Origin: Pseudomonadota bacterium
GTDB lineage: Bacteria > Desulfobacterota > Desulfobacteria > Desulfobacterales > RPRI01
Assembly: GCA_018901125.1 (NCBI GenBank)
Contig: JAHIFE010000159.1
Span: 1-56,723 of the forward strand
Reading direction: 5' to 3'
Length of the DNA: 56,723 nt
Part shown: positions 1-56,723 of the stretch, piece by piece
Numbering within the stretch: the first letter of the stretch is position 1
Layout of the letters: each line of letters starts with the position of its first letter
The notes under the pieces: generated by a model
Told to the model about the DNA's origin: nothing
The model's database searches: none
The model's input: only the letters and a program-made list of their open reading frames with translations
Made by a program: the position numbers and the translations under genes

Positions 1-113
1 GACAGCTTCGGTTCTTCGATCGCAACGGATGGAAAGTTACCGGAAGTCAATTTATGTTTATCAAAAGCTTTCTTTGCAGCAGAAAGTATAATATCAGATA
101 GTATATGTTTCAT
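1..113 (-). CDS. argS: Arginyl-tRNA synthetase, N-terminal fragment (cut by window edge)
   Basis: Reading leftward from the ATG at 113, 37 codons are open to the window edge. The peptide begins MKHILSDIILSAAKKAF and continues to a conserved-looking IEEPKL. This matches the start of the arginyl-tRNA synthetase N-terminal (Add1) domain of delta-proteobacterial enzymes, where a PK element is followed by GD-ATN. The diagnostic HIGH motif lies beyond the edge, so the call rests on a short stretch. An in-frame ATG at 137 would add eight residues; neither start has a strong ribosome binding site. ArgRS charges tRNA-Arg in the cytoplasm. Confidence 0.5.
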   Translation of the reverse strand, partial: MKHILSDIILSAAKKAFDKHKLTSGNFPSVAIEEPKL

Positions 114-589
114 ATATTTATTTTTTGCCTTTTCCATATAAGGTTGTACTTATAAATAATATTTATAGGTAAGGGGTTATAGTTTCAAGTTAAAAGAATA
201 AAGTCCTTCATAGCGAATAAACGTTATTCAAAGGTTTTTGTGGTTTGTTTGGCCACTTGATTGTAAATACTCTACCTTTTTATAGTTTAATTCATAGATT
301 TATTCAATTGTTATGTCAAGACAGTTTGGTTCCCGAAAAATGAAAACGAGCTGCAATCGGAACATTATTCTGACAAACGCTATGCCGAGTTTTTTATTGA
401 ATTAATGGATAGTTGCACGTTTTTTTATACGCCACGTTTTGGCTTGACATATATGATGATTTGGGATACGCCTATCAATCAAAGAATTAGCTTGGTTAAG
501 ATTTAGTCTGGAGTGATAACAATAAGTAATCTGTTATCCGCTGTATGTATGCGGAGAGCTTCAAAACATTAAAGTATAAGGAGCAAAAA
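114..589. other. Intergenic region between argS and the HMG-CoA-synthase-like gene
   Basis: This holds the upstream regions of two divergent genes. A TTGACA at 444-449 may be a -35 box for the rightward gene, but no good -10 follows at the right distance. On the plus strand, 291-506 is open for 71 codons without an early ATG. Its translation is rich in Phe, Tyr and Trp (for example FFIELMDSCTFFYTPRFGL) and may be a gene remnant. A purine-rich ribosome binding site (578-583) decides the start of the next gene. Confidence 0.4.
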
Positions 590-1999
590 ATGGTAGGGAT
601 AACGTCTTACGGGAGCTACGTTCCCCTTTGGAGAATGGGCGGTAAGGCAATGGGCATGAAGACTGAAAAAGCCATTGCCTGCTTTGATGAGGATAGTTTA
701 ACTATGGCAGTAGCGGCCGGGCTAAATTGTCTTAAAGGCTCCGATAGAGCCTCGATTGAAAAAGTTTTTTTTGCCTCAACAACCTTTCCTTATAAGGAAA
801 AACAGGCTGCATCTGTGATAGCTGCTGCCTGTGACCTTCCGCAAGGGGTTGGGACTGTCGATGTTGCAAATTCCCTTAAAGGTGGGACATCCGCGCTTAT
901 GTCAGCATTTGACGCTGTGGCTGCAAAAAGTGCTAAAAAAGTAATGGTTACCGCAGCCGATATGCGGATGGGGCTTCCTATGGAGCAACATGAGCGCACA
1001 TTCGGTGATGGTGCGGCCGCGTTTGTTATAGGTGACACTGATGTTGCTGCCGAAATAGAGGGATCCTATTCGGTCTCATGTGATATGCTTGATATATGGC
1101 GCACTCAGGATGATAAATTTGTTAGATTCTGGGAAGCACGTTTCGGGCTAACCGAGGGTTATCTGAAGATTGCTGCTCAGGCAGTTGCGGGTCTTATGAA
1201 GAAATGTAATTTGCAGCCTGCCGATTTTTCCAAACTTGTATTTTATACGCCTGATCCTAAAAGCTCGGCAAAGCTGGCTAAAATGCTCGGCTTTGATCCA
1301 GGTACCCAGCTTCAGAATCCAATGCTTGATGTGCTTGGCAATACAGGTACGTCTTTTGCTCTTATTCAGCTTGCGGCAGCACTTGATGAGGCCAAGCCAG
1401 GCGACAGGATACTTCTTCTCGGTTATGGAGACGGGGCTGATGCCATAGCAATCAAAGTTACTGAACAGATTGATAAGATAAGAAATAAAAATGGTGTAAA
1501 AGCACAACTGGATTCCAAAAAAATGATTCCTGCCTATACTACTTATCTGGTATGGCGCGGGCTTCTCAACCCCGAACATGAAAAGATTTATTACTCAAAT
1601 TACCAGGAAAACACAGCTGTTCCTGCTATTTACCGTGAACGCAGCAGAATATTGACGCTTTGCGGAAGTAAATGCAAGGATTGCGGGGTAATTCAGTTTC
1701 CTCCCCAGCGGGTTTGTGTAAAGTGCCATTCCGTAGATCAATATGACGAAGTGAAACTGTCCGATAAAAAGGCCACAATTTTTACTTATTCCATGGATTT
1801 TTCAAGCATGGTTGATCAGCCTACCGTTTTGCCCATTATTGATTTTGAGGGCGGCGGAAGAGCGGAAGTCTATATGACTGATAGAGATGTTAAAGAAGTC
1901 AAGATTGGTATGGAAGTTGAGATGACCTTCCGGAAGATATTCTTTGATGAGGGAATTTACCATTACTATTGGAAAGCCATGCCTGTGCGGTTTCAGTAA
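590..1999 (+). CDS. HMG-CoA-synthase-like protein fused to a DUF35 Zn-ribbon/OB domain, catalytic residues lost
   Basis: 469 residues. The ATG at 590 is chosen because AAGGAG lies 6 nt upstream; the upstream ATG at 545 has none. Residues 1 to about 295 have the thiolase-superfamily fold of archaeal and bacterial HMG-CoA synthases (GITSYGSYVPLWR start, FGDGAAAFVIGD, GYGDGADAIAI). Residues about 350-469 form a DUF35-type domain: a rubredoxin-like Zn ribbon with CKDC (C362, C365) and CVKC (C376, C379), then an OB fold. By alignment from memory with archaeal HMG-CoA synthase, the catalytic Glu, Cys and His are replaced by T64, L96 and Y219, so normal synthase chemistry is unlikely. In archaea a separate DUF35 protein bridges thiolase and HMG-CoA synthase; here it is fused. 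The thiolase gene follows after 26 bp. A structural or acyl-CoA-binding partner of that thiolase is the best inference. Confidence 0.8.
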   Translation: MVGITSYGSYVPLWRMGGKAMGMKTEKAIACFDEDSLTMAVAAGLNCLKGSDRASIEKVFFASTTFPYKEKQAASVIAAACDLPQGVGTVDVANSLKGGTSALMSAFDAVAAKSAKKVMVTAADMRMGLPMEQHERTFGDGAAAFVIGDTDVAAEIEGSYSVSCDMLDIWRTQDDKFVRFWEARFGLTEGYLKIAAQAVAGLMKKCNLQPADFSKLVFYTPDPKSSAKLAKMLGFDPGTQLQNPMLDVLGNTGTSFALIQLAAALDEAKPGDRILLLGYGDGADAIAIKVTEQIDKIRNKNGVKAQLDSKKMIPAYTTYLVWRGLLNPEHEKIYYSNYQENTAVPAIYRERSRILTLCGSKCKDCGVIQFPPQRVCVKCHSVDQYDEVKLSDKKATIFTYSMDFSSMVDQPTVLPIIDFEGGGRAEVYMTDRDVKEVKIGMEVEMTFRKIFFDEGIYHYYWKAMPVRFQ

Positions 2000-2025
2000 T
2001 AAAATATATTTAGGGAGGAAAAAAT

Positions 2026-3201
2026 ATGGAAGGAATCAGAGATAAGGTCGCGATTGTAGGTATGGGCTGCACCAAGTTTGGAGAGCTCTGGGACAAGAGC
2101 CCGGACGACCTGGTGCTTGAATCCTGTATGGAGGCGATTGAAGACGCTGGAATTGATATCAAGGATATACAGGCTGGCTGGCTCGGAACGGTTACTACGG
2201 GAAATTCCGGGACTATACTGACCCGTCCTTTGAAATTGGACTATGTGCCTGTTACCCGCGTTGAAAATGTCTGCTGCAGTGGAACCGAAGCATTAAGAAA
2301 TGCTGCTTACGGAGTGGCATCAGGAGCATATGATATAGTAATAGCTTGCGGAATGGAGAAACTAAAAGACCATAATTCAGGGTTTAACTGGGCGCGTATG
2401 CCACCTGATTACAGCAGGGTAGATGTAAGGACAGCGCCTGCACAGTTCTTTGCCAAATTAGCCACAAGATATTTTCATCATCATGGGCTCAGCCTGGAGG
2501 AAGGCAAAACACTGCTCGCTAGAATAGCGGTTAAGAATCATCACAACGGAACGATGAGCCCGAATGCTCATATTAGAAACGAAATAACCATTGAGACAGT
2601 ATTAAAGTCCCCTATGATAGCATATCCGTTGAGTCTGTACGATGCCTGCGGCATAAGCGATGGTGGATCTGCTGCTATCCTTACAACGCCTGAGATAGCA
2701 AAGAGTCTCAAAAAAGATTATGTATTAATAAAAGGGTTTGGGGTAAGCAGCGGCAGCGGTCAACCGTTTCTTACAACTGATTATGACTTTTTGCACATGG
2801 AAGAAAATGTCAGAGCAGCCGCGGCCGCTTATAAGGAAGCAGGCATAAAGAATCCCCATGAAGAGATAGATATTGCTGAAGTACATGATTGTTTTACTAT
2901 TCATGAGCTGTATATTTATGAGGATCTGGGATTAAGTGCCAAGGGAGAAGGGAAAAAAGACGTCGAGGAAGGCCGTTTTGCACTTGACGGAGCTTTGCCG
3001 GTTAATACCGATGGCGGTCTTAAATGCTTCGGACATCCTCTTGGAGCAAGCGGAATAAGAATGGTGTATGAGTTATATAATCAGCTTCTGGAGAAAGCCG
3101 GTAAAAGGCAGGTAAAAAATGCCAGAATCGCATTAAGCCATAATTTAGGTGGTGTTCCCGGTGCAAACTGTGCTGTAGCTATTTTCGGTCGTAACAATTG
3201 A
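2026..3201 (+). CDS. SCP-x-type thiolase (acetyl-CoA acetyltransferase family)
   Basis: 391 residues, the usual size for SCP-2/SCP-x-type thiolases. GGGAGG precedes the ATG. The nucleophile is C83 in VENVCCSGTEALR, matching VENACASG in the family. HDCFTIHEL and the C-terminal GGLKCFGHPLGASG supply the active-site histidines and the glycine-rich loop. These enzymes cleave or form 3-ketoacyl-CoA using CoA. The partner gene just upstream encodes a Zn-ribbon/OB (DUF35) module, as for BbsA/BbsB of anaerobic toluene degradation and the archaeal thiolase/HMGCS/DUF35 complex, so a two-protein complex is likely. The substrate cannot be read from the sequence. Confidence 0.85.
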   Translation: MEGIRDKVAIVGMGCTKFGELWDKSPDDLVLESCMEAIEDAGIDIKDIQAGWLGTVTTGNSGTILTRPLKLDYVPVTRVENVCCSGTEALRNAAYGVASGAYDIVIACGMEKLKDHNSGFNWARMPPDYSRVDVRTAPAQFFAKLATRYFHHHGLSLEEGKTLLARIAVKNHHNGTMSPNAHIRNEITIETVLKSPMIAYPLSLYDACGISDGGSAAILTTPEIAKSLKKDYVLIKGFGVSSGSGQPFLTTDYDFLHMEENVRAAAAAYKEAGIKNPHEEIDIAEVHDCFTIHELYIYEDLGLSAKGEGKKDVEEGRFALDGALPVNTDGGLKCFGHPLGASGIRMVYELYNQLLEKAGKRQVKNARIALSHNLGGVPGANCAVAIFGRNN

Positions 3202-3288
3202 TAGACTTGTAAATAGTAATAATATGAGCATGGAAGTAAAAATGCTTCAATGCAATTGCGAAATATAATAAACAAATTAAGTAAACAG

Positions 3289-3373
3289 GCTTTTTGCAAA
3301 GCCGTCATAACAGGGTTTTTAAAGTGTGTGTAAGGAATCTGATACTTTCGTTACTTAAAGGTCGGATTCCTTA
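3289..3373. other. Two hairpins downstream of the thiolase gene
   Basis: GGCTTT-TTGC-AAAGCC at 3289-3304 is a compact stem. GTAAGGAATC (3330-3339) and GATTCCTTAC (3364-3373) form a perfect 10-bp inverted repeat with a 24-nt loop. Neither is followed by a clear T run, so they may be weak terminators or mRNA-end stabilisers rather than canonical terminators. Confidence 0.35.
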
Positions 3374-3968
3374 CAACATTAAACAATAATGCATTGGCCT
3401 TCACTGATAACTTGTAATTGGTAACTGATCAACAGTTCTACTTTCAAACTACCGTGATAGCTTTTTAATTACTTGTTGCATATTTTATTTTCAAATGATA
3501 AATAGATATTAACTTCCTGCCGGAATTAGATACCGGAACCAACATGGGAAATGCTTTGCCTAAAGCGATTATTGTTTAAGGGATAAGATGTCCTGTCATA
3601 CTGGGGGAGTAAGGCAGATTTTAAATTCAGACAGAACAACTTCAGAATACATATATATAACTACCGGTATTATAGAAAAATATTCCGGCAAATTCGGCGT
3701 AAAAACTCCAAAAAAAACTTGACAGAGCTTCCATGATAAGGATATTAAGGCACGTCTATAGTATTGTCGGAAGGCTTGTGCAATGTTGCCGTATTTTGAA
3801 TTTAATAGAAAATCCTAAATTAAGCAGTCTGCAATGCTAATATTTATAGATCCTGAATATAACATCATTAAAGTCATAAACTATGCTTAATTGTATACTT
3901 TATCTTTTTTTAATGCCCTCAGAAATGCCCATTGCAACTCTGTGGATAAAAATATTTTTCAATATACT

Positions 3969-4110
3969 GAGCCACTTTCAAAACGTTTCAATTTGGTCAA
4001 GGTCAAGGCGGGTTAAAATTTTAACCGCAGGAATACACGGAGTATTTCGAGGATTAAAATTTTCGCCCAACGCAGAGATCGGCCAAAATGGAGCGTGTTG
4101 AAACTGGCTC
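3969..4110 (+). mobile_element. 142-bp palindromic MITE, copy 1
   Basis: Starts GAGCCACTTTC and ends GAAACTGGCTC, the shared termini of this family. Flanks are TACT on the left and TAAT on the right, a 4-bp target duplication with one mismatch, so this is probably the oldest complete copy here. It sits in the non-coding gap before the MMPL gene. The element encodes nothing evident; open frames through it are by-products of its sequence. Confidence 0.85.
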
Positions 4111-4921
4111 TAATGCATCTTCTTAAAAAGCTTATCGCCAGGTTATGCAAGGGCAGAAATGTTAGAAACAACATTTATTCGGATAGTTATGAATATTTGA
4201 TTTCATTAATTTCTATGGGCTTTACTTAAATATTCCTGCTAATATATCGAACTGTTCTTTATAAGCATGGGTTGATAGACCCTTTGGTTTAAAAGGTTGG
4301 CCACTGTTTCAAGAGCATTGCGTTTCTTACTTGATACTACATAAAGCGCTTATTGCTATGTATAGTATCTGATCGGTCTTTGAATTACTGCTGACGAGCT
4401 TTTTGAAGTTTCTCCTTAAGCACCATAAGACTTTTGAGGATATTGACTTGATAGCTCGGAAGTTATTTGCGCCTAATAGCACGATAAAATTTATCCAGAA
4501 CCTTCTTGCTGAGGCTGTTAATGGATTCAGATCACCTTTTGCTTCTCAATATCAATAATTTTGGTGACGCACTTGTGCCACTTTTGCCATCTTGCTTAGT
4601 TAAGGCTATTGAACAATTTCAGTTCTTTCAGAAAAAAATATATAAAATTTGGTGGGTTTTTACTAATCCGTCAAATATGACTCTTTAATATTATTATTTC
4701 CTATTTTAATTTTATAATCTTTTGTTTTGAAAAAGTCTGTATGTCGCAGGTGGATAACTTTTAGGATTACGGCTTTTAATAAAGCATTTTAATTTTAGCG
4801 AGGCTTTATCTTTAATTTTTGAAAATTGTTGCAAAAGTCGCTACCGGAATTGTGTATGATTGTTTATGGTGGATCTGATTTTGAAGATTCCAATAATATT
4901 ATGTTTTGGGGGGAGTGAACA

Positions 4922-7333
4922 ATGGTAGAAGATAAGAAAGGCAATATTTGGAAAAAACTTATAACATTTCAACTCAGACACAAGTTTCCGATTTTAGCTG
5001 TTGTTGGGCTTATAACAGCTTTTTTTATTTATCAGATTACCTTCAAAGTCAGTATAACCACAGATTTTTTCGAACTTTACCCCCCCAAACATCAGTATAT
5101 CCAGCTTTATAAACAATACCGCAGCATGTTTGGAACCGCAAATGTAATGAGCATGGTTCTCGAGGTCAAAGATGGGGATATTTATGATTTTGATACTATC
5201 AAAAAAATTGATCGCATAACAAAAGAGTTGCTTGCGGTAAAAGGGGTGGACCCCTTGCAGGTGATGTCTCTGACTCATCCCAGATTAAAAAACTTCGGAG
5301 TGGGCAGTAATGCCATTAATGTTGGGCCTATATTGAAAGCTTTACCCGAAAGGCCTGAAGAATTAAGGGCTCTTAAAGAAAAGGTTTATAGCAACGAGGG
5401 TATCCGTGGCATCTATGTATCCCTGGATGATAAGGCCACATTGATCTATGCCGGGTTCTGGGAAGAGGGCCTGGATCTTAAAAATCTTTTTAAAGAGATT
5501 CAGAGAATAAAGTTAGAAACCGAGGATGCCAACCACAAGCTTTATGTTACAGGTTACCCCATGCTTTATGCTTGGATAGCAAGCTATACCCCCAAGCTTT
5601 ATTCTATCTTTTTGTTTACAACCCTGATTCTATTAGGGATGCTTGTGTATTATTTCAGAACTGTAATAGGGGTAGTGGTGCCCATTATATCCGGTTTAAT
5701 TAGCGCTGTCTGGGGGCTGGGTTTTGCCGGTATCATGGGTTATAATATTGATCCTCTCATACTTGTTATTCCAATGCTGCTTTCTGCAAGGGCGGTGAGC
5801 CATTCGGTACAGTGTCTGGAACGTTATCACCAGGATTACCAGCTTTATGGCGATAAAGAAGTAGCCATTATTAAGTCCTACACATATCTTTATAAGCCGG
5901 CGGTTGTTTCTATTGTTACCGACGGCCTTGGTGTTCTTACTATTGTCGTATGTACTATACCTCTTATGCAGAAGCTTGGTATTATCGGGAGTTTCTGGAT
6001 CATTAGCATTTATATAAGTGTTGTCCTTCTTAATCCCATCCTGGTTACTTTCTTCCCGCCACCAAAAATAAAAGGAAAAGCTTCGCAACCTTTACTTAAA
6101 AAAGATGCTACGCATTCTGAAGCCAAAGAGCCTGATACAAGCCGATCCGGTGAGGCTGCCTATCTTGTAGCCTGCAAGTTCTGCACATCTTTTTCTGTTT
6201 CCTGGAAAAAGTGGGCCAGTGTAATTTTTATGTTAGTGGTTACTGTTGTCGGAGGAATTGTAGCGACTATTCATATTAAAGTGGGTGATACAAGCGCTGG
6301 AAGAGCAATCTTGTATGACGATCACCCCTATAATGTTGCAGCAAGGAAAGTAAACAGCGAATTTATCGGCGCTAATCAAATGGTCGTTGTTGCCGAAGGC
6401 AGTAAAAAAGGAGCGATAGGTAATGCTAACGCTATGAAAACCCTTGAAGATATGGCGGTTTACGCTGTTGACAACATATCTGATGCCGGAGGGGCGCTCA
6501 CAATTGCCGATATGACAAAAATGGTTTTCAAGGTGTTTCATGACGGCTATCCTAAATGGCTTTTGCTGCCGGAAGATCCCAACCACATAGAGCAGGTTTT
6601 CCGTCTTGTCGGTGGTTCATCAACCGGTGGAGAAATGGATAAATATATATCAAGAGATTATACCAACGCAACAGTAATAATCTTCTTCCGTGATTACAAC
6701 AATCAAACCATTAAGAATTCAATTTCTGTTCTTAAGAAGTATATTGAAGAGCATCCGGTGGAACAGGTTACTTTTCGCCTGGCGGGAGGCATACTTGGCA
6801 TACTTGCAGCAGTAAATGAAGAAGTTGAATATTCCTACTGGGTAAGCATGGCGGCCATATTTTTACTGACATATATCCTTTGCGTCCTGACATATAGATC
6901 ATTTGTAGCCGGTTTGATTCTTATTTTGCCGCTGGCCTGCTCTCAGGTTTTGTGTGACTGGTTTATGCTGGCCATGAAAATCGATTTAAACATCAGTTCT
7001 CTACCAGTAGCCGCTGTAGGAGTAGGAGTAGGAGTTGATTATGGTCTCTATATCTTAAGCCGGCTTGCAGAGGAATACCAGTGGCAGGGAAACTATGAGT
7101 CCGCCCTTTTTACGGCCATTAATACCACGGGAAAAGCCGTTATATTTACAGCTACCTCTCTTATTGGAGGAATAGTCCTCTGGATCTTTTCGGATATGAA
7201 ATTTCAGTCCGAGATGGGAATGCTGCTTTGCTTTCTCATGTTTTTCAACATGCTGGGCGCTCTGATTTTTATACCTGCTATGGTTGCAGTTATCGGGCCG
7301 GAAAAAACCATAAGAAAATACAAAGTGGATTAA
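4922..7333 (+). CDS. RND/MMPL-family inner-membrane transporter
   Basis: 803 residues with the two-fold layout of MMPL/RND exporters. One membrane helix near residues 26-45 is followed by a periplasmic domain, five helices (about 225-385), a hydrophilic loop, a seventh helix (about 430), a second periplasmic domain, and five final helices (about 635-795). GVGVDYGLYILSRL in the second half matches the GxDYGLY signature of the proton-relay helix. Family members use the proton gradient to move lipids or other hydrophobic compounds. The next genes encode a periplasmic propeller, an outer-membrane barrel and two DUF1329 proteins, all in the same direction with short gaps, so a complete envelope-spanning system is likely. 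Substrate and direction are unknown. Confidence 0.85.
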   Translation: MVEDKKGNIWKKLITFQLRHKFPILAVVGLITAFFIYQITFKVSITTDFFELYPPKHQYIQLYKQYRSMFGTANVMSMVLEVKDGDIYDFDTIKKIDRITKELLAVKGVDPLQVMSLTHPRLKNFGVGSNAINVGPILKALPERPEELRALKEKVYSNEGIRGIYVSLDDKATLIYAGFWEEGLDLKNLFKEIQRIKLETEDANHKLYVTGYPMLYAWIASYTPKLYSIFLFTTLILLGMLVYYFRTVIGVVVPIISGLISAVWGLGFAGIMGYNIDPLILVIPMLLSARAVSHSVQCLERYHQDYQLYGDKEVAIIKSYTYLYKPAVVSIVTDGLGVLTIVVCTIPLMQKLGIIGSFWIISIYISVVLLNPILVTFFPPPKIKGKASQPLLKKDATHSEAKEPDTSRSGEAAYLVACKFCTSFSVSWKKWASVIFMLVVTVVGGIVATIHIKVGDTSAGRAILYDDHPYNVAARKVNSEFIGANQMVVVAEGSKKGAIGNANAMKTLEDMAVYAVDNISDAGGALTIADMTKMVFKVFHDGYPKWLLLPEDPNHIEQVFRLVGGSSTGGEMDKYISRDYTNATVIIFFRDYNNQTIKNSISVLKKYIEEHPVEQVTFRLAGGILGILAAVNEEVEYSYWVSMAAIFLLTYILCVLTYRSFVAGLILILPLACSQVLCDWFMLAMKIDLNISSLPVAAVGVGVGVDYGLYILSRLAEEYQWQGNYESALFTAINTTGKAVIFTATSLIGGIVLWIFSDMKFQSEMGMLLCFLMFFNMLGALIFIPAMVAVIGPEKTIRKYKVD

Positions 7334-7367
7334 ATCTATAAGGCGATAAAAGGGAGAATATATTATC

Positions 7368-8372
7368 ATGAAGAAAAGGACGCATCTTGCTATTCCAATA
7401 TTAATATTAACCGCGTTATTATTCCTTCGCCCTGATTCTGTTTTTGCTTCAAAAAAGGGTGGGGTGGGCGCTGCACACATACTTTCAGAATCTTTTGTTA
7501 ATGCAAAAGAAGGCTGGGCATCTGGACTCAGGGGAACCGTATATCACACCACAGATGGCGGTATGAATTGGGAGCTGCAGAACACAACTACTGATACTCC
7601 TTTGTTATCCATATCTTTTTGTAATTCTCAGGTAGGATGGGTTGCTGGTAAATCAGGAGCAATCCTTAATACTGTTGACGGTGGAAATACTTGGAAAAAA
7701 CAAATTCTGCCTAAAAACAGGCATATTTTTGCTCTAAAAGCTTTAAGCCCTGAAAAATGTTGGGCCGCCGGTGACTGGGGAGCTATCTTCTACACCAAAG
7801 ATGGTGGGAATACATGGGAGGACAAAACTCTTCCTAATGATTTGATATTATACTGTATTGATTTCCAGGATGAGAATGAAGGCTGGATTGCAGGTGAGTA
7901 TGGCACTATACTTCATACCACTGATGGGGGCATAAACTGGACTACTCAAACGTCAGACACAATAAACACTCTTTTTAGTATCTCCTTTTCCTCAAACCTG
8001 AAGGGTGTGGCCGTTGGTTTGAGCAATACTATCTTAAAAACCGATGATGGTGGAAATAAATGGCAGACTGTTGTAATGGATTTGGGAAGTAAGCAAGATG
8101 AACCGAGCTCCCTTTACAGTGTTAAATTGAGGGATAACAAGGGTATCGCGGTCGGCGATAGAGGCTGGATCATCACTAGTACTGATGGAGGTAAAACGTG
8201 GGAACAGCTGCCTGTACCACTCAATGTTAGTCTTTTCTGGTTCGCCCAGGTTGAATGGCTGGATGACGGCAAGGCAGTTATTGTGGGAATGCGGTCTTCA
8301 GTTACCTTTATAGAGAATGACAAGCTGAAGCTGTTGGGATTTATGCCGGTTGTTGTTCCAGATAAAAAATAA
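7368..8372 (+). CDS. YCF48-like/BNR-repeat exported protein
   Basis: 334 residues with an N-terminal signal peptide (basic MKKRTH, hydrophobic core, FAS before KKGG). Six Asp-box (BNR) repeats of the pattern T-x-DGG-x-x-W are visible: TTDGGMNW, TVDGGNTW, TKDGGNTW, TTDGGINW, TDDGGNKW and STDGGKTW. This predicts a beta-propeller like the photosystem II assembly factor YCF48/HCF136. In non-photosynthetic bacteria such proteins often sit beside MMPL pumps with DUF1302 and DUF1329 genes, as here (34 bp after the pump gene), so a periplasmic assembly or accessory role in that system is inferred. Confidence 0.8.
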   Translation: MKKRTHLAIPILILTALLFLRPDSVFASKKGGVGAAHILSESFVNAKEGWASGLRGTVYHTTDGGMNWELQNTTTDTPLLSISFCNSQVGWVAGKSGAILNTVDGGNTWKKQILPKNRHIFALKALSPEKCWAAGDWGAIFYTKDGGNTWEDKTLPNDLILYCIDFQDENEGWIAGEYGTILHTTDGGINWTTQTSDTINTLFSISFSSNLKGVAVGLSNTILKTDDGGNKWQTVVMDLGSKQDEPSSLYSVKLRDNKGIAVGDRGWIITSTDGGKTWEQLPVPLNVSLFWFAQVEWLDDGKAVIVGMRSSVTFIENDKLKLLGFMPVVVPDKK

Positions 8373-8376
8373 GATT

Positions 8377-8468
8377 GCGAATATCGAATCGCGAAGTTCA
8401 AACGGCAACGTCATTTAATGCAATAGTTTTGTTAAATGGCTGTATGCTATTTGATCCCCGATATTCGC
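8377..8468. repeat. Imperfect palindrome bounded by GCGAATATCG / CGATATTCGC
   Basis: A perfect 10-bp inverted repeat (8377-8386 and 8459-8468) encloses about 72 bp that contain a second inverted pair (CATTTAA and TTAAATG). The GCGAATATCGAA string recurs at 17086-17097, and a related CGAATATCGG at 18767, all intergenic. It may be a second small dispersed repeat or only an mRNA-end structure. Confidence 0.3.
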
Positions 8469-8564
8469 TGTTTGATTTTAAATAGAAAAGGAGGTGAAAA
8501 GCAAAGAACAGAGCAGAGGCGTATATCTTTTTAGGAGAAACTTAAATTATTAAGGAGGAAAGAT

Positions 8565-10118
8565 ATGAGAAAAAGAAGATGGGGTGAAGCAGGTTTATGT
8601 GGTTTTGTCATGCTGGTATTGTTCGGGGTTTTCTCTACAAATGCTGTAGCGGAAATGGCCACAAGTTTCCATGGTTTTTTTGAATCCAATCTTGTTATGC
8701 GGGATACAACTGGTATCCAGTACGGATTTTTTGAAGAAGCAGAAGCAGTTCAACAGAGAAACATCTTAAAGTTTGATATTGACATTGAACCTAATATTGA
8801 GTGGGGTCCCATAGGTGTGGAAAAAGTCCATTTGACCTTTCGGGGTGCCTATGATTCGATTTTTGACCTTCGTGCAAATGCTTATGACATCATAGATAGT
8901 CAGGGTAAATCCAGATTTGATTATGGACTAAGGGATATCAGATTTGAGTCTGATTTAAGGGAAGCTTTTATTGATTTTACTTACAAGGGTAATCTCGGAA
9001 GGGGTTTCTTCAGACCTGGAAGGCAGATTGTTTCCTGGGGTGAGGGTCTTCTTGAAACCCTTAATGATGTTATCAACCCGCCGGATAATTCATTCAATTT
9101 GTTTTTTCAGAATCCTGATGATGTAAAAACTCCTCTCTGGATGGGCCGTATAAACTACAGCATGCCGCGTTTGCCTGGTTTTGGCTTAAATTTTGATTTG
9201 TTGTGGATTCCGGATATCAGGCCTACTCAGTGGGGCCCACTAGACGGTGTTAGGGGCAATACACGTGCCGGATTCCAGGCGCCTTATGTTAGTATTTTAC
9301 CCTTTGCTGACTTGAAGGGGTTTTCAGTATATGAGCGTGTGCCAACAAATGAGAATGAATACGGTGGAAAAGTATCGGCAGAGATCGGAACAAGATTGAA
9401 CGTTTCACTACTTTATTTCAGGGATGTTGTAAATGAACCGGGCATGTTACTGTATCTGGCTCAAGGCAGAGCTGAGTTAACGCATAATAAACAGCATGTT
9501 TATGGCGGATATTTCAGTTATCAGTTGTTAGCGGGTGGCATGGAAGCTGTTGTCAGAGGCGAGGTATCGCGTTATACGGCTTATCCGATTTCTTTAGCCA
9601 GTCCATCAGTCAATTTTGCCACGATGGTGGGTACGACGTTTGTCTATAAACCCGTCACAAAGACTATGCTTGCGGTAGATAAAGACCTGCGATTAAGATG
9701 GCTTTCCAAAGATCTGACAAAAGTTTCACTTGAATGGATACATACAACTATAAATGAGTGGGAAAATAGGTTGGATGACGTATACATTGATGGTACAGGT
9801 CGTGCTACAGGCAAGGTAGGTGGAGTAACGAAAGATCGCAGAAATATAAGGGAACAAGATTCGTTCTTGCTTCAGATCATGACCTATTGGTGGGCATCAA
9901 AGCTTAATCCAACGCTTCTTGTGGCCTACAATCCCGGCCACCATGGAGAAGGCGCCACCTTTATGGTTAAGCCTTCAATAAAATGGTACGTTACCCCCCA
10001 GTTTTATACCGATCTCAGACTCCAGGCCTTTTTGGGAGATTCTCAGGCCAGCAATGGCTTTTCTAATGGTATAAAAACAGCCAGTGAGGCAACATTAAGA
10101 GTAGGATATGAATGGTAG
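8565..10118 (+). CDS. DUF1302 family outer-membrane beta-barrel protein
   Basis: 517 residues after AAGGAGG. A signal peptide is clear (MRKRRW, hydrophobic stretch, NAVAEMATS). The mature part alternates polar and aromatic residues, and the chain ends TLRVGYEW, a terminal aromatic typical of outer-membrane barrels. The HGFFESNLVMRD start and the RPGRQIVSWGEG and DVINPPDNS segments match DUF1302. Family members occur next to DUF1329 proteins and MMPL pumps. They are thought to form an outer-membrane conduit for hydrophobic compounds, but no member is firmly characterised to my knowledge. Confidence 0.8.
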   Translation: MRKRRWGEAGLCGFVMLVLFGVFSTNAVAEMATSFHGFFESNLVMRDTTGIQYGFFEEAEAVQQRNILKFDIDIEPNIEWGPIGVEKVHLTFRGAYDSIFDLRANAYDIIDSQGKSRFDYGLRDIRFESDLREAFIDFTYKGNLGRGFFRPGRQIVSWGEGLLETLNDVINPPDNSFNLFFQNPDDVKTPLWMGRINYSMPRLPGFGLNFDLLWIPDIRPTQWGPLDGVRGNTRAGFQAPYVSILPFADLKGFSVYERVPTNENEYGGKVSAEIGTRLNVSLLYFRDVVNEPGMLLYLAQGRAELTHNKQHVYGGYFSYQLLAGGMEAVVRGEVSRYTAYPISLASPSVNFATMVGTTFVYKPVTKTMLAVDKDLRLRWLSKDLTKVSLEWIHTTINEWENRLDDVYIDGTGRATGKVGGVTKDRRNIREQDSFLLQIMTYWWASKLNPTLLVAYNPGHHGEGATFMVKPSIKWYVTPQFYTDLRLQAFLGDSQASNGFSNGIKTASEATLRVGYEW

Positions 10119-10163
10119 ACGTATGTGCTTTTTAGCATAAGAGGATCATAGCAGCTGTTATTA

Positions 10164-10250
10164 AAAATGCTGTCAGGCAAGACATGAAATAACAAAAGCT
10201 TTGTTTTTTAAAATGCTGTCAGGCAAGACATGAAACAACAAAAGCTTTTT
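10164..10250 (+). repeat. Tandem 46-bp duplication upstream of the first DUF1329 gene
   Basis: AAAATGCTGTCAGGCAAGAC begins at 10164 and again at 10210. The two units also share the downstream ATGAAA and AACAAAAGCTTT and differ at very few positions. A third, diverged version (CTATCAGGCAAGGCATGAAA) lies at 12221-12240, just before the second DUF1329 gene. The leader was therefore duplicated together with the gene. Confidence 0.7.
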
Positions 10251-10287
10251 TTGAGTTTTGGAAGGACCAAAGGAGGAAAAAGTTATA

Positions 10288-11610
10288 ATGAAATTAATAC
10301 GTATTATTAAATGCTTAGGATTATCGTTGCTTTCCATGCTTGTTCTTTTTATAGGGTTTGGAGGTATTTTGCTGGCTGCGGATTTGCCCAAATTAATAGA
10401 CAAGACCAACTGCAGCCAATATAAGGATCTGCTTGTTCCGCCTTTATACAGGGCGGTTGAAAGAGGCGCCTGGGTTGTTACGCCGGGGACATTAAATTTC
10501 AAATATAAACATACAGACAGTTTTCTTGCCGCAAGCGCAAAGAATGCCGGTAAATACGATGTAAGCAAAGAGGGCGATCTTATTGAAAAGAGTACAGGGA
10601 AAATTACATTCATTAATTTTTACGGCATGCCTTTTCCGAAAATTGACCGTAATGATCCCAGAGTGGCAGATAAAATTATATGGAATTTCAACTATCAGAG
10701 ATATCGTTTAACAGGGACAAGAACAGCTATTCATATTGCGTGGATTAATCAAACCGGAGAGGAACGTTTTATAGGTGGATTGGATTCACGCCTTTACATG
10801 ATGGGGCGACCGCTTGGCACGGAAATAAAAAACCCTGATAAAGTACTTACCTATGAATTTCAAAATACTATGTGGCCGATGAGCGTCAAGGGCACCAATA
10901 CAATGTCTTACGTTTATGTTGATGAAAGAGATAATTCCAATTTTGCTTATGTGCCTGCCATAAGAAGAATCCGGCAGACTACATCAACGGCTAGATCCGA
11001 TCCGTATATGGGTTCCGATGCATGGCTGGATATGAATTATATGTGGAGCGGTAAAAACCGTTCCATGAAATGGAAGGTGGTAGGAGAAAAAACGATTCTT
11101 GTCAGTTTTACCAGTCCTAATATGATTCCAATGCAGGAATTTTCGGACGGAATGACTCAACCGGTATATCCGTACACAGGCAAACTAATAAAAATGGGTT
11201 ATGAAGTTCCGGGCTGGAAGGGTGATGCGTGGGCGCCTGCTCCGGGTGTAATTACATATGTTCCAAGAAAAGTATGGGTTGTAGAGCAGACGCCTAAAGA
11301 TCCGTACTACAACTGGGGATTACATGTAAACTATGTAGATCAGGAGACTTACGTTATATGGTATAAAGAGGTATATGATAAGTCAGGTGCATTCCGGACG
11401 TGGGTAAGTCTGATGACGCACTTTAGTGAATCGCCTAGCGGTAACAATAATACAGGTGATTATGATGGGCAGCTCTATGTTGATGAAAAATCCAGGCACG
11501 CAACTTGGTCAGGCCGGTTCTCTCATCCTGAAGCATACTTGTACATGCCTGCTTCCAAAATTTCTCCCGGCTTTTTCAGTACGAATAACTTTTTGTTGCT
11601 GTCTAAATAA
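10288..11610 (+). CDS. DUF1329 (LolA/LolB-like fold) periplasmic protein, paralog 1
   Basis: 440 residues from the ATG at 10288, which has AGGAGG 11 nt upstream; the frame is also open to an ATG at 10258. A signal peptide (MKLIRIIKC, hydrophobic core, LLAADLPK) leads into the mature domain. DUF1329 hallmarks are visible: RRIRQTTSTARSDPYMGSDA, the WSGK segment and PRKVWVVEQTPKDPYYNWG. The family is predicted to share the fold of lipoprotein carriers LolA/LolB and so to bind a hydrophobic ligand in the periplasm. It works with DUF1302 barrels and MMPL pumps by genomic context. A close paralog of identical length follows at 12258. Confidence 0.8.
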   Translation: MKLIRIIKCLGLSLLSMLVLFIGFGGILLAADLPKLIDKTNCSQYKDLLVPPLYRAVERGAWVVTPGTLNFKYKHTDSFLAASAKNAGKYDVSKEGDLIEKSTGKITFINFYGMPFPKIDRNDPRVADKIIWNFNYQRYRLTGTRTAIHIAWINQTGEERFIGGLDSRLYMMGRPLGTEIKNPDKVLTYEFQNTMWPMSVKGTNTMSYVYVDERDNSNFAYVPAIRRIRQTTSTARSDPYMGSDAWLDMNYMWSGKNRSMKWKVVGEKTILVSFTSPNMIPMQEFSDGMTQPVYPYTGKLIKMGYEVPGWKGDAWAPAPGVITYVPRKVWVVEQTPKDPYYNWGLHVNYVDQETYVIWYKEVYDKSGAFRTWVSLMTHFSESPSGNNNTGDYDGQLYVDEKSRHATWSGRFSHPEAYLYMPASKISPGFFSTNNFLLLSK

Positions 11611-11637
11611 CTTTTCTAATAATTAAAAAATATTTTT

Positions 11638-11677
11638 AACCAGCGGGAAAGAGCTCTTCTTTCCCGCTGGTTTTTTT
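11638..11677 (+). terminator. Rho-independent terminator after DUF1329 paralog 1
   Basis: AACCAGCGGGAAAGA pairs with TCTTTCCCGCTGGTT, leaving a tiny loop, followed by seven T. It is a textbook terminator 27 bp after the stop, so the second paralog probably needs its own promoter or read-through. Confidence 0.9.
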
Positions 11678-12063
11678 ATTAGCGTATTTGTTTCTATTAT
11701 TTTCTATTCCGGGCTTATCCGTATGTGGCTTATTGAAGATTTATTGATATTGAAATATCTTCATGTGAATATTCAATAAAGCTTATCAAAATATTTCCTG
11801 AATTCTCTATTGTTTTTCTGCGTGCTTTATTGGAAAGTAAACTAATGTTTGTATGACATGCTGTGATACATGAAATGCATTAAAATAATTAATTCTATAT
11901 TTCGTAGATATACATTGTGTTTTGGTAAAATCATAGATAACATATTTTAACGAATTGATATATTGATATAAATATTTTTATACGGTTTTAGATAATAATA
12001 ATTGATCTGTGAAATAATTTTCGTTATACAAAGAACGAAACCATCATGGTTGATGATCTTGTG

Positions 12064-12155
12064 AAAAGTCGAAAATCCATGGTTTTTATTCTGGATCTCA
12101 TTTGAAATATAATAATAAATCCATGCTTTCGCAGACATGACGATTTTACGACTTT
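12064..12155. repeat. Degenerate palindromic repeat
   Basis: AAAGTCGAAAATC (12065-12077) pairs with GATTTTACGACTTT (12142-12155) apart from one bulged base. The inner part resembles decayed copies of a dispersed palindrome familiar from related genomes (CTTTCGCAG-x-ATGACG next to CGACTTT). That resemblance is from memory; only the inverted repeat is seen directly. Confidence 0.35.
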
Positions 12156-12257
12156 ATTACAGGTTTACCAACACAGATGTTAGCTTATTGATGAGGATTT
12201 TATTGAAACTGTTTGCAACGCTATCAGGCAAGGCATGAAACAACAAAGGAGAAAAAA

Positions 12258-13580
12258 TTGAAATTTAAAAGATTTACTAAACACATAGGGAGAGCGATTC
12301 TCACACTGCTTATTCTTCTTATGGGTATCGGCAGCACATTGCAGGCTGAGGATTTACCTAAGATGATAGACAAGAAAAACTGCGCTCAATACAAAGATCT
12401 GCTTATTCCGGCTTTATACAGGGCAGTTGAAAGGGGTGGCTGGGTTGTTACACCAGGGAATATAAACTTTAAATACAAACATATGGATAGTTTTCTTAAG
12501 GCTTCAGAAAAGAATGCAGGAAGATTCGACGTAAGCAAAACAGGCGAATTAATAGAAAAGAAAACAGGAAAAATTGCAGAAACCAATTTTTATGGAATGC
12601 CTTTTCCCAATATTGATCCTAAAGATCCTAAGATAGCGGATAAGATCATATGGAATTTTAATTACCAGAGATACCGTTATATGGGTTCAAGGCTTTATGT
12701 TCCTATTATGTGGATTAACAAAACCGAGGAAGAACGTTACGTCGCCGGGATGGATTCACGCCTTTATATGATGGGAAGACCGCCGGGAACGGAAATAAAA
12801 AATCCTGACAAGGTTCTTACATATGAATGTCAAAATGTTCAGGACCCGATGAGCGTTAAGGGCACCAATCAGATGTCTTATGTTTATATTGATCAAAGGG
12901 ATAATACAAACTATGCATATGTTCCTGCTATAAGAAGAATACGTCAAACAACATCAACGGCAAGATCTGATCCGTATATGGGTTCTGATGCATGGATAGA
13001 TATGAACTACATGTGGAGCGGTAAAAACAGTTCCATGAAATGGAAGCTGGCAGGAGAAAAAACGATTCTTGCAAGTTTCACCAGCCCCAATATGATTCCT
13101 GTAGAAGATTATCCTGATGGCAGAATATCTGTTAAGTATCCGTTCACCGGTAAACGTATTAAATTAGGTTTTGAAGTTCAGGGCTGGAAAGGCGATTCAT
13201 GGGCTCCTGCACCGGGTACACTTACATATGTCCCAAGAAAGGTATGGGTTGTTGAACAGAGACCTAAAGATCCATATTACAACTGGGGATTGCATGTAAA
13301 CTATGTTGATCAGGAGACTTATGCTATATGGTATAAGGAGGTATATGACAAATCCGGTGAATTTCGCACATGGGTTAGTTTGCTGGTACACTATAGTGAG
13401 TCTCCCAGCGGGAAGAATAATACAGCGGATCATGATGCTCAGTTGTATGTTGACGAAAAATCCCAACACTCATCGTTTTCAGGCCGTGCTGCGCATAAAG
13501 ACGCATTCTTATACATGCCGGCTTCCCAGATTTCTCCGGGTTTTTTTAGTACAAACAACTTTTTATTATTGTCCAAGTAA
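12258..13580 (+). CDS. DUF1329 (LolA/LolB-like fold) periplasmic protein, paralog 2
   Basis: 440 residues if started at the TTG at 12258. This start has AAAGGAG six bases upstream, aligns with the paralog's ATG (LKFKRFTKHIG against MKLIRIIKCLG), and gives exactly the paralog's length. A longer frame from 12213 would spoil the signal peptide. The two proteins are about 70 % identical by eye across their whole length, including RRIRQTTSTARSDPYMGSDA and the KISPGFFSTNNFLLLSK/QISPGFFSTNNFLLLSK tail. The signal peptide ends near LQAEDLPK. A tandem duplication in an envelope-transport cluster suggests two ligands, a heterodimer, or dosage; the sequence does not say which. Confidence 0.8.
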   Translation: MKFKRFTKHIGRAILTLLILLMGIGSTLQAEDLPKMIDKKNCAQYKDLLIPALYRAVERGGWVVTPGNINFKYKHMDSFLKASEKNAGRFDVSKTGELIEKKTGKIAETNFYGMPFPNIDPKDPKIADKIIWNFNYQRYRYMGSRLYVPIMWINKTEEERYVAGMDSRLYMMGRPPGTEIKNPDKVLTYECQNVQDPMSVKGTNQMSYVYIDQRDNTNYAYVPAIRRIRQTTSTARSDPYMGSDAWIDMNYMWSGKNSSMKWKLAGEKTILASFTSPNMIPVEDYPDGRISVKYPFTGKRIKLGFEVQGWKGDSWAPAPGTLTYVPRKVWVVEQRPKDPYYNWGLHVNYVDQETYAIWYKEVYDKSGEFRTWVSLLVHYSESPSGKNNTADHDAQLYVDEKSQHSSFSGRAAHKDAFLYMPASQISPGFFSTNNFLLLSK

Positions 13581-13742
13581 GATGGTTTTGTAAAAAAGCT
13601 AATTAACATGCCCGGGTTATATTAAACCCCGGCATGAAAATATCATGAGACTGCTTAACCCTTTACGGTGAAAAATTTTCCGGCATCTATTTTGCCGGGA
13701 ATTCAAATTAGTCTAAAAACTTTCATAAAATTCTTTTATTCG

Positions 13743-13774
13743 AAGATTCCCACTGTATATGCAGTGGGAATCTT
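13743..13774. terminator. Strong hairpin between convergent DUF1329 and etfA genes
   Basis: A perfect 13-bp stem (AAGATTCCCACTG with CAGTGGGAATCTT) and 6-nt loop overlaps the first base of the etfA stop codon. It lies between convergent genes and probably ends transcription from both sides, although neither side has a long T run. A weaker hairpin (CCGGCA / TGCCGG, 13680-13698) lies just to its left. Confidence 0.6.
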
Positions 13775-14775
13775 TAGCTTCTGATTCTCTTTTTCAACTC
13801 TTTGATAAGGGCCATGCATAACTGGTTTGCATCAGCAACAATGGCTACATCAGCTTTTTTCATCATAGTGGCATTCGGATTTTTATTTACAGCTATAATC
13901 AGACCGGCATCACGTATGGCAGCGGTATGCTGGATGGCTCCGCTGACTCCGAAAGAAAACAGGACATTTGGATTAATATGCTTTCCGGCCTGACCAACCA
14001 GGAGTTCGGGGTCTGTCCAGTTTGCATAAACCACAGGACGTGTAGCTCCCACTTCTCCGCCAAGAAGTCTGGCCAGATCGAAGAGTTTTTTAAATCTGTT
14101 TTTACCGCCCATTCCACGGCCACCACAAACAACCACACCGGCATCCTCAATCCTTTGTCCGCGATGTGGTTTTCTTTGATAATGAACCAGTCTTAATCTT
14201 TCTTTAGGCAAATCTTTAGGCAGGGGTATCTTTATAACTTGCCCTTTGCGTTCGTAGTCATGGGGAATTTCCTGGAAAGTTCCGGGGCGAACTGTAGCCA
14301 TTTGCGGCCGTCTTTCGGGTGTAATAATTTCAGCCAGCAGATTGCCTCCAAAAGCAGGCGCAGTCTGGACGAGAATGCCCTGTTCATTAATATCCAGCCC
14401 AACGCAATCAGCGGTCAGACCTGTTCCAAGAAGTTTTGCCAGCCTTGGCGCAAACTCTCTTCCGAAAGAAGTTGCGCCTACCAGAATGATATCCGGCTTA
14501 TACTCTTTTGCAAGACGCTCCATTAGCCAGACATAATTTTCCATGCTGTATTTTTTTAAAGAAGAGTGTTCAATTACATATACTTTATGAGCCCCATGGG
14601 CGATGTATTCTTTTACATACTCATCAAGATTGTGACCAAAGACTACTGCACAAACAGCAGAGCCGGTTTTAACAGCAAGGTCCCCTGCTCTGGACAGAAG
14701 CTGCAGGGTAACTCTTGTCTGGAAATAATTCCTGTAATCACCAAAAACCCAAATATCTTGTGCTGTCTGCTTCAT
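13774..14775 (-). CDS. etfA: Electron transfer flavoprotein alpha subunit
   Basis: 333 residues. The C-terminal FAD domain is clear: CGGRGMGGKNRFKK, then GATRPVVYANW, VGQAGKHINPNVLFSFGVSG, AIQHTAAIRDAGLIIAVNKN and the closing VADANQLCMALIKELKK. ETF accepts electrons from acyl-CoA dehydrogenases on FAD and passes them to the quinone pool or other carriers. It is the last gene of an ACAD-EtfB-EtfA operon, and its ATG overlaps the EtfB stop by 4 bp. The two ETF genes with a dehydrogenase of their own suggest dedicated electron transfer for that enzyme. Confidence 0.92.
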   Translation of the reverse strand: MKQTAQDIWVFGDYRNYFQTRVTLQLLSRAGDLAVKTGSAVCAVVFGHNLDEYVKEYIAHGAHKVYVIEHSSLKKYSMENYVWLMERLAKEYKPDIILVGATSFGREFAPRLAKLLGTGLTADCVGLDINEQGILVQTAPAFGGNLLAEIITPERRPQMATVRPGTFQEIPHDYERKGQVIKIPLPKDLPKERLRLVHYQRKPHRGQRIEDAGVVVCGGRGMGGKNRFKKLFDLARLLGGEVGATRPVVYANWTDPELLVGQAGKHINPNVLFSFGVSGAIQHTAAIRDAGLIIAVNKNPNATMMKKADVAIVADANQLCMALIKELKKRIRS

Positions 14776-15596
14776 TGTTCCTGCCCGTATGCTTTTAAGT
14801 CTTTTTGAATTTCCCCACCAATTTTACGGCCAAACTTATCTAAAAGTTCTTCCACAATTTTCTTTGCGGGGCCTTTCATTTCTATGTTCTTCTTCTCAGA
14901 GTCCGGAGAATAAACTTTTAATATTCTGGTAGGGGAATCCTTTATCCCGGCGATTTTCAGCTTAAGATCATCTGCATCCAATGTGATGATATCGCATTTG
15001 TCGTAAGCATCCTGGAGTCCTGCAAGTGGTACATAACGTGGTTGGTAGTGGCTGGTTGTCACAGTAACCAAACCTGGCAGATCCATTTCCAGAGTTTCAA
15101 GAAAATTATCCGATAGACGTTTCATGCGAAGAACATTTTCCTTAAGTTCAAGCCACTCAACATAGGCTGCACCAGGAATTTTGAGTTCTTCGGTAAGCTG
15201 CGGGCCAACTTGTGCGGTTTCACTGTCGCTGGTATGGCAGCCGCAAAGCACAATGTCGAAATCAGGGCACTCTTTTTCAATGGCACGAGCAAGGATAAAT
15301 GATGTCATAAACGTATCGGCTCCTGCCATGCGTTTGTCCGTAAGCAATATGCAGCGATCCGCACCAATGGCTAAGGCTTCTCTAAGCACCTCTTCAGCCA
15401 TAGGCGGACCCATAGTAATGGCGGTAATATGTCCGCCATGCAGTTCTTTCAGGCGTAATGCCGCTTCAAGAGCATGATGACAGGCCGGATTCATCATGCC
15501 TTCCGCTAAATCCCTCTTCAGGGTGCCTGTGCGCGGATCCCAGTTTAGTTCCGATACCATAGGCACCTGTTTTATACATACAATCATTTTTAGCAT
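14772..15596 (-). CDS. etfB: Electron transfer flavoprotein beta subunit
   Basis: 274 residues, near the family's usual 250-270. The N-terminus MLKMIVCIKQVPMVSEL is typical, and the signature stretch CGCHTSDSETAQVGPQLTEE matches the nucleotide-binding motif of EtfB. The start at 15596 lies 8 bp after the acyl-CoA dehydrogenase stop; M4 is a possible alternative start. It forms the heterodimer with EtfA encoded next, with which it overlaps by 4 bp. Whether this is an ordinary or a bifurcating ETF cannot be decided safely by eye. Confidence 0.92.
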   Translation of the reverse strand: MLKMIVCIKQVPMVSELNWDPRTGTLKRDLAEGMMNPACHHALEAALRLKELHGGHITAITMGPPMAEEVLREALAIGADRCILLTDKRMAGADTFMTSFILARAIEKECPDFDIVLCGCHTSDSETAQVGPQLTEELKIPGAAYVEWLELKENVLRMKRLSDNFLETLEMDLPGLVTVTTSHYQPRYVPLAGLQDAYDKCDIITLDADDLKLKIAGIKDSPTRILKVYSPDSEKKNIEMKGPAKKIVEELLDKFGRKIGGEIQKDLKAYGQEQ

Positions 15597-15604
15597 TTTA
15601 TTCT

Positions 15605-16753
15605 CTACGTCGGTTTTGAAAGCAAAGAACGCGCTATTACCATGCGCTGAACTTCGCTGGTTCCTTCATAAATCTCGGTAACTTTGGCATCACGAAAATA
15701 GCGTTCCACATCGTATTCTTTACTGTAGCCGTATCCGCCGTGAATTTGTACAGCAAGACCGGTTACACGTGAAGCTGTTGTGCTGCAATATAACTTTGCC
15801 ATTGCTGCTTCAGCACCGAACGATTTCCCGGCATCTTTAATGGCGCAGGCTCTATACAGAAGTAATCTGGCCGCATCAATTTCAGTTGCCATGTCAGCAA
15901 GATAGTTTTGAATTGTCTGGAAAGTACTTAATGGTTTTTTAAACTGCTGCCTTTCTTTTGAGTATTTTAGTGCGTCTTCAAAAGCCGCCTGGGCAATACC
16001 CAAAGCCTGAGCTGCAATGCCTATACGGCCGGAATCAAGAGTTGAAAGTCCGATCTTGAGGCCATCGCCTTTGCGCCCGAGCAAATTGCTTTTCGGTACC
16101 CGGCAATCCTCGAAAAACAGTGATGAAACAGGATTTGCCCGCATGCCGCACAAGTCCTCTATTTCTCCTACAGAAAAACCCGGTGTGTTTTTTTCTACAA
16201 TCAGCACGCTGTTTGAACTGCGCTGATTTTCAGAATCGCTGATTGCGAAAATCAGCGCGGAACCGCAGATTCCCCCATTTGTAACAAATATCTTTGTGCC
16301 GTTAATTACATAATAATCTCCATCTTCAACTGCCGTAGTTTCAACACCTCCTGCATCAGTACCGGCGTTTGCCTCGGTAAGGCAGAAAGCACCAATGCGC
16401 TCGCCGCTTGCCAGTTGCGGTAGAAATTTTTCTTTTTGTTCCCTGGTTCCGAATTGCGCTATAGGATTCGTTCCCACACTGTTATGAACAGTTATGCAAA
16501 GCCCCATAGCAGCGCAAACACGTGATATTTCCTCGATAACAATTGCATAACTGATGCTGTCCATCTCAGCGCCACCGTATTCCCGTGGAACCTGAAGGCC
16601 AAAAAAATTCAAAGGGCGCATTTTTTCGACTACTTCCCATGGGAAACGCGCTTTCTGATCAATTTCATGCACAATAGGGCCTAGTTCTGTCTCAACAAAA
16701 TTGCGCACAGTTTTGCGTACAGTTTTATGCTTTGTACAGGGATTGAAATTCAA
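15605..16753 (-). CDS. Acyl-CoA dehydrogenase
   Basis: 382 residues. The start is read as TTG at 16753 with GGAGGG a few bases upstream, because the protein from there aligns with the usual N-terminus (TVRNFVETELGPIVHEIDQK). FAD and substrate motifs are present: CLTEANAGTDAGG, IFVTNGG, and near the C-terminus QIHGGYGYSKEYDVERYFRD followed by EIYEGTSEVQR. The Glu of EIYEGTSE sits at the catalytic-base position of short- and medium-chain enzymes. It oxidises an acyl-CoA to the 2-enoyl-CoA and hands electrons to the ETF encoded by the next two genes. Chain length or aromatic specificity is not readable. Confidence 0.88.
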   Translation of the reverse strand: MNFNPCTKHKTVRKTVRNFVETELGPIVHEIDQKARFPWEVVEKMRPLNFFGLQVPREYGGAEMDSISYAIVIEEISRVCAAMGLCITVHNSVGTNPIAQFGTREQKEKFLPQLASGERIGAFCLTEANAGTDAGGVETTAVEDGDYYVINGTKIFVTNGGICGSALIFAISDSENQRSSNSVLIVEKNTPGFSVGEIEDLCGMRANPVSSLFFEDCRVPKSNLLGRKGDGLKIGLSTLDSGRIGIAAQALGIAQAAFEDALKYSKERQQFKKPLSTFQTIQNYLADMATEIDAARLLLYRACAIKDAGKSFGAEAAMAKLYCSTTASRVTGLAVQIHGGYGYSKEYDVERYFRDAKVTEIYEGTSEVQRMVIARSLLSKPT

Positions 16754-17194
16754 AACACCCTCCGGTTCTTTTCCCGGTTAAAACCAGGATTGATAACTTA
16801 ACCTGCTGAAAAATATTGCTGTTTAATAAAAAGTAAATATTCCGAGCCACTTTCAAAACATTTCAGTTTGGTCAAGGTCAAGGCGGGTGAAATATTTAAC
16901 CACAGGAATACATGTAGTATTTCGAGGATTAAAATTTTCGCCCAACGCAGAGATCGGCCAAAATGGGACGTTTTGAAACTGGCTCTTCCGAAATAACTGA
17001 TTCCCAATCATTGCTGATGATGCAGGAGAGGCTTGAGTAACTTAAAAGCTGCAAAAAATCAAGAGCACTTTAATAAATTCGAATAGCGAATATCGAACAA
17101 TGAACAGCGTACTTTAATTTCAACTATTTGCTATTCGTTTTTTGCTCGTTTCTTTTACAAGGCAAATATTAGTATATCGATGCTCTCGAATCCA
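16754..17194. other. Intergenic region between rng and the acyl-CoA dehydrogenase gene
   Basis: It contains MITE copy 2 (16844-16985) and a hairpin with 13-bp arms, CGAATAGCGAATA (17080-17092) and TATTTGCTATTCG (17125-17137), with one G·T mismatch. The GCGAATATCGAA string inside also occurs at 8377. No promoter is clear for the leftward dehydrogenase operon. Confidence 0.5.
16844..16985 (+). mobile_element. 142-bp palindromic MITE, copy 2
   Basis: Complete copy with the family termini GAGCC...GGCTC. It is flanked on both sides by TTCC (16840-16843 and 16986-16989), a perfect 4-bp target-site duplication. It lies between rng and the acyl-CoA dehydrogenase operon, in the region where that operon's promoter should be. 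Confidence 0.93.
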
Positions 17195-18724
17195 TCATAT
17201 TTCAACTATCTCGAATTCCTGGAAATGATATTTGCGCTCGGGATATATTACAATTTGTCTTCCTATCATTTTTTCAAGAGAAATAATAAGATGATTTTCC
17301 TCAACATGAAGAAGCTCGGCTATTTCCGGATGAACATGCAAAGCAACTTTGGTGCCTGCCATATCAAGAGATTCCCTTTGAATTTCCCTGTAAATATTAT
17401 AACAAATAGTTTGTTTAGATAAAAGCTTTCCGTCGCCCTCACAGTAGAAGCACGGTTCGCAAAGCGCTTGTATCAAGGGGGACCGGATCCTTTTTCTTGT
17501 CATTTGTATCAATCCCATTTCCGAAATAGGAAGAATATTGGTTTTGCTTTTATCTTTAGCCAGAGCCTCCCTGAAAGCGTTAAATACTTTCTCCTGATTC
17601 TGCTTTTTTTCCATGTCAATGAAATCAATTATTATTATACCGCCGATATCTCTTAAACGAACCTGGTATGCAATTTCTTTTACCGCTTCAAGATTGGTTT
17701 TTAATATGGTTTCTTCCAGATTATGCTTGCCCACATAACGGCCCGTGTTGACATCAATTGCGACAAGAGCTTCAGTGTGCTCTATTACAATATACCCCCC
17801 GGATTTTAGCCATATTTTTCTTTTTATGGCTCGGGAAATATCTCCTTCGAGGTTATAAGCATCAAAAATAGGTTCGTAATCTTCATATAATTCTACTGCG
17901 CTTTTTAGGCTGGGCATGAAGGTGTCTAGAAAGGAAAGAACTGATTCATAATCCGGACGTGAATCAATAATCATTTTATCCGCTTCGTGCATCAGAAGGT
18001 CCCTTGCGGCACGAAGGCATACCGTAAGCTCTTTGTGAAGTAATGAAGGAGCTGCGGCCTTTTTGTTTTTTTCCTGAATATTCCTCCATAAATTAATAAG
18101 AAAGCTCATTTCATTTTCAAGAGTCTCTTCATGAATTCCTTCGGCAGCGGTTCTTACAATATATCCGTAATTCTCTTTTCTTAGAGAAATGATCATTTCT
18201 TTTAAACGGTTTCTTTCCGTTTCGTTCTCAATACGCCTCGATACGCCTATATGATCCGAATTTGGCATAAGCACTAAAAATCTTCCCGGAAGTGCAGCAT
18301 AGGAAGTAACCCTGGCTCCTTTGGTTCCAATAGGCGGCTTTGCAACCTGGACAAGCAGTTCCTGGCCTTCGGTAATAAGATCCCCGATCTTTATATCATG
18401 ATTTTTTTTTGAAAAATGAGTTGGTTCCTGATATAAATTTTCAGTATCGTCTATTTGGACTTCGCCTGAATTAAAAGGGTTAAGTTCATTGAAAACACCC
18501 ATATTAAGATCATCAACATATATAAAAGCAGCTTGATTAATACCTATATCGATAAAAGCGGCCTGCATTCCAGGTAATACTCTTTGTACCTTTCCTTTAT
18601 AGATATTTCCCGCAATATCGGAGATGTTTCCTCTTTCAATAAAAAATTCCGAAATAGTTCCGTCTTCAAGAAGAGCTACTCTTGTTTCATGTTCACAGAC
18701 ATTCACAACAATCTTCTTGTACAT
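17195..18724 (-). CDS. rng: Ribonuclease E/G family endoribonuclease (RNase G)
   Basis: 509 residues, close to E. coli RNase G (489) and lacking the long RNase E tail. The S1 domain is at residues about 35-130 (GNIYKGKVQRVLPGMQAAFI). The catalytic DNase-I-like part has both metal-binding aspartates, in VAIDVNTGRYVGKHN and IIIIDFIDM. CEPCFYCEGDG is the Zn-link cysteine segment that joins subunits. It processes rRNA 5' ends and decays mRNA in the cytoplasm. AAGGGG precedes the ATG. The gene follows the radical SAM/DUF2344 gene on the same strand, a common pairing, but the usual rplU-rpmA do not follow. Confidence 0.9.
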   Translation of the reverse strand: MYKKIVVNVCEHETRVALLEDGTISEFFIERGNISDIAGNIYKGKVQRVLPGMQAAFIDIGINQAAFIYVDDLNMGVFNELNPFNSGEVQIDDTENLYQEPTHFSKKNHDIKIGDLITEGQELLVQVAKPPIGTKGARVTSYAALPGRFLVLMPNSDHIGVSRRIENETERNRLKEMIISLRKENYGYIVRTAAEGIHEETLENEMSFLINLWRNIQEKNKKAAAPSLLHKELTVCLRAARDLLMHEADKMIIDSRPDYESVLSFLDTFMPSLKSAVELYEDYEPIFDAYNLEGDISRAIKRKIWLKSGGYIVIEHTEALVAIDVNTGRYVGKHNLEETILKTNLEAVKEIAYQVRLRDIGGIIIIDFIDMEKKQNQEKVFNAFREALAKDKSKTNILPISEMGLIQMTRKRIRSPLIQALCEPCFYCEGDGKLLSKQTICYNIYREIQRESLDMAGTKVALHVHPEIAELLHVEENHLIISLEKMIGRQIVIYPERKYHFQEFEIVEI

Positions 18725-18835
18725 AATAACCCCTTCTTATCGTAGGTAGTTTCCGAACACGAATATCGGAAATTGCTGTGCGCTTTACAATATACGCTTT
18801 AACTGGGAATTTGATGTTCTAATTCCAGAATCATA

Positions 18836-21340
18836 TCATAATACGGATATTTTTACTATACGTGCCGTTTTTAAAATTTTTTCAGAAAGAGTAAATATTT
18901 TTTTAATAATCTCGGCGGGTCTTGCCGTTATACCTGATCCTGAGGATAATGCCATTTTAAGTCTTTCAGGAGATATCAGATCAATACTGTTTATAATTTC
19001 TTTTAAATCAATCTTTTTTATCACCCCTTTTTTATTTGTGCGCTCAAGAACAGTCTCTGATCCCTTTTCGAATAATTCCAGACAGTTTTTATCAAAACTT
19101 CCTGACTGTAATATCACCTCATACAAATGTATTGCAGCCTTAAGTCTTTTGTTTTTAAGATTTTGATCTTCCTCACAGCCCAAAACAGATAATCCTTCGG
19201 GAAGCTGTTTGTTCAGCTTTTCAATGATTAAAAATGCTTGGGTGTCAGCCGTTACAGTCAGATATAATGTTTCACAAAGACTTTCAATTCCTATGGGAAG
19301 AGTGTCTTCAAAAGATATTTTCGGCATGGGATGAAAACCTTGCGAATAAGCAACTTGAATTCCGCATCTCCTGATTGCCCGCAAAAATATGTTTATCATC
19401 TCAAGATGTCCGAAAAATTTAGCCGAATCCTTTTTATAAAAAGTAATCTTAAGCTTCTTAAAGTTTATTGTTTCAGGTTCAATTATTTCAGAATTTACGT
19501 TTATTACTTCACCATTGTTTTTGCAATACTTTGGCTCAATACCGTCAAAATCACATACACCGCAACTGTTACAGATATTTCTGCAATCATCAGAAGTTGT
19601 TGCAAGTAACGCTTGATCAAATTCACTTATTAAAAATTTCTTTGTAACCCTTACGTCAATATGATCCCAGGCAAGTGGTTCCGATATCGTCCTTTTTCTG
19701 AAAAGATAAAAGGCAGGATCAATACCGGCAGTTGATATGGCTTCTTCCCACAGGTCATGCCTGAATTTGTCGCTCCAGCCATCAAATCTGCATCCTTTTT
19801 CATAAGCTGTAACAAGCAGGCTGTTAAGCCTTCTGTCACCACGCGCCCATAATCCTTCAAGAAAACTTACTTTAGGATTCTGCCATTTAAAATTGATTCC
19901 CGAAACATCAAGTTTGTTTTTAATCAGCCTGATCTTTTCTTCCGATTCTTCCAAAGATATCTGGGGACACCACTGAAAAGGAGTATGAGCCTTTGGGATA
20001 AATGTTGAAACACTTACATTAATTGCGCTGCTTTTTCTGATCCTGCTTTTCCGCAGCCTGTAAACAAGCTCTATAAGCTCTTTTATATCATCATCTGTTT
20101 CGGTTGGAAGTCCGACCATAAAATAAAGCTTTATAGACTGCCACCCCATACCCAATGCGGTATTAACCGAATGGATAATGTCTTCTTCGTTAATATTTTT
20201 ATTAATAACATTTCTCAAGCGCTGGCTTCCGGCCTCCGGCGCTATTGTAAAACCTGTTTTCCTTACTTTTTTTACAAGGTTAACAAGTTCAGGGGTTAAT
20301 GATCCTGCCCGAAGAGATGGGAAAGAAACGGCTATATGTTCCGATTCATAGTTTGCCATCAATTGTTCAAGAAGAGGAGTTAATGAGCAGTAGTCTCCTG
20401 TGCTCAAAGATAATAATGAAACATCTTCATATCCGGTTGAGGCAATTGACTTATTGGAAATATTAATAATATTTTCCAAAGACCTTTCACGAACCGGCCT
20501 GTATATCATTCCTGCCTGGCAGAATCTGCATCCTCTTGAACAACCTCTTGCAATTTCAATCCGAAGCCGGTCATGAATCGGTTTGGAGTATGGGATTACC
20601 GGTTTGTCAGGAAAAGGCGCTTCATTAAGATCGCTTATTATTGTTCGGGTGATTTTGGAATAATCTGAAAATTTAGGAGTTAAAATCTGAAATTTGTTTC
20701 CATCATATTTTTCCTCAAAGAAAGAAGGTATATAAACTCCTTCTATTTGAGACCATGCTTTTAAGAGCGAATCTTTATCGTTACCTGAATCTTCTTTCCA
20801 TTTTATCCAGGCGTTTGACATTTCAACAATTACATTCTCACCGTCTCCTATTACAATGGCATCAAAAATTTTGGATACAGTCTCAGGATTACATGTGCAA
20901 GGGCCTCCTGCAATTATAAAAGGATAAGAAATATCCCTTTGACTTGAATAAAAGGGGATATTTGCAAGGTCAAGCATTGTGAGTATATTTGTAAAATTAA
21001 GTTCATAAAGGAGGCTGAATCCTATCATATCAAATTTAGCAAGAGGTCTGCGGGTCTCAAGCGAAAAAAGAGGTGTATTTGAAGAGCGAAGATATGCTTC
21101 AAAATCAGCAGCGGGAGTAAATACTCTTTCGGCAGCGATATTTTTATGGCTGTTCAAAATATGGTATAAAATCTGAAGCCCAAAATGAGAAGTACCAACT
21201 TCATATAAATCAGGAAATGCAAGAGCAACAGAGAACAATAATCCTTTATAATCTTTTTTTACAGTATTTACTTCCGAGCCCAGATAGCGGCTGGGCTGCT
21301 CAACTAGCGACAATATATTGTCAATATTATTTATGGCCAT
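18836..21340 (-). CDS. Radical SAM protein (TIGR03960-like) fused to a DUF2344 (TIGR03936) domain
   Basis: 834 residues. The N-terminus resembles a B12-binding-like domain (LALPDLYEVGTSHFGLQILY, here preceded by VA). The radical SAM core carries CSRGCRFCQ, the three cysteines that bind the 4Fe-4S cluster, followed by typical APEAGSQRLR and FMVGLPTE segments. A second Cys-rich stretch (CRNICNSCGVCDFDG) precedes the C-terminal DUF2344 domain (residues about 640-834, YSQGFHPMPKISF). Fusion of the two is common in this lineage; elsewhere they are separate genes. Its position beside RNase G suggests a role in RNA or ribosome modification, but the reaction is unknown to me. Confidence 0.85.
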   Translation of the reverse strand: MAINNIDNILSLVEQPSRYLGSEVNTVKKDYKGLLFSVALAFPDLYEVGTSHFGLQILYHILNSHKNIAAERVFTPAADFEAYLRSSNTPLFSLETRRPLAKFDMIGFSLLYELNFTNILTMLDLANIPFYSSQRDISYPFIIAGGPCTCNPETVSKIFDAIVIGDGENVIVEMSNAWIKWKEDSGNDKDSLLKAWSQIEGVYIPSFFEEKYDGNKFQILTPKFSDYSKITRTIISDLNEAPFPDKPVIPYSKPIHDRLRIEIARGCSRGCRFCQAGMIYRPVRERSLENIINISNKSIASTGYEDVSLLSLSTGDYCSLTPLLEQLMANYESEHIAVSFPSLRAGSLTPELVNLVKKVRKTGFTIAPEAGSQRLRNVINKNINEEDIIHSVNTALGMGWQSIKLYFMVGLPTETDDDIKELIELVYRLRKSRIRKSSAINVSVSTFIPKAHTPFQWCPQISLEESEEKIRLIKNKLDVSGINFKWQNPKVSFLEGLWARGDRRLNSLLVTAYEKGCRFDGWSDKFRHDLWEEAISTAGIDPAFYLFRKRTISEPLAWDHIDVRVTKKFLISEFDQALLATTSDDCRNICNSCGVCDFDGIEPKYCKNNGEVINVNSEIIEPETINFKKLKITFYKKDSAKFFGHLEMINIFLRAIRRCGIQVAYSQGFHPMPKISFEDTLPIGIESLCETLYLTVTADTQAFLIIEKLNKQLPEGLSVLGCEEDQNLKNKRLKAAIHLYEVILQSGSFDKNCLELFEKGSETVLERTNKKGVIKKIDLKEIINSIDLISPERLKMALSSGSGITARPAEIIKKIFTLSEKILKTARIVKISVL

Positions 21341-21505
21341 ATTATTTGTTTAAAAAGCCCCCTCAATTTTTTATTTTTATAAGATAAATTTTCATTTTCA
21401 ATATAAACATATACATGGAAAAATGGGAAAATGTGCTATATATATTACATTGAATAAATAAAAAAGAAACATCTGTTGATTAATTGTTTATAATTGGATG
21501 TTATT

Positions 21506-22888
21506 ATGAAAAAATACAAAATATTATCTCTGTTGAATTCCGAAACTCCGCTTGACAGTATCGTTATTAACGGATGGGTGAGAACAAAGCGGGATTCCTC
21601 CTCTTTTTCTTTTATAGAAGTCAACGATGGGTCGTGCTTAAAAAATATTCAGATAATCGCTGAAAATAAACTTAGCAATTACAACGATATTAAAAAACTA
21701 TCCATAGGCTCGGCAGTGACTGTATACGGAGATCTTGCCGAATCAAAAGGAAGCGGGCAGAAATGGGAAATTCAGGCAAAAAAATTTGATATAATCAGCA
21801 TAGCTTCCGATTCATACCCTCTACAGAAAAAACGCCATACGGATGAATATTTACGAACAATAGCACATCTAAGGCCTCGCACAAATAAATACGGTGCTGT
21901 TTTCCGTATAAGATCGGAGTTGTCTTTTGCCATACACAAATTCTTCCGGGATAAAGGATTTAAATATATTCACACCCCCATTATTACAGGTTCGGACTGT
22001 GAAGGTGCAGGCGAGATGTTTAAAGTCACAGCTATAGACCCGGAAAAGGCAATAAAAATAAATGGGCAATCGGATTATTCGCAGGAATTTTTCGGAAAAC
22101 CTGCAAACCTTACTGTATCGGGCCAGCTGTCCGCAGAAATGTTTGCGCTTGCTCTTGGAGATGTATATACATTCGGGCCCACATTCAGGGCGGAAAACTC
22201 AAATACAAGAAGACATGCTGCTGAATTCTGGATGATAGAGCCTGAGATGGTTTTTTGCGATATAAATGATGATATGGATCTTGGCGAACAAACAATAAAA
22301 TATTTAACAGGTTATGCTCTTAAAGAATGTAAAGAAGATTTGGAATTGTTTGCAACATTTGTTGATAAGGAACTTATTAACAATCTGGAGAATATATGTT
22401 CATCGGATTTTATAAGATTGCCATACGAAGAAGCAGTAAAAATATTAAAAGAATCCAAAGAAAAATTCGAATATGAAGTATCTTTCGGCAAAGACCTTCA
22501 GGCAGAACATGAAAATTATCTTGCGGGGCAGTATTTTAAAAAACCGGTAATTCTGTATAACTATCCAAAAAGCATAAAACCATTTTATATGAGGGTAAGC
22601 GACGATGATAAAACAGTTGCGGCAATGGATATTCTTGTACCCGGCATAGGAGAATTAATAGGCGGCAGCCAGCGCGAAGAACGTCTTGATGTGCTCGAAT
22701 TGCGAATGGAAGAATGCGGATTGATTAAGGAGAATTACTGGTGGTACCTTGATTCGCGTCGTTTTGGAACTGTTCCGCACAGCGGTTTCGGACTTGGCTT
22801 TGAAAGACTTTTAATGCTTGTAACAGGTATTAAAAACATACGCGATGTGATACCTTTTCCGAGAACCCCGGGAAATATTGAATTTTGA
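21506..22888 (+). CDS. asnS: Asparaginyl-tRNA synthetase
   Basis: 460 residues from the ATG at 21506; an in-frame ATG at 21494 would add four. It has an N-terminal OB anticodon-binding domain (INGWVRTKRDSSSFSFIEV) and a class II catalytic core. Motif 2 is FGPTFRAENSNTRRHAAEFW and motif 3 GFGLGFERLLMLVTG, ending IRDVIPFPRTPGN as in AsnRS rather than AspRS. The enzyme attaches asparagine to tRNA-Asn. With glnS at 31521 in the same window, the organism can charge both amides directly. It is divergent from the radical SAM gene, with about 150 bp between. Confidence 0.93.
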   Translation: MKKYKILSLLNSETPLDSIVINGWVRTKRDSSSFSFIEVNDGSCLKNIQIIAENKLSNYNDIKKLSIGSAVTVYGDLAESKGSGQKWEIQAKKFDIISIASDSYPLQKKRHTDEYLRTIAHLRPRTNKYGAVFRIRSELSFAIHKFFRDKGFKYIHTPIITGSDCEGAGEMFKVTAIDPEKAIKINGQSDYSQEFFGKPANLTVSGQLSAEMFALALGDVYTFGPTFRAENSNTRRHAAEFWMIEPEMVFCDINDDMDLGEQTIKYLTGYALKECKEDLELFATFVDKELINNLENICSSDFIRLPYEEAVKILKESKEKFEYEVSFGKDLQAEHENYLAGQYFKKPVILYNYPKSIKPFYMRVSDDDKTVAAMDILVPGIGELIGGSQREERLDVLELRMEECGLIKENYWWYLDSRRFGTVPHSGFGLGFERLLMLVTGIKNIRDVIPFPRTPGNIEF

Positions 22889-22970
22889 GTGACTCGGGAA
22901 AACAGTATCAAAACGTAAATCTACCGCAAAGTATTTGAAAATAGTCATACATAATAAGGACCAGTGTTTA

Positions 22971-23672
22971 ATGTGTGGAAGGTTTGCCCAATTTAGTCCT
23001 TTAAATATACTTCGGCAAAAATTTAAAATTGATGACGCATCATGTGATTTTACTGCCAGTTATAATGTTGCTCCCACTCAGGAAGTGCTTGTAATTGTAA
23101 AACGGGATAATAAAAATTATTTGGAAAAACAACATTGGGGGCTGGTGCCCCATTGGGCAAAGGACGGATCAACCGGTTTTCGCATGATCAATGCCAGAAT
23201 GGAGACCATCGCAACAAAACCTGCTTTCCGGGAAGCATTTAAAAAGCGTAGGTGCCTTGTTATTGCGGACGGCTTTTATGAGTGGAAAGGAGAAAAAGGC
23301 CGAAAGCAACCTTATTTTATTTCCATTACCTCCGGTGAACCGTTCGCCTTTGCCGGTTTATGGGATACATGGAACAAAAAAACAGGCGATAAAGAGACTG
23401 CTTATAAATCATGCACAATTATAACAACAACTGCAAGCAAATCAGTTGCTGAGCTTCACGATCGAATGCCTGTAATTTTTCTGCCCAAGTACCAGGAATT
23501 GTGGTTGAATCCTGAATTGCAATCTTCAAATGATTTAGAAGCTATATTACATGATGGTATAACAAGTAACATGAAATATTACCAGGTTTCAAAGCAGGTA
23601 AACCTGGTAAAAAATAATAACCCTACTTGTGTGGTGCCTTTGATTTTACCATCCTGCCATCGCAATATTTAA
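22971..23672 (+). CDS. SRAP-family abasic-site processing protein (YedK/HMCES-like)
   Basis: 233 residues. The start must be the ATG at 22971, because the family needs Cys at position 2 (MCGRFAQ) as N-terminal nucleophile; the longer frame from 22935 would bury it. AAGGA lies 10 nt upstream. Other family motifs are YNVAPTQ, HWGLVPHWAKD, INARMETIATKPAFREAF, ADGFYEWK and the catalytic histidine in HDRMPVIF. SRAP proteins form a thiazolidine crosslink with abasic sites in single-stranded DNA and shield replication forks. It lies 82 bp after asnS and ends 3 bp before the convergent tyrA. Confidence 0.93.
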   Translation: MCGRFAQFSPLNILRQKFKIDDASCDFTASYNVAPTQEVLVIVKRDNKNYLEKQHWGLVPHWAKDGSTGFRMINARMETIATKPAFREAFKKRRCLVIADGFYEWKGEKGRKQPYFISITSGEPFAFAGLWDTWNKKTGDKETAYKSCTIITTTASKSVAELHDRMPVIFLPKYQELWLNPELQSSNDLEAILHDGITSNMKYYQVSKQVNLVKNNNPTCVVPLILPSCHRNI

Positions 23673-23675
23673 CCT

Positions 23676-24509
23676 TCAGGAGTAAAGTGCGCTTATTATT
23701 TTATTGCTTTCTTTTAGAGCATCTTTGCAGGAATCTTTGAAAAATTCACGGATGTTTTCCATAAACAGGGTTCCGCTTTCATCCTGACCCGATAAAAGAG
23801 CATTTTTGCCTTCATCCATCGCAGAAATAAAAACTTCCAAAACATCTTTAAAGTTTTTGTTCTTATTTATAAGGCTTTTATAAAGATCAAGATCCTGGGC
23901 AAAAAGGCGGCCTATCAGATTATAGTTTATCTTAAATACCGGGGTAGAACATGAAAGCACATTGCCGGCATCCATATTCATCTTTTGCAGCGTTCTTGCC
24001 ATACAAATGGTGGTAAAATGAGTAAGCCCCTGCACAACAGCCATATGCCTGTCGTGAGTTAAAGGGTCCATCGTACACAAAACAGCGCCTTTTGAAGCAT
24101 ATTCATTTTCTATCCATTTTAGCCAACGCTCTCCTTTGCCTGGGCATAATACTATATTCTGTCCTTTTATTGAATCAGTGAAAGGGCCAAATAATGGATG
24201 CGTGCCGAGGACATCAGCCTTGGTATTATCTGTCATGCTTATTACTATTTCTTCTTTTAATGAGCACATGTCCATAAGAAGCTGGCCTTCTCGCATAAGA
24301 GGGCCAATTTCTTTTGAAATAGAAACGGCGGCAGTAAGAGGAACGCTTAAAACAACTACATTACATTCTTTTGCAACATCAGTATAAGTAATATCGGTGG
24401 TTCTTCCTGAAACCAAAACCTTGTGGCCAGCGGCAGAAAAAAAATTATTAAACCACCTGCCCATGCTTCCTGTTCCGCCAATTATGCCAATCGATATTAT
24501 TTTATTCAT
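23676..24509 (-). CDS. tyrA: Prephenate dehydrogenase
   Basis: 277 residues. A Rossmann NAD(P)-binding start (IGIIGGTGSMGRWFNNFF) is followed by SVPLTAAV, DMCSLKEEIV, GTHPLFGPF and the DRHMAVVQGLTHF helix, as in monofunctional TyrA. There is no chorismate mutase domain; that activity is carried by PheA of the same operon. The enzyme oxidises prephenate to 4-hydroxyphenylpyruvate for tyrosine. Its ATG overlaps the aroC stop by 4 bp (ATGA), so translation is coupled. It is the last gene of the aromatic operon. Confidence 0.88.
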   Translation of the reverse strand: MNKIISIGIIGGTGSMGRWFNNFFSAAGHKVLVSGRTTDITYTDVAKECNVVVLSVPLTAAVSISKEIGPLMREGQLLMDMCSLKEEIVISMTDNTKADVLGTHPLFGPFTDSIKGQNIVLCPGKGERWLKWIENEYASKGAVLCTMDPLTHDRHMAVVQGLTHFTTICMARTLQKMNMDAGNVLSCSTPVFKINYNLIGRLFAQDLDLYKSLINKNKNFKDVLEVFISAMDEGKNALLSGQDESGTLFMENIREFFKDSCKDALKESNKIISALYS

Positions 24510-25558
24510 CGGATAGCTCTTTGTCTCAATAAATGATCAGCCAGAACAAGGCATACCATTGACTCGCAAACTACATTTATCCGAGGTATAGCTGAAATAT
24601 CATGACGTCCTGAGATAGATATGGTTCTTTCTTTTTTTGACAAATCAATAGTATTTTGTTCTATGGAAATAGAAGGAATAGGCTTTACTGCAACCCGCAT
24701 AATGATTTCATCTCCGTTAGATATTCCGGCAAGAATTCCTCCGGCATTATTTGTTAAAAAGCCATCCGGGGTTATAGGATCATTATTTTCCGAACCAAGC
24801 AAAGATGAAGCTTTAAAACCGGCCCCGATCTCAATTCCTTTAACAGCGCCGATACTCATCAATGCTTTTGCAAGTTCAGCGTCAAGTTTATCAAAAACCG
24901 GCTCTCCAAGCCCTGCCGGAACTCCTCTTGCGACAATTTCAACTATTCCGCCAAGAGAATCCCCCTTGCTTTTTACTTCTTTAACTCTTTTTTCCATTTC
25001 TGCAGCGGTATTATTGTCAGGGCAAAAAAACATGTTTTGGGATATAACGTCAAGATTGCGCTCATTTGCCTTGATTCCGCCCAGCTCAATCGTATAAGCA
25101 CAGATGCTTATATTCTCTTTTTCAAGTAAAGCCTTGGCAACAGCGCCTGCCGCAACTCTTGCAACAGTTTCTCTTGCGGAAGCTCTTCCACCACCTCTCC
25201 AGTCCCTTATTCCATACTTGGCATGATAAGATATGTCGCCATGGCCGGGCCTGAAAATATCCGCATATTTTTTATAAGCGTCCGAATGTTGATCCTTGTT
25301 TTTAATCATAATCATAACAGAAGTTCCGGTTGTAAATCCATTAAACACCCCGGACATTATGATTGCTTCATCAGGCTCTTTTCTTGCAGTGCTTGCGATT
25401 GAGCTGCCAGGCTTTCTCCTGTCCAGCATAGCCTGGATAATTTGTTCATCAAGCGGTATTTGGGAAGGGCACCCGTCAATAACAACACCAACCCCTTTAC
25501 CGTGCGATTCGCCCCAGGTTGTTATTCTAAATAATGTTCCAAACGAGTTTCCGGACAT
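24506..25558 (-). CDS. aroC: Chorismate synthase
   Basis: 350 residues from the ATG at 25558 (MSGNSFGTLFRITTWGESHG). A longer frame to 25624 would overlap aroA and is rejected. Signatures are the GESHG start, RPGHGDISYHAKYGIRDWRG, GRASARETVARVAAGAVAK and, near the end, GRHDISAIPR. The FMN-dependent enzyme converts EPSP to chorismate, the last common step. The gene begins 4 bp after the aroA stop and overlaps tyrA by 4 bp. Confidence 0.95.
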   Translation of the reverse strand: MSGNSFGTLFRITTWGESHGKGVGVVIDGCPSQIPLDEQIIQAMLDRRKPGSSIASTARKEPDEAIIMSGVFNGFTTGTSVMIMIKNKDQHSDAYKKYADIFRPGHGDISYHAKYGIRDWRGGGRASARETVARVAAGAVAKALLEKENISICAYTIELGGIKANERNLDVISQNMFFCPDNNTAAEMEKRVKEVKSKGDSLGGIVEIVARGVPAGLGEPVFDKLDAELAKALMSIGAVKGIEIGAGFKASSLLGSENNDPITPDGFLTNNAGGILAGISNGDEIIMRVAVKPIPSISIEQNTIDLSKKERTISISGRHDISAIPRINVVCESMVCLVLADHLLRQRAIR

Positions 25559-25562
25559 ATTA

Positions 25563-26828
25563 TTATCCCGAGCTTCCAAGCTTTTCAAAAACATCCCAGA
25601 AATTTGGAAAAGACTTTTCAACACATTTTTTGTCTTCTATAATTATTCCCGGAGTTCTAAGACCTGCAACTGCGAAACTCATAGCTATTCTGTGATCGTT
25701 GTATGTGTCAATATGAGCCCCTGCCGGAGTTCCACCTTTAATAACAAGATCCGATCCTACAGATTTTGCTTCAATTCCTGTTTTTGAAAGTTCATTTATA
25801 ACAGCCGATAGACGGTCGCTTTCTTTTGCTTTTAAATGTTCAACATTTTTTATAACAGTAGTTCCATTTGCAAAAGCTGCAACTACTGCAAGAGTTGGAA
25901 CCATATCTGGCATATCGGACATATCCGTTTCAATTCCGACAAGCGATCCGCCCTTAACCGTAATTCCATCGCTTTCAAAATAAACTTTGCATCCCATCTT
26001 TTCAAAAAGCCCTGTAAGCTTGAGATCTCCCTGACGCGAATCTTTTGTAATACCTTTAACCTTGATTTCAGAACCGGTAATGGCAGCGGCAGCCCAGAAA
26101 TATCCTGCCTGTGAACAATCCGGTTCGACCAAAAAAGAACCGGCCCTGTATACTTGTTGTCCGTCTACAGCAAATCCGGTATAGCCATCCCGGGATACAT
26201 TTACCCCCAGTTTTGCCATAATATCAATCGTCATATCTATATAGGGTTTTGATACAGGCCCTTCCACAACCTTTATCTTTATTCCTTTTTCAGTGTAGGG
26301 AGCAATTAAAAGGACTGAAGATAAAAACTGGCTGCTGATGTTACATTTAAGTTCAATATATCCGCCTTTTATTTTTCCACCTTTTATTATTACAGGCGGG
26401 CATCCGTTGTTATCAACTGAACGGGCTTCTACTCCCAGGCTGTTTAAACCGTCAAGTAAATCCTGAATCGGGCGCATTGACATACGTTCTGTTCCGGTAA
26501 GCGTGTACTCGCCATCACCAAGAGCGGCCACACCGGTTAAAAGACGCATGGATGTTCCGGAATTGGCAAGATAAATCGGTTTATTATATGCCCTAAGAAC
26601 TCCTTTCGAACCATATACTATTACTTCTTTTTCGAAATCCTCAATTTTAACGCCCATCAGACGCAGAGTTTCCAGCGTTAGAATAGTATCTTCACTTTTA
26701 AGACAGTTCTTTAAGTTACAACGTCCATCCGATAATGCCGATGCAATCAAAAGCCTGTGTGTGTAGCTTTTTGAACCTGGCACTTCAATTTCGCATTTAT
26801 TGACAATTCTGGGAAGTATTTCTATCAT
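25563..26828 (-). CDS. aroA: 3-phosphoshikimate 1-carboxyvinyltransferase (EPSP synthase)
   Basis: 421 residues, normal for the family. Substrate-binding motifs are PGSKSYTHRLLIASAL at the N-terminus, YLANSGTSMRLLTGV, QFLSSVLLIAP, KESDRLSAV and DHRIAMSFAVAGLR. It transfers the enolpyruvyl group of PEP to shikimate 3-phosphate. It stands between pheA (80 bp upstream) and aroC (4 bp downstream). The shikimate kinase, dehydroquinase and shikimate dehydrogenase genes are not in this window. Confidence 0.95.
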   Translation of the reverse strand: MIEILPRIVNKCEIEVPGSKSYTHRLLIASALSDGRCNLKNCLKSEDTILTLETLRLMGVKIEDFEKEVIVYGSKGVLRAYNKPIYLANSGTSMRLLTGVAALGDGEYTLTGTERMSMRPIQDLLDGLNSLGVEARSVDNNGCPPVIIKGGKIKGGYIELKCNISSQFLSSVLLIAPYTEKGIKIKVVEGPVSKPYIDMTIDIMAKLGVNVSRDGYTGFAVDGQQVYRAGSFLVEPDCSQAGYFWAAAAITGSEIKVKGITKDSRQGDLKLTGLFEKMGCKVYFESDGITVKGGSLVGIETDMSDMPDMVPTLAVVAAFANGTTVIKNVEHLKAKESDRLSAVINELSKTGIEAKSVGSDLVIKGGTPAGAHIDTYNDHRIAMSFAVAGLRTPGIIIEDKKCVEKSFPNFWDVFEKLGSSG

Positions 26829-26908
26829 ATTTATTTATCAGTATTTTAAATTAAAGCATGAAAAACAGCGTTGATCACATATACCATTATCATGATTACC
26901 GGGTTTTA

Positions 26909-28018
26909 CTATAAGATGCCTTTAGCCATAGGGTATGATCCAAGGCATTTAAGGTAAAGACAAATTTTATTCATTTTTTTAATTGTTGAAGAAACAACGG
27001 GATCATCAATATGTCCTTCAATATCAACAAGGAAAAAATAGCTCCAGTTTTCATGCTTTGTAGGCCTTGACTCAAGTTTGACCATATTTATCCCGGATTC
27101 TGCCATAGGTTTTAATATTTTGAACAAAGCCCCGGGAACGTTAGGTGTTACAAATATAATGGAAGTCTTGTCAACCCCCGTTCTTTTTATCACATCTTTT
27201 CCTATAACAAGAAAACGTGTAGTATTTCTTGATACATCTTCTATTTTTGATGCAATAACCTTAAGATTATAGATATGAGCTGCCATACTACTTGCAATAG
27301 CAGCCGATTTAGGATCATCAGAAGCTCTCCGGGCGGCATTAGCAGTGCTGTCACATTCTACAAGAGATGCTTTAGGAAGGTTTTTCTGAATCCAGTTTCT
27401 GCATTGGGGAAATACCTGAGGATGCGAATAGATCACTTTAGCTTTGCTTAAAGAGTCTCCCTTTGCCAAAAGATCATGTGATATCGGGTTGTATAATTCC
27501 GCACATATTTTTAAGTCCGATTCAAAGAAAAGATCAAGGGTATAATTAACTGAGCCTTCTATAGAATTTTCAACCGGAACAACTCCGTAAAGACATGAGC
27601 CTTTTCCTACCTCCCGGAATATGTCACCAATTGTTGTTTGCGGCATATAACCAACAGAGCGTCCGAAATAACTCATTGCTGCAATATGGGAAAAAGTAGC
27701 CTCCGGGCCAAGATAAGCGACCGAATGATGATTTTGGATTTCACGCGCTGCTGCAATTATCTCTGAGAATATATGGCAAAGAGCCTGTTCGCCAAGAGGG
27801 CCATTGTTGAGAGCGGTCAATTTTTCGATAATAGCTTTTTCACGTGCTATATCAAGGACTTTGCTCCCTTTTTTAGCCTTAATCTTGCCTATTTCCTTTG
27901 CAAGAAGAAGCCTTTCATTTATAAGACCCACAATTTTTTCATCAATTTTATCAATACCGTTTCTTAAATCATCTATTACAGTATCGGAAGAAGCACTTCC
28001 TTTATTTATTTTTCCCAT
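26909..28018 (-). CDS. pheA: Bifunctional chorismate mutase/prephenate dehydratase (P-protein)
   Basis: 369 residues in three parts. An AroQ chorismate mutase is at residues about 15-95 (IDEKIVGLINERLLLAKEIG). Prephenate dehydratase follows (VAYLGPEATFSHIAAMSYFG, VPVENSIEGSVNYTLDLF, NTTRFLVIG with the catalytic Thr). The C-terminal ACT domain (NVPGALFKILKPMAESGINM, then LESRP) binds phenylalanine for feedback inhibition. It makes phenylpyruvate from chorismate. ESRP matches the regulatory motif of E. coli PheA, so Phe inhibition is likely in addition to the operon's attenuator. Confidence 0.93.
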   Translation of the reverse strand: MGKINKGSASSDTVIDDLRNGIDKIDEKIVGLINERLLLAKEIGKIKAKKGSKVLDIAREKAIIEKLTALNNGPLGEQALCHIFSEIIAAAREIQNHHSVAYLGPEATFSHIAAMSYFGRSVGYMPQTTIGDIFREVGKGSCLYGVVPVENSIEGSVNYTLDLFFESDLKICAELYNPISHDLLAKGDSLSKAKVIYSHPQVFPQCRNWIQKNLPKASLVECDSTANAARRASDDPKSAAIASSMAAHIYNLKVIASKIEDVSRNTTRFLVIGKDVIKRTGVDKTSIIFVTPNVPGALFKILKPMAESGINMVKLESRPTKHENWSYFFLVDIEGHIDDPVVSSTIKKMNKICLYLKCLGSYPMAKGIL

Positions 28019-28087
28019 AATGTTATTTGTTAATCCGCTTGTTAAGAAATCACTAATGAGTTTATAATTAAAATCTTTAGGCCTCAG

Positions 28088-29080
28088 TTATTGTTCAAGT
28101 ATAGATTCGTCTATTTTGTGACCGAAATGCCTTCCACTTTCTTCTATTGCTACCAGTACTTTATCTCCCTTTTTCAGGTTGACAACGGATAGGGGTTTCC
28201 CATCCGGACTGGTCAATCTTATAGTCTCTGCATTTTGAAGAATGGTTGTTATTTTTTTGCCGCCCGCCAATGCCTTAATTATCAGTAGAGGACGCTTTTC
28301 GATTTTCAGTCTTCCGATTATTCCTGTAGTAATATTGCCTTTATAATCTGCGATATAAACTTGATCTCCGGCGCAAAGTTCGGACAGATATCTGGTTTTT
28401 CCGCCCGGCACTCTTGTGTAGGCATGAACTGCACCGGCATTAACTCTGAAAGGCCTCGGAGACACATAAGGGTTTTCAACCGTTTCTGCATGAACCAGAA
28501 AAAGAGCGCTGCTGCTGTTTCCTACCAGCATGCCCTGTCCCGGAATCATGGAAGTACAGGTATCAACACATACCCTGTCTCCCATTCCAACAGGTAAGAC
28601 TTCAATGATTTCAGCATGCTGAAGAGACACCTTATCCGTTTCCGAATTAATCAGAGATAAGGTTTTTTTTAATTCCGCCATATCAACAGAATTAAAAAGT
28701 ATATGTTTTACACCCTTTTCAAGAATGCCGGAAACTGTGCAGGCTTCCTGATAATTTCGAACCTGAGCGATTACATTGGCTCCTTTTGCTATAAGATTTT
28801 CAAGAGGAATTACTGTCCAGTCAGTACATTCCAGGATTACCTTCTTATTTAAACTCAGTTTCACTATTTCATCTTCGTCTTCACCGCTTTTTATTTTATA
28901 AAAGACAACATCTTTTCCTGTCTTTAAATCTCCATCTTCTGAAATAGTCTGAATTTTACCGAGTTCTTTGACTTTTTCCGAATATCCTTTCGGAACGAGA
29001 ACTCCGTCGGCACCGCCCTCAAGTGCGGTAGTAATAATGTCCTTGTTCCACGGGTCAGCTTTTACCCAAATTTTTCGCAT
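28088..29080 (-). CDS. 3-dehydroquinate synthase II (archaeal type)
   Basis: 330 residues, beginning MRKIWVKADPWNKDIITTAL, with EVLPVGMGDRVCVDTCTSM, PGQGMLVGNSSSALFLVHAE and RPFRVNAGAVHAYTRVPGGK as in archaeal AroB' (MJ1249 type). It oxidatively deaminates and cyclises ADH, the product of the preceding gene, to 3-dehydroquinate, replacing the usual DAHP-based AroB. The pair occurs in archaea and in some Desulfobacterota. It lies 174 bp after the ADH synthase gene. A short MITE end (29230-29252) is in that gap. Confidence 0.93.
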   Translation of the reverse strand: MRKIWVKADPWNKDIITTALEGGADGVLVPKGYSEKVKELGKIQTISEDGDLKTGKDVVFYKIKSGEDEDEIVKLSLNKKVILECTDWTVIPLENLIAKGANVIAQVRNYQEACTVSGILEKGVKHILFNSVDMAELKKTLSLINSETDKVSLQHAEIIEVLPVGMGDRVCVDTCTSMIPGQGMLVGNSSSALFLVHAETVENPYVSPRPFRVNAGAVHAYTRVPGGKTRYLSELCAGDQVYIADYKGNITTGIIGRLKIEKRPLLIIKALAGGKKITTILQNAETIRLTSPDGKPLSVVNLKKGDKVLVAIEESGRHFGHKIDESILEQ

Positions 29081-29229
29081 TTTTCAATCCAATAATCAAA
29101 CAATGTAAGTCGGTTTCCGTTATTTGCTTAAATAATGTAAGTTATTAAAAACATTCAAGACAATCTATAAAGATTTATATAAGTTATATTTAATAAGGTC
29201 AACAGCAAAAAATTGTCTTTATGTGCCTG

Positions 29230-29252
29230 CTGAAACATTTTGAAAGTGGCTC
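29230..29252 (-). mobile_element. Solitary MITE end
   Basis: CTGAAACATTTTGAAAGTGG followed by CTC matches the end of the reverse-orientation MITE copies with one mismatch. No other part of the element is beside it. It abuts the stop of the ADH synthase gene (2 bp apart), so it is probably a deletion remnant of a copy that sat between the first two genes of the aromatic operon. Confidence 0.6.
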
Positions 29253-29254
29253 GA

Positions 29255-30052
29255 CTATCCAATAATTTTAAGCGCATCCACAACACTCGCATTATCATGA
29301 ACAATTGATGATATAGCCTGAACCATCTTTGCAGGGTTTTTGTGCTGAAAAACATTGCGCCCGATTGAAACTCCTGCGCCACCTGCTTCCATGGAACCTT
29401 TCACCATTTCTAAGATTTCCCTGTCCGAATTCATTTTAGGACCGCCTGCGATTACAACAGGAATTGAGCATCCTTCCACAACCTCTTTGAATGAATCAAC
29501 CGAACCGGTATAGGATACTTTGACTATATCGGCACCCATTTCATCTCCCACACGGGCGGCATGCTTAATATAATTTACATCAAACTCATCTTTAATTTTT
29601 TCTCCTCTCGGGTAGATCATTGCAAGCAGTGGCATGCCCCATGTTTTTGCATCATTGGTCACTGTTCCAAAATCTCTTAGCATATCCTTTTCCGAACCGT
29701 TACCAATATTAACATGTATAGAAACAGCATCAGCACCAAGCTTGATTGCTTCTTCAACCGAACAAATAAGAGTTTTTGCATTCGGATTGGGGGAAAGGCT
29801 TGTTGAGGCGGAAAGATGAATAATTAGCCCTATATCTCTTCCGCCCCTTCTGTGCCCGGCTCCCACAAGTCCTTTGTGTTCTACAATGGCGTTTGCACCA
29901 CCGTCTGAAACCATCTGAACCGCGCTTTTCATATCCTTAAGGCCTTCAATAGGTCCAACTGAAATGCCGTGATCCATGGGAACAATAACGGTTTTTCCGG
30001 TATTGCGGTTTATAATACGCTCAATCCTGATTTGCTTTCCTATAATTGTCAT
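29255..30052 (-). CDS. 2-amino-3,7-dideoxy-D-threo-hept-6-ulosonate (ADH) synthase, class I aldolase family
   Basis: 265 residues; GGGAGA precedes the ATG. It has the class I fructose-bisphosphate-aldolase-like barrel of archaeal AroA' (MJ0400 type): [56 protein letters not shown], the Schiff-base lysine in [10 protein letters not shown], and VVIAGGPK. It condenses an aspartate-semialdehyde-derived unit with a 6-deoxy-5-ketofructose phosphate to give ADH, the first dedicated step of the alternative route to dehydroquinate. Adjacent dehydroquinate synthase II makes this function much likelier than glycolytic aldolase. It is the first structural gene behind the leader peptide and attenuator. 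Confidence 0.92.
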
Positions 30053-30075
30053 TTCTTATTTCTCCCGTTTTTATG

Positions 30076-30110
30076 CAAAAAGGCCGTGAAGTTTACCTCC
30101 TCCACGGCCT
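30076..30110 (-). terminator. Attenuator hairpin 2
   Basis: On the minus strand AGGCCGTG pairs with CACGGCCT around a 14-nt loop and is followed by TTTTT. The loop contains GGAGGAGG, an unusual Shine-Dalgarno-like run with no start codon after it. Its 5' arm can instead pair with the 3' arm of hairpin 1 (CCACGGC with GCCGTGG), which would break both hairpins. Confidence 0.75.
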
Positions 30111-30114
30111 ATAA

Positions 30115-30157
30115 AACTAAAAAAGCCGTGGGTTTCGGGTTCCACCCATGGCTTTTT
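30115..30157 (-). terminator. Attenuator hairpin 1
   Basis: On the minus strand AAAAAGCCATGGGT pairs with ACCCACGGCTTTTT (one mismatch) around a short loop and runs into further T. This is a strong intrinsic terminator placed 21 nt after the leader-peptide stop and about 65 nt before the first structural gene, where an attenuator belongs. Confidence 0.85.
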
Positions 30158-30177
30158 GCGTTTAGTATATAATTACC

Positions 30178-30249
30178 TCAACGCACCACAGGCAGACCGG
30201 TGCTATAGTAATAATAAAACTCAAAAAATTTGCCTGTGAATATATTCAT
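30178..30249 (-). CDS. Phe/Tyr-rich leader peptide of the aromatic amino acid operon
   Basis: 23 codons from the ATG at 30249 to a TGA at 30178-30180. The peptide starts MNIFTGK, continues FFEFYYYY and ends STGLPVVR. Four Phe and four Tyr codons are present, seven of them packed in eight positions (30205-30228), far above chance. AAGGA lies 6 nt before the ATG, and a TTGACA promoter candidate is about 90 nt upstream. A small GCACC/GGTGC hairpin (30183-30203) overlaps the last codons and could act as the pause site. Two terminators follow. Ribosome stalling when charged tRNA-Phe or tRNA-Tyr is short would decide read-through into the operon, as in pheL or trpL. It is too short for ordinary gene finders. 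Confidence 0.88.
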   Translation of the reverse strand: MNIFTGKFFEFYYYYSTGLPVVR

Positions 30250-30631
30250 AATATGTCCTTGATAAGTTGCTCCTGATAAGTCCTTGTCAAAATTACTTAA
30301 ATACAGATATTAATTTTCTATATTTTAGAATCGTGTATGTCAAGCACTTTTTTAAAATTGTCAGGAGCAAATGAACTGTCCTGTCTTTTAGCACTTAATT
30401 TGTCCAATTTTCCTTATATTTTGGACTTTGTTATATGTTCCTTTTGCAAACAGCTTGAAAAGCTTAACACATTTCTGCTAAGGAAAAACATGGACAAAAA
30501 GATGATAAAATTTTCTCCATTAACGAAAAGAAACTTGAGTAACATATTTTGTGAGTCAATGTTGTCTCCAGCTTTATTCAGCGGAGTGACAACTTTTTAC
30601 GAGTCAAACATCTTTTGGATGGAGGAAAAAC
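30250..30631. other. Divergent promoter region between the aromatic operon leader and the SDR gene
   Basis: It holds the leftward promoter (30315-30343). From 30541 to 30605 lies a degenerate dyad (TTGTCTCC with GGAGTGACAA) whose right half, GTGACAACTTTTTACGAG, resembles the arm of the decayed palindrome at 12142. The open frame from 30337 into the SDR gene is not a gene. GGAGG at 30619-30625 serves the SDR start. No rightward promoter is clear. Confidence 0.4.
30315..30343 (-). promoter_or_regulatory. Candidate sigma-70 promoter of the aromatic operon
   Basis: On the minus strand TTGACA (30343-30338) is followed after 17 nt by TAGAAA (30320-30315); TATAGA at 15 nt is an alternative -10. Transcription would start near 30308, leaving about 60 nt before the leader peptide. 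The -35 is perfect; the -10 is modest. Confidence 0.5.
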
Positions 30632-31417
30632 ATGGGAAAACTGGATGGAAAAGTTGCTGTAATTACTGGTGCCGGCAGAGGTATAGGAAGAGCCGCAGTA
30701 CAACTTTTTTCCAAAGAAGGGGCTGCGATTGTAGTCAATGATAGAGATGAAGCTGTTGCTGCCAAATCAGCAAAAGACATAGAAGATGCCGGTGGCAAGG
30801 TAATGTTTTGTGTTGCCGATATCGTTAATGCTAAAGATGCTCAGAGGCTGATGGATACTGCGGTTGAGAAATTCGGAGGGCTAAATATCCTGGTCAATTG
30901 TGCCGGTATCACACGTGATGCCCCGATTCACAAAATGACTGATCAACAGTGGGATATGGCAATAGATGTCAATCTTAAGGGGACCTTCAATTGTATAAGA
31001 GCAGCCGCTAAATATATGCGTAAGGAAGGACATAACGGCCGTATTATCAATATCTCCTCAATATCCGGTATAAGAGGGGCAGCCACACAGGCAAATTATG
31101 CTTCAGCCAAGGGTGGAATAATATCTCTGACCAAAGTGGTGGCGCACGAATGGGAGCGATTCGGAGTTACCTGTAATTGCATTGCCTATGGTCCTGTTGA
31201 TACACGGCTCACCAGGGCAAGAGAAGAGCAGAATGAAGAGGTTGCCGGTGAAAAATTGGGCGTTCCCTTAAAAACACGCAAGGAAATGATGGATCGATAC
31301 GACGGCAGGATTATGTCTCCTGAGGATGCGGCCCATCCAATCTTGTTTTTTGCTCAGGATGAATCATGGTGCATAAATGGTAATTGTCTTCAGGCAGCTC
31401 TTGGCGGTTTTTCTTAG
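30632..31417 (+). CDS. Short-chain dehydrogenase/reductase (FabG-like)
   Basis: 261 residues, ATG with GGAGG 6 nt upstream. It is a classical SDR: TGAGRGIGRAAVQ for NAD(P), then CVADI, LVNCAGITRD, the catalytic Ser in INISSISGIRG and the YASAKGG pair. The C-terminal part (REEQNEEVAGEKLG, MSPEDAAHPILFFAQDES) is unlike acyl-carrier reductase FabG and closer to SDRs acting on 3-hydroxyacyl-CoA or similar. It could serve beta-oxidation-like steps together with the thiolase and dehydrogenase elsewhere in the window, but it stands alone here and its substrate is open. Confidence 0.82.
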   Translation: MGKLDGKVAVITGAGRGIGRAAVQLFSKEGAAIVVNDRDEAVAAKSAKDIEDAGGKVMFCVADIVNAKDAQRLMDTAVEKFGGLNILVNCAGITRDAPIHKMTDQQWDMAIDVNLKGTFNCIRAAAKYMRKEGHNGRIINISSISGIRGAATQANYASAKGGIISLTKVVAHEWERFGVTCNCIAYGPVDTRLTRAREEQNEEVAGEKLGVPLKTRKEMMDRYDGRIMSPEDAAHPILFFAQDESWCINGNCLQAALGGFS

Positions 31418-31520
31418 AAACTCTTTGTGTTATTGAATTTTGTTTTTTTTTAGTGTAATTTGAATTTAATTGAGCAAGGCAAGCTAACTAAAATCATGTA
31501 AATACATATCTGAGGAAATA

Positions 31521-33254
31521 ATGGGCGACGAAGCTATATATGATAAAAATATGAAAGAACCATCCGGTCCGGTTTTGGCAGAACTTACTCCAAATTTTAT
31601 CCGAAATATTATTGATAATGACCTAAATTCCAATAAGAATAATGGCAGAATCATGACAAGGTTTCCGCCTGAGCCGAACGGTTATCTTCATATAGGACAT
31701 GCAAAATCAATTTGTTTAAATTTTGGCCTTGCCCAAGAATATAACGGACTTTGCAATCTCAGGTTCGACGATACAAATCCTGCCAAAGAAGAAATTGAGT
31801 ATGTCGATTCTATAAAAGAAGATGTAAAATGGCTGGGTTTTGACTGGGGAAACAGGCTTTATTATGCCTCGGATTATTTTGAAAAGCTTTATGAATATGC
31901 ACTATCTCTGATCAAAAAAGAAAAAGCCTATGTATGCAGCTTAAATGCTGAAGAGATAAGAAAATACCGCGGCACACTGAAAGAGCCTGGTATCGAAAGC
32001 CCGTACAGAAACCGAAGTATTGAAGAAAATTCCGACTTGTTTGAAAGAATGAAAAAAGGTGAATTTCCAAATGGATCACATGTGCTTCGCGCTAAAATCG
32101 ACATGTCATCTCCTAATCTGAATATGCGTGATCCTGTGCTGTATCGCATTTTACATGCCGATCATCACCGTACAGGAAGTAATTGGTGTATTTATCCCAT
32201 GTACGACTTTGCGCATGGTCTTTCCGATTCCATTGAGGGTGTTACGCATTCAATATGTACACTTGAGTTTGAAGATCATCGCCCCCTTTACGACTGGATG
32301 CTTGATGAATTAAATGTTTTTCACCCTCAGCAGATCGAATTTGCCCGGCTTAACCTTAATTATACGGTACTGAGTAAAAGAAAGCTTCTTGAGCTTGTAG
32401 AGGGCGGGTTTGTTTCCGGATGGGATGATCCAAGGATGCCCAGTATTTCAGGTTTAAGAAGAAGAGGCTATACCCCGGAGGCGATCAGGACTTTTTGCGA
32501 GCGCATAGGAGTAGCAAAAAGCAACAGCGTTGTCGATATGGCGCTGCTGGAATTTTGCTTACGTGAAGATTTAAACAAACGTTCTCCACGGGTCATGGGT
32601 GTGTTGAATCCGTTAAAAGTTGTTATTGATAATTATCCCGAAGAACTTGTTGAGGAATTTGATGCGATTAATAATCCGGAAGATTCTTCAATGGGAACAA
32701 GAAAGATTCCCTTTTCCCGTGAAATTTATATTGAACGGGAAGATTTTCGGGAAGATCCGCCAAAAAAATTCTTCCGTCTTTCCCCGGGGAGGGAAGTTCG
32801 CCTTAAAAGTGCATATTATATTACTTGTGTAAATGTTGTTAAAGATGAGAACACAGGTGAAATAACGCAGCTTCATTGTACATACGATCCAAAAACAAGA
32901 GGCGGTTCTTCAGAAGACGGGCGAAAAGTTAAAGGTACATTGCACTGGGTTTCGGCTGCACACTGTGTTGAAGCACAAGTACGGTTGTATGACCGCCTTT
33001 TTACCAAAGAAAATCCGGCCGATGAAAAAGATGGTCACAATTTCAAAGAATTTATAAATCCAAAATCTCTTGAAATACTTAAATTATGCAAAGTCGAACC
33101 CGGTCTTTTAAAGGCACTTCCGGGAAGCATATACCAATTTGAAAGGCTTGGCTATTTCTGCGTTGACAACAAAGAATCATCAGAAAATTTACTTGTATTC
33201 AACAGGACAGTCACGCTTCGTGATTCATGGGCTAAAATTGAAAAAAAGCAATGA
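31521..33254 (+). CDS. glnS: Glutaminyl-tRNA synthetase
   Basis: 577 residues, comparable to E. coli GlnRS (554). Class I signatures: [20 protein letters not shown] contains the HIGH motif, and VLSKRKL is the KMSKS-like loop. [20 protein letters not shown] and the C-terminal beta-barrel anticodon domain ([14 protein letters not shown]) are GlnRS-type rather than GluRS. The gene lies about 100 bp after the SDR gene; AGGAAATA precedes the ATG. The enzyme charges tRNA-Gln directly, so the amidotransferase route is not needed for Gln. Confidence 0.95.
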
Positions 33255-33399
33255 AGATGGGCTTTTTAAAATCCGTCATTATTTATGTGCTAAATCTGAA
33301 TGTGAATTATAAGCATATCTCATGCAATGATACGTGAAAATTGCTATTGCTTATAATAGCGCTTGATAGTGGAAATCAGAAAAACTTAATATTTGGACA

Positions 33400-34296
33400 A
33401 TGGGAAATAAAACATTAATACCTTCTGTGCTTAAAACTGGCGATACAATCGGAATAGCCGCTCCGGCAAGTCCTTTTGATAGAAACAGGTTTATAAAAGG
33501 CATTTCAATGCTTGAATCCATGGGTTTTAATACCTATACTCCTGAAGAAATATATAATGTAAAAGGATATTTGGCTGGGACAGACTATCAGCGGGCTGCA
33601 ATTATTAATAACCTTTTTTCCGATACAAATATAAAAGCTGTATTTTTCGCAAGAGGTGGATTTGGCTCGATGAAACTTTTGCCATTGCTGGATTATAGCG
33701 TTATTTCTAACAATCCTAAAATATTAATAGGATATAGTGATATCAGCGCCCTATTGGCTGCAATTTATAAAAAATGCGGTCTTGTTTCTTTCCATGGTCC
33801 AATGCTTACAACACTTGGATATGCTTCCAAAAAAGCAATACGTTCTATGTTATCGGTTTTAACTTCACAATCTGATATTAAGATAAAAATGAATAGAGCC
33901 GTTGTTTTAACTCCCGGAAAAGTATCCGGAATTTTACTAGGAGGAAATTTATCTACACTTTGCCATCTTACCGGAACTCCCTATTTGCCGAATTTTAAAG
34001 GCCGCATTCTTTTCATAGAAGACAGGCATGAAGCTTTATACAGAATAGACAGAATGCTTACTCATATGAAACTTGCAGGATGTTTCAAGGGTTTGGCAGG
34101 TTTGGTGATTGGCTCATTTACGGAGTGCGGTCCGGTGAAAAAAGTTTATGAATTAATACAGGATTTGTTTAAAGAATATGATATTCCTGTTCTTGCCGGG
34201 TTAGAAGCCGGACATGGAAAGGAAAATCTTACTATTCCTTTCGGGTTAAAAACTGAACTTGATACAGACAGCAAAACTCTCTCTTTTAAATGGTAA
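33400..34296 (+). CDS. Muramoyltetrapeptide (LD-)carboxypeptidase, S66 family
   Basis: 298 residues, family-typical. It begins with the paired IGIAAPASPFDRNRF turn, then FFARGGFGSMKLLPLLDY, the nucleophile serine in IGYSDISALLAA, the Glu in FIEDRHEALYRIDRM and the His in LEAGHGKENLTIPFG. Such cytoplasmic enzymes trim the terminal D-Ala from recycled murein tetrapeptides. The next gene encodes a penicillin-binding-like hydrolase and the mre-mrd-rodA operon follows, so this is a wall-metabolism neighbourhood. Confidence 0.9.
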   Translation: MGNKTLIPSVLKTGDTIGIAAPASPFDRNRFIKGISMLESMGFNTYTPEEIYNVKGYLAGTDYQRAAIINNLFSDTNIKAVFFARGGFGSMKLLPLLDYSVISNNPKILIGYSDISALLAAIYKKCGLVSFHGPMLTTLGYASKKAIRSMLSVLTSQSDIKIKMNRAVVLTPGKVSGILLGGNLSTLCHLTGTPYLPNFKGRILFIEDRHEALYRIDRMLTHMKLAGCFKGLAGLVIGSFTECGPVKKVYELIQDLFKEYDIPVLAGLEAGHGKENLTIPFGLKTELDTDSKTLSFKW

Positions 34297-34306
34297 TAAT
34301 GGCTGT

Positions 34307-35404
34307 ATGGAAGAAATAAACAATGCCATGATAGGCGCCCTTTCTGAAGATGTTTTCCCAGGTGCGGTGCTCATAGTTTCGGTAAGGGGCAAAGTAGCTT
34401 TTTTTGAAAGGTATGGTTTTGCAAACAAAGTATCGCTCCAAAAAATGACAAAAAATACTGTTTTCGATCTCGCTTCTCTTACAAAGCCGATTGCTACAAC
34501 TCTCGCCGTTATAAAACTTGTTGAGGAAGGAAGGCTTGAACTTAAAGACAAACTTGGAGAGATTATTCCTCAGTTTAAGAAAACCGAAAAAACCAATATC
34601 AGAATAAAAAATCTTCTTTTGCATAATTCAGGTTTACCTGATTATCATCCATATTATTTAATGCTGTCTAATTTTAAGCAAAAGGAGAGGCAAGGTGTTT
34701 TAAGAGATCTGCTTGTTAAAGAGCCATTAGTTTCCAAGCAAGGAGAAAAAACTTTATACAGCGACCTCGGTTTTATGGTCTTAAGATGGGTTGTTGAAGA
34801 TATTTCCGGGTGTCGTCTGGATCATTTTATTGATGAAAAATTATATAAGCCGCTTGGTCTTGAAAATCTTTTTTTTGTTGATCTTGAATCGGAGTCCAAA
34901 AAGAGAAAAAATAAAATATTTGCGGCAACGGAATTTTGTTCATGGCGCAATATGCTTATAGATGGTGTTGTGCATGATGAAAATGCTTATGCAATGGGCG
35001 GGATAGAAGGCCATGCGGGTCTTTTTGGTACTGCAAGTGATGTTAATCAATTATTATCACATATGCTTTTTTCATTTCACGGATCATCCAAACACTCAAT
35101 TATTAACCAGGAAGTTATAAAACTTTTTTTTAGCCGCAACAAAGGATCAGACCGGGTTTTGGGTTTTGATACGCCGTCTTTAACAGACTCAAGCAGCGGA
35201 AGATATTTTTCATACAACACTATAGGCCATCTTGGTTTTACAGGTACTTCTTTCTGGATGGATCTTGAAAAGGATGTAATCGTAGTGTTGCTTTCAAACC
35301 GGATTCATACTACGCGGGATAATATGAAAATAAAAGATTTCAGGCCGATTTTACATGATACTATAATGACAAATCTGAAAGGCAGTGGTTTTATAAGCCA
35401 TTAG
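34307..35404 (+). CDS. Serine hydrolase of the beta-lactamase/class C PBP fold
   Basis: 365 residues from the ATG at 34307, 10 bp after the carboxypeptidase stop; a frame starting at 34259 would overlap that gene. The active-site SxxK is FDLASLTKPIATT, the Y-x-N-like motif is LYSDLGF, and GHLGFTGTSFWMD supplies the third motif region. No signal peptide is evident, unlike secreted AmpC enzymes, so a cytoplasmic or esterase-like role is possible. Fold is confident; substrate (murein peptide, ester or other) is not. Confidence 0.82.
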   Translation: MEEINNAMIGALSEDVFPGAVLIVSVRGKVAFFERYGFANKVSLQKMTKNTVFDLASLTKPIATTLAVIKLVEEGRLELKDKLGEIIPQFKKTEKTNIRIKNLLLHNSGLPDYHPYYLMLSNFKQKERQGVLRDLLVKEPLVSKQGEKTLYSDLGFMVLRWVVEDISGCRLDHFIDEKLYKPLGLENLFFVDLESESKKRKNKIFAATEFCSWRNMLIDGVVHDENAYAMGGIEGHAGLFGTASDVNQLLSHMLFSFHGSSKHSIINQEVIKLFFSRNKGSDRVLGFDTPSLTDSSSGRYFSYNTIGHLGFTGTSFWMDLEKDVIVVLLSNRIHTTRDNMKIKDFRPILHDTIMTNLKGSGFISH

Positions 35405-36832
<1,428 letters not shown>

Positions 36833-36836
36833 TTTC

Positions 36837-37646
36837 ATGTTTTCAAAAAAAACAATGATAGTAGTCTGTGTAATAATACTTGTGACTGCCAATATCATTG
36901 TGCTCTCAGTTTCCAATAAGCATCGTTCTCCACCGTCCTCTCTTGGTCTTATTGCGTTGGTCGCTATATCCCCTTTCCAGAATGCCCTCACCCAGACAAT
37001 TAATTTTACAAAAAATTTATGGGAGCATTACTTTTTTCTTGTATCAGCGGCTGAGGAAAACGATAGGCTTAAAAAGGAGATGGGGGATATTATTCAAAAG
37101 AACAACGAATATCAGGAAGCAGCACTTTCCAATGATAGACTGCGCAGCTTACTTGATTTCCGCCAAAGCTCACCTGCTGAATCTGTTGCTGCTCAAGTGA
37201 TTTCCATTGATCCTTCCTTATGGCATAAGACATTGATTATTAATAAGGGGAAAGAAAATGGCATTAAAATAGGCCTACCCGTTATTACTCCGGAAGGTAT
37301 CGTTGGTCAGATAATTGATGCTGCTGACCGTTATTCAAGAATATTATTGATTATAGATCAGAACAGTTCCGTAGATGCTGTTGTGCAAAAGATCAGGGCA
37401 CGCGGAATTATCAAAGGCGAGTCTTCAGATCAATGCGTCTTTATATATGTTATGCGAAGGCATGAGATAGAAGTAGGGGATTCTGTAATTACTTCAGGAC
37501 TGGATGGCGTTTTCCCCAAGGGACTCCCTATCGGGAATATTTCAAATATTAACAGGAGAAGTTCAGGTCTTTTTCAGGAAATAAAAGTAACGCCTAATGT
37601 TGATTTCAGAAAACTGGAAGAGGTACTTGTTCTAATAAATAAATAG
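36837..37646 (+). CDS. mreC: Rod shape-determining protein MreC
   Basis: 269 residues. One N-terminal membrane helix (MIVVCVIILVTANIIVLSVS), a coiled coil (EENDRLKKEMGDIIQKNNEY), then the periplasmic beta domain with VISIDPSLWHKTLIINKG, ARGIIKGES and SGLDGVFPKGLPIGNI as in the family. It links MreB to the murein synthases. The TAG stop uses as its last base the first G of MITE copy 3. Taking the 4-bp duplication into account, the original stop was TAA at the same codon, so the insertion left the protein unchanged. Confidence 0.95.
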   Translation: MFSKKTMIVVCVIILVTANIIVLSVSNKHRSPPSSLGLIALVAISPFQNALTQTINFTKNLWEHYFFLVSAAEENDRLKKEMGDIIQKNNEYQEAALSNDRLRSLLDFRQSSPAESVAAQVISIDPSLWHKTLIINKGKENGIKIGLPVITPEGIVGQIIDAADRYSRILLIIDQNSSVDAVVQKIRARGIIKGESSDQCVFIYVMRRHEIEVGDSVITSGLDGVFPKGLPIGNISNINRRSSGLFQEIKVTPNVDFRKLEEVLVLINK

Positions 37647-37787
37647 AGCCAATTGCAAAACGCCCCATTTTGGCCGATCTCTGCGTTGGGCGAAAATTTT
37701 AATCCTCGAAATACTCCATGTATTCCTGCGGTTAAAATTTTCACCCGCCTTGACCTTGACCAAGCTTAAACGTTTTGAAAGTGGCTC
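37646..37787 (-). mobile_element. 142-bp palindromic MITE, copy 3 (between mreC and mreD)
   Basis: Complete reverse-orientation copy. Flanks are AATA on both sides (37642-37645 and 37788-37791), a perfect 4-bp target duplication. It begins at the last base of the mreC stop codon and ends 29 bp before mreD, so it will be transcribed as a long hairpin within the operon mRNA. Confidence 0.95.
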
Positions 37788-37816
37788 AATAAAATAGAAA
37801 TTATATAAAACAATAA

Positions 37817-38344
37817 ATGAAGTATTTTTATTACGCATGCTTATGCCTTATATTGGCGCTTATCCAAACAACGATTGTCCGCTATTTCGAGATATTCAGA
37901 GGATGTTATGATCTTTTGATAGTGGTTGTAGCGTTTCTCGGTCTTTACCGTAATTTTCGTGAAAGCATCCCTGTTATTTTGTTCGCAGGTTTGTTAATGG
38001 ATAACCTGTATAACGGTCCTTTCGGTTTATATATGACATCATATATATGGTTATATATATGCATCAGATGGAGCTCGGTATATTTTAATGTAAGAAGCAG
38101 TATCTTTTTGATCTTTATAGTTGCAGCAGGAGTTTTGTTTGAAAATTTAATTTTCATAAGCTCGTTTATGATGTTTAATCCCGATTTACTCCTTTCCGAA
38201 AATATATCATACAAAATATTTACGCAATTTATATGGGCTCTTCTATCGGGTTATTTTTCTATTATGCTTGTTAAAAAAGTCTATAACGCCTGGTATAAGT
38301 TGTTTAGGCTTCAGGCTGTTGAGCAAAACGGACAAGCATTATAA
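37817..38344 (+). CDS. mreD: Rod shape-determining protein MreD
   Basis: 175 residues, hydrophobic, with about five membrane helices (YYACLCLILALIQTTIVRYF, LLIVVVAFLGLYR, the FGLYMTSYIWLYICI region, IFLIFIVAAGVLFENLIFIS and FIWALLSGYFSIMLV). The IPVILFAGLLMDNLYNGPFG segment is characteristic of MreD. It is a weakly conserved partner of MreC in the elongasome. No strong ribosome binding site is seen, consistent with the MITE having displaced the native upstream sequence. Confidence 0.88.
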   Translation: MKYFYYACLCLILALIQTTIVRYFEIFRGCYDLLIVVVAFLGLYRNFRESIPVILFAGLLMDNLYNGPFGLYMTSYIWLYICIRWSSVYFNVRSSIFLIFIVAAGVLFENLIFISSFMMFNPDLLLSENISYKIFTQFIWALLSGYFSIMLVKKVYNAWYKLFRLQAVEQNGQAL

Positions 38345-38393
38345 CGATATTTCATGCCGGGACGGTTTGGAAATATTAGTTGGTTTTCAGGCG

Positions 38394-40277
38394 ATGGATA
38401 ATTTTTTAAGAAGTACGAACAACAAATGGTTCAGGCATCGTTTGTCAGTGGTTACTTATTTTGTTACCGCTGCATTCGCTCTGCTTTTTCTGCGTTTATT
38501 TTACTTGCAGGTAATAGAAGGTACTGAGTATAGACAACTTTCTGAAAACAACTGCATCCGTTTGCAAAATATAGAATATTCCCGAGGTTTGATTTTCGAT
38601 CGCAACGGGGTTTTGCTTGTTGATAACAGACCTTCTTTTAATCTAAATGTGGTATTAAGTAACGCTAAGCCCGTTGAGTCGACAATTGGCAAGCTTTCTC
38701 AATATACCAATATGCCAGTTGATGGATTGACCTCACAAATTAACGATATAAAAGGCATATCATGCTATAAGCCGTTTTTGTTGAAACAGGACATAGGCAG
38801 GGATATCCTTGCTGCTGTAGAAGCCCACAAATATGATCTGCCGGGGATTTCGGTGGATGTTAAACCTAAAAGACATTATATGCTCGGGAATAGTGCTACA
38901 CATCTTATTGGTTATTTAAGCGAGATAAATGCAAATGAACTAAAAGATAAAAAACATAACGAAAACAGACCTGGTGATTATATCGGCAAGTTTGGAATTG
39001 AAAAATCATTTGAAAAATATCTTACAGGCAAGAGGGGAATACGTCATGTTGAGGTAAATGCAGTTGGTCAGGTTATAAGAGTGCTGAAAACTGTTGATGC
39101 TGAAGCAGGTGATAATCTTTACCTGACAATCGATGAGCGTATTCAAAGAAAAGCTGAAGAGCTTTTAGAAGGTAAAGCCGGTGCTGTAGTTGCAATGGAA
39201 CCTTCATCCGGTGAAATTTTGGCATTAGCCAGCAGTCCTACTTTCGATTCTAATATATTTGTATCGGGCATGTCACATGATGAATGGGAAAATCTCATAT
39301 CGAATCCTAACCGCCCCATAGAAAATAAAGCTATCAAAGGAGCCTATCCCCCGGCCTCTACCTATAAAATAATAACCGCCATTGCAGGTTTGGAAGAAAA
39401 AATTATTGATATCAATACATCATTCTACTGCCCTGGTTATCTAACTCATGGCAACCGGAAATACATGTGCTGGAAAAGGGGAGGACATGGCCGGGTTAAT
39501 GTTGTAAGAGCGCTTGCGGAATCTTGTGACGTATTTTTTTATAACGTTGGGCAGAAGCTTGATATTGACAGGCTCGGATGGTATGCCAAATCCAGCGGGC
39601 TTGGCTCTCCTACAGGTATTGATTTGGAACAAGAAGGAGCGGGTTTGATTCCATCTACTACATGGAAAAGAAAAAGATTTGGATTTCCATGGACCAGTGG
39701 AGAGAATCTTTCAGCGGTTATCGGGCAGGGTTATAATCTCGTCACTCCTATTCAGTTACTGCTTCTGATATCAGAAATAGCCAATGGAGGAGAGAGGATC
39801 AAACCTTTGGTTGTAAAAAAAATAATGAGTCCGGAAGGAAAGCTTATTATTGAAAGCAAGCCTGAAAAACTTGGCCGGATTCCTGCTAGCCAAAAAACAA
39901 TTGATATTATCCGACAAGGGTTATGTGATGCAGTTAATAAAAATTACGGCACAGCCTATCGGTCACGTTTTGGCGGCGAAATTGAGATGTGTGGTAAAAC
40001 AGGTACTGCACAGGTTGTTAGCAGAAAGCAAGATGAAAGTAACTATGATAAAAAAATAACGGCTTACCTTCATAAATCTCACGCATTGTTTGTTTGTTAT
40101 GCTCCGTCAAATGATCCAAAAATTGCGATAGCCGTAATTATTGAACATGGCGAGCACGGGGCAAGCTCCGCTGCACCGATCGCAAAAGAGCTTGTTCAAG
40201 CTTATTTAAATCCAACAAATGAAGAAAACCAAACTTCATCCAACGAAGCTGTGGATTACAACCCAATTTATGATTAG
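38394..40277 (+). CDS. mrdA: Penicillin-binding protein 2 (elongation-specific transpeptidase)
   Basis: 627 residues (E. coli PBP2 has 633) from the ATG at 38394, 49 bp after mreD; an upstream in-frame start at 38268 would overlap mreD and is rejected. It has an N-terminal membrane anchor (VVTYFVTAAFALLFLRLFYL), a pedestal domain with SRGLIFDRNGVLLVDNRPSF, and transpeptidase motifs: STYK in GAYPPASTYKIITAI, the S-x-D of ESCDVFFYNVG, and KTGTAQV. It crosslinks new wall during elongation with RodA, encoded next after MITE copy 4. Confidence 0.95.
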   Translation: MDNFLRSTNNKWFRHRLSVVTYFVTAAFALLFLRLFYLQVIEGTEYRQLSENNCIRLQNIEYSRGLIFDRNGVLLVDNRPSFNLNVVLSNAKPVESTIGKLSQYTNMPVDGLTSQINDIKGISCYKPFLLKQDIGRDILAAVEAHKYDLPGISVDVKPKRHYMLGNSATHLIGYLSEINANELKDKKHNENRPGDYIGKFGIEKSFEKYLTGKRGIRHVEVNAVGQVIRVLKTVDAEAGDNLYLTIDERIQRKAEELLEGKAGAVVAMEPSSGEILALASSPTFDSNIFVSGMSHDEWENLISNPNRPIENKAIKGAYPPASTYKIITAIAGLEEKIIDINTSFYCPGYLTHGNRKYMCWKRGGHGRVNVVRALAESCDVFFYNVGQKLDIDRLGWYAKSSGLGSPTGIDLEQEGAGLIPSTTWKRKRFGFPWTSGENLSAVIGQGYNLVTPIQLLLLISEIANGGERIKPLVVKKIMSPEGKLIIESKPEKLGRIPASQKTIDIIRQGLCDAVNKNYGTAYRSRFGGEIEMCGKTGTAQVVSRKQDESNYDKKITAYLHKSHALFVCYAPSNDPKIAIAVIIEHGEHGASSAAPIAKELVQAYLNPTNEENQTSSNEAVDYNPIYD

Positions 40278-40386
40278 TGTTTGAAAATAGATAAAGGGCG
40301 GTTTTTATGAAAGTATTTGCATTGATTTAAAATAAAAAGAATTGAACGTACATTGAATATAGAATATAGAAGTTCGAAATTCATCA

Positions 40387-40528
40387 GAGCCAGTTTCAAA
40401 ACGTCCCATTTTGGCCGATCTCTACGTTGGATGAAAATTTTAATCCTCGAAATACTCCATGTATTCCTGCGGTTAAAATTTTCATCCGCCTTGACCTTGA
40501 CCAAACTGAAACGTTTTGAAAGTGGCTC
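40387..40528 (-). mobile_element. 142-bp palindromic MITE, copy 4 (between mrdA and rodA)
   Basis: Complete reverse-orientation copy with ATCA on both sides (40383-40386 and 40529-40532), a perfect 4-bp target duplication. The central arms (GGATGAAAATTTTAA and TTAAAATTTTCATCC) match perfectly over 15 bp. It ends 38 bp before the rodA start; a short upstream extension of the rodA frame runs into it. Confidence 0.95.
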
Positions 40529-40566
40529 ATCAATATTCGTTATCCAACAGGATTATTTGCTGCAAA

Positions 40567-41670
40567 ATGATTGACCGCAGACTTGTTCAAAATTTTGACT
40601 GGAAATTACTCGGCCTTACCCTTATTCTTTCTTTAGTAGGGGCTATGACACTATACAGCGCTGTAACTTCAGGAAAATCAACCATACACGATGTTCTTTT
40701 TTATAAACAAATCATATGGTACACTGTAGGCATTGTGCTCATGATTTTTTCTTTTTTGTTTAATTATAAAGCGATAGACAGGTGGGCTTTTATAATATAT
40801 GGATTTTGCGTTCTACTTCTTCTGCTTGTTTTGTTTTTTGGAAAATATGCAGGAGGCTCAAGGCGTTGGCTGATAATAGGACCAATAACATTTCAACCGT
40901 CCGAATTTGCCAAACTTGCCGTTATTTTTGTTCTTGCCAGGTATTATTCTAAAACCGCTAGCACTAATGGATTGTGCCTGAGTGAATTAATAGTCCCTGT
41001 GATATTATGCATGATTCCTTTTGTTTTAATTGTGCTGCAACCAGATTTGGGGACAGCGATGCTTATTCTCTTAATAGCAGCATCCATGTCGTTATTTGTA
41101 AAAATTGAAAAGAAAGCTTTTGTTTTTATCATAGCGAGCATAAGCGTCGCAATTCCAACGATTTGGTTTTTTCTAAGAGATTATCAGAAAAAAAGGATTA
41201 TTACTTTTTTAAACCCCGAGCACGATCCTCTTGGTGCAGGATATCATATCATTCAGTCAAAAATTGCAATCGGTTCAGGAATGATATCAGGCAAGGGGTT
41301 TCTCAAGGGAACTCAAAGCGCCCTGTCTTTTTTGCCTGAACAGCAAACAGATTTTATTTTTTCCGTATTTGCTGAGGAATGGGGATTTATAGGCTGTTTG
41401 ATTTTACTCCTTGTTTTTTTTATGTTTATTGCAAGGTGCTTAAAAATATCGTATGGCAGCAGAAATCCTTTTGGAGCCATTTTGTCTTTCGGAATTACTG
41501 CTATGATTTTGTGGCACATTGTTGTAAATATGGGAATGGCTATGGGTTTGATGCCGGTTGTTGGTGTAACATTACCTTTCATCAGTTACGGCGGATCATC
41601 TATTATAATTATACTTACCAGCATAGGCATCATGCTGAATATCAGCATGAGAAGGTTTTTATTCGATTAA
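40567..41670 (+). CDS. rodA: Peptidoglycan glycosyltransferase RodA (SEDS family)
   Basis: 367 residues (E. coli 370) from the ATG at 40567; an earlier ATG at 40516 lies in the MITE. Ten membrane helices are apparent. SEDS signatures are GGSRRWLIIGPITFQPSEFA, VLQPDLGTAMLIL (with the catalytic Asp), FLPEQQTDFIFSVFAEEWGF and GVTLPFISYGGSS. It polymerises glycan strands from lipid II in the inner membrane as the partner of PBP2. MITE copy 5 begins 5 bp after the stop. Confidence 0.95.
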   Translation: MIDRRLVQNFDWKLLGLTLILSLVGAMTLYSAVTSGKSTIHDVLFYKQIIWYTVGIVLMIFSFLFNYKAIDRWAFIIYGFCVLLLLLVLFFGKYAGGSRRWLIIGPITFQPSEFAKLAVIFVLARYYSKTASTNGLCLSELIVPVILCMIPFVLIVLQPDLGTAMLILLIAASMSLFVKIEKKAFVFIIASISVAIPTIWFFLRDYQKKRIITFLNPEHDPLGAGYHIIQSKIAIGSGMISGKGFLKGTQSALSFLPEQQTDFIFSVFAEEWGFIGCLILLLVFFMFIARCLKISYGSRNPFGAILSFGITAMILWHIVVNMGMAMGLMPVVGVTLPFISYGGSSIIIILTSIGIMLNISMRRFLFD

Positions 41671-41674
41671 TTTG

Positions 41675-41816
41675 GAGCCAGTTTCAAAACGCCCTATTTT
41701 GGCCGATCTCTGCGTTGGGCTCAAATTTCAATCCTCGAAATACCCAATGTATTCCTGTGGTTGAAATTTTCTCCAGCCTTGAGCTTGACCAAACTGAAAC
41801 GTTTTGAAAGTGGCTC
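41675..41816 (-). mobile_element. 142-bp palindromic MITE, copy 5 (after rodA)
   Basis: Complete reverse-orientation copy with TTTG on both sides (41671-41674 and 41817-41820), a perfect 4-bp target duplication. Its central arms differ from the others in a compensatory way (AAATTTCAA paired with TTGAAATTT in place of the usual AAAATTTTAA and TTAAAATTTT). The palindrome is thus kept while the sequence changes. Confidence 0.95.
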
Positions 41817-41900
41817 TTTGTTTTGATTACCAAATACCAAAGATAGATATTAGCAAGGAAAAAATGAATTTATAACAGATAAAATATTTACAAAAAACCT

Positions 41901-41930
41901 TTGACAAGTTGTTGATACTGGTGTTATAGA
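41901..41930 (+). promoter_or_regulatory. Candidate sigma-70 promoter of the atp operon
   Basis: A perfect TTGACA (41901-41906) with TTATAG or TATAGA 17 or 18 nt downstream (41924-41930). It lies 400 nt before the first atp gene, leaving a long untranslated leader. Confidence 0.6.
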
Positions 41931-42335
41931 GCGCCAGATTTAACAATATTGAAAAAAGGTGCGATTCAGACGGCAAAGCAAAAAACATCATAAGCTAAGC
42001 GGGCTGATTGTAAGTAATTGAATATATTTTTTCGGATACTGTATTATATGATACATAATGTTAAATCGGTTACACTCTAATGCTTAGCGGGAAAGAGTTG
42101 GACTTTTTAATCCGTTAGATTTTATTTAATAAATTGTTTGGCCGTTGTAAAATATCATTTTATTCACGTTGGTATTTTTGCAATAAATAAATTTACAATG
42201 CTTCAAATCAGATAGGGCATTGGAATTTAAACTTGCAGAAGGTACGTTCGTTAAGTGCTGTGAAATATACCATAGCAGAAATGAATGTTTTCAAGGGTCG
42301 TTTTATATCAAATTGTTTGTTATGGAGGCTGCAAT

Positions 42336-42761
42336 ATGATTAATGTTGATATATCTGTTATTACGCAGATCGTCAATTTTCTCTTTATTATTTGGGCAAT
42401 GAATATAGTATTATACAAACCTATTCGAAAAATCCTTATAGAGAGAAAAGAAAAAATAAACGGCCTAGAGCAAGGTATTGATAAAATAAACAAAAGTATT
42501 CAGGAAAAAGAAGATTCTTATGCTTTGGGAATTAAAAATGCAAGATCAGAAGGACAGAAAGAGAAAGAAGCCTTATTGTCCGTCGCGCAGAATGAAGAGC
42601 AACAATTGATTGATAAAATAAACAAAAAAGCCCAGGAAGATCTTGCCCAGATGCGTGGGAAAATCGTCAAGGATACCGAAAGCGTCAGAAAATTATTGCT
42701 TAATGAAGTTGATGCCTGTGCTGATGCCGTTTGTCAAAAAATTCTGGGGAGGGTTGTTTAA
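42336..42761 (+). CDS. ATP synthase F0 subunit b'
   Basis: 141 residues from the ATG at 42336, which has GGAGG upstream (the longer frame from 42285 has none). One N-terminal membrane helix (VITQIVNFLFIIWAMNIVLY) ends in YKPIRKILIERK, then a long charged coiled coil typical of the b/b' stalk. The TAA stop overlaps the next ATG (TAATG). With b it forms the heterodimeric peripheral stalk found in many delta-proteobacteria and phototrophs. Confidence 0.87.
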   Translation: MINVDISVITQIVNFLFIIWAMNIVLYKPIRKILIERKEKINGLEQGIDKINKSIQEKEDSYALGIKNARSEGQKEKEALLSVAQNEEQQLIDKINKKAQEDLAQMRGKIVKDTESVRKLLLNEVDACADAVCQKILGRVV

Positions 42762-43360
42762 TGAAAATTCCTTTTGTCAAACATAAGAGCTGTATATTTA
42801 TAGTATTCTTTTTGTTTTTTCTTTTGTTCTTTTCTGCAGGTATCGGCCTTTGCTCATCAGGTGGTGAGGGCGGCGGTCATAAAGTGGTTTGGTTACCTAC
42901 CGATACATATCGTGTTATGAATTTTGCGGCATTGGCCATCGGTCTTTTCCTTTTGCTGAGAAAACCGGCTGCAAACGCTCTTAGCGATCGAATTAAAGGC
43001 ATAAAAGAGCAGTTAAGCGAACTGGAAGCACAGAAATCTGATGCAGAAAAAAATATGCTGCAATGTAACGACAGAGTAGTCAAGCTTGATAAAGAATCTG
43101 AAAAAATAATTGCTGAATATTTAAAACAGGGTGAAGAAGCAAAAGTAAGAATACTTGAAGCTGCAAACTCTTCAGTTGTAAAACTAGAGGAGCAGGCCAG
43201 CCGGAACATCGAACATGAATTTAAGCAGGCACGATTAAAGTTGCAGGAAGAGGTAATTATAAACGCTTTGGAAAAAGCTGAAGAAAAAATAAAAAGTAAA
43301 ATTACCGCAAAAGACCAAGAATTACTAGTAAATGAATATTTAGAGAAGGTGGTGGCATAG
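42761..43360 (+). CDS. atpF: ATP synthase F0 subunit b
   Basis: 199 residues from the ATG at 42761. Unlike most b subunits it begins with a signal-like hydrophobic segment (CIFIVFFLFFLLFFSAGIGL) and a Gly-rich linker before the true membrane helix (MNFAALAIGLFLLLRKPA). Such an N-terminal extension is known from other Desulfobacterota. A long coiled coil follows (LSELEAQKSDAEKNML). It joins F1 to the a subunit. The next start codon (GTG) shares its first base with this stop codon. Confidence 0.88.
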   Translation: MKIPFVKHKSCIFIVFFLFFLLFFSAGIGLCSSGGEGGGHKVVWLPTDTYRVMNFAALAIGLFLLLRKPAANALSDRIKGIKEQLSELEAQKSDAEKNMLQCNDRVVKLDKESEKIIAEYLKQGEEAKVRILEAANSSVVKLEEQASRNIEHEFKQARLKLQEEVIINALEKAEEKIKSKITAKDQELLVNEYLEKVVA

Positions 43361-43911
43361 TGAAAAATTTAGCTATATCAAGGCGTTATGCTAAGGCACT
43401 TCTTCTTATCGGCAAAGAGGACGGGAATGCTGAAGTTTACAGAAATGAGCTGGATGAGTTAACCAGAATGATTGTAAAAGAAAAAGGCCTTGAACAGGCG
43501 CTCACAAACCCGCTATATGATGCCGCAGCACGCAAAAAAGTTTTACAAATTATAATTGAAAAAATGAAACTTTCGAAAGCAATGAGATCATTCCTTCTTC
43601 TGTTATTTGATAAAGGTCGAATAGGGTTTATAATTACTATTAACGAATTTTATCAGAAACTGGCTGATGAACTTAAAAACGTTGCAAGAGCCAGTCTGGT
43701 TTCGGCTACAGAACTTAAATCCGAAACCGTAGAAAAGATCCGTAATACTCTGTCAAAAATGACAGGTAAAGTTATTGTTCTGGATGTCAGAGTAGATTCC
43801 GGTCTTATTGGTGGTGTGGTTTCCAGAATAGGTGATCTTGTTTTGGATGGTAGCATCAAAACACAATTGCTCAACATGAGAGAATCTTTAAAAAGGGGTG
43901 AGAGTGTATAA
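43360..43911 (+). CDS. atpH: ATP synthase F1 subunit delta
   Basis: 183 residues, GTG start at 43360. The N-terminal helical domain ([20 protein letters not shown]) and the conserved C-terminus ([20 protein letters not shown], then SIKTQL) are clear. It caps the F1 head and binds the b stalk. Its stop overlaps the atpA start (TAATG), so the genes are translationally coupled. Confidence 0.93.
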
Positions 43912-45428
43912 TGGAATTAAGAGCTGAAGAAATAAGTCAGATAATTAAAGGTCAGATTGCTGATTATGACAAGAAAGTAGAGTTGAGCGAAACCGGTGTT
44001 GTCTTGTCAGTTGGTGATGGTATTGCCAGGGTATACGGACTAGAAAAAGCGATGTCTTTGGAATTGGTTGAATTCCCTGGTGGAATCTTGGGTCTGGTGC
44101 TTAACCTTGAAGAAGATAACGTGGGTATCGCCGTTATGGGCGAAGTTACCCATATTAAAGAAGGTGATGTTGTTAAACGCACAGGCCGTATTGCTCAGGT
44201 TCCGGTTGGTGAACCGGTTCTGGGGCGTGTTGTGTCTGCTGTCGGTGAACCTATTGATGGTAAAGGCCCGATAGATGCTAAAGAGTTCAGAAGAGTTGAA
44301 ATGGTGGCACCTGGTGTTATCGCCAGAAAAAGCGTTCATGAGTCAATGCTGACAGGTCTTAAAGCAATTGATGCTATGACTCCGGTTGGCCGTGGTCAGC
44401 GTGAACTTATTATTGGCGACCGCCAGATTGGAAAAACTGCTATAGCGATAGATTCTATTCTGAGCCAGAAAGGGCAGAATGTTTATTGTATTTATGTTGC
44501 TTGCGGCCAGAAAAAATCGACAGTTGCCCAGGTTGTCTCCGTTCTGGAAAAACACGGCGCGATGGAATATACGACGGTTGTAGCAGCTTGTGCAAGCGAT
44601 CCTGCAACATTACAGTATGTGGCACCCTATGCAGGTTGTGCTATGGTGGAATATTTCCGTGATAAAGGTCAGCATGCATTAATTATTTATGACGATCTTT
44701 CAAAGCAGGCTGCTGCTTATCGTCAGGTTTCACTTCTTTTGAGACGTCCGCCAGGACGAGAAGCTTATCCTGGAGATATTTTTTATAACCATTCCAGACT
44801 CCTTGAACGTTCATGCAAGTTAAATGATGAACTTGGTGCAGGTTCACTTACTGCCTTACCAATTATAGAAACTCAGGCAGGTGACGTTTCCGCTTATATT
44901 CCAACAAATGTTATATCAATTACTGACGGGCAGATATATCTTGAGCCGAGTCTTTTCTTTGCTGGAGTTAGACCGGCAATAAATGTTGGTCTTTCGGTAT
45001 CAAGAGTTGGAGGAGCTGCTCAGGTCAAAGCCATGAAGCAGGTTGCCGGAAGCCTAAGGCTGGATCTTGCCCAGTATCGTGAACTTGAAGCTTTTGCTGC
45101 TTTTGGAAGTGATCTTGATAAAGCTACACAAAGACAGCTTACACGAGGGGCGCGGCTTGTTGAAATATTAAAGCAGCCACAATATAAACCTCTTTCTATG
45201 GAAAAACAGGTAACAATTCTTTATGCCGGAACCAGAGGTTTTCTTGATAATTATCCGATAAATGTTCTTGCTAAATATGAGGCCGGTCTATTTGCTTTTA
45301 TTTCAGATAGATATCCTCAAATATTCACAGAGCTTGCCGATAAAAAAGCCATAAGTGATGAGCTTGATAAGATTATGACCGAAGCTCTTAAAGCTTATGA
45401 TGAAGAATTTAAAGATACAATAAAATAA
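43911..45428 (+). CDS. atpA: ATP synthase F1 subunit alpha
   Basis: 505 residues. Walker A is [49 protein letters not shown] and [18 protein letters not shown] are family signatures, the last bearing the arginine finger region. It forms the non-catalytic nucleotide sites in the alpha3beta3 head. Confidence 0.97.
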
Positions 45429-45485
45429 AGCAAACCGGAATTTTATAAATAATCTGTTTTGCGTGATATATAAAGGTTGACTTAA

Positions 45486-46376
45486 ATGGCAACATTAAAA
45501 GATGTCCAAATAAAAATAGGCGCGGTAAAGAAGACTAAGCAGATAACAAAAGCTATGAATATGGTTGCTGCTTCAAGACTTAGAGGTGCTCAAACCAGTA
45601 TGACCGGTTTCAGGCCATATGCAAGCAAATTTGCAGAAGTTTTGGGAAGTCTTGCCGAACGTGGTGGCAGTGGAGCAGCTCCATTACTTGCCATACGTGA
45701 AAAGATTTCAAAAATAAATATCGTTCTTTGTACTTCGGACAGAGGTTTGTGCGGTGGATTTAATGCAAACCTTATTGGAAAAGCGGAATCATTCGCTAAA
45801 GAAAAAGCAGCTTCGGATATCAAGGTTTCTTTTACTAACTATGGTAAAAAAGGGAGAGACTGGGTAAGAAAAAGTGATTATGAAATTGAAAGTGAATACA
45901 TCGGAGTTGTAGGAGGAAAATTCGGATTTAATGTTTCTGTTAATGCAGGAAGAAAGCTTATAGATGGATTTTTAAACGGAGAATATGATGAAGTCTACGT
46001 AGTCTATTCTGAATTTGTAAGTGCGGCCAGACAGATCCCGGTAATCAAGCAGCTTCTTCCGATACCGCCTCTTGAAATAATTGAAAAGAGCGAAGATGAA
46101 ACCAAACAATATCTTCCTGAGCATATATGTGAGCCGTCCCCAGCTGAACTGCTGAACGAAATGCTCCCAAAAAATGTGTATGTTCAGATTTACAGCGCTC
46201 TTTTAGAAACATCAACAAGTGAACATGCTGCAAGAATGGCTGCAATGAACAATGCAACCAAGGCATGCAATGACATTATTGAGAGTCTTACTCTGGCTTA
46301 CAATAAGGCCCGGCAGTCTGCTATCACCTCGGATCTCATGGATATTGTAGGCGGAGCAGAAGCGCTTAAAGGGTAA
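45486..46376 (+). CDS. atpG: ATP synthase F1 subunit gamma
   Basis: 296 residues. The N-terminal helix (KIGAVKKTKQITKAMNMVAA, then SRLRGAQ), CTSDRGLCGGFNANL in the Rossmann part, and the C-terminal helix with EHAARMAAMNNATKACNDII are all canonical. It is the rotating central shaft. It starts 57 bp after atpA. Confidence 0.96.
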   Translation: MATLKDVQIKIGAVKKTKQITKAMNMVAASRLRGAQTSMTGFRPYASKFAEVLGSLAERGGSGAAPLLAIREKISKINIVLCTSDRGLCGGFNANLIGKAESFAKEKAASDIKVSFTNYGKKGRDWVRKSDYEIESEYIGVVGGKFGFNVSVNAGRKLIDGFLNGEYDEVYVVYSEFVSAARQIPVIKQLLPIPPLEIIEKSEDETKQYLPEHICEPSPAELLNEMLPKNVYVQIYSALLETSTSEHAARMAAMNNATKACNDIIESLTLAYNKARQSAITSDLMDIVGGAEALKG

Positions 46377-46421
46377 GAACTGAATATACCGTGTATAGTT
46401 TAGTTTATAGGAGGTCTATAG

Positions 46422-47840
<1,419 letters not shown>

Positions 47841-47858
47841 TATGTGAGGATAACTTAT

Positions 47859-48278
47859 ATGGCCGGAAACATAAAATTAGAAGTTGTTACCCCGGAAAAA
47901 TCCGTAGTTAGCGAAGAAGCACAGATTGTTATGGCGCCTGGTACAATGGGAGAATTTGGAGTTCTTGTTGGCCACACCCCCTTTTTTACCACACTAAAAA
48001 TGGGAATAATTAAGTATAAGGATGTAAAAGGTGAAGAAAGGTGCGTCTTTGTTACAGAAGGTTTTGCGGAAGCTTTGCCTGACAAAGTAACCGTGCTTGC
48101 TGAAACTGCGGAAAGAAGGCGTGATATAGATATAGAAAGGGCAAAAGCCGCCTTAAAACGTGCTGAAGAACGTTTGGCAAAAGAAAGTGGCAAACAGGAT
48201 ATGGACTTTATGAGAGCTAAAGTAGCCTTGGATAGGGCTTTACACCGCATCCAGCTCGCTGCAACAAGACGGCAGTAA
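47859..48278 (+). CDS. atpC: ATP synthase F1 subunit epsilon
   Basis: 139 residues from the ATG at 47859, chosen because GTGAGG at 47844-47849 then serves as the ribosome binding site rather than as a GTG start. The N-terminal beta domain (LEVVTPEKSVVSEEAQIVMA, APGTMGEFGVLVGHTP) and the C-terminal helical hairpin are present. It couples rotation and inhibits ATP hydrolysis. It is the last gene of the operon; subunits a and c are encoded elsewhere. Confidence 0.94.
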   Translation: MAGNIKLEVVTPEKSVVSEEAQIVMAPGTMGEFGVLVGHTPFFTTLKMGIIKYKDVKGEERCVFVTEGFAEALPDKVTVLAETAERRRDIDIERAKAALKRAEERLAKESGKQDMDFMRAKVALDRALHRIQLAATRRQ

Positions 48279-48352
48279 GTTTAACATTTATTATTTAACA
48301 CGAAAAATATAAAATTCTGATGGCATGTTATAAAGCCATCAATAAAGATTAC

Positions 48353-48391
48353 AAAAAAGGGCAGCCATGTATTAATGGTGTGCCCTTTTTT
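48353..48391 (+). terminator. Rho-independent terminator of the atp operon
   Basis: AAAAAAGGGCA pairs with TGCCCTTTTTT and the interior CCAT/ATGG extends the stem, followed by the T run. It can work in both directions, between atpC and the convergent serC. A smaller stem (GATGGC/GCCATC, 48319-48340) precedes it. Confidence 0.85.
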
Positions 48392-48452
48392 GGTTTTAAG
48401 ATATCTTAGTAATAGTTTTATAGCATTGAATAATGTCCAGAATCTCGCCGGA

Positions 48453-49541
48453 TTATCCGTTATTTTGTTCAAAGATTTTCATAAAATCGGTTAAAGCTTT
48501 AACACCCTCTAAAGTTGTAGCATTATAAATGGATGCGCGGCACCCACCTACGGAACGATGCCCCTTTAAACCCCCCAGGCCGTTTTTAGTTGCTTCCTGA
48601 ATGAATTTGCCTTCAAGCTCTTCGCTTGGGAGTCGAAAAGTTATATTCATCAAAGATCTACTGTCCGGTGTTGCTGTTCCTTTATAAAAATTGCCGGAAT
48701 CAAAAATATCATATAAAAGCTTGGCTTTTTCTTTATTAATTACTTCAATTTTATCAAGTCCTCCTATAGTTTCTTCCAGCCATTTTAAGACAAGCTGAAT
48801 AATGTATATGGAAAAGCAGGGAGGAGTATTATAAAGTGAATTGGAAGAAGAAAATGTAGTATATTTAAGCATTGACGGAAGATTGTCTGGAACGAGTTTG
48901 AGCATATCTTCACGTATAATTACCATGCATACTCCGGCAGGACCTATATTTTTTTGCGCCCCTGCGTAGATTATCCCAAAAGGTTTAGGATCAAAAGGTC
49001 TGCTCATGATATCGGAAGACATATCGGCGACTATAGGTACACCTTTCGTGTCCGGGAATTCAGACCATTGAGTTCCTTTTATTGTATTGTTTGATGTAAT
49101 ATGAACATAAACAGACTCAGCATTATACTTTGCATCATATGGAATATAAGAGAAATTTTTATCTTTGGAAGATGCCACAATATTTATGTTTTTACCAAGT
49201 ACCTGTGCTTCTTTAATAGCTTTTGTAGACCATGTGCCTGTCTCAACATAATCGGCTGATTTGCCGTCAGGAAGACAATTCATAGGTACCATTGCAAACT
49301 GAAGGCTTGCGCCTCCCTGAAGAAAAAGGACATTATAACTTTCATCAAGCCGTAAAAGTCTTTTTGTCCGGGCAACTGCATCATTGATGATTTCATCAAA
49401 AGGTTTCGATCTGTGGCTTATTTCTGTTATTGACATTCCTGTGCCAGCAAAATTTAAAAAGGATTCTTTTGCTTCTTCAAGTACACTTAGTGGCAAAGCA
49501 GCAGGCCCAGCATTAAAATTATAAATCCTGTTATATTTCAT
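48453..49541 (-). CDS. serC: Phosphoserine aminotransferase
   Basis: 362 residues, GGAGGT before the ATG. SerC features: YNFNAGPAALPLSVLEEAKE at the start, SHRSKPFDEI, VLFLQGGASLQFAMVPMNCL for phosphate and PLP binding, the PLP lysine in IIYAGAQKNIGPAGV, and the C-terminal GHRSVGGCRASIYNATTLEG. It makes 3-phosphoserine from 3-phosphohydroxypyruvate and glutamate, for serine and (with PdxB) PLP synthesis. It stands alone and convergent to the atp operon. Confidence 0.95.
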   Translation of the reverse strand: MKYNRIYNFNAGPAALPLSVLEEAKESFLNFAGTGMSITEISHRSKPFDEIINDAVARTKRLLRLDESYNVLFLQGGASLQFAMVPMNCLPDGKSADYVETGTWSTKAIKEAQVLGKNINIVASSKDKNFSYIPYDAKYNAESVYVHITSNNTIKGTQWSEFPDTKGVPIVADMSSDIMSRPFDPKPFGIIYAGAQKNIGPAGVCMVIIREDMLKLVPDNLPSMLKYTTFSSSNSLYNTPPCFSIYIIQLVLKWLEETIGGLDKIEVINKEKAKLLYDIFDSGNFYKGTATPDSRSLMNITFRLPSEELEGKFIQEATKNGLGGLKGHRSVGGCRASIYNATTLEGVKALTDFMKIFEQNNG

Positions 49542-49917
49542 AAACCACCTCCAGTTAATTGTTCCTATCTTGTAACTAAAATTATTTAGATCTTGTTATT
49601 GACCAGAATAAATATTTCATGTCAACTATAATTTTATGCTATCGATTTAACTGAGCCGCCCGGCTTTTTGGGTCGGCACAAGTAAGTGCTATACGATCAG
49701 TAAAGGTATTTGTGGAGTTGGAGACCCCTATACGTGAATTCCGTATTTAACAGAGAGAGAAAAAGCGGTCAATCTGTTTGTTGACAGCAGCTATAAGCTT
49801 ATAAGCCATTTATTTGTTTTATTTTGACAAAATATTGAGATAATGTGTTACTGCTTTTATAAAATAGCGGCATTAAAAAATTGAAATAAAACATGGATAC
49901 AGGAGCTGTGGGTAAAA
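49542..49917. other. Divergent region between serC and the DUF2065 gene
   Basis: Non-coding. I see a GC-rich potential stem near 49654-49676 (GCCGCCC with GGGTCGGC) and isolated TTGACA boxes on both strands, but none with a convincing -10. No tRNA-like cloverleaf was found. Confidence 0.4.
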
Positions 49918-50103
49918 ATGAAGTATTTCCTTTGTGTTATTGGAATGGTTATGATTATAGAAGGACTTCCGTATTTTGCGTTTCCTGAAAAAATGAAACG
50001 CTGGATAATAAAAATTTTTGAAATGGACGATAGCGCCTTAAGGTGGATGGGCTTGTTTTTTATGGCTATCGGCTTTCTGCTTGTTTTTATCGGGAGGCAA
50101 TAG
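49918..50103 (+). CDS. Small membrane protein of the DUF2065 (YjeT) family
   Basis: 61 residues with two membrane helices (YFLCVIGMVMIIEGLPYFAF and GLFFMAIGFLLVFIG) separated by a short basic and acidic loop (PEKMKRWIIKIFEMDDSALR), as in YjeT. Function unknown. GGAGC precedes the ATG. The stop is 2 bp before the queA start, so they share a transcript. Confidence 0.8.
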   Translation: MKYFLCVIGMVMIIEGLPYFAFPEKMKRWIIKIFEMDDSALRWMGLFFMAIGFLLVFIGRQ

Positions 50104-50105
50104 GC

Positions 50106-51173
50106 GTGTTTTTACTCTCCGATTATGATTATGAACTTTCTGAGGACCAAATAGCCCAAAAACCGGCATCTTGCAGGGATGCTTCCAGGCTTATGGTTTT
50201 GGATAAAAACACCGGAAGTACTTCACATAGTAAATTTTTTGAAATTTATAATTTTATTTCACCAAAAGATATTATCGTAATCAACAACACAAAGGTAATT
50301 CCAGGCAGGTTATTCGGAAAAAAAGAAACCGGCGGCAAAGCGGAAATTCTTATTCTGGATTTTGCGGGCGGAATCAGAGAACAGGATAAAACCGGGAATT
50401 TTATTTGCGAATGCCTTGTGAAAACTTCCAAACCTGCCAAACAAGGCTCGTTAATTTTATTTGAAGAAAATCTCACAGCCAAGGTGCTAAATGATGTCAA
50501 AGATGGAATTTGTCTGCTTAAATTTTCGTCTTCCGAAAACTTTGAAGAAATTCTTCTCAGAATCGGGAAGATGCCGCTTCCGCCATATATAAAGCGGGAT
50601 AAAGACAATATTGAATCTCTGGATGATAAAACATCCTATCAGACTGTATATGCGTCATATAACGGTGCTGTTGCCGCGCCTACGGCAGGTCTTCATTTCA
50701 CAAGTGAACTTCTTGAAAAAATTAAAGCAAAAGGCGTCAAAACAGCAGAAATAACCCTGCATGTCGGTTATGGAACTTTTCTTCCTGTTAGGGCTTTCGA
50801 TATAAGGGAGCATGAAATACATTCCGAGAGGTATGACATATCTTTTGAAGCAGCCGAAGCAATCAACACAGTACGTGAGGAAGGCGGAAAAATAATTGCT
50901 GTAGGCACAACATGCATCAGAACTCTGGAATATGCTTCCGACCATAAAGGAAGAGTTCTTTCAGGCAGCGGTAAATGCGATCTTTTCATTTATCCCGGAT
51001 ACAGTTTTAAAGTTATTGATTCAATAATCACAAATTTTCATTTGCCGCGTTCCACCCTTCTTATGCTGGTATCGGCTTTTGCCGGAAGGGAAAGAATTCT
51101 CTCCGCATACAAAGAAGCTATATCGGAAGGGTACAGGTTTTACAGCTATGGGGATGCGATGTTCATCCATTAG
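50106..51173 (+). CDS. queA: tRNA preQ1(34) S-adenosylmethionine ribosyltransferase-isomerase
   Basis: 355 residues from a GTG at 50106, with GGGAGG about 10 nt upstream. The protein then begins in the usual way (LLSDYDYELSEDQIAQKPAS); the longer frame to 50043 overlaps the small membrane protein gene. Family motifs: ASRLMVLDK, IVINNTKVIPGRLFGKK, YNGAVAAPTAGLHFTSELL, HVGYGTFLPVR and DSIITNFHLPRSTLLMLVSA. It converts preQ1 in tRNA to epoxyqueuosine. It is followed by tgt, which inserts preQ1, so two queuosine steps are together. Confidence 0.95.
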   Translation: MFLLSDYDYELSEDQIAQKPASCRDASRLMVLDKNTGSTSHSKFFEIYNFISPKDIIVINNTKVIPGRLFGKKETGGKAEILILDFAGGIREQDKTGNFICECLVKTSKPAKQGSLILFEENLTAKVLNDVKDGICLLKFSSSENFEEILLRIGKMPLPPYIKRDKDNIESLDDKTSYQTVYASYNGAVAAPTAGLHFTSELLEKIKAKGVKTAEITLHVGYGTFLPVRAFDIREHEIHSERYDISFEAAEAINTVREEGGKIIAVGTTCIRTLEYASDHKGRVLSGSGKCDLFIYPGYSFKVIDSIITNFHLPRSTLLMLVSAFAGRERILSAYKEAISEGYRFYSYGDAMFIH

Positions 51174-51225
51174 GTGTCAGGGTTCATGGATCGGGGAAAT
51201 GGAAGAATAGTTCATGAGTTGGTAA

Positions 51226-52392
<1,167 letters not shown>

Positions 52393-52462
52393 GATTATCA
52401 CCTAACCCACCACCCTCCCCCAAAAAGTAAAAGCGTTTAACCCGAATTTATCATAAATTGGC

Positions 52463-52512
52463 TTGACTTTTACTCAATATTATGAGTAAATTTGCTCATA
52501 ATATTGAGTAAA
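52463..52512 (+). promoter_or_regulatory. Promoter overlapped by a large perfect palindrome, upstream of the DUF4143 ATPase
   Basis: TTTACTCAATATTATGAG (52469-52486) and its exact reverse complement (52495-52512) flank 8 nt. Each half is itself a dyad (TACTCA/TGAGTA and CTCA/TGAG), giving two neighbouring operator-like sites. TTGACT (52463-52468) is a -35 whose 17-nt spacer is the left half, with GTAAAT as a possible -10. The arrangement suggests repression of the following gene. Confidence 0.6.
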
Positions 52513-52657
52513 TTGCAACATTGGCTTTAAGATGATTTTTTGGCAAGGCCAGAATCAGTCTCCCTGAGTAAAACGTGCAGTTGGAACATTGTCGAAAAGT
52601 GACAACTGGTAACGCAAAGCTTTGTATTAAAATCTGTAGTGATTTTTTGAGGATAAC

Positions 52658-53845
52658 ATGTATAAGCGCCCTTTCTTTAAGATTTTATTGATGCGGCTGA
52701 CGGAACAAAGACAGTTTTTACAAGTCCTTGCCGGACCAAGGCAAAGCGGGAAAACCACACTTGCACGACAGATCATGGAAGAATATCCCGGACAAACCAA
52801 TTACGCCTCTGCGGATGAACCTGCCCTTAAAAACCGCATTTGGATAGAACAACAATGGGACAATGCCCGCTTAATGATAAGTGAAAGCAAAGACCCAAGA
52901 GGACTTTTGGTGCTTGATGAGATACAAAAAATACCGGGCTGGTCAGATGTTGTGAAATACCTCTGGGATCAGGATACGGCAAACAAACGCGAGCTTCATG
53001 TTCTTATTCTGGGTTCCTCTCCACTGCTTGTTCAGCAGGGACTAACGGAAAGCCTTGTGGGACGGTTCGAGACCATACCGGTTACCCACTGGTCCTTTTC
53101 TGAGATGCGCGATGCCTTTGGATGGGATCTTGAGAAATTCCTTTATTATGGCGGATATCCGGGCGCTGTGACGCTCACGGATGATCGTGAGCGATGGGCG
53201 CGATATATACACGACTCTCTCATCGAAACAACAGTCTCCCGTGATGTGCTGCTCATGACAAGAGTTGACAAACCTGCGCTTTTGCGGCGTCTCTTTGACC
53301 TTGGATGTCATTATTCCGGTCAGATTCTTTCATATCAGAAGATGCTGGGGCAATTGCAGGATGCCGGAAATACAGTTACTCTGGCTCATTACCTGCAACT
53401 GCTCAACGGCGCAGGGCTTATTATCGGATTGCCAAAATACGCAGGAGGAGAGTCAAGAAAGCGAGGTTCAAGCCCAAAGTTGATTGTACTTAATAATGCC
53501 TTCATGACCGCCTCGTTACCTCTCAGTTTTCAAGAGGCCCGGCAGAACCAGGAGATCTGGGGCAGGATCGTTGAGTCTGCGGTAGGCGGGGCTCTTGTGA
53601 ACGGAACTGCAGGAACGGACATAAAAGTTTACTACTGGGCAGGCCGCAACCGGGAAGTCGATTTTGTTCTTAGTCGTGGAAAGCAACTTACGGCTATTGA
53701 AGTAAAAAGCGGGGGGCAGAGAACGAGTTTACCCGGAATCGATTACTTTTCTAAGGAGTTTACCGTTACTAAAAAGCTTTTAATCGGGGCGCAAGGCATA
53801 CCACTTGAAGATTTTTTTAAGTTGAACCCCCAATCTCTGATGTGA
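52658..53845 (+). CDS. AAA-type ATPase with C-terminal DUF4143 domain
   Basis: 395 residues, GAGGATAAC before the ATG. Walker A is LAGPRQSGKTTLARQIM and Walker B LLVLDEIQKIPGW; the sensor-like LILGSSPLLVQ follows. The C-terminal DUF4143 part has EVDFVL and AIEVKSG, a PD-(D/E)xK nuclease-like pattern (Asp, then Glu-x-Lys). Such proteins are widespread accessory genes of unknown function. GC and codon use look higher than in neighbouring genes, hinting at later arrival. It carries its own palindromic control region and no partner gene. Confidence 0.85.
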   Translation: MYKRPFFKILLMRLTEQRQFLQVLAGPRQSGKTTLARQIMEEYPGQTNYASADEPALKNRIWIEQQWDNARLMISESKDPRGLLVLDEIQKIPGWSDVVKYLWDQDTANKRELHVLILGSSPLLVQQGLTESLVGRFETIPVTHWSFSEMRDAFGWDLEKFLYYGGYPGAVTLTDDRERWARYIHDSLIETTVSRDVLLMTRVDKPALLRRLFDLGCHYSGQILSYQKMLGQLQDAGNTVTLAHYLQLLNGAGLIIGLPKYAGGESRKRGSSPKLIVLNNAFMTASLPLSFQEARQNQEIWGRIVESAVGGALVNGTAGTDIKVYYWAGRNREVDFVLSRGKQLTAIEVKSGGQRTSLPGIDYFSKEFTVTKKLLIGAQGIPLEDFFKLNPQSLM

Positions 53846-54187
53846 TAATGTAGGCGATTGAGGAGTATATGAATCTACTAAATCTTAACAAATTAAACAG
53901 ATTTGATAGCAAGCATCCACAGAAATCTTTACCCCTCTTGACTTGTCAAGATATAATCACTTTTCAAGGCGACCCCTTTCCCTGAATAACGAGTCTGTAG
54001 AAAAAGTCCCAAAAAGTTAGTAAAACACAATTACTATCGAATAGATATACCTGTTCATTTTATCCTTCTATCCCAAGAACCCCATTGATTAATTGACAGA
54101 TGAGTTAGTTAAGTGTGATATCGACAGCAGTTCCAAAAAAAGGTAAAATGAGTTTAACTTTGTACTACTACTTTGTTTAGTATTTAT
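53846..54187. other. Spacer between the DUF4143 gene and the convergent lipoprotein gene
   Basis: No supported gene. A 38-codon frame at 53869-53985 follows GAGGAG and ATG but has no recognisable protein and ends in low-complexity sequence, so I leave it uncalled. No terminator is evident for either gene. Confidence 0.35.
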
Positions 54188-55258
54188 TTACGGCTTATTT
54201 AATAACCAAATTGCAACTCTGGAATTTTTATTACCTCTCTTAATTTTTAAAGCCCCATTTATATATTTGTAGCCAGTATATTTAACAGTTTCGGGAGATT
54301 TTAAAGCTTCTGGATATTCCACTGTACCCGCATCGTCAAATCCGATATAACTTGAAGTTGCAATGTAAATAAAACCATCATTTAATTTTGGGTTATTAAA
54401 AATAGTAATTGATTTATTTTTGTCATTTAACAACTCATCAAAATCTGGTTTCTTGCCATATTTTTGGGATATTTCATTAATTATCGCTTGCAATTTTTCT
54501 TGTTCAAGCTGTTCCTGTTTAAGTTGGAGTTCGGCACTGAACTGATTGCCAAATTGGTTAGCTATTTTCAGTTCAGAGATAGCCTCTTCTGTGGTTTTTG
54601 CCTGTTTGCTTAGTTCATAATGGCACTCTGCGTAAGCCTTTTTGATGCTTTCTTTTTGACTGAATTTAACGGCATTATCAAAACATATAGTTTTTAAATC
54701 CATAGACGCTTCTGGTTTATTCCCTGCTTGAAAATAATAATCGGCGATAGTTTCTTTAATATCAGGGTTTACATTAGCGGCAGCCATGAAGTAATTCTCT
54801 GCTGTTTTATGCTGACCATTTTCAAAAAGAGCTTTACCCTCTGCAAGTAATTCCGCTCCAATATCATTTTTAAGACCAGGTTGATATTGAACTGCTTGAC
54901 TGTACAGCCCAAGAGCGCGGGAAATATCACCTTTTGCTAAGGACTGAGCCCCGGCCTTTTTATACTCAGGGCCGATTTTATAACCGTAATCCGATTTTAA
55001 TTGTACAGCACTGGCGAAACGCTCGCTTGCGCCTGAAAAATTGCCCGTGTTGACATAACAAACGCCAAGTTGAAAATGAGCCTCGGCATCTGCCGGTTTT
55101 TCTGTAATGTGTTTATTCAGAAGTTCAATGGCCTGGGGATACATTCCTGCCGACATAAAATCTTTGGCTTTATCAACAGCACCGGAACACCCGCAAAAAA
55201 GAAATGAAAAAATAACAAGAAATAATAGATGATTATAAAGCTTTTGAGTGGCAACCAT
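54188..55258 (-). CDS. TPR-repeat lipoprotein
   Basis: 356 residues from the ATG at 55258, which has GGGAGGG just upstream. An N-terminal signal peptide ends in a lipobox (LFCGC, acylated at the second Cys). TPR-like helices span residues about 30-180: AGMYPQAIELLNKHITEKPA, AEAHFQLGVCYVNTGNFSGA, ISRALGLYSQAVQYQPG and QHKTAENYFMAAANVNPD. A coiled coil (ELQLKQEQLEQEKLQAIINE) follows, then a C-terminal domain of about 90 residues that I do not recognise. It is probably an envelope scaffold protein. It is isolated between accessory genes and I cannot give it a function. Confidence 0.75.
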   Translation of the reverse strand: MVATQKLYNHLLFLVIFSFLFCGCSGAVDKAKDFMSAGMYPQAIELLNKHITEKPADAEAHFQLGVCYVNTGNFSGASERFASAVQLKSDYGYKIGPEYKKAGAQSLAKGDISRALGLYSQAVQYQPGLKNDIGAELLAEGKALFENGQHKTAENYFMAAANVNPDIKETIADYYFQAGNKPEASMDLKTICFDNAVKFSQKESIKKAYAECHYELSKQAKTTEEAISELKIANQFGNQFSAELQLKQEQLEQEKLQAIINEISQKYGKKPDFDELLNDKNKSITIFNNPKLNDGFIYIATSSYIGFDDAGTVEYPEALKSPETVKYTGYKYINGALKIKRGNKNSRVAIWLLNKP

Positions 55259-55359
55259 TTTCCCTCCCAATTTTTATGAAGTGAAGATTTCAGCGAATTT
55301 TAATTAGCCTTAAATAATAAGAATTTCAATATTTATTTATCGGAATAAGATAATATTGT

Positions 55360-55406
55360 TTGACAATCATGAAGACCATATATACAATATGTACAAATGG
55401 TACATA
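55360..55406 (+). promoter_or_regulatory. Promoter and operator of the toxin-antitoxin operon
   Basis: TTGACA (55360-55365), 17 nt, TACAAT (55383-55388) is a near-consensus promoter. TATGTAC (55388-55394) and GTACATA (55400-55406), 5 nt apart, form a perfect dyad covering the start of transcription, where an antitoxin repressor usually binds. Confidence 0.75.
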
Positions 55407-55430
55407 AAATAAAAGAAAAAGGATTTAGCT

Positions 55431-55682
55431 ATGCTTAATAAAATAACAACTGCTGATGCCAGAAAAAAATTTTCAAATATTATTAACCGGGTAGCTTTTG
55501 GCGATGATTCATTTGTGCTCACACGGCGCGGAGAACCTATTGCAGCTTTGGTTTCCATGCAGGAATTTAAAATCTTACAAGAGGTGGAAGATAAAATCGA
55601 TATTGAAGATGCCTGGAAGGCAAAAAATGATCCCGGAGCACCAATACCCTGGTCCGACCTGAAAAAGGAACTTGAAATTTGA
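55431..55682 (+). CDS. Antitoxin of the Phd/YefM (RelB-like) family
   Basis: 83 residues, AAAGGA before the ATG. The N-terminal Phd/YefM DNA-binding fold is clear (MLNKITTADARKKFSNIINR, FVLTRRGEPIAALVSMQEFK), and the acidic C-terminal tail (KIDIEDAWKAKND) would wrap the toxin. It neutralises the toxin encoded next and represses the operon through the dyad upstream. Its TGA stop overlaps the toxin's TTG start. Confidence 0.88.
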   Translation: MLNKITTADARKKFSNIINRVAFGDDSFVLTRRGEPIAALVSMQEFKILQEVEDKIDIEDAWKAKNDPGAPIPWSDLKKELEI

Positions 55683-55945
55683 CATACAGGGTTGAAGTAA
55701 AAAGAACTGCTGCTAAAGAGCTTAGCAAAATACCAAAACACGAACAAAAGCGGATTGCTGAAACAATTGATAGGCTTGCTGAAAATCTTCCGAATCCTGA
55801 AACTACGAAACTGAAAGGGAATAACCCTTTCCATAAAATACGTGTTGGGAACTATCGAATAATATATGAAATACAAGATGATATCCTGTTAATTATAATC
55901 GTTAAAATTGGCCATAGAAAAGACATTTATAGAACATTGTCTTAA
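55679..55945 (+). CDS. RelE/ParE-superfamily toxin
   Basis: 88 residues from a TTG start (55679) overlapping the antitoxin stop by 3 bp. YRVEVKRTAAKELSKIPKHE, RIAETIDRLAENLPNPET, KLKGNNPFHKIRVGNYRIIY and the closing IIVKIGHRKDIYR are typical of RelE-type mRNA interferases, with Lys, Arg and Tyr residues in the catalytic region. It would cleave mRNA at the ribosome when free of antitoxin. Confidence 0.9.
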   Translation: MTYRVEVKRTAAKELSKIPKHEQKRIAETIDRLAENLPNPETTKLKGNNPFHKIRVGNYRIIYEIQDDILLIIIVKIGHRKDIYRTLS

Positions 55946-56106
55946 ATTTCTATGGCAAAACCTCATACTATTTTTCTTATCTTTCTCTATCCGCTTATAA
56001 ATTGATTCTTGGCTTTTCTATATTCTGTTGATATAAAAATAATTATGTTAATCATGTCAGATAATTTTTTGTTGATTTAGATAAGACTTATAAAATGGGA
56101 GGGATT

Positions 56107-56325
56107 ATGAAAGAACTGGTTGAGGCAGCAATAAATAAAATCAGACCAATGCTTCAAAAAGATGGTGGTGATGTGGAAATCGTGGATGTGAGTGAAGGTA
56201 TAGTCAAGGTGCGTCTGAAGGGTGCATGCTCAGGATGCCCCATGTCCCAGATGACTTTAAAAAACGGTATTGAAAAGCTTTTAAAGCAAGAAGTGCCAGG
56301 AGTGGAATCGGTAGTATCGGTATAG
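56107..56325 (+). CDS. NifU C-terminal-domain Fe-S scaffold (Nfu type)
   Basis: 72 residues from the ATG at 56107, with GGGAGG a few bases upstream (a start at 56095 would overlap that site). It is a stand-alone Nfu domain: IRPMLQKDGGDVEIVDVSEG, then the cluster-binding CSGC in GACSGCPMSQMTL and EVPGVESVVSV. It assembles or transfers 4Fe-4S clusters to target proteins. It lies alone, about 160 bp after the toxin gene. Confidence 0.92.
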   Translation: MKELVEAAINKIRPMLQKDGGDVEIVDVSEGIVKVRLKGACSGCPMSQMTLKNGIEKLLKQEVPGVESVVSV

Positions 56326-56583
56326 TAAAAATAAACATTAGTGATTGAACGCAAACCTGAGGGATTAGTAAAAAACATATTTATACCGCAAACGGTATCC
56401 TATAATAAATGAACTCAAAAACCGGCTCTGTTGGAGAATATTGAAAATGATACCGGATTTATCAGCTTGAGTTCGATAGAAGTGCTTTAACCCAAACAGA
56501 GTTGTTTCCAAAACCGGTCTCAAAAAACTTTTTTGATAATATTCTACCGATATTAATCGTGCTTAATAGAAGTCAAAATTTAT
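56326..56583. other. Spacer before MITE copy 6
   Basis: Non-coding, AT-rich. A short inverted pair (ATACCGC/GCGGTAT-like, CCGCAAACGG) near 56385 and repeated ACCGG strings are the only structure I can see. Confidence 0.35.
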
Positions 56584-56723
56584 GAGCCACTTTCAAAACG
56601 TTTCAGTTTGGTCAAGGTCAAGGCGGATGAAAATTTTAACCGCAGGAATACATGGAGTATTTCGAGGATTAAAATTTTCATCCAACGCAGAGATCGGCCA
56701 AAATGGGACGTTTTGAAACTGGC
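56584..56723 (+). mobile_element. 142-bp palindromic MITE, copy 6 (clipped by window edge)
   Basis: First 140 bases of a copy; the last two (TC) lie beyond the edge, so the right target duplication cannot be checked. The left flank is TTAT. Its central arms are a perfect 15-bp match (GGATGAAAATTTTAA / TTAAAATTTTCATCC), the same as copy 4. Confidence 0.9.

Follow-up and report, generated by a model that had tools for sequence, protein, structure and literature searches.

The classical leader-peptide attenuators known from enterobacteria include trpL, pheL and the ilv leaders; sensing of more than one amino acid occurs in ilv and thr leaders. Attenuators of proteobacteria were reportedly compared in a survey of 2004. 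The strand logic of the trp and his attenuators is described in PMC1183508. Two tandem terminators, the upstream one with a possible antiterminator, have been described for the rimP leader of Gammaproteobacteria, and a motif termed uORFC-13-1 lies upstream of aroF in 24 sequences from Acholeplasma and environmental DNA (PMC2965389 and PMC8632094, respectively). The trpB motif RF04312 is reported from Firmicutes and Fusobacteria by authors who do not exclude a classic attenuator (PMC11109978).

Here, we describe a locus in a window of 56,723 nucleotides (the whole stretch of DNA that was analysed) whose host bacterium is a relative of sulfate-reducing bacteria. A six-gene operon on the minus strand is preceded by what is probably a leader-peptide (ribosome-mediated) transcription attenuator, which comprises six pairing strands and a series of two intrinsic terminators. 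The features are given below in the order in which they would be transcribed, with 1:2 denoting the pairing of strands 1 and 2, and so on.

30317..30343, minus strand: promoter-like TTGACA - 15 nt - TATAGA upstream of the leader ORF (sequence and relatives)
30178..30249, minus strand: leader ORF of 23 codons, MNIFTGKFFEFYYYYSTGLPVVR plus stop (translation; AAGGA Shine-Dalgarno-like sequence)
30229..30238, minus strand: strand 1, CACAGGCAAA, codons 4-7, pairs with strand 2
30205..30228, minus strand: codons 8-15, the regulatory run FFEFYYYY, enclosed as a loop by 1:2
30182..30200, minus strand: strand 2, CCGGTCTGCCTGTGGTGCG, spanning the last codons of the leader (alternative partners: 1, 3)
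30141..30152, minus strand: strand 3, GCCATGGGTGGA, forming the 5' arm of terminator hairpin 1 (alternative partners: 2, 4)
30119..30134, minus strand: strand 4, AACCCACGGC (30134-30125), plus U-tract 1 (30124-30119), pairs with 3 or 5
30099..30109, minus strand: strand 5, GGCCGTGGAGG, forming the 5' arm of terminator hairpin 2 (alternative partners: 4, 6)
30077..30091, minus strand: strand 6, CTTCACGGCC (30091-30082), plus U-tract 2 (30081-30077), pairs with 5
29255..30052, minus strand: ADH (2-amino-3,7-dideoxy-D-threo-hept-6-ulosonate) synthase, first structural gene (TIGR01949, 378.5 bits, cut-off 299.45)
28088..29080, minus strand: 3-dehydroquinate synthase II (NF002627, 503.5 bits, cut-off 392)
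26909..28018, minus strand: chorismate mutase/prephenate dehydratase, pheA (NF008865, 280.6 bits, cut-off 219)
25563..26828, minus strand: EPSP synthase, aroA (TIGR01356, 453.4 bits, cut-off 287.25)
24506..25624 as listed, minus strand: chorismate synthase, aroC (TIGR00033, 429.5 bits, cut-off 212.2)
23676..24509, minus strand: prephenate dehydrogenase, tyrA (prephenate dehydrogenase families, all below cut-off, best 182 bits)

By its testable features, the window leader would belong to the ribosome-mediated attenuators. Like those of enterobacteria, it has a short ORF with regulatory codons, a 1:2 protector, a 2:3 antiterminator and a 3:4 terminator; unlike them, it adds strands 5 and 6, that is, a second terminator linked via 4:5, its codons are for Phe and Tyr (in most relatives also for Trp), and it precedes an ADH-route operon. 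With the rimP leader it shares the two terminators in series before one operon, whereas for rimP no leader peptide or pairing between the terminators is described and control is ascribed to a protein, probably NusA (PMC2965389). In the uORFC-13-1 motif, too, a terminator and a gene for the first shikimate step follow a uORF containing one or more Phe codons; one terminator is described (PMC8632094). RF04312 is similar in having at least two hairpins, the second terminator-like, before trpB or transporter genes (PMC11109978), and the Corynebacterium ilvBNC attenuator in having a leader peptide with terminator, antiterminator and anti-antiterminator hairpins; unlike the window leader, the latter comprises three hairpins of which one is a terminator (PMC11857589). 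No match at gathering score to any of the 4227 Rfam 15 models was obtained in the whole window, and among the matches listed for other loci of the leader family (7 + 20 sources) no Rfam 15 family reached threshold. RF04312 scored 30.2 and 38.9 bits in two trp leaders (cut-off, 59) and was not among the matches listed for the window leader. As for the literature, no title or abstract opening among the open-licence matches listed concerned such leaders in this phylum. The points of difference are the second, linked terminator and membership of a family of leaders in which the codons are swapped.

The six genes make up the ADH route to Phe and Tyr, and a Phe/Tyr sensor therefore fits the products of the operon. 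These profile matches bear out the first-pass annotation, a reading of the bare sequence, in that the operon has six genes and starts with ADH synthase and dehydroquinate synthase II, with tyrA recognised below the curated cut-offs. Chorismate mutase domain models also match the N-terminus of PheA with scores under their cut-offs, and the true start of aroC is probably later than listed since its profile match begins at residue 32-33.

Translation confirmed the proposed 23-codon leader ORF, with AAGGA located six bases before the ATG. The ORF contains four Phe and four Tyr codons, as first counted; of the Phe codons, three are within FFEFYYYY, which had been thought to hold all four, and the fourth is codon 4. 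Seven of eight residues are F, Y or W in the best stretch of this ORF, a density that was not attained when the 450-nt region before ADH synthase was shuffled by dinucleotides (0/2000). Of 133 relatives, 114 have a TTGACA at most 160 nt ahead of their leader ORF, compared to 5.9 in single-base shuffles, which would place the likely transcription start before the leader. Simple scans of the region showed no excess over shuffles, neither for promoter-like sites (2 vs 2.3) nor for terminator-like sites (1 vs 0.6). The TTGACA-15-TATAGA site itself, which falls inside the interval given in the first-pass annotation, goes unreported by such a scan because the scan requires a spacer of 16-18 nt.

Between the leader ORF and the first gene, there are indeed two T-tailed hairpins: hairpin 1 (30152-30125, minus strand) is followed by six T and extends with its U-tract to 30119, and hairpin 2 (30109-30082, minus strand) is followed by five T and extends to 30077. 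Both have a GCCGTGG core. Compared to its own shuffles, the leader stretch is more stable (z -4.2, 0/200). Predicted duplex energies in the window are, in kcal/mol, -15.0 for 1:2, -16.9 for 2:3, -12.9 for 3:4, -14.1 for 4:5 and -18.8 for 5:6, as opposed to -6.6 for the control pairing 3:6. The 4:5 pairing is the exact 7-bp match of CCACGGC, in the 3' arm of hairpin 1, with GCCGTGG, in the 5' arm of hairpin 2, on which the first-pass annotation had based mutually exclusive folds. While this pairing stood, the picture of two competing hairpins gave way to one of six strands, including a 12-pair 2:3 antiterminator that had been missed. Similarly, the small GCACC/GGTGC hairpin proposed over the last codons has a stronger alternative in 1:2, formed by codons 4-7 with codons 17-23. 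An A.C mismatch inside hairpin 1 is present in all seven aligned leaders of the window's genus, and in the window the same A is paired in 2:3. The pairings would fall into a termination set (1:2, 3:4, 5:6) and a read-through set (2:3, 4:5).

On the basis of the observed ORF, codons and strands, with their conservation and covariation, we infer stalling, termination, read-through and a timing that lets 4:5 hold, in response to Phe/Tyr starvation. With plentiful Phe and Tyr, the ribosome would reach the stop codon and cover strand 2, leaving strands 3 and 4 to pair as terminator 1; any RNA polymerase escaping it would meet 5:6, that is, terminator 2. When charged Phe- or Tyr-tRNA is short, the ribosome would stall in FFEFYYYY and block strand 1. 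Strand 2 could then take strand 3, causing terminator 1 to fail, and strand 4, being free, would take strand 5 before strand 6 is made, such that terminator 2 fails as well. In an untranslated leader, 1:2 should form and transcription should stop.

We folded the leader to its minimum energy with a masked ribosome in five states, assuming a mask of 15 nt from the A site; these are equilibrium rather than kinetic folds. With the ribosome at Y12, 2:3 was kept through U-tract 1, flipping to 3:4 at nt 142-144, and 2:3 plus 4:5 were present while the nascent end was at nt 145-167. With the ribosome at the stop codon, 3:4 formed from nt 121, ahead of U-tract 1. The flip to 3:4 came at nt 126 for a ribosome at F8 and at nt 125 for one at Y15, and 4:5 appeared transiently also in the two states meant to terminate, with the ribosome absent or positioned at the stop codon. 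Given these flips, including that at Y12, and the transient 4:5, equilibrium folding separates the states poorly. After completion of strand 6, the minimum-energy fold of all five states contains 5:6 (-18.8 vs -14.1 for 4:5). Since 5:6 wins at equilibrium even under stalling, a relay to terminator 2 would need kinetics, that is, co-transcriptional timing.

To look at conservation, we collected ADH-synthase orthologues from same-order genomes (44/59 matched at E <= 0.001; 150/291 at E <= 1e-80) and from the best 80 loci of a collection of named genomes, the named relatives with ADH synthase including Desulfatibacillum alkenivorans DSM 16219 and Desulfoluna. Removal of repeats left 165 upstream regions, 145 from orthologues and 20 from more distant copies. 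A short ORF with at least five F/Y/W within eight residues was found in 126 of the 139 orthologue regions of at least 450 nt, compared to 69 of 1390 shuffles. Four of the 13 regions without such an ORF carry the leader farther upstream (L040, L045, L106, L197), L163 has a weaker aromatic run plus a terminator, and seven have no recognisable leader (L120, L130, L169, L174, L178, L205, L206). In L126, both hairpins and strand 2 are present and the leader ORF is interrupted early, suggestive of a decayed leader or an assembly error.

Of the 145 orthologues, 133 leaders were aligned; the 12 excluded were L126, L130, L136, L163, L169, L174, L178, L205, L206 and L207 (low density or short DNA), L185 (low identity), and L189 (low identity as well as low density or short DNA). 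The aligned set includes one spurious match without hairpins, L120. Leader lengths in L004, L014, L028 and others are uncertain because the score-based choice of the best ORF sometimes takes an upstream start. Stem 1 is kept in 131/133 relatives and stem 2 with its U-tract in 104/133. Loss of the Phe/Tyr run or of the hairpins in homologous leaders had been named at the outset as counter-evidence; these leaders mostly keep both.

Comparison thus supports the initial idea of a Phe/Tyr attenuator for the six-gene operon, while also revealing it to be incomplete: a Trp codon is present somewhere in the ORF in 89 of the 133 leaders (in none of the seven of the window's genus), and the wider family, described below, is codon-swapped. 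Trp genes in the same operon do not seem to explain these Trp codons: among 70 operon stretches of at least 9 kb, which include some genomes twice from two collections, 50 leaders have a Trp codon, and more than one trp gene was found in no stretch (0/70). A likelier explanation is the chorismate route, which is shared.

The 20 more distant ADH-synthase copies (55-65% identity), some of which are the only copy found in their genome, divide into seven with an aromatic, mostly Phe-rich ORF and one GGGCCGCAGGC-type terminator (L211, L212, L213, L215, L223, L224, L229), and 13 without. By eye, the next gene in L238 and L239 resembles a second chorismate mutase/prephenate dehydratase. L012 and L045 contain a long near-perfect inverted repeat, with 27-29 bp per arm, between hairpin 2 and ADH synthase. 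ADH synthase of this type is also found on contigs labelled Falkowbacteria (L120), Phycisphaerae (L189) and Deferribacteres (L190), reflecting either mis-binning or transfer.

Exchanging partners among genomes, in 119 leaders for strands 1-3 and 104 for strands 3-6 and ignoring relatedness, we found that for 1:2, 2:3, 3:4, 4:5 and 5:6 the own partner beat all swaps (0/2000 each). The control pairings did not, with 1920/2000 swaps as good or better for 1:3, 147/2000 for 3:6 and 1554/2000 for 2:5; protector 1:2 and antiterminator 2:3 are thus supported while their control 1:3 is not. Covariation was scored on a less redundant alignment of 61 leaders, against shuffles that likewise ignore relatedness. 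In 3:4 and 5:6, 95.4% of cells are paired and 15/17 pairs changed on both sides in some sequence; the corresponding values are 92.9% and 5/7 for 2:3, and 96.3% and 5/7 for 4:5, which has 24 such doubly changed cells vs 7.9 in shuffles. Control 3:6 is lower (89.9%; 3/7; nine such cells vs 5.0) and still has some signal: no more than 2/500 shuffles attain its paired cells and covariation score, as expected from the similarity of the two hairpins. Compared as duplexes, 4:5 has a more favourable energy than 3:6 in 79 of 105 ADH-synthase leaders.

Among 104 leaders, position 7 of 4:5 is a G-C pair 87 times and an A-T pair 11 times, with 5:6 being G.U there in 62. Along the ADH-synthase tree with all branches, strand 5 follows strand 4 here in 7.5 of nine independent pairs and none goes the opposite way, whereas strand 3 changes with strand 4 in one of ten. 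At position 5, strands 4 and 5 change together in seven of 21 independent pairs with none against, strand 3 with 4 in 10/21, and control strands 3 with 6 in 2.2/11. At position 1, strand 5, which stays G and wobbles, follows strand 4 in 0/9, compared to 4.5 for strand 3; position 6 has strand 5 following in 1.3/6. The starred branches provide one pair at position 7 and seven at position 5, 1.4 of the latter the same way. Across the tree, support for strand 5 tracking strand 4 is suggestive, not strong, and tree-independent covariation is thin.

Three architectures were seen among the 133 leaders: 90 have both terminators, 29 have hairpin 1 alone (calls for L023 and L120 doubtful), and 14 have hairpin 2 with its U-tract plus a hairpin 1 that lacks one (L181 borderline). 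The 13 clear leaders without U-tract 1 fall in one 17-row clade of the ADH-synthase tree, where two to three losses can be read; hairpin 1 itself is weak in one of them (L105), and two further leaders of this type, L263 and L272, come from another family of the phylum. All 14 retain six or seven of the seven standard pairs of 4:5. Control 3:6 is complete (7/7) in 9/14; by duplex energy 4:5 beats it in 12 of the 13 clear leaders. With U-tract 1 absent and 4:5 kept, stalling could reach terminator 2 only via 2:3 and 4:5, or not at all. The retained pairing may be the best single argument that 4:5 is used.

A covariance model built on strands 2-6 extended the search beyond the ADH-synthase operon. 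Within the window's own genome, two places were significant, the ADH-synthase leader and a leader before a trpE-G-D-C-F-B-A gene row, in which trpB was identified by TIGR00263 and the other trp genes were named by eye. This trp leader, L242 (G000:C98:22074-22205), has the run NWCWRAY with two Trp codons and the same two-terminator core; a motif search for WW or three W before the trp operon had not picked it up. Three other matches in this genome were not counted (E 0.015 to 0.53): L243, which is antisense to the first match, L244 and L245.

When the same model is applied to 297 genomes of the phylum, 165 yield a match at E <= 0.001, and a single genome can have as many as seven. We read 71 places, 31 returned by the scan and 40 hand-chosen from lower listed matches and hence a non-random sample, and typed the downstream genes by similarity to reference proteins. 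Ten typed proteins were compared to NCBIfam: four score over a curated cut-off, five have a best match below it (mostly proteins truncated where the stretch ends), and for the ABC binding protein no match was obtained. Codon runs are for Trp before trpE (16/16) and trpB-like genes (4/4), F/Y before ADH synthase (17/17, eight of these with W), F/Y/W before type I-alpha DAHP synthase (4/4), Phe-rich before phenylacetate-CoA ligase (3/3) and the ABC binding protein (2/2), and Val/Leu/Ile before ilvB (3/3). Before type I-beta DAHP synthase, 16/19 runs are F/Y, 15 of these with W, and three are Trp runs. The remaining runs are Leu before one FabK-like reductase gene, a doubtful fit, and, at two untyped places, one Leu and one Trp. 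An aromatic score threshold is passed by 66/71 places vs 2.75% of single-base shuffles; the five failures are the Val/Leu/Ile and Leu leaders. On this reading, the codon run appears to fit the typed downstream gene in nearly all of the 71 places.

Among individual leaders with this RNA core, L276, L287 and L294, which are Phe-rich, precede phenylacetate-CoA ligase genes, which hints that the ligase may make Phe from phenylacetate rather than degrade phenylacetate. The Phe-rich L289 and L292 precede a gene that by eye resembles an ABC-transporter binding protein, a candidate Phe uptake system, and the Leu-rich L296 and L297 precede the FabK-like reductase gene and an untyped stretch, respectively. 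The Trp runs before type I-beta DAHP synthase (L271, L305, L310) may mark Trp-specific isoenzymes.

For a wider alignment we used 54 non-ADH-synthase loci with their best row each, setting aside 17 second matches on the opposite strand. Here 3:4, 5:6 and 4:5 all beat swaps, and so does control 3:6; 4:5 has more standard pairs than 3:6 in 18 places, as many in 28 and fewer in eight. Outside the ADH-synthase leaders, the relay pairing is therefore less clearly separated from hairpin similarity. All in all, we lean toward a codon-programmed attenuator family across Desulfobacterota, in which a six-strand, two-terminator core would relay the signal (stall, 2:3, 4:5), the codon run (FYW, FY, F, W or VLI) would be swapped to match the gene, and in some lineages hairpin 1 would merely pass the signal to hairpin 2.

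The main competitor to the proposed relay, in our view an unlikely one, is a classical four-strand attenuator (1:2, 2:3, 3:4) with an independent back-up terminator 5:6, the 4:5 match being a by-product of hairpin 2 having been copied from hairpin 1. The GCCGTGG core common to both hairpins agrees with this, as does an equilibrium fold that retains 5:6 even under stalling, and where hairpin 1 is the sole terminator (29/133 leaders, less the doubtful L023 and L120), it must suffice. A plain copy, however, would preserve 3:6 like 4:5, and among ADH-synthase leaders 3:6 fails the swaps, pairs less well and is the weaker duplex in 79/105; that 3:6, for which no role is proposed, beats swaps in the wider phylum set and is as complete as 4:5 in 9/14 leaders lacking U-tract 1 points the other way. 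Position 7, where strand 5 tracks strand 4 and strand 3 hardly does, argues for the relay. So do the leaders without U-tract 1, in which a back-up terminator by itself would keep the operon off unless hairpin 2 is somehow opened.

Much less probable is control by a protein or small molecule that binds the hairpins, as in a riboswitch or TRAP-like system, with the short ORF incidental. The hairpin cores are strongly conserved, as such binding would suggest, and there is a precedent in the rimP tandem-terminator leader, which has been ascribed to a protein (PMC2965389). Yet codon identity changes with the downstream gene, from Trp before every trpE and trpB-like gene read to Val/Leu/Ile before each ilvB, and no Rfam family, T-box included, reaches threshold in the window or among the matches listed for other loci. 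As to the leader ORF being a product of chance in AT-rich DNA, flanked by two ordinary terminators and devoid of regulatory value, T-rich DNA does yield many Phe codons by chance and the promoter and terminator scans gave no excess over shuffles; this is nevertheless contradicted by leader conservation, the swap tests, the upstream TTGACA, covariation and codon runs that fit the downstream genes, leaving it a negligible probability.

If the proposed relay attenuator is correct, successive, mutually exclusive pairings would switch two terminators together, and a single sensor could thereby achieve tighter shut-off than with one terminator; the leaders without U-tract 1 would make this mechanism directly testable. 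It would also provide a control mechanism for the archaeal-type (ADH) aromatic pathway of this group. Moreover, as the codon run fits the downstream gene, the leader family may be used as an annotation tool, one that would already point to a role in Phe supply for some phenylacetate-CoA ligases and ABC binding proteins.
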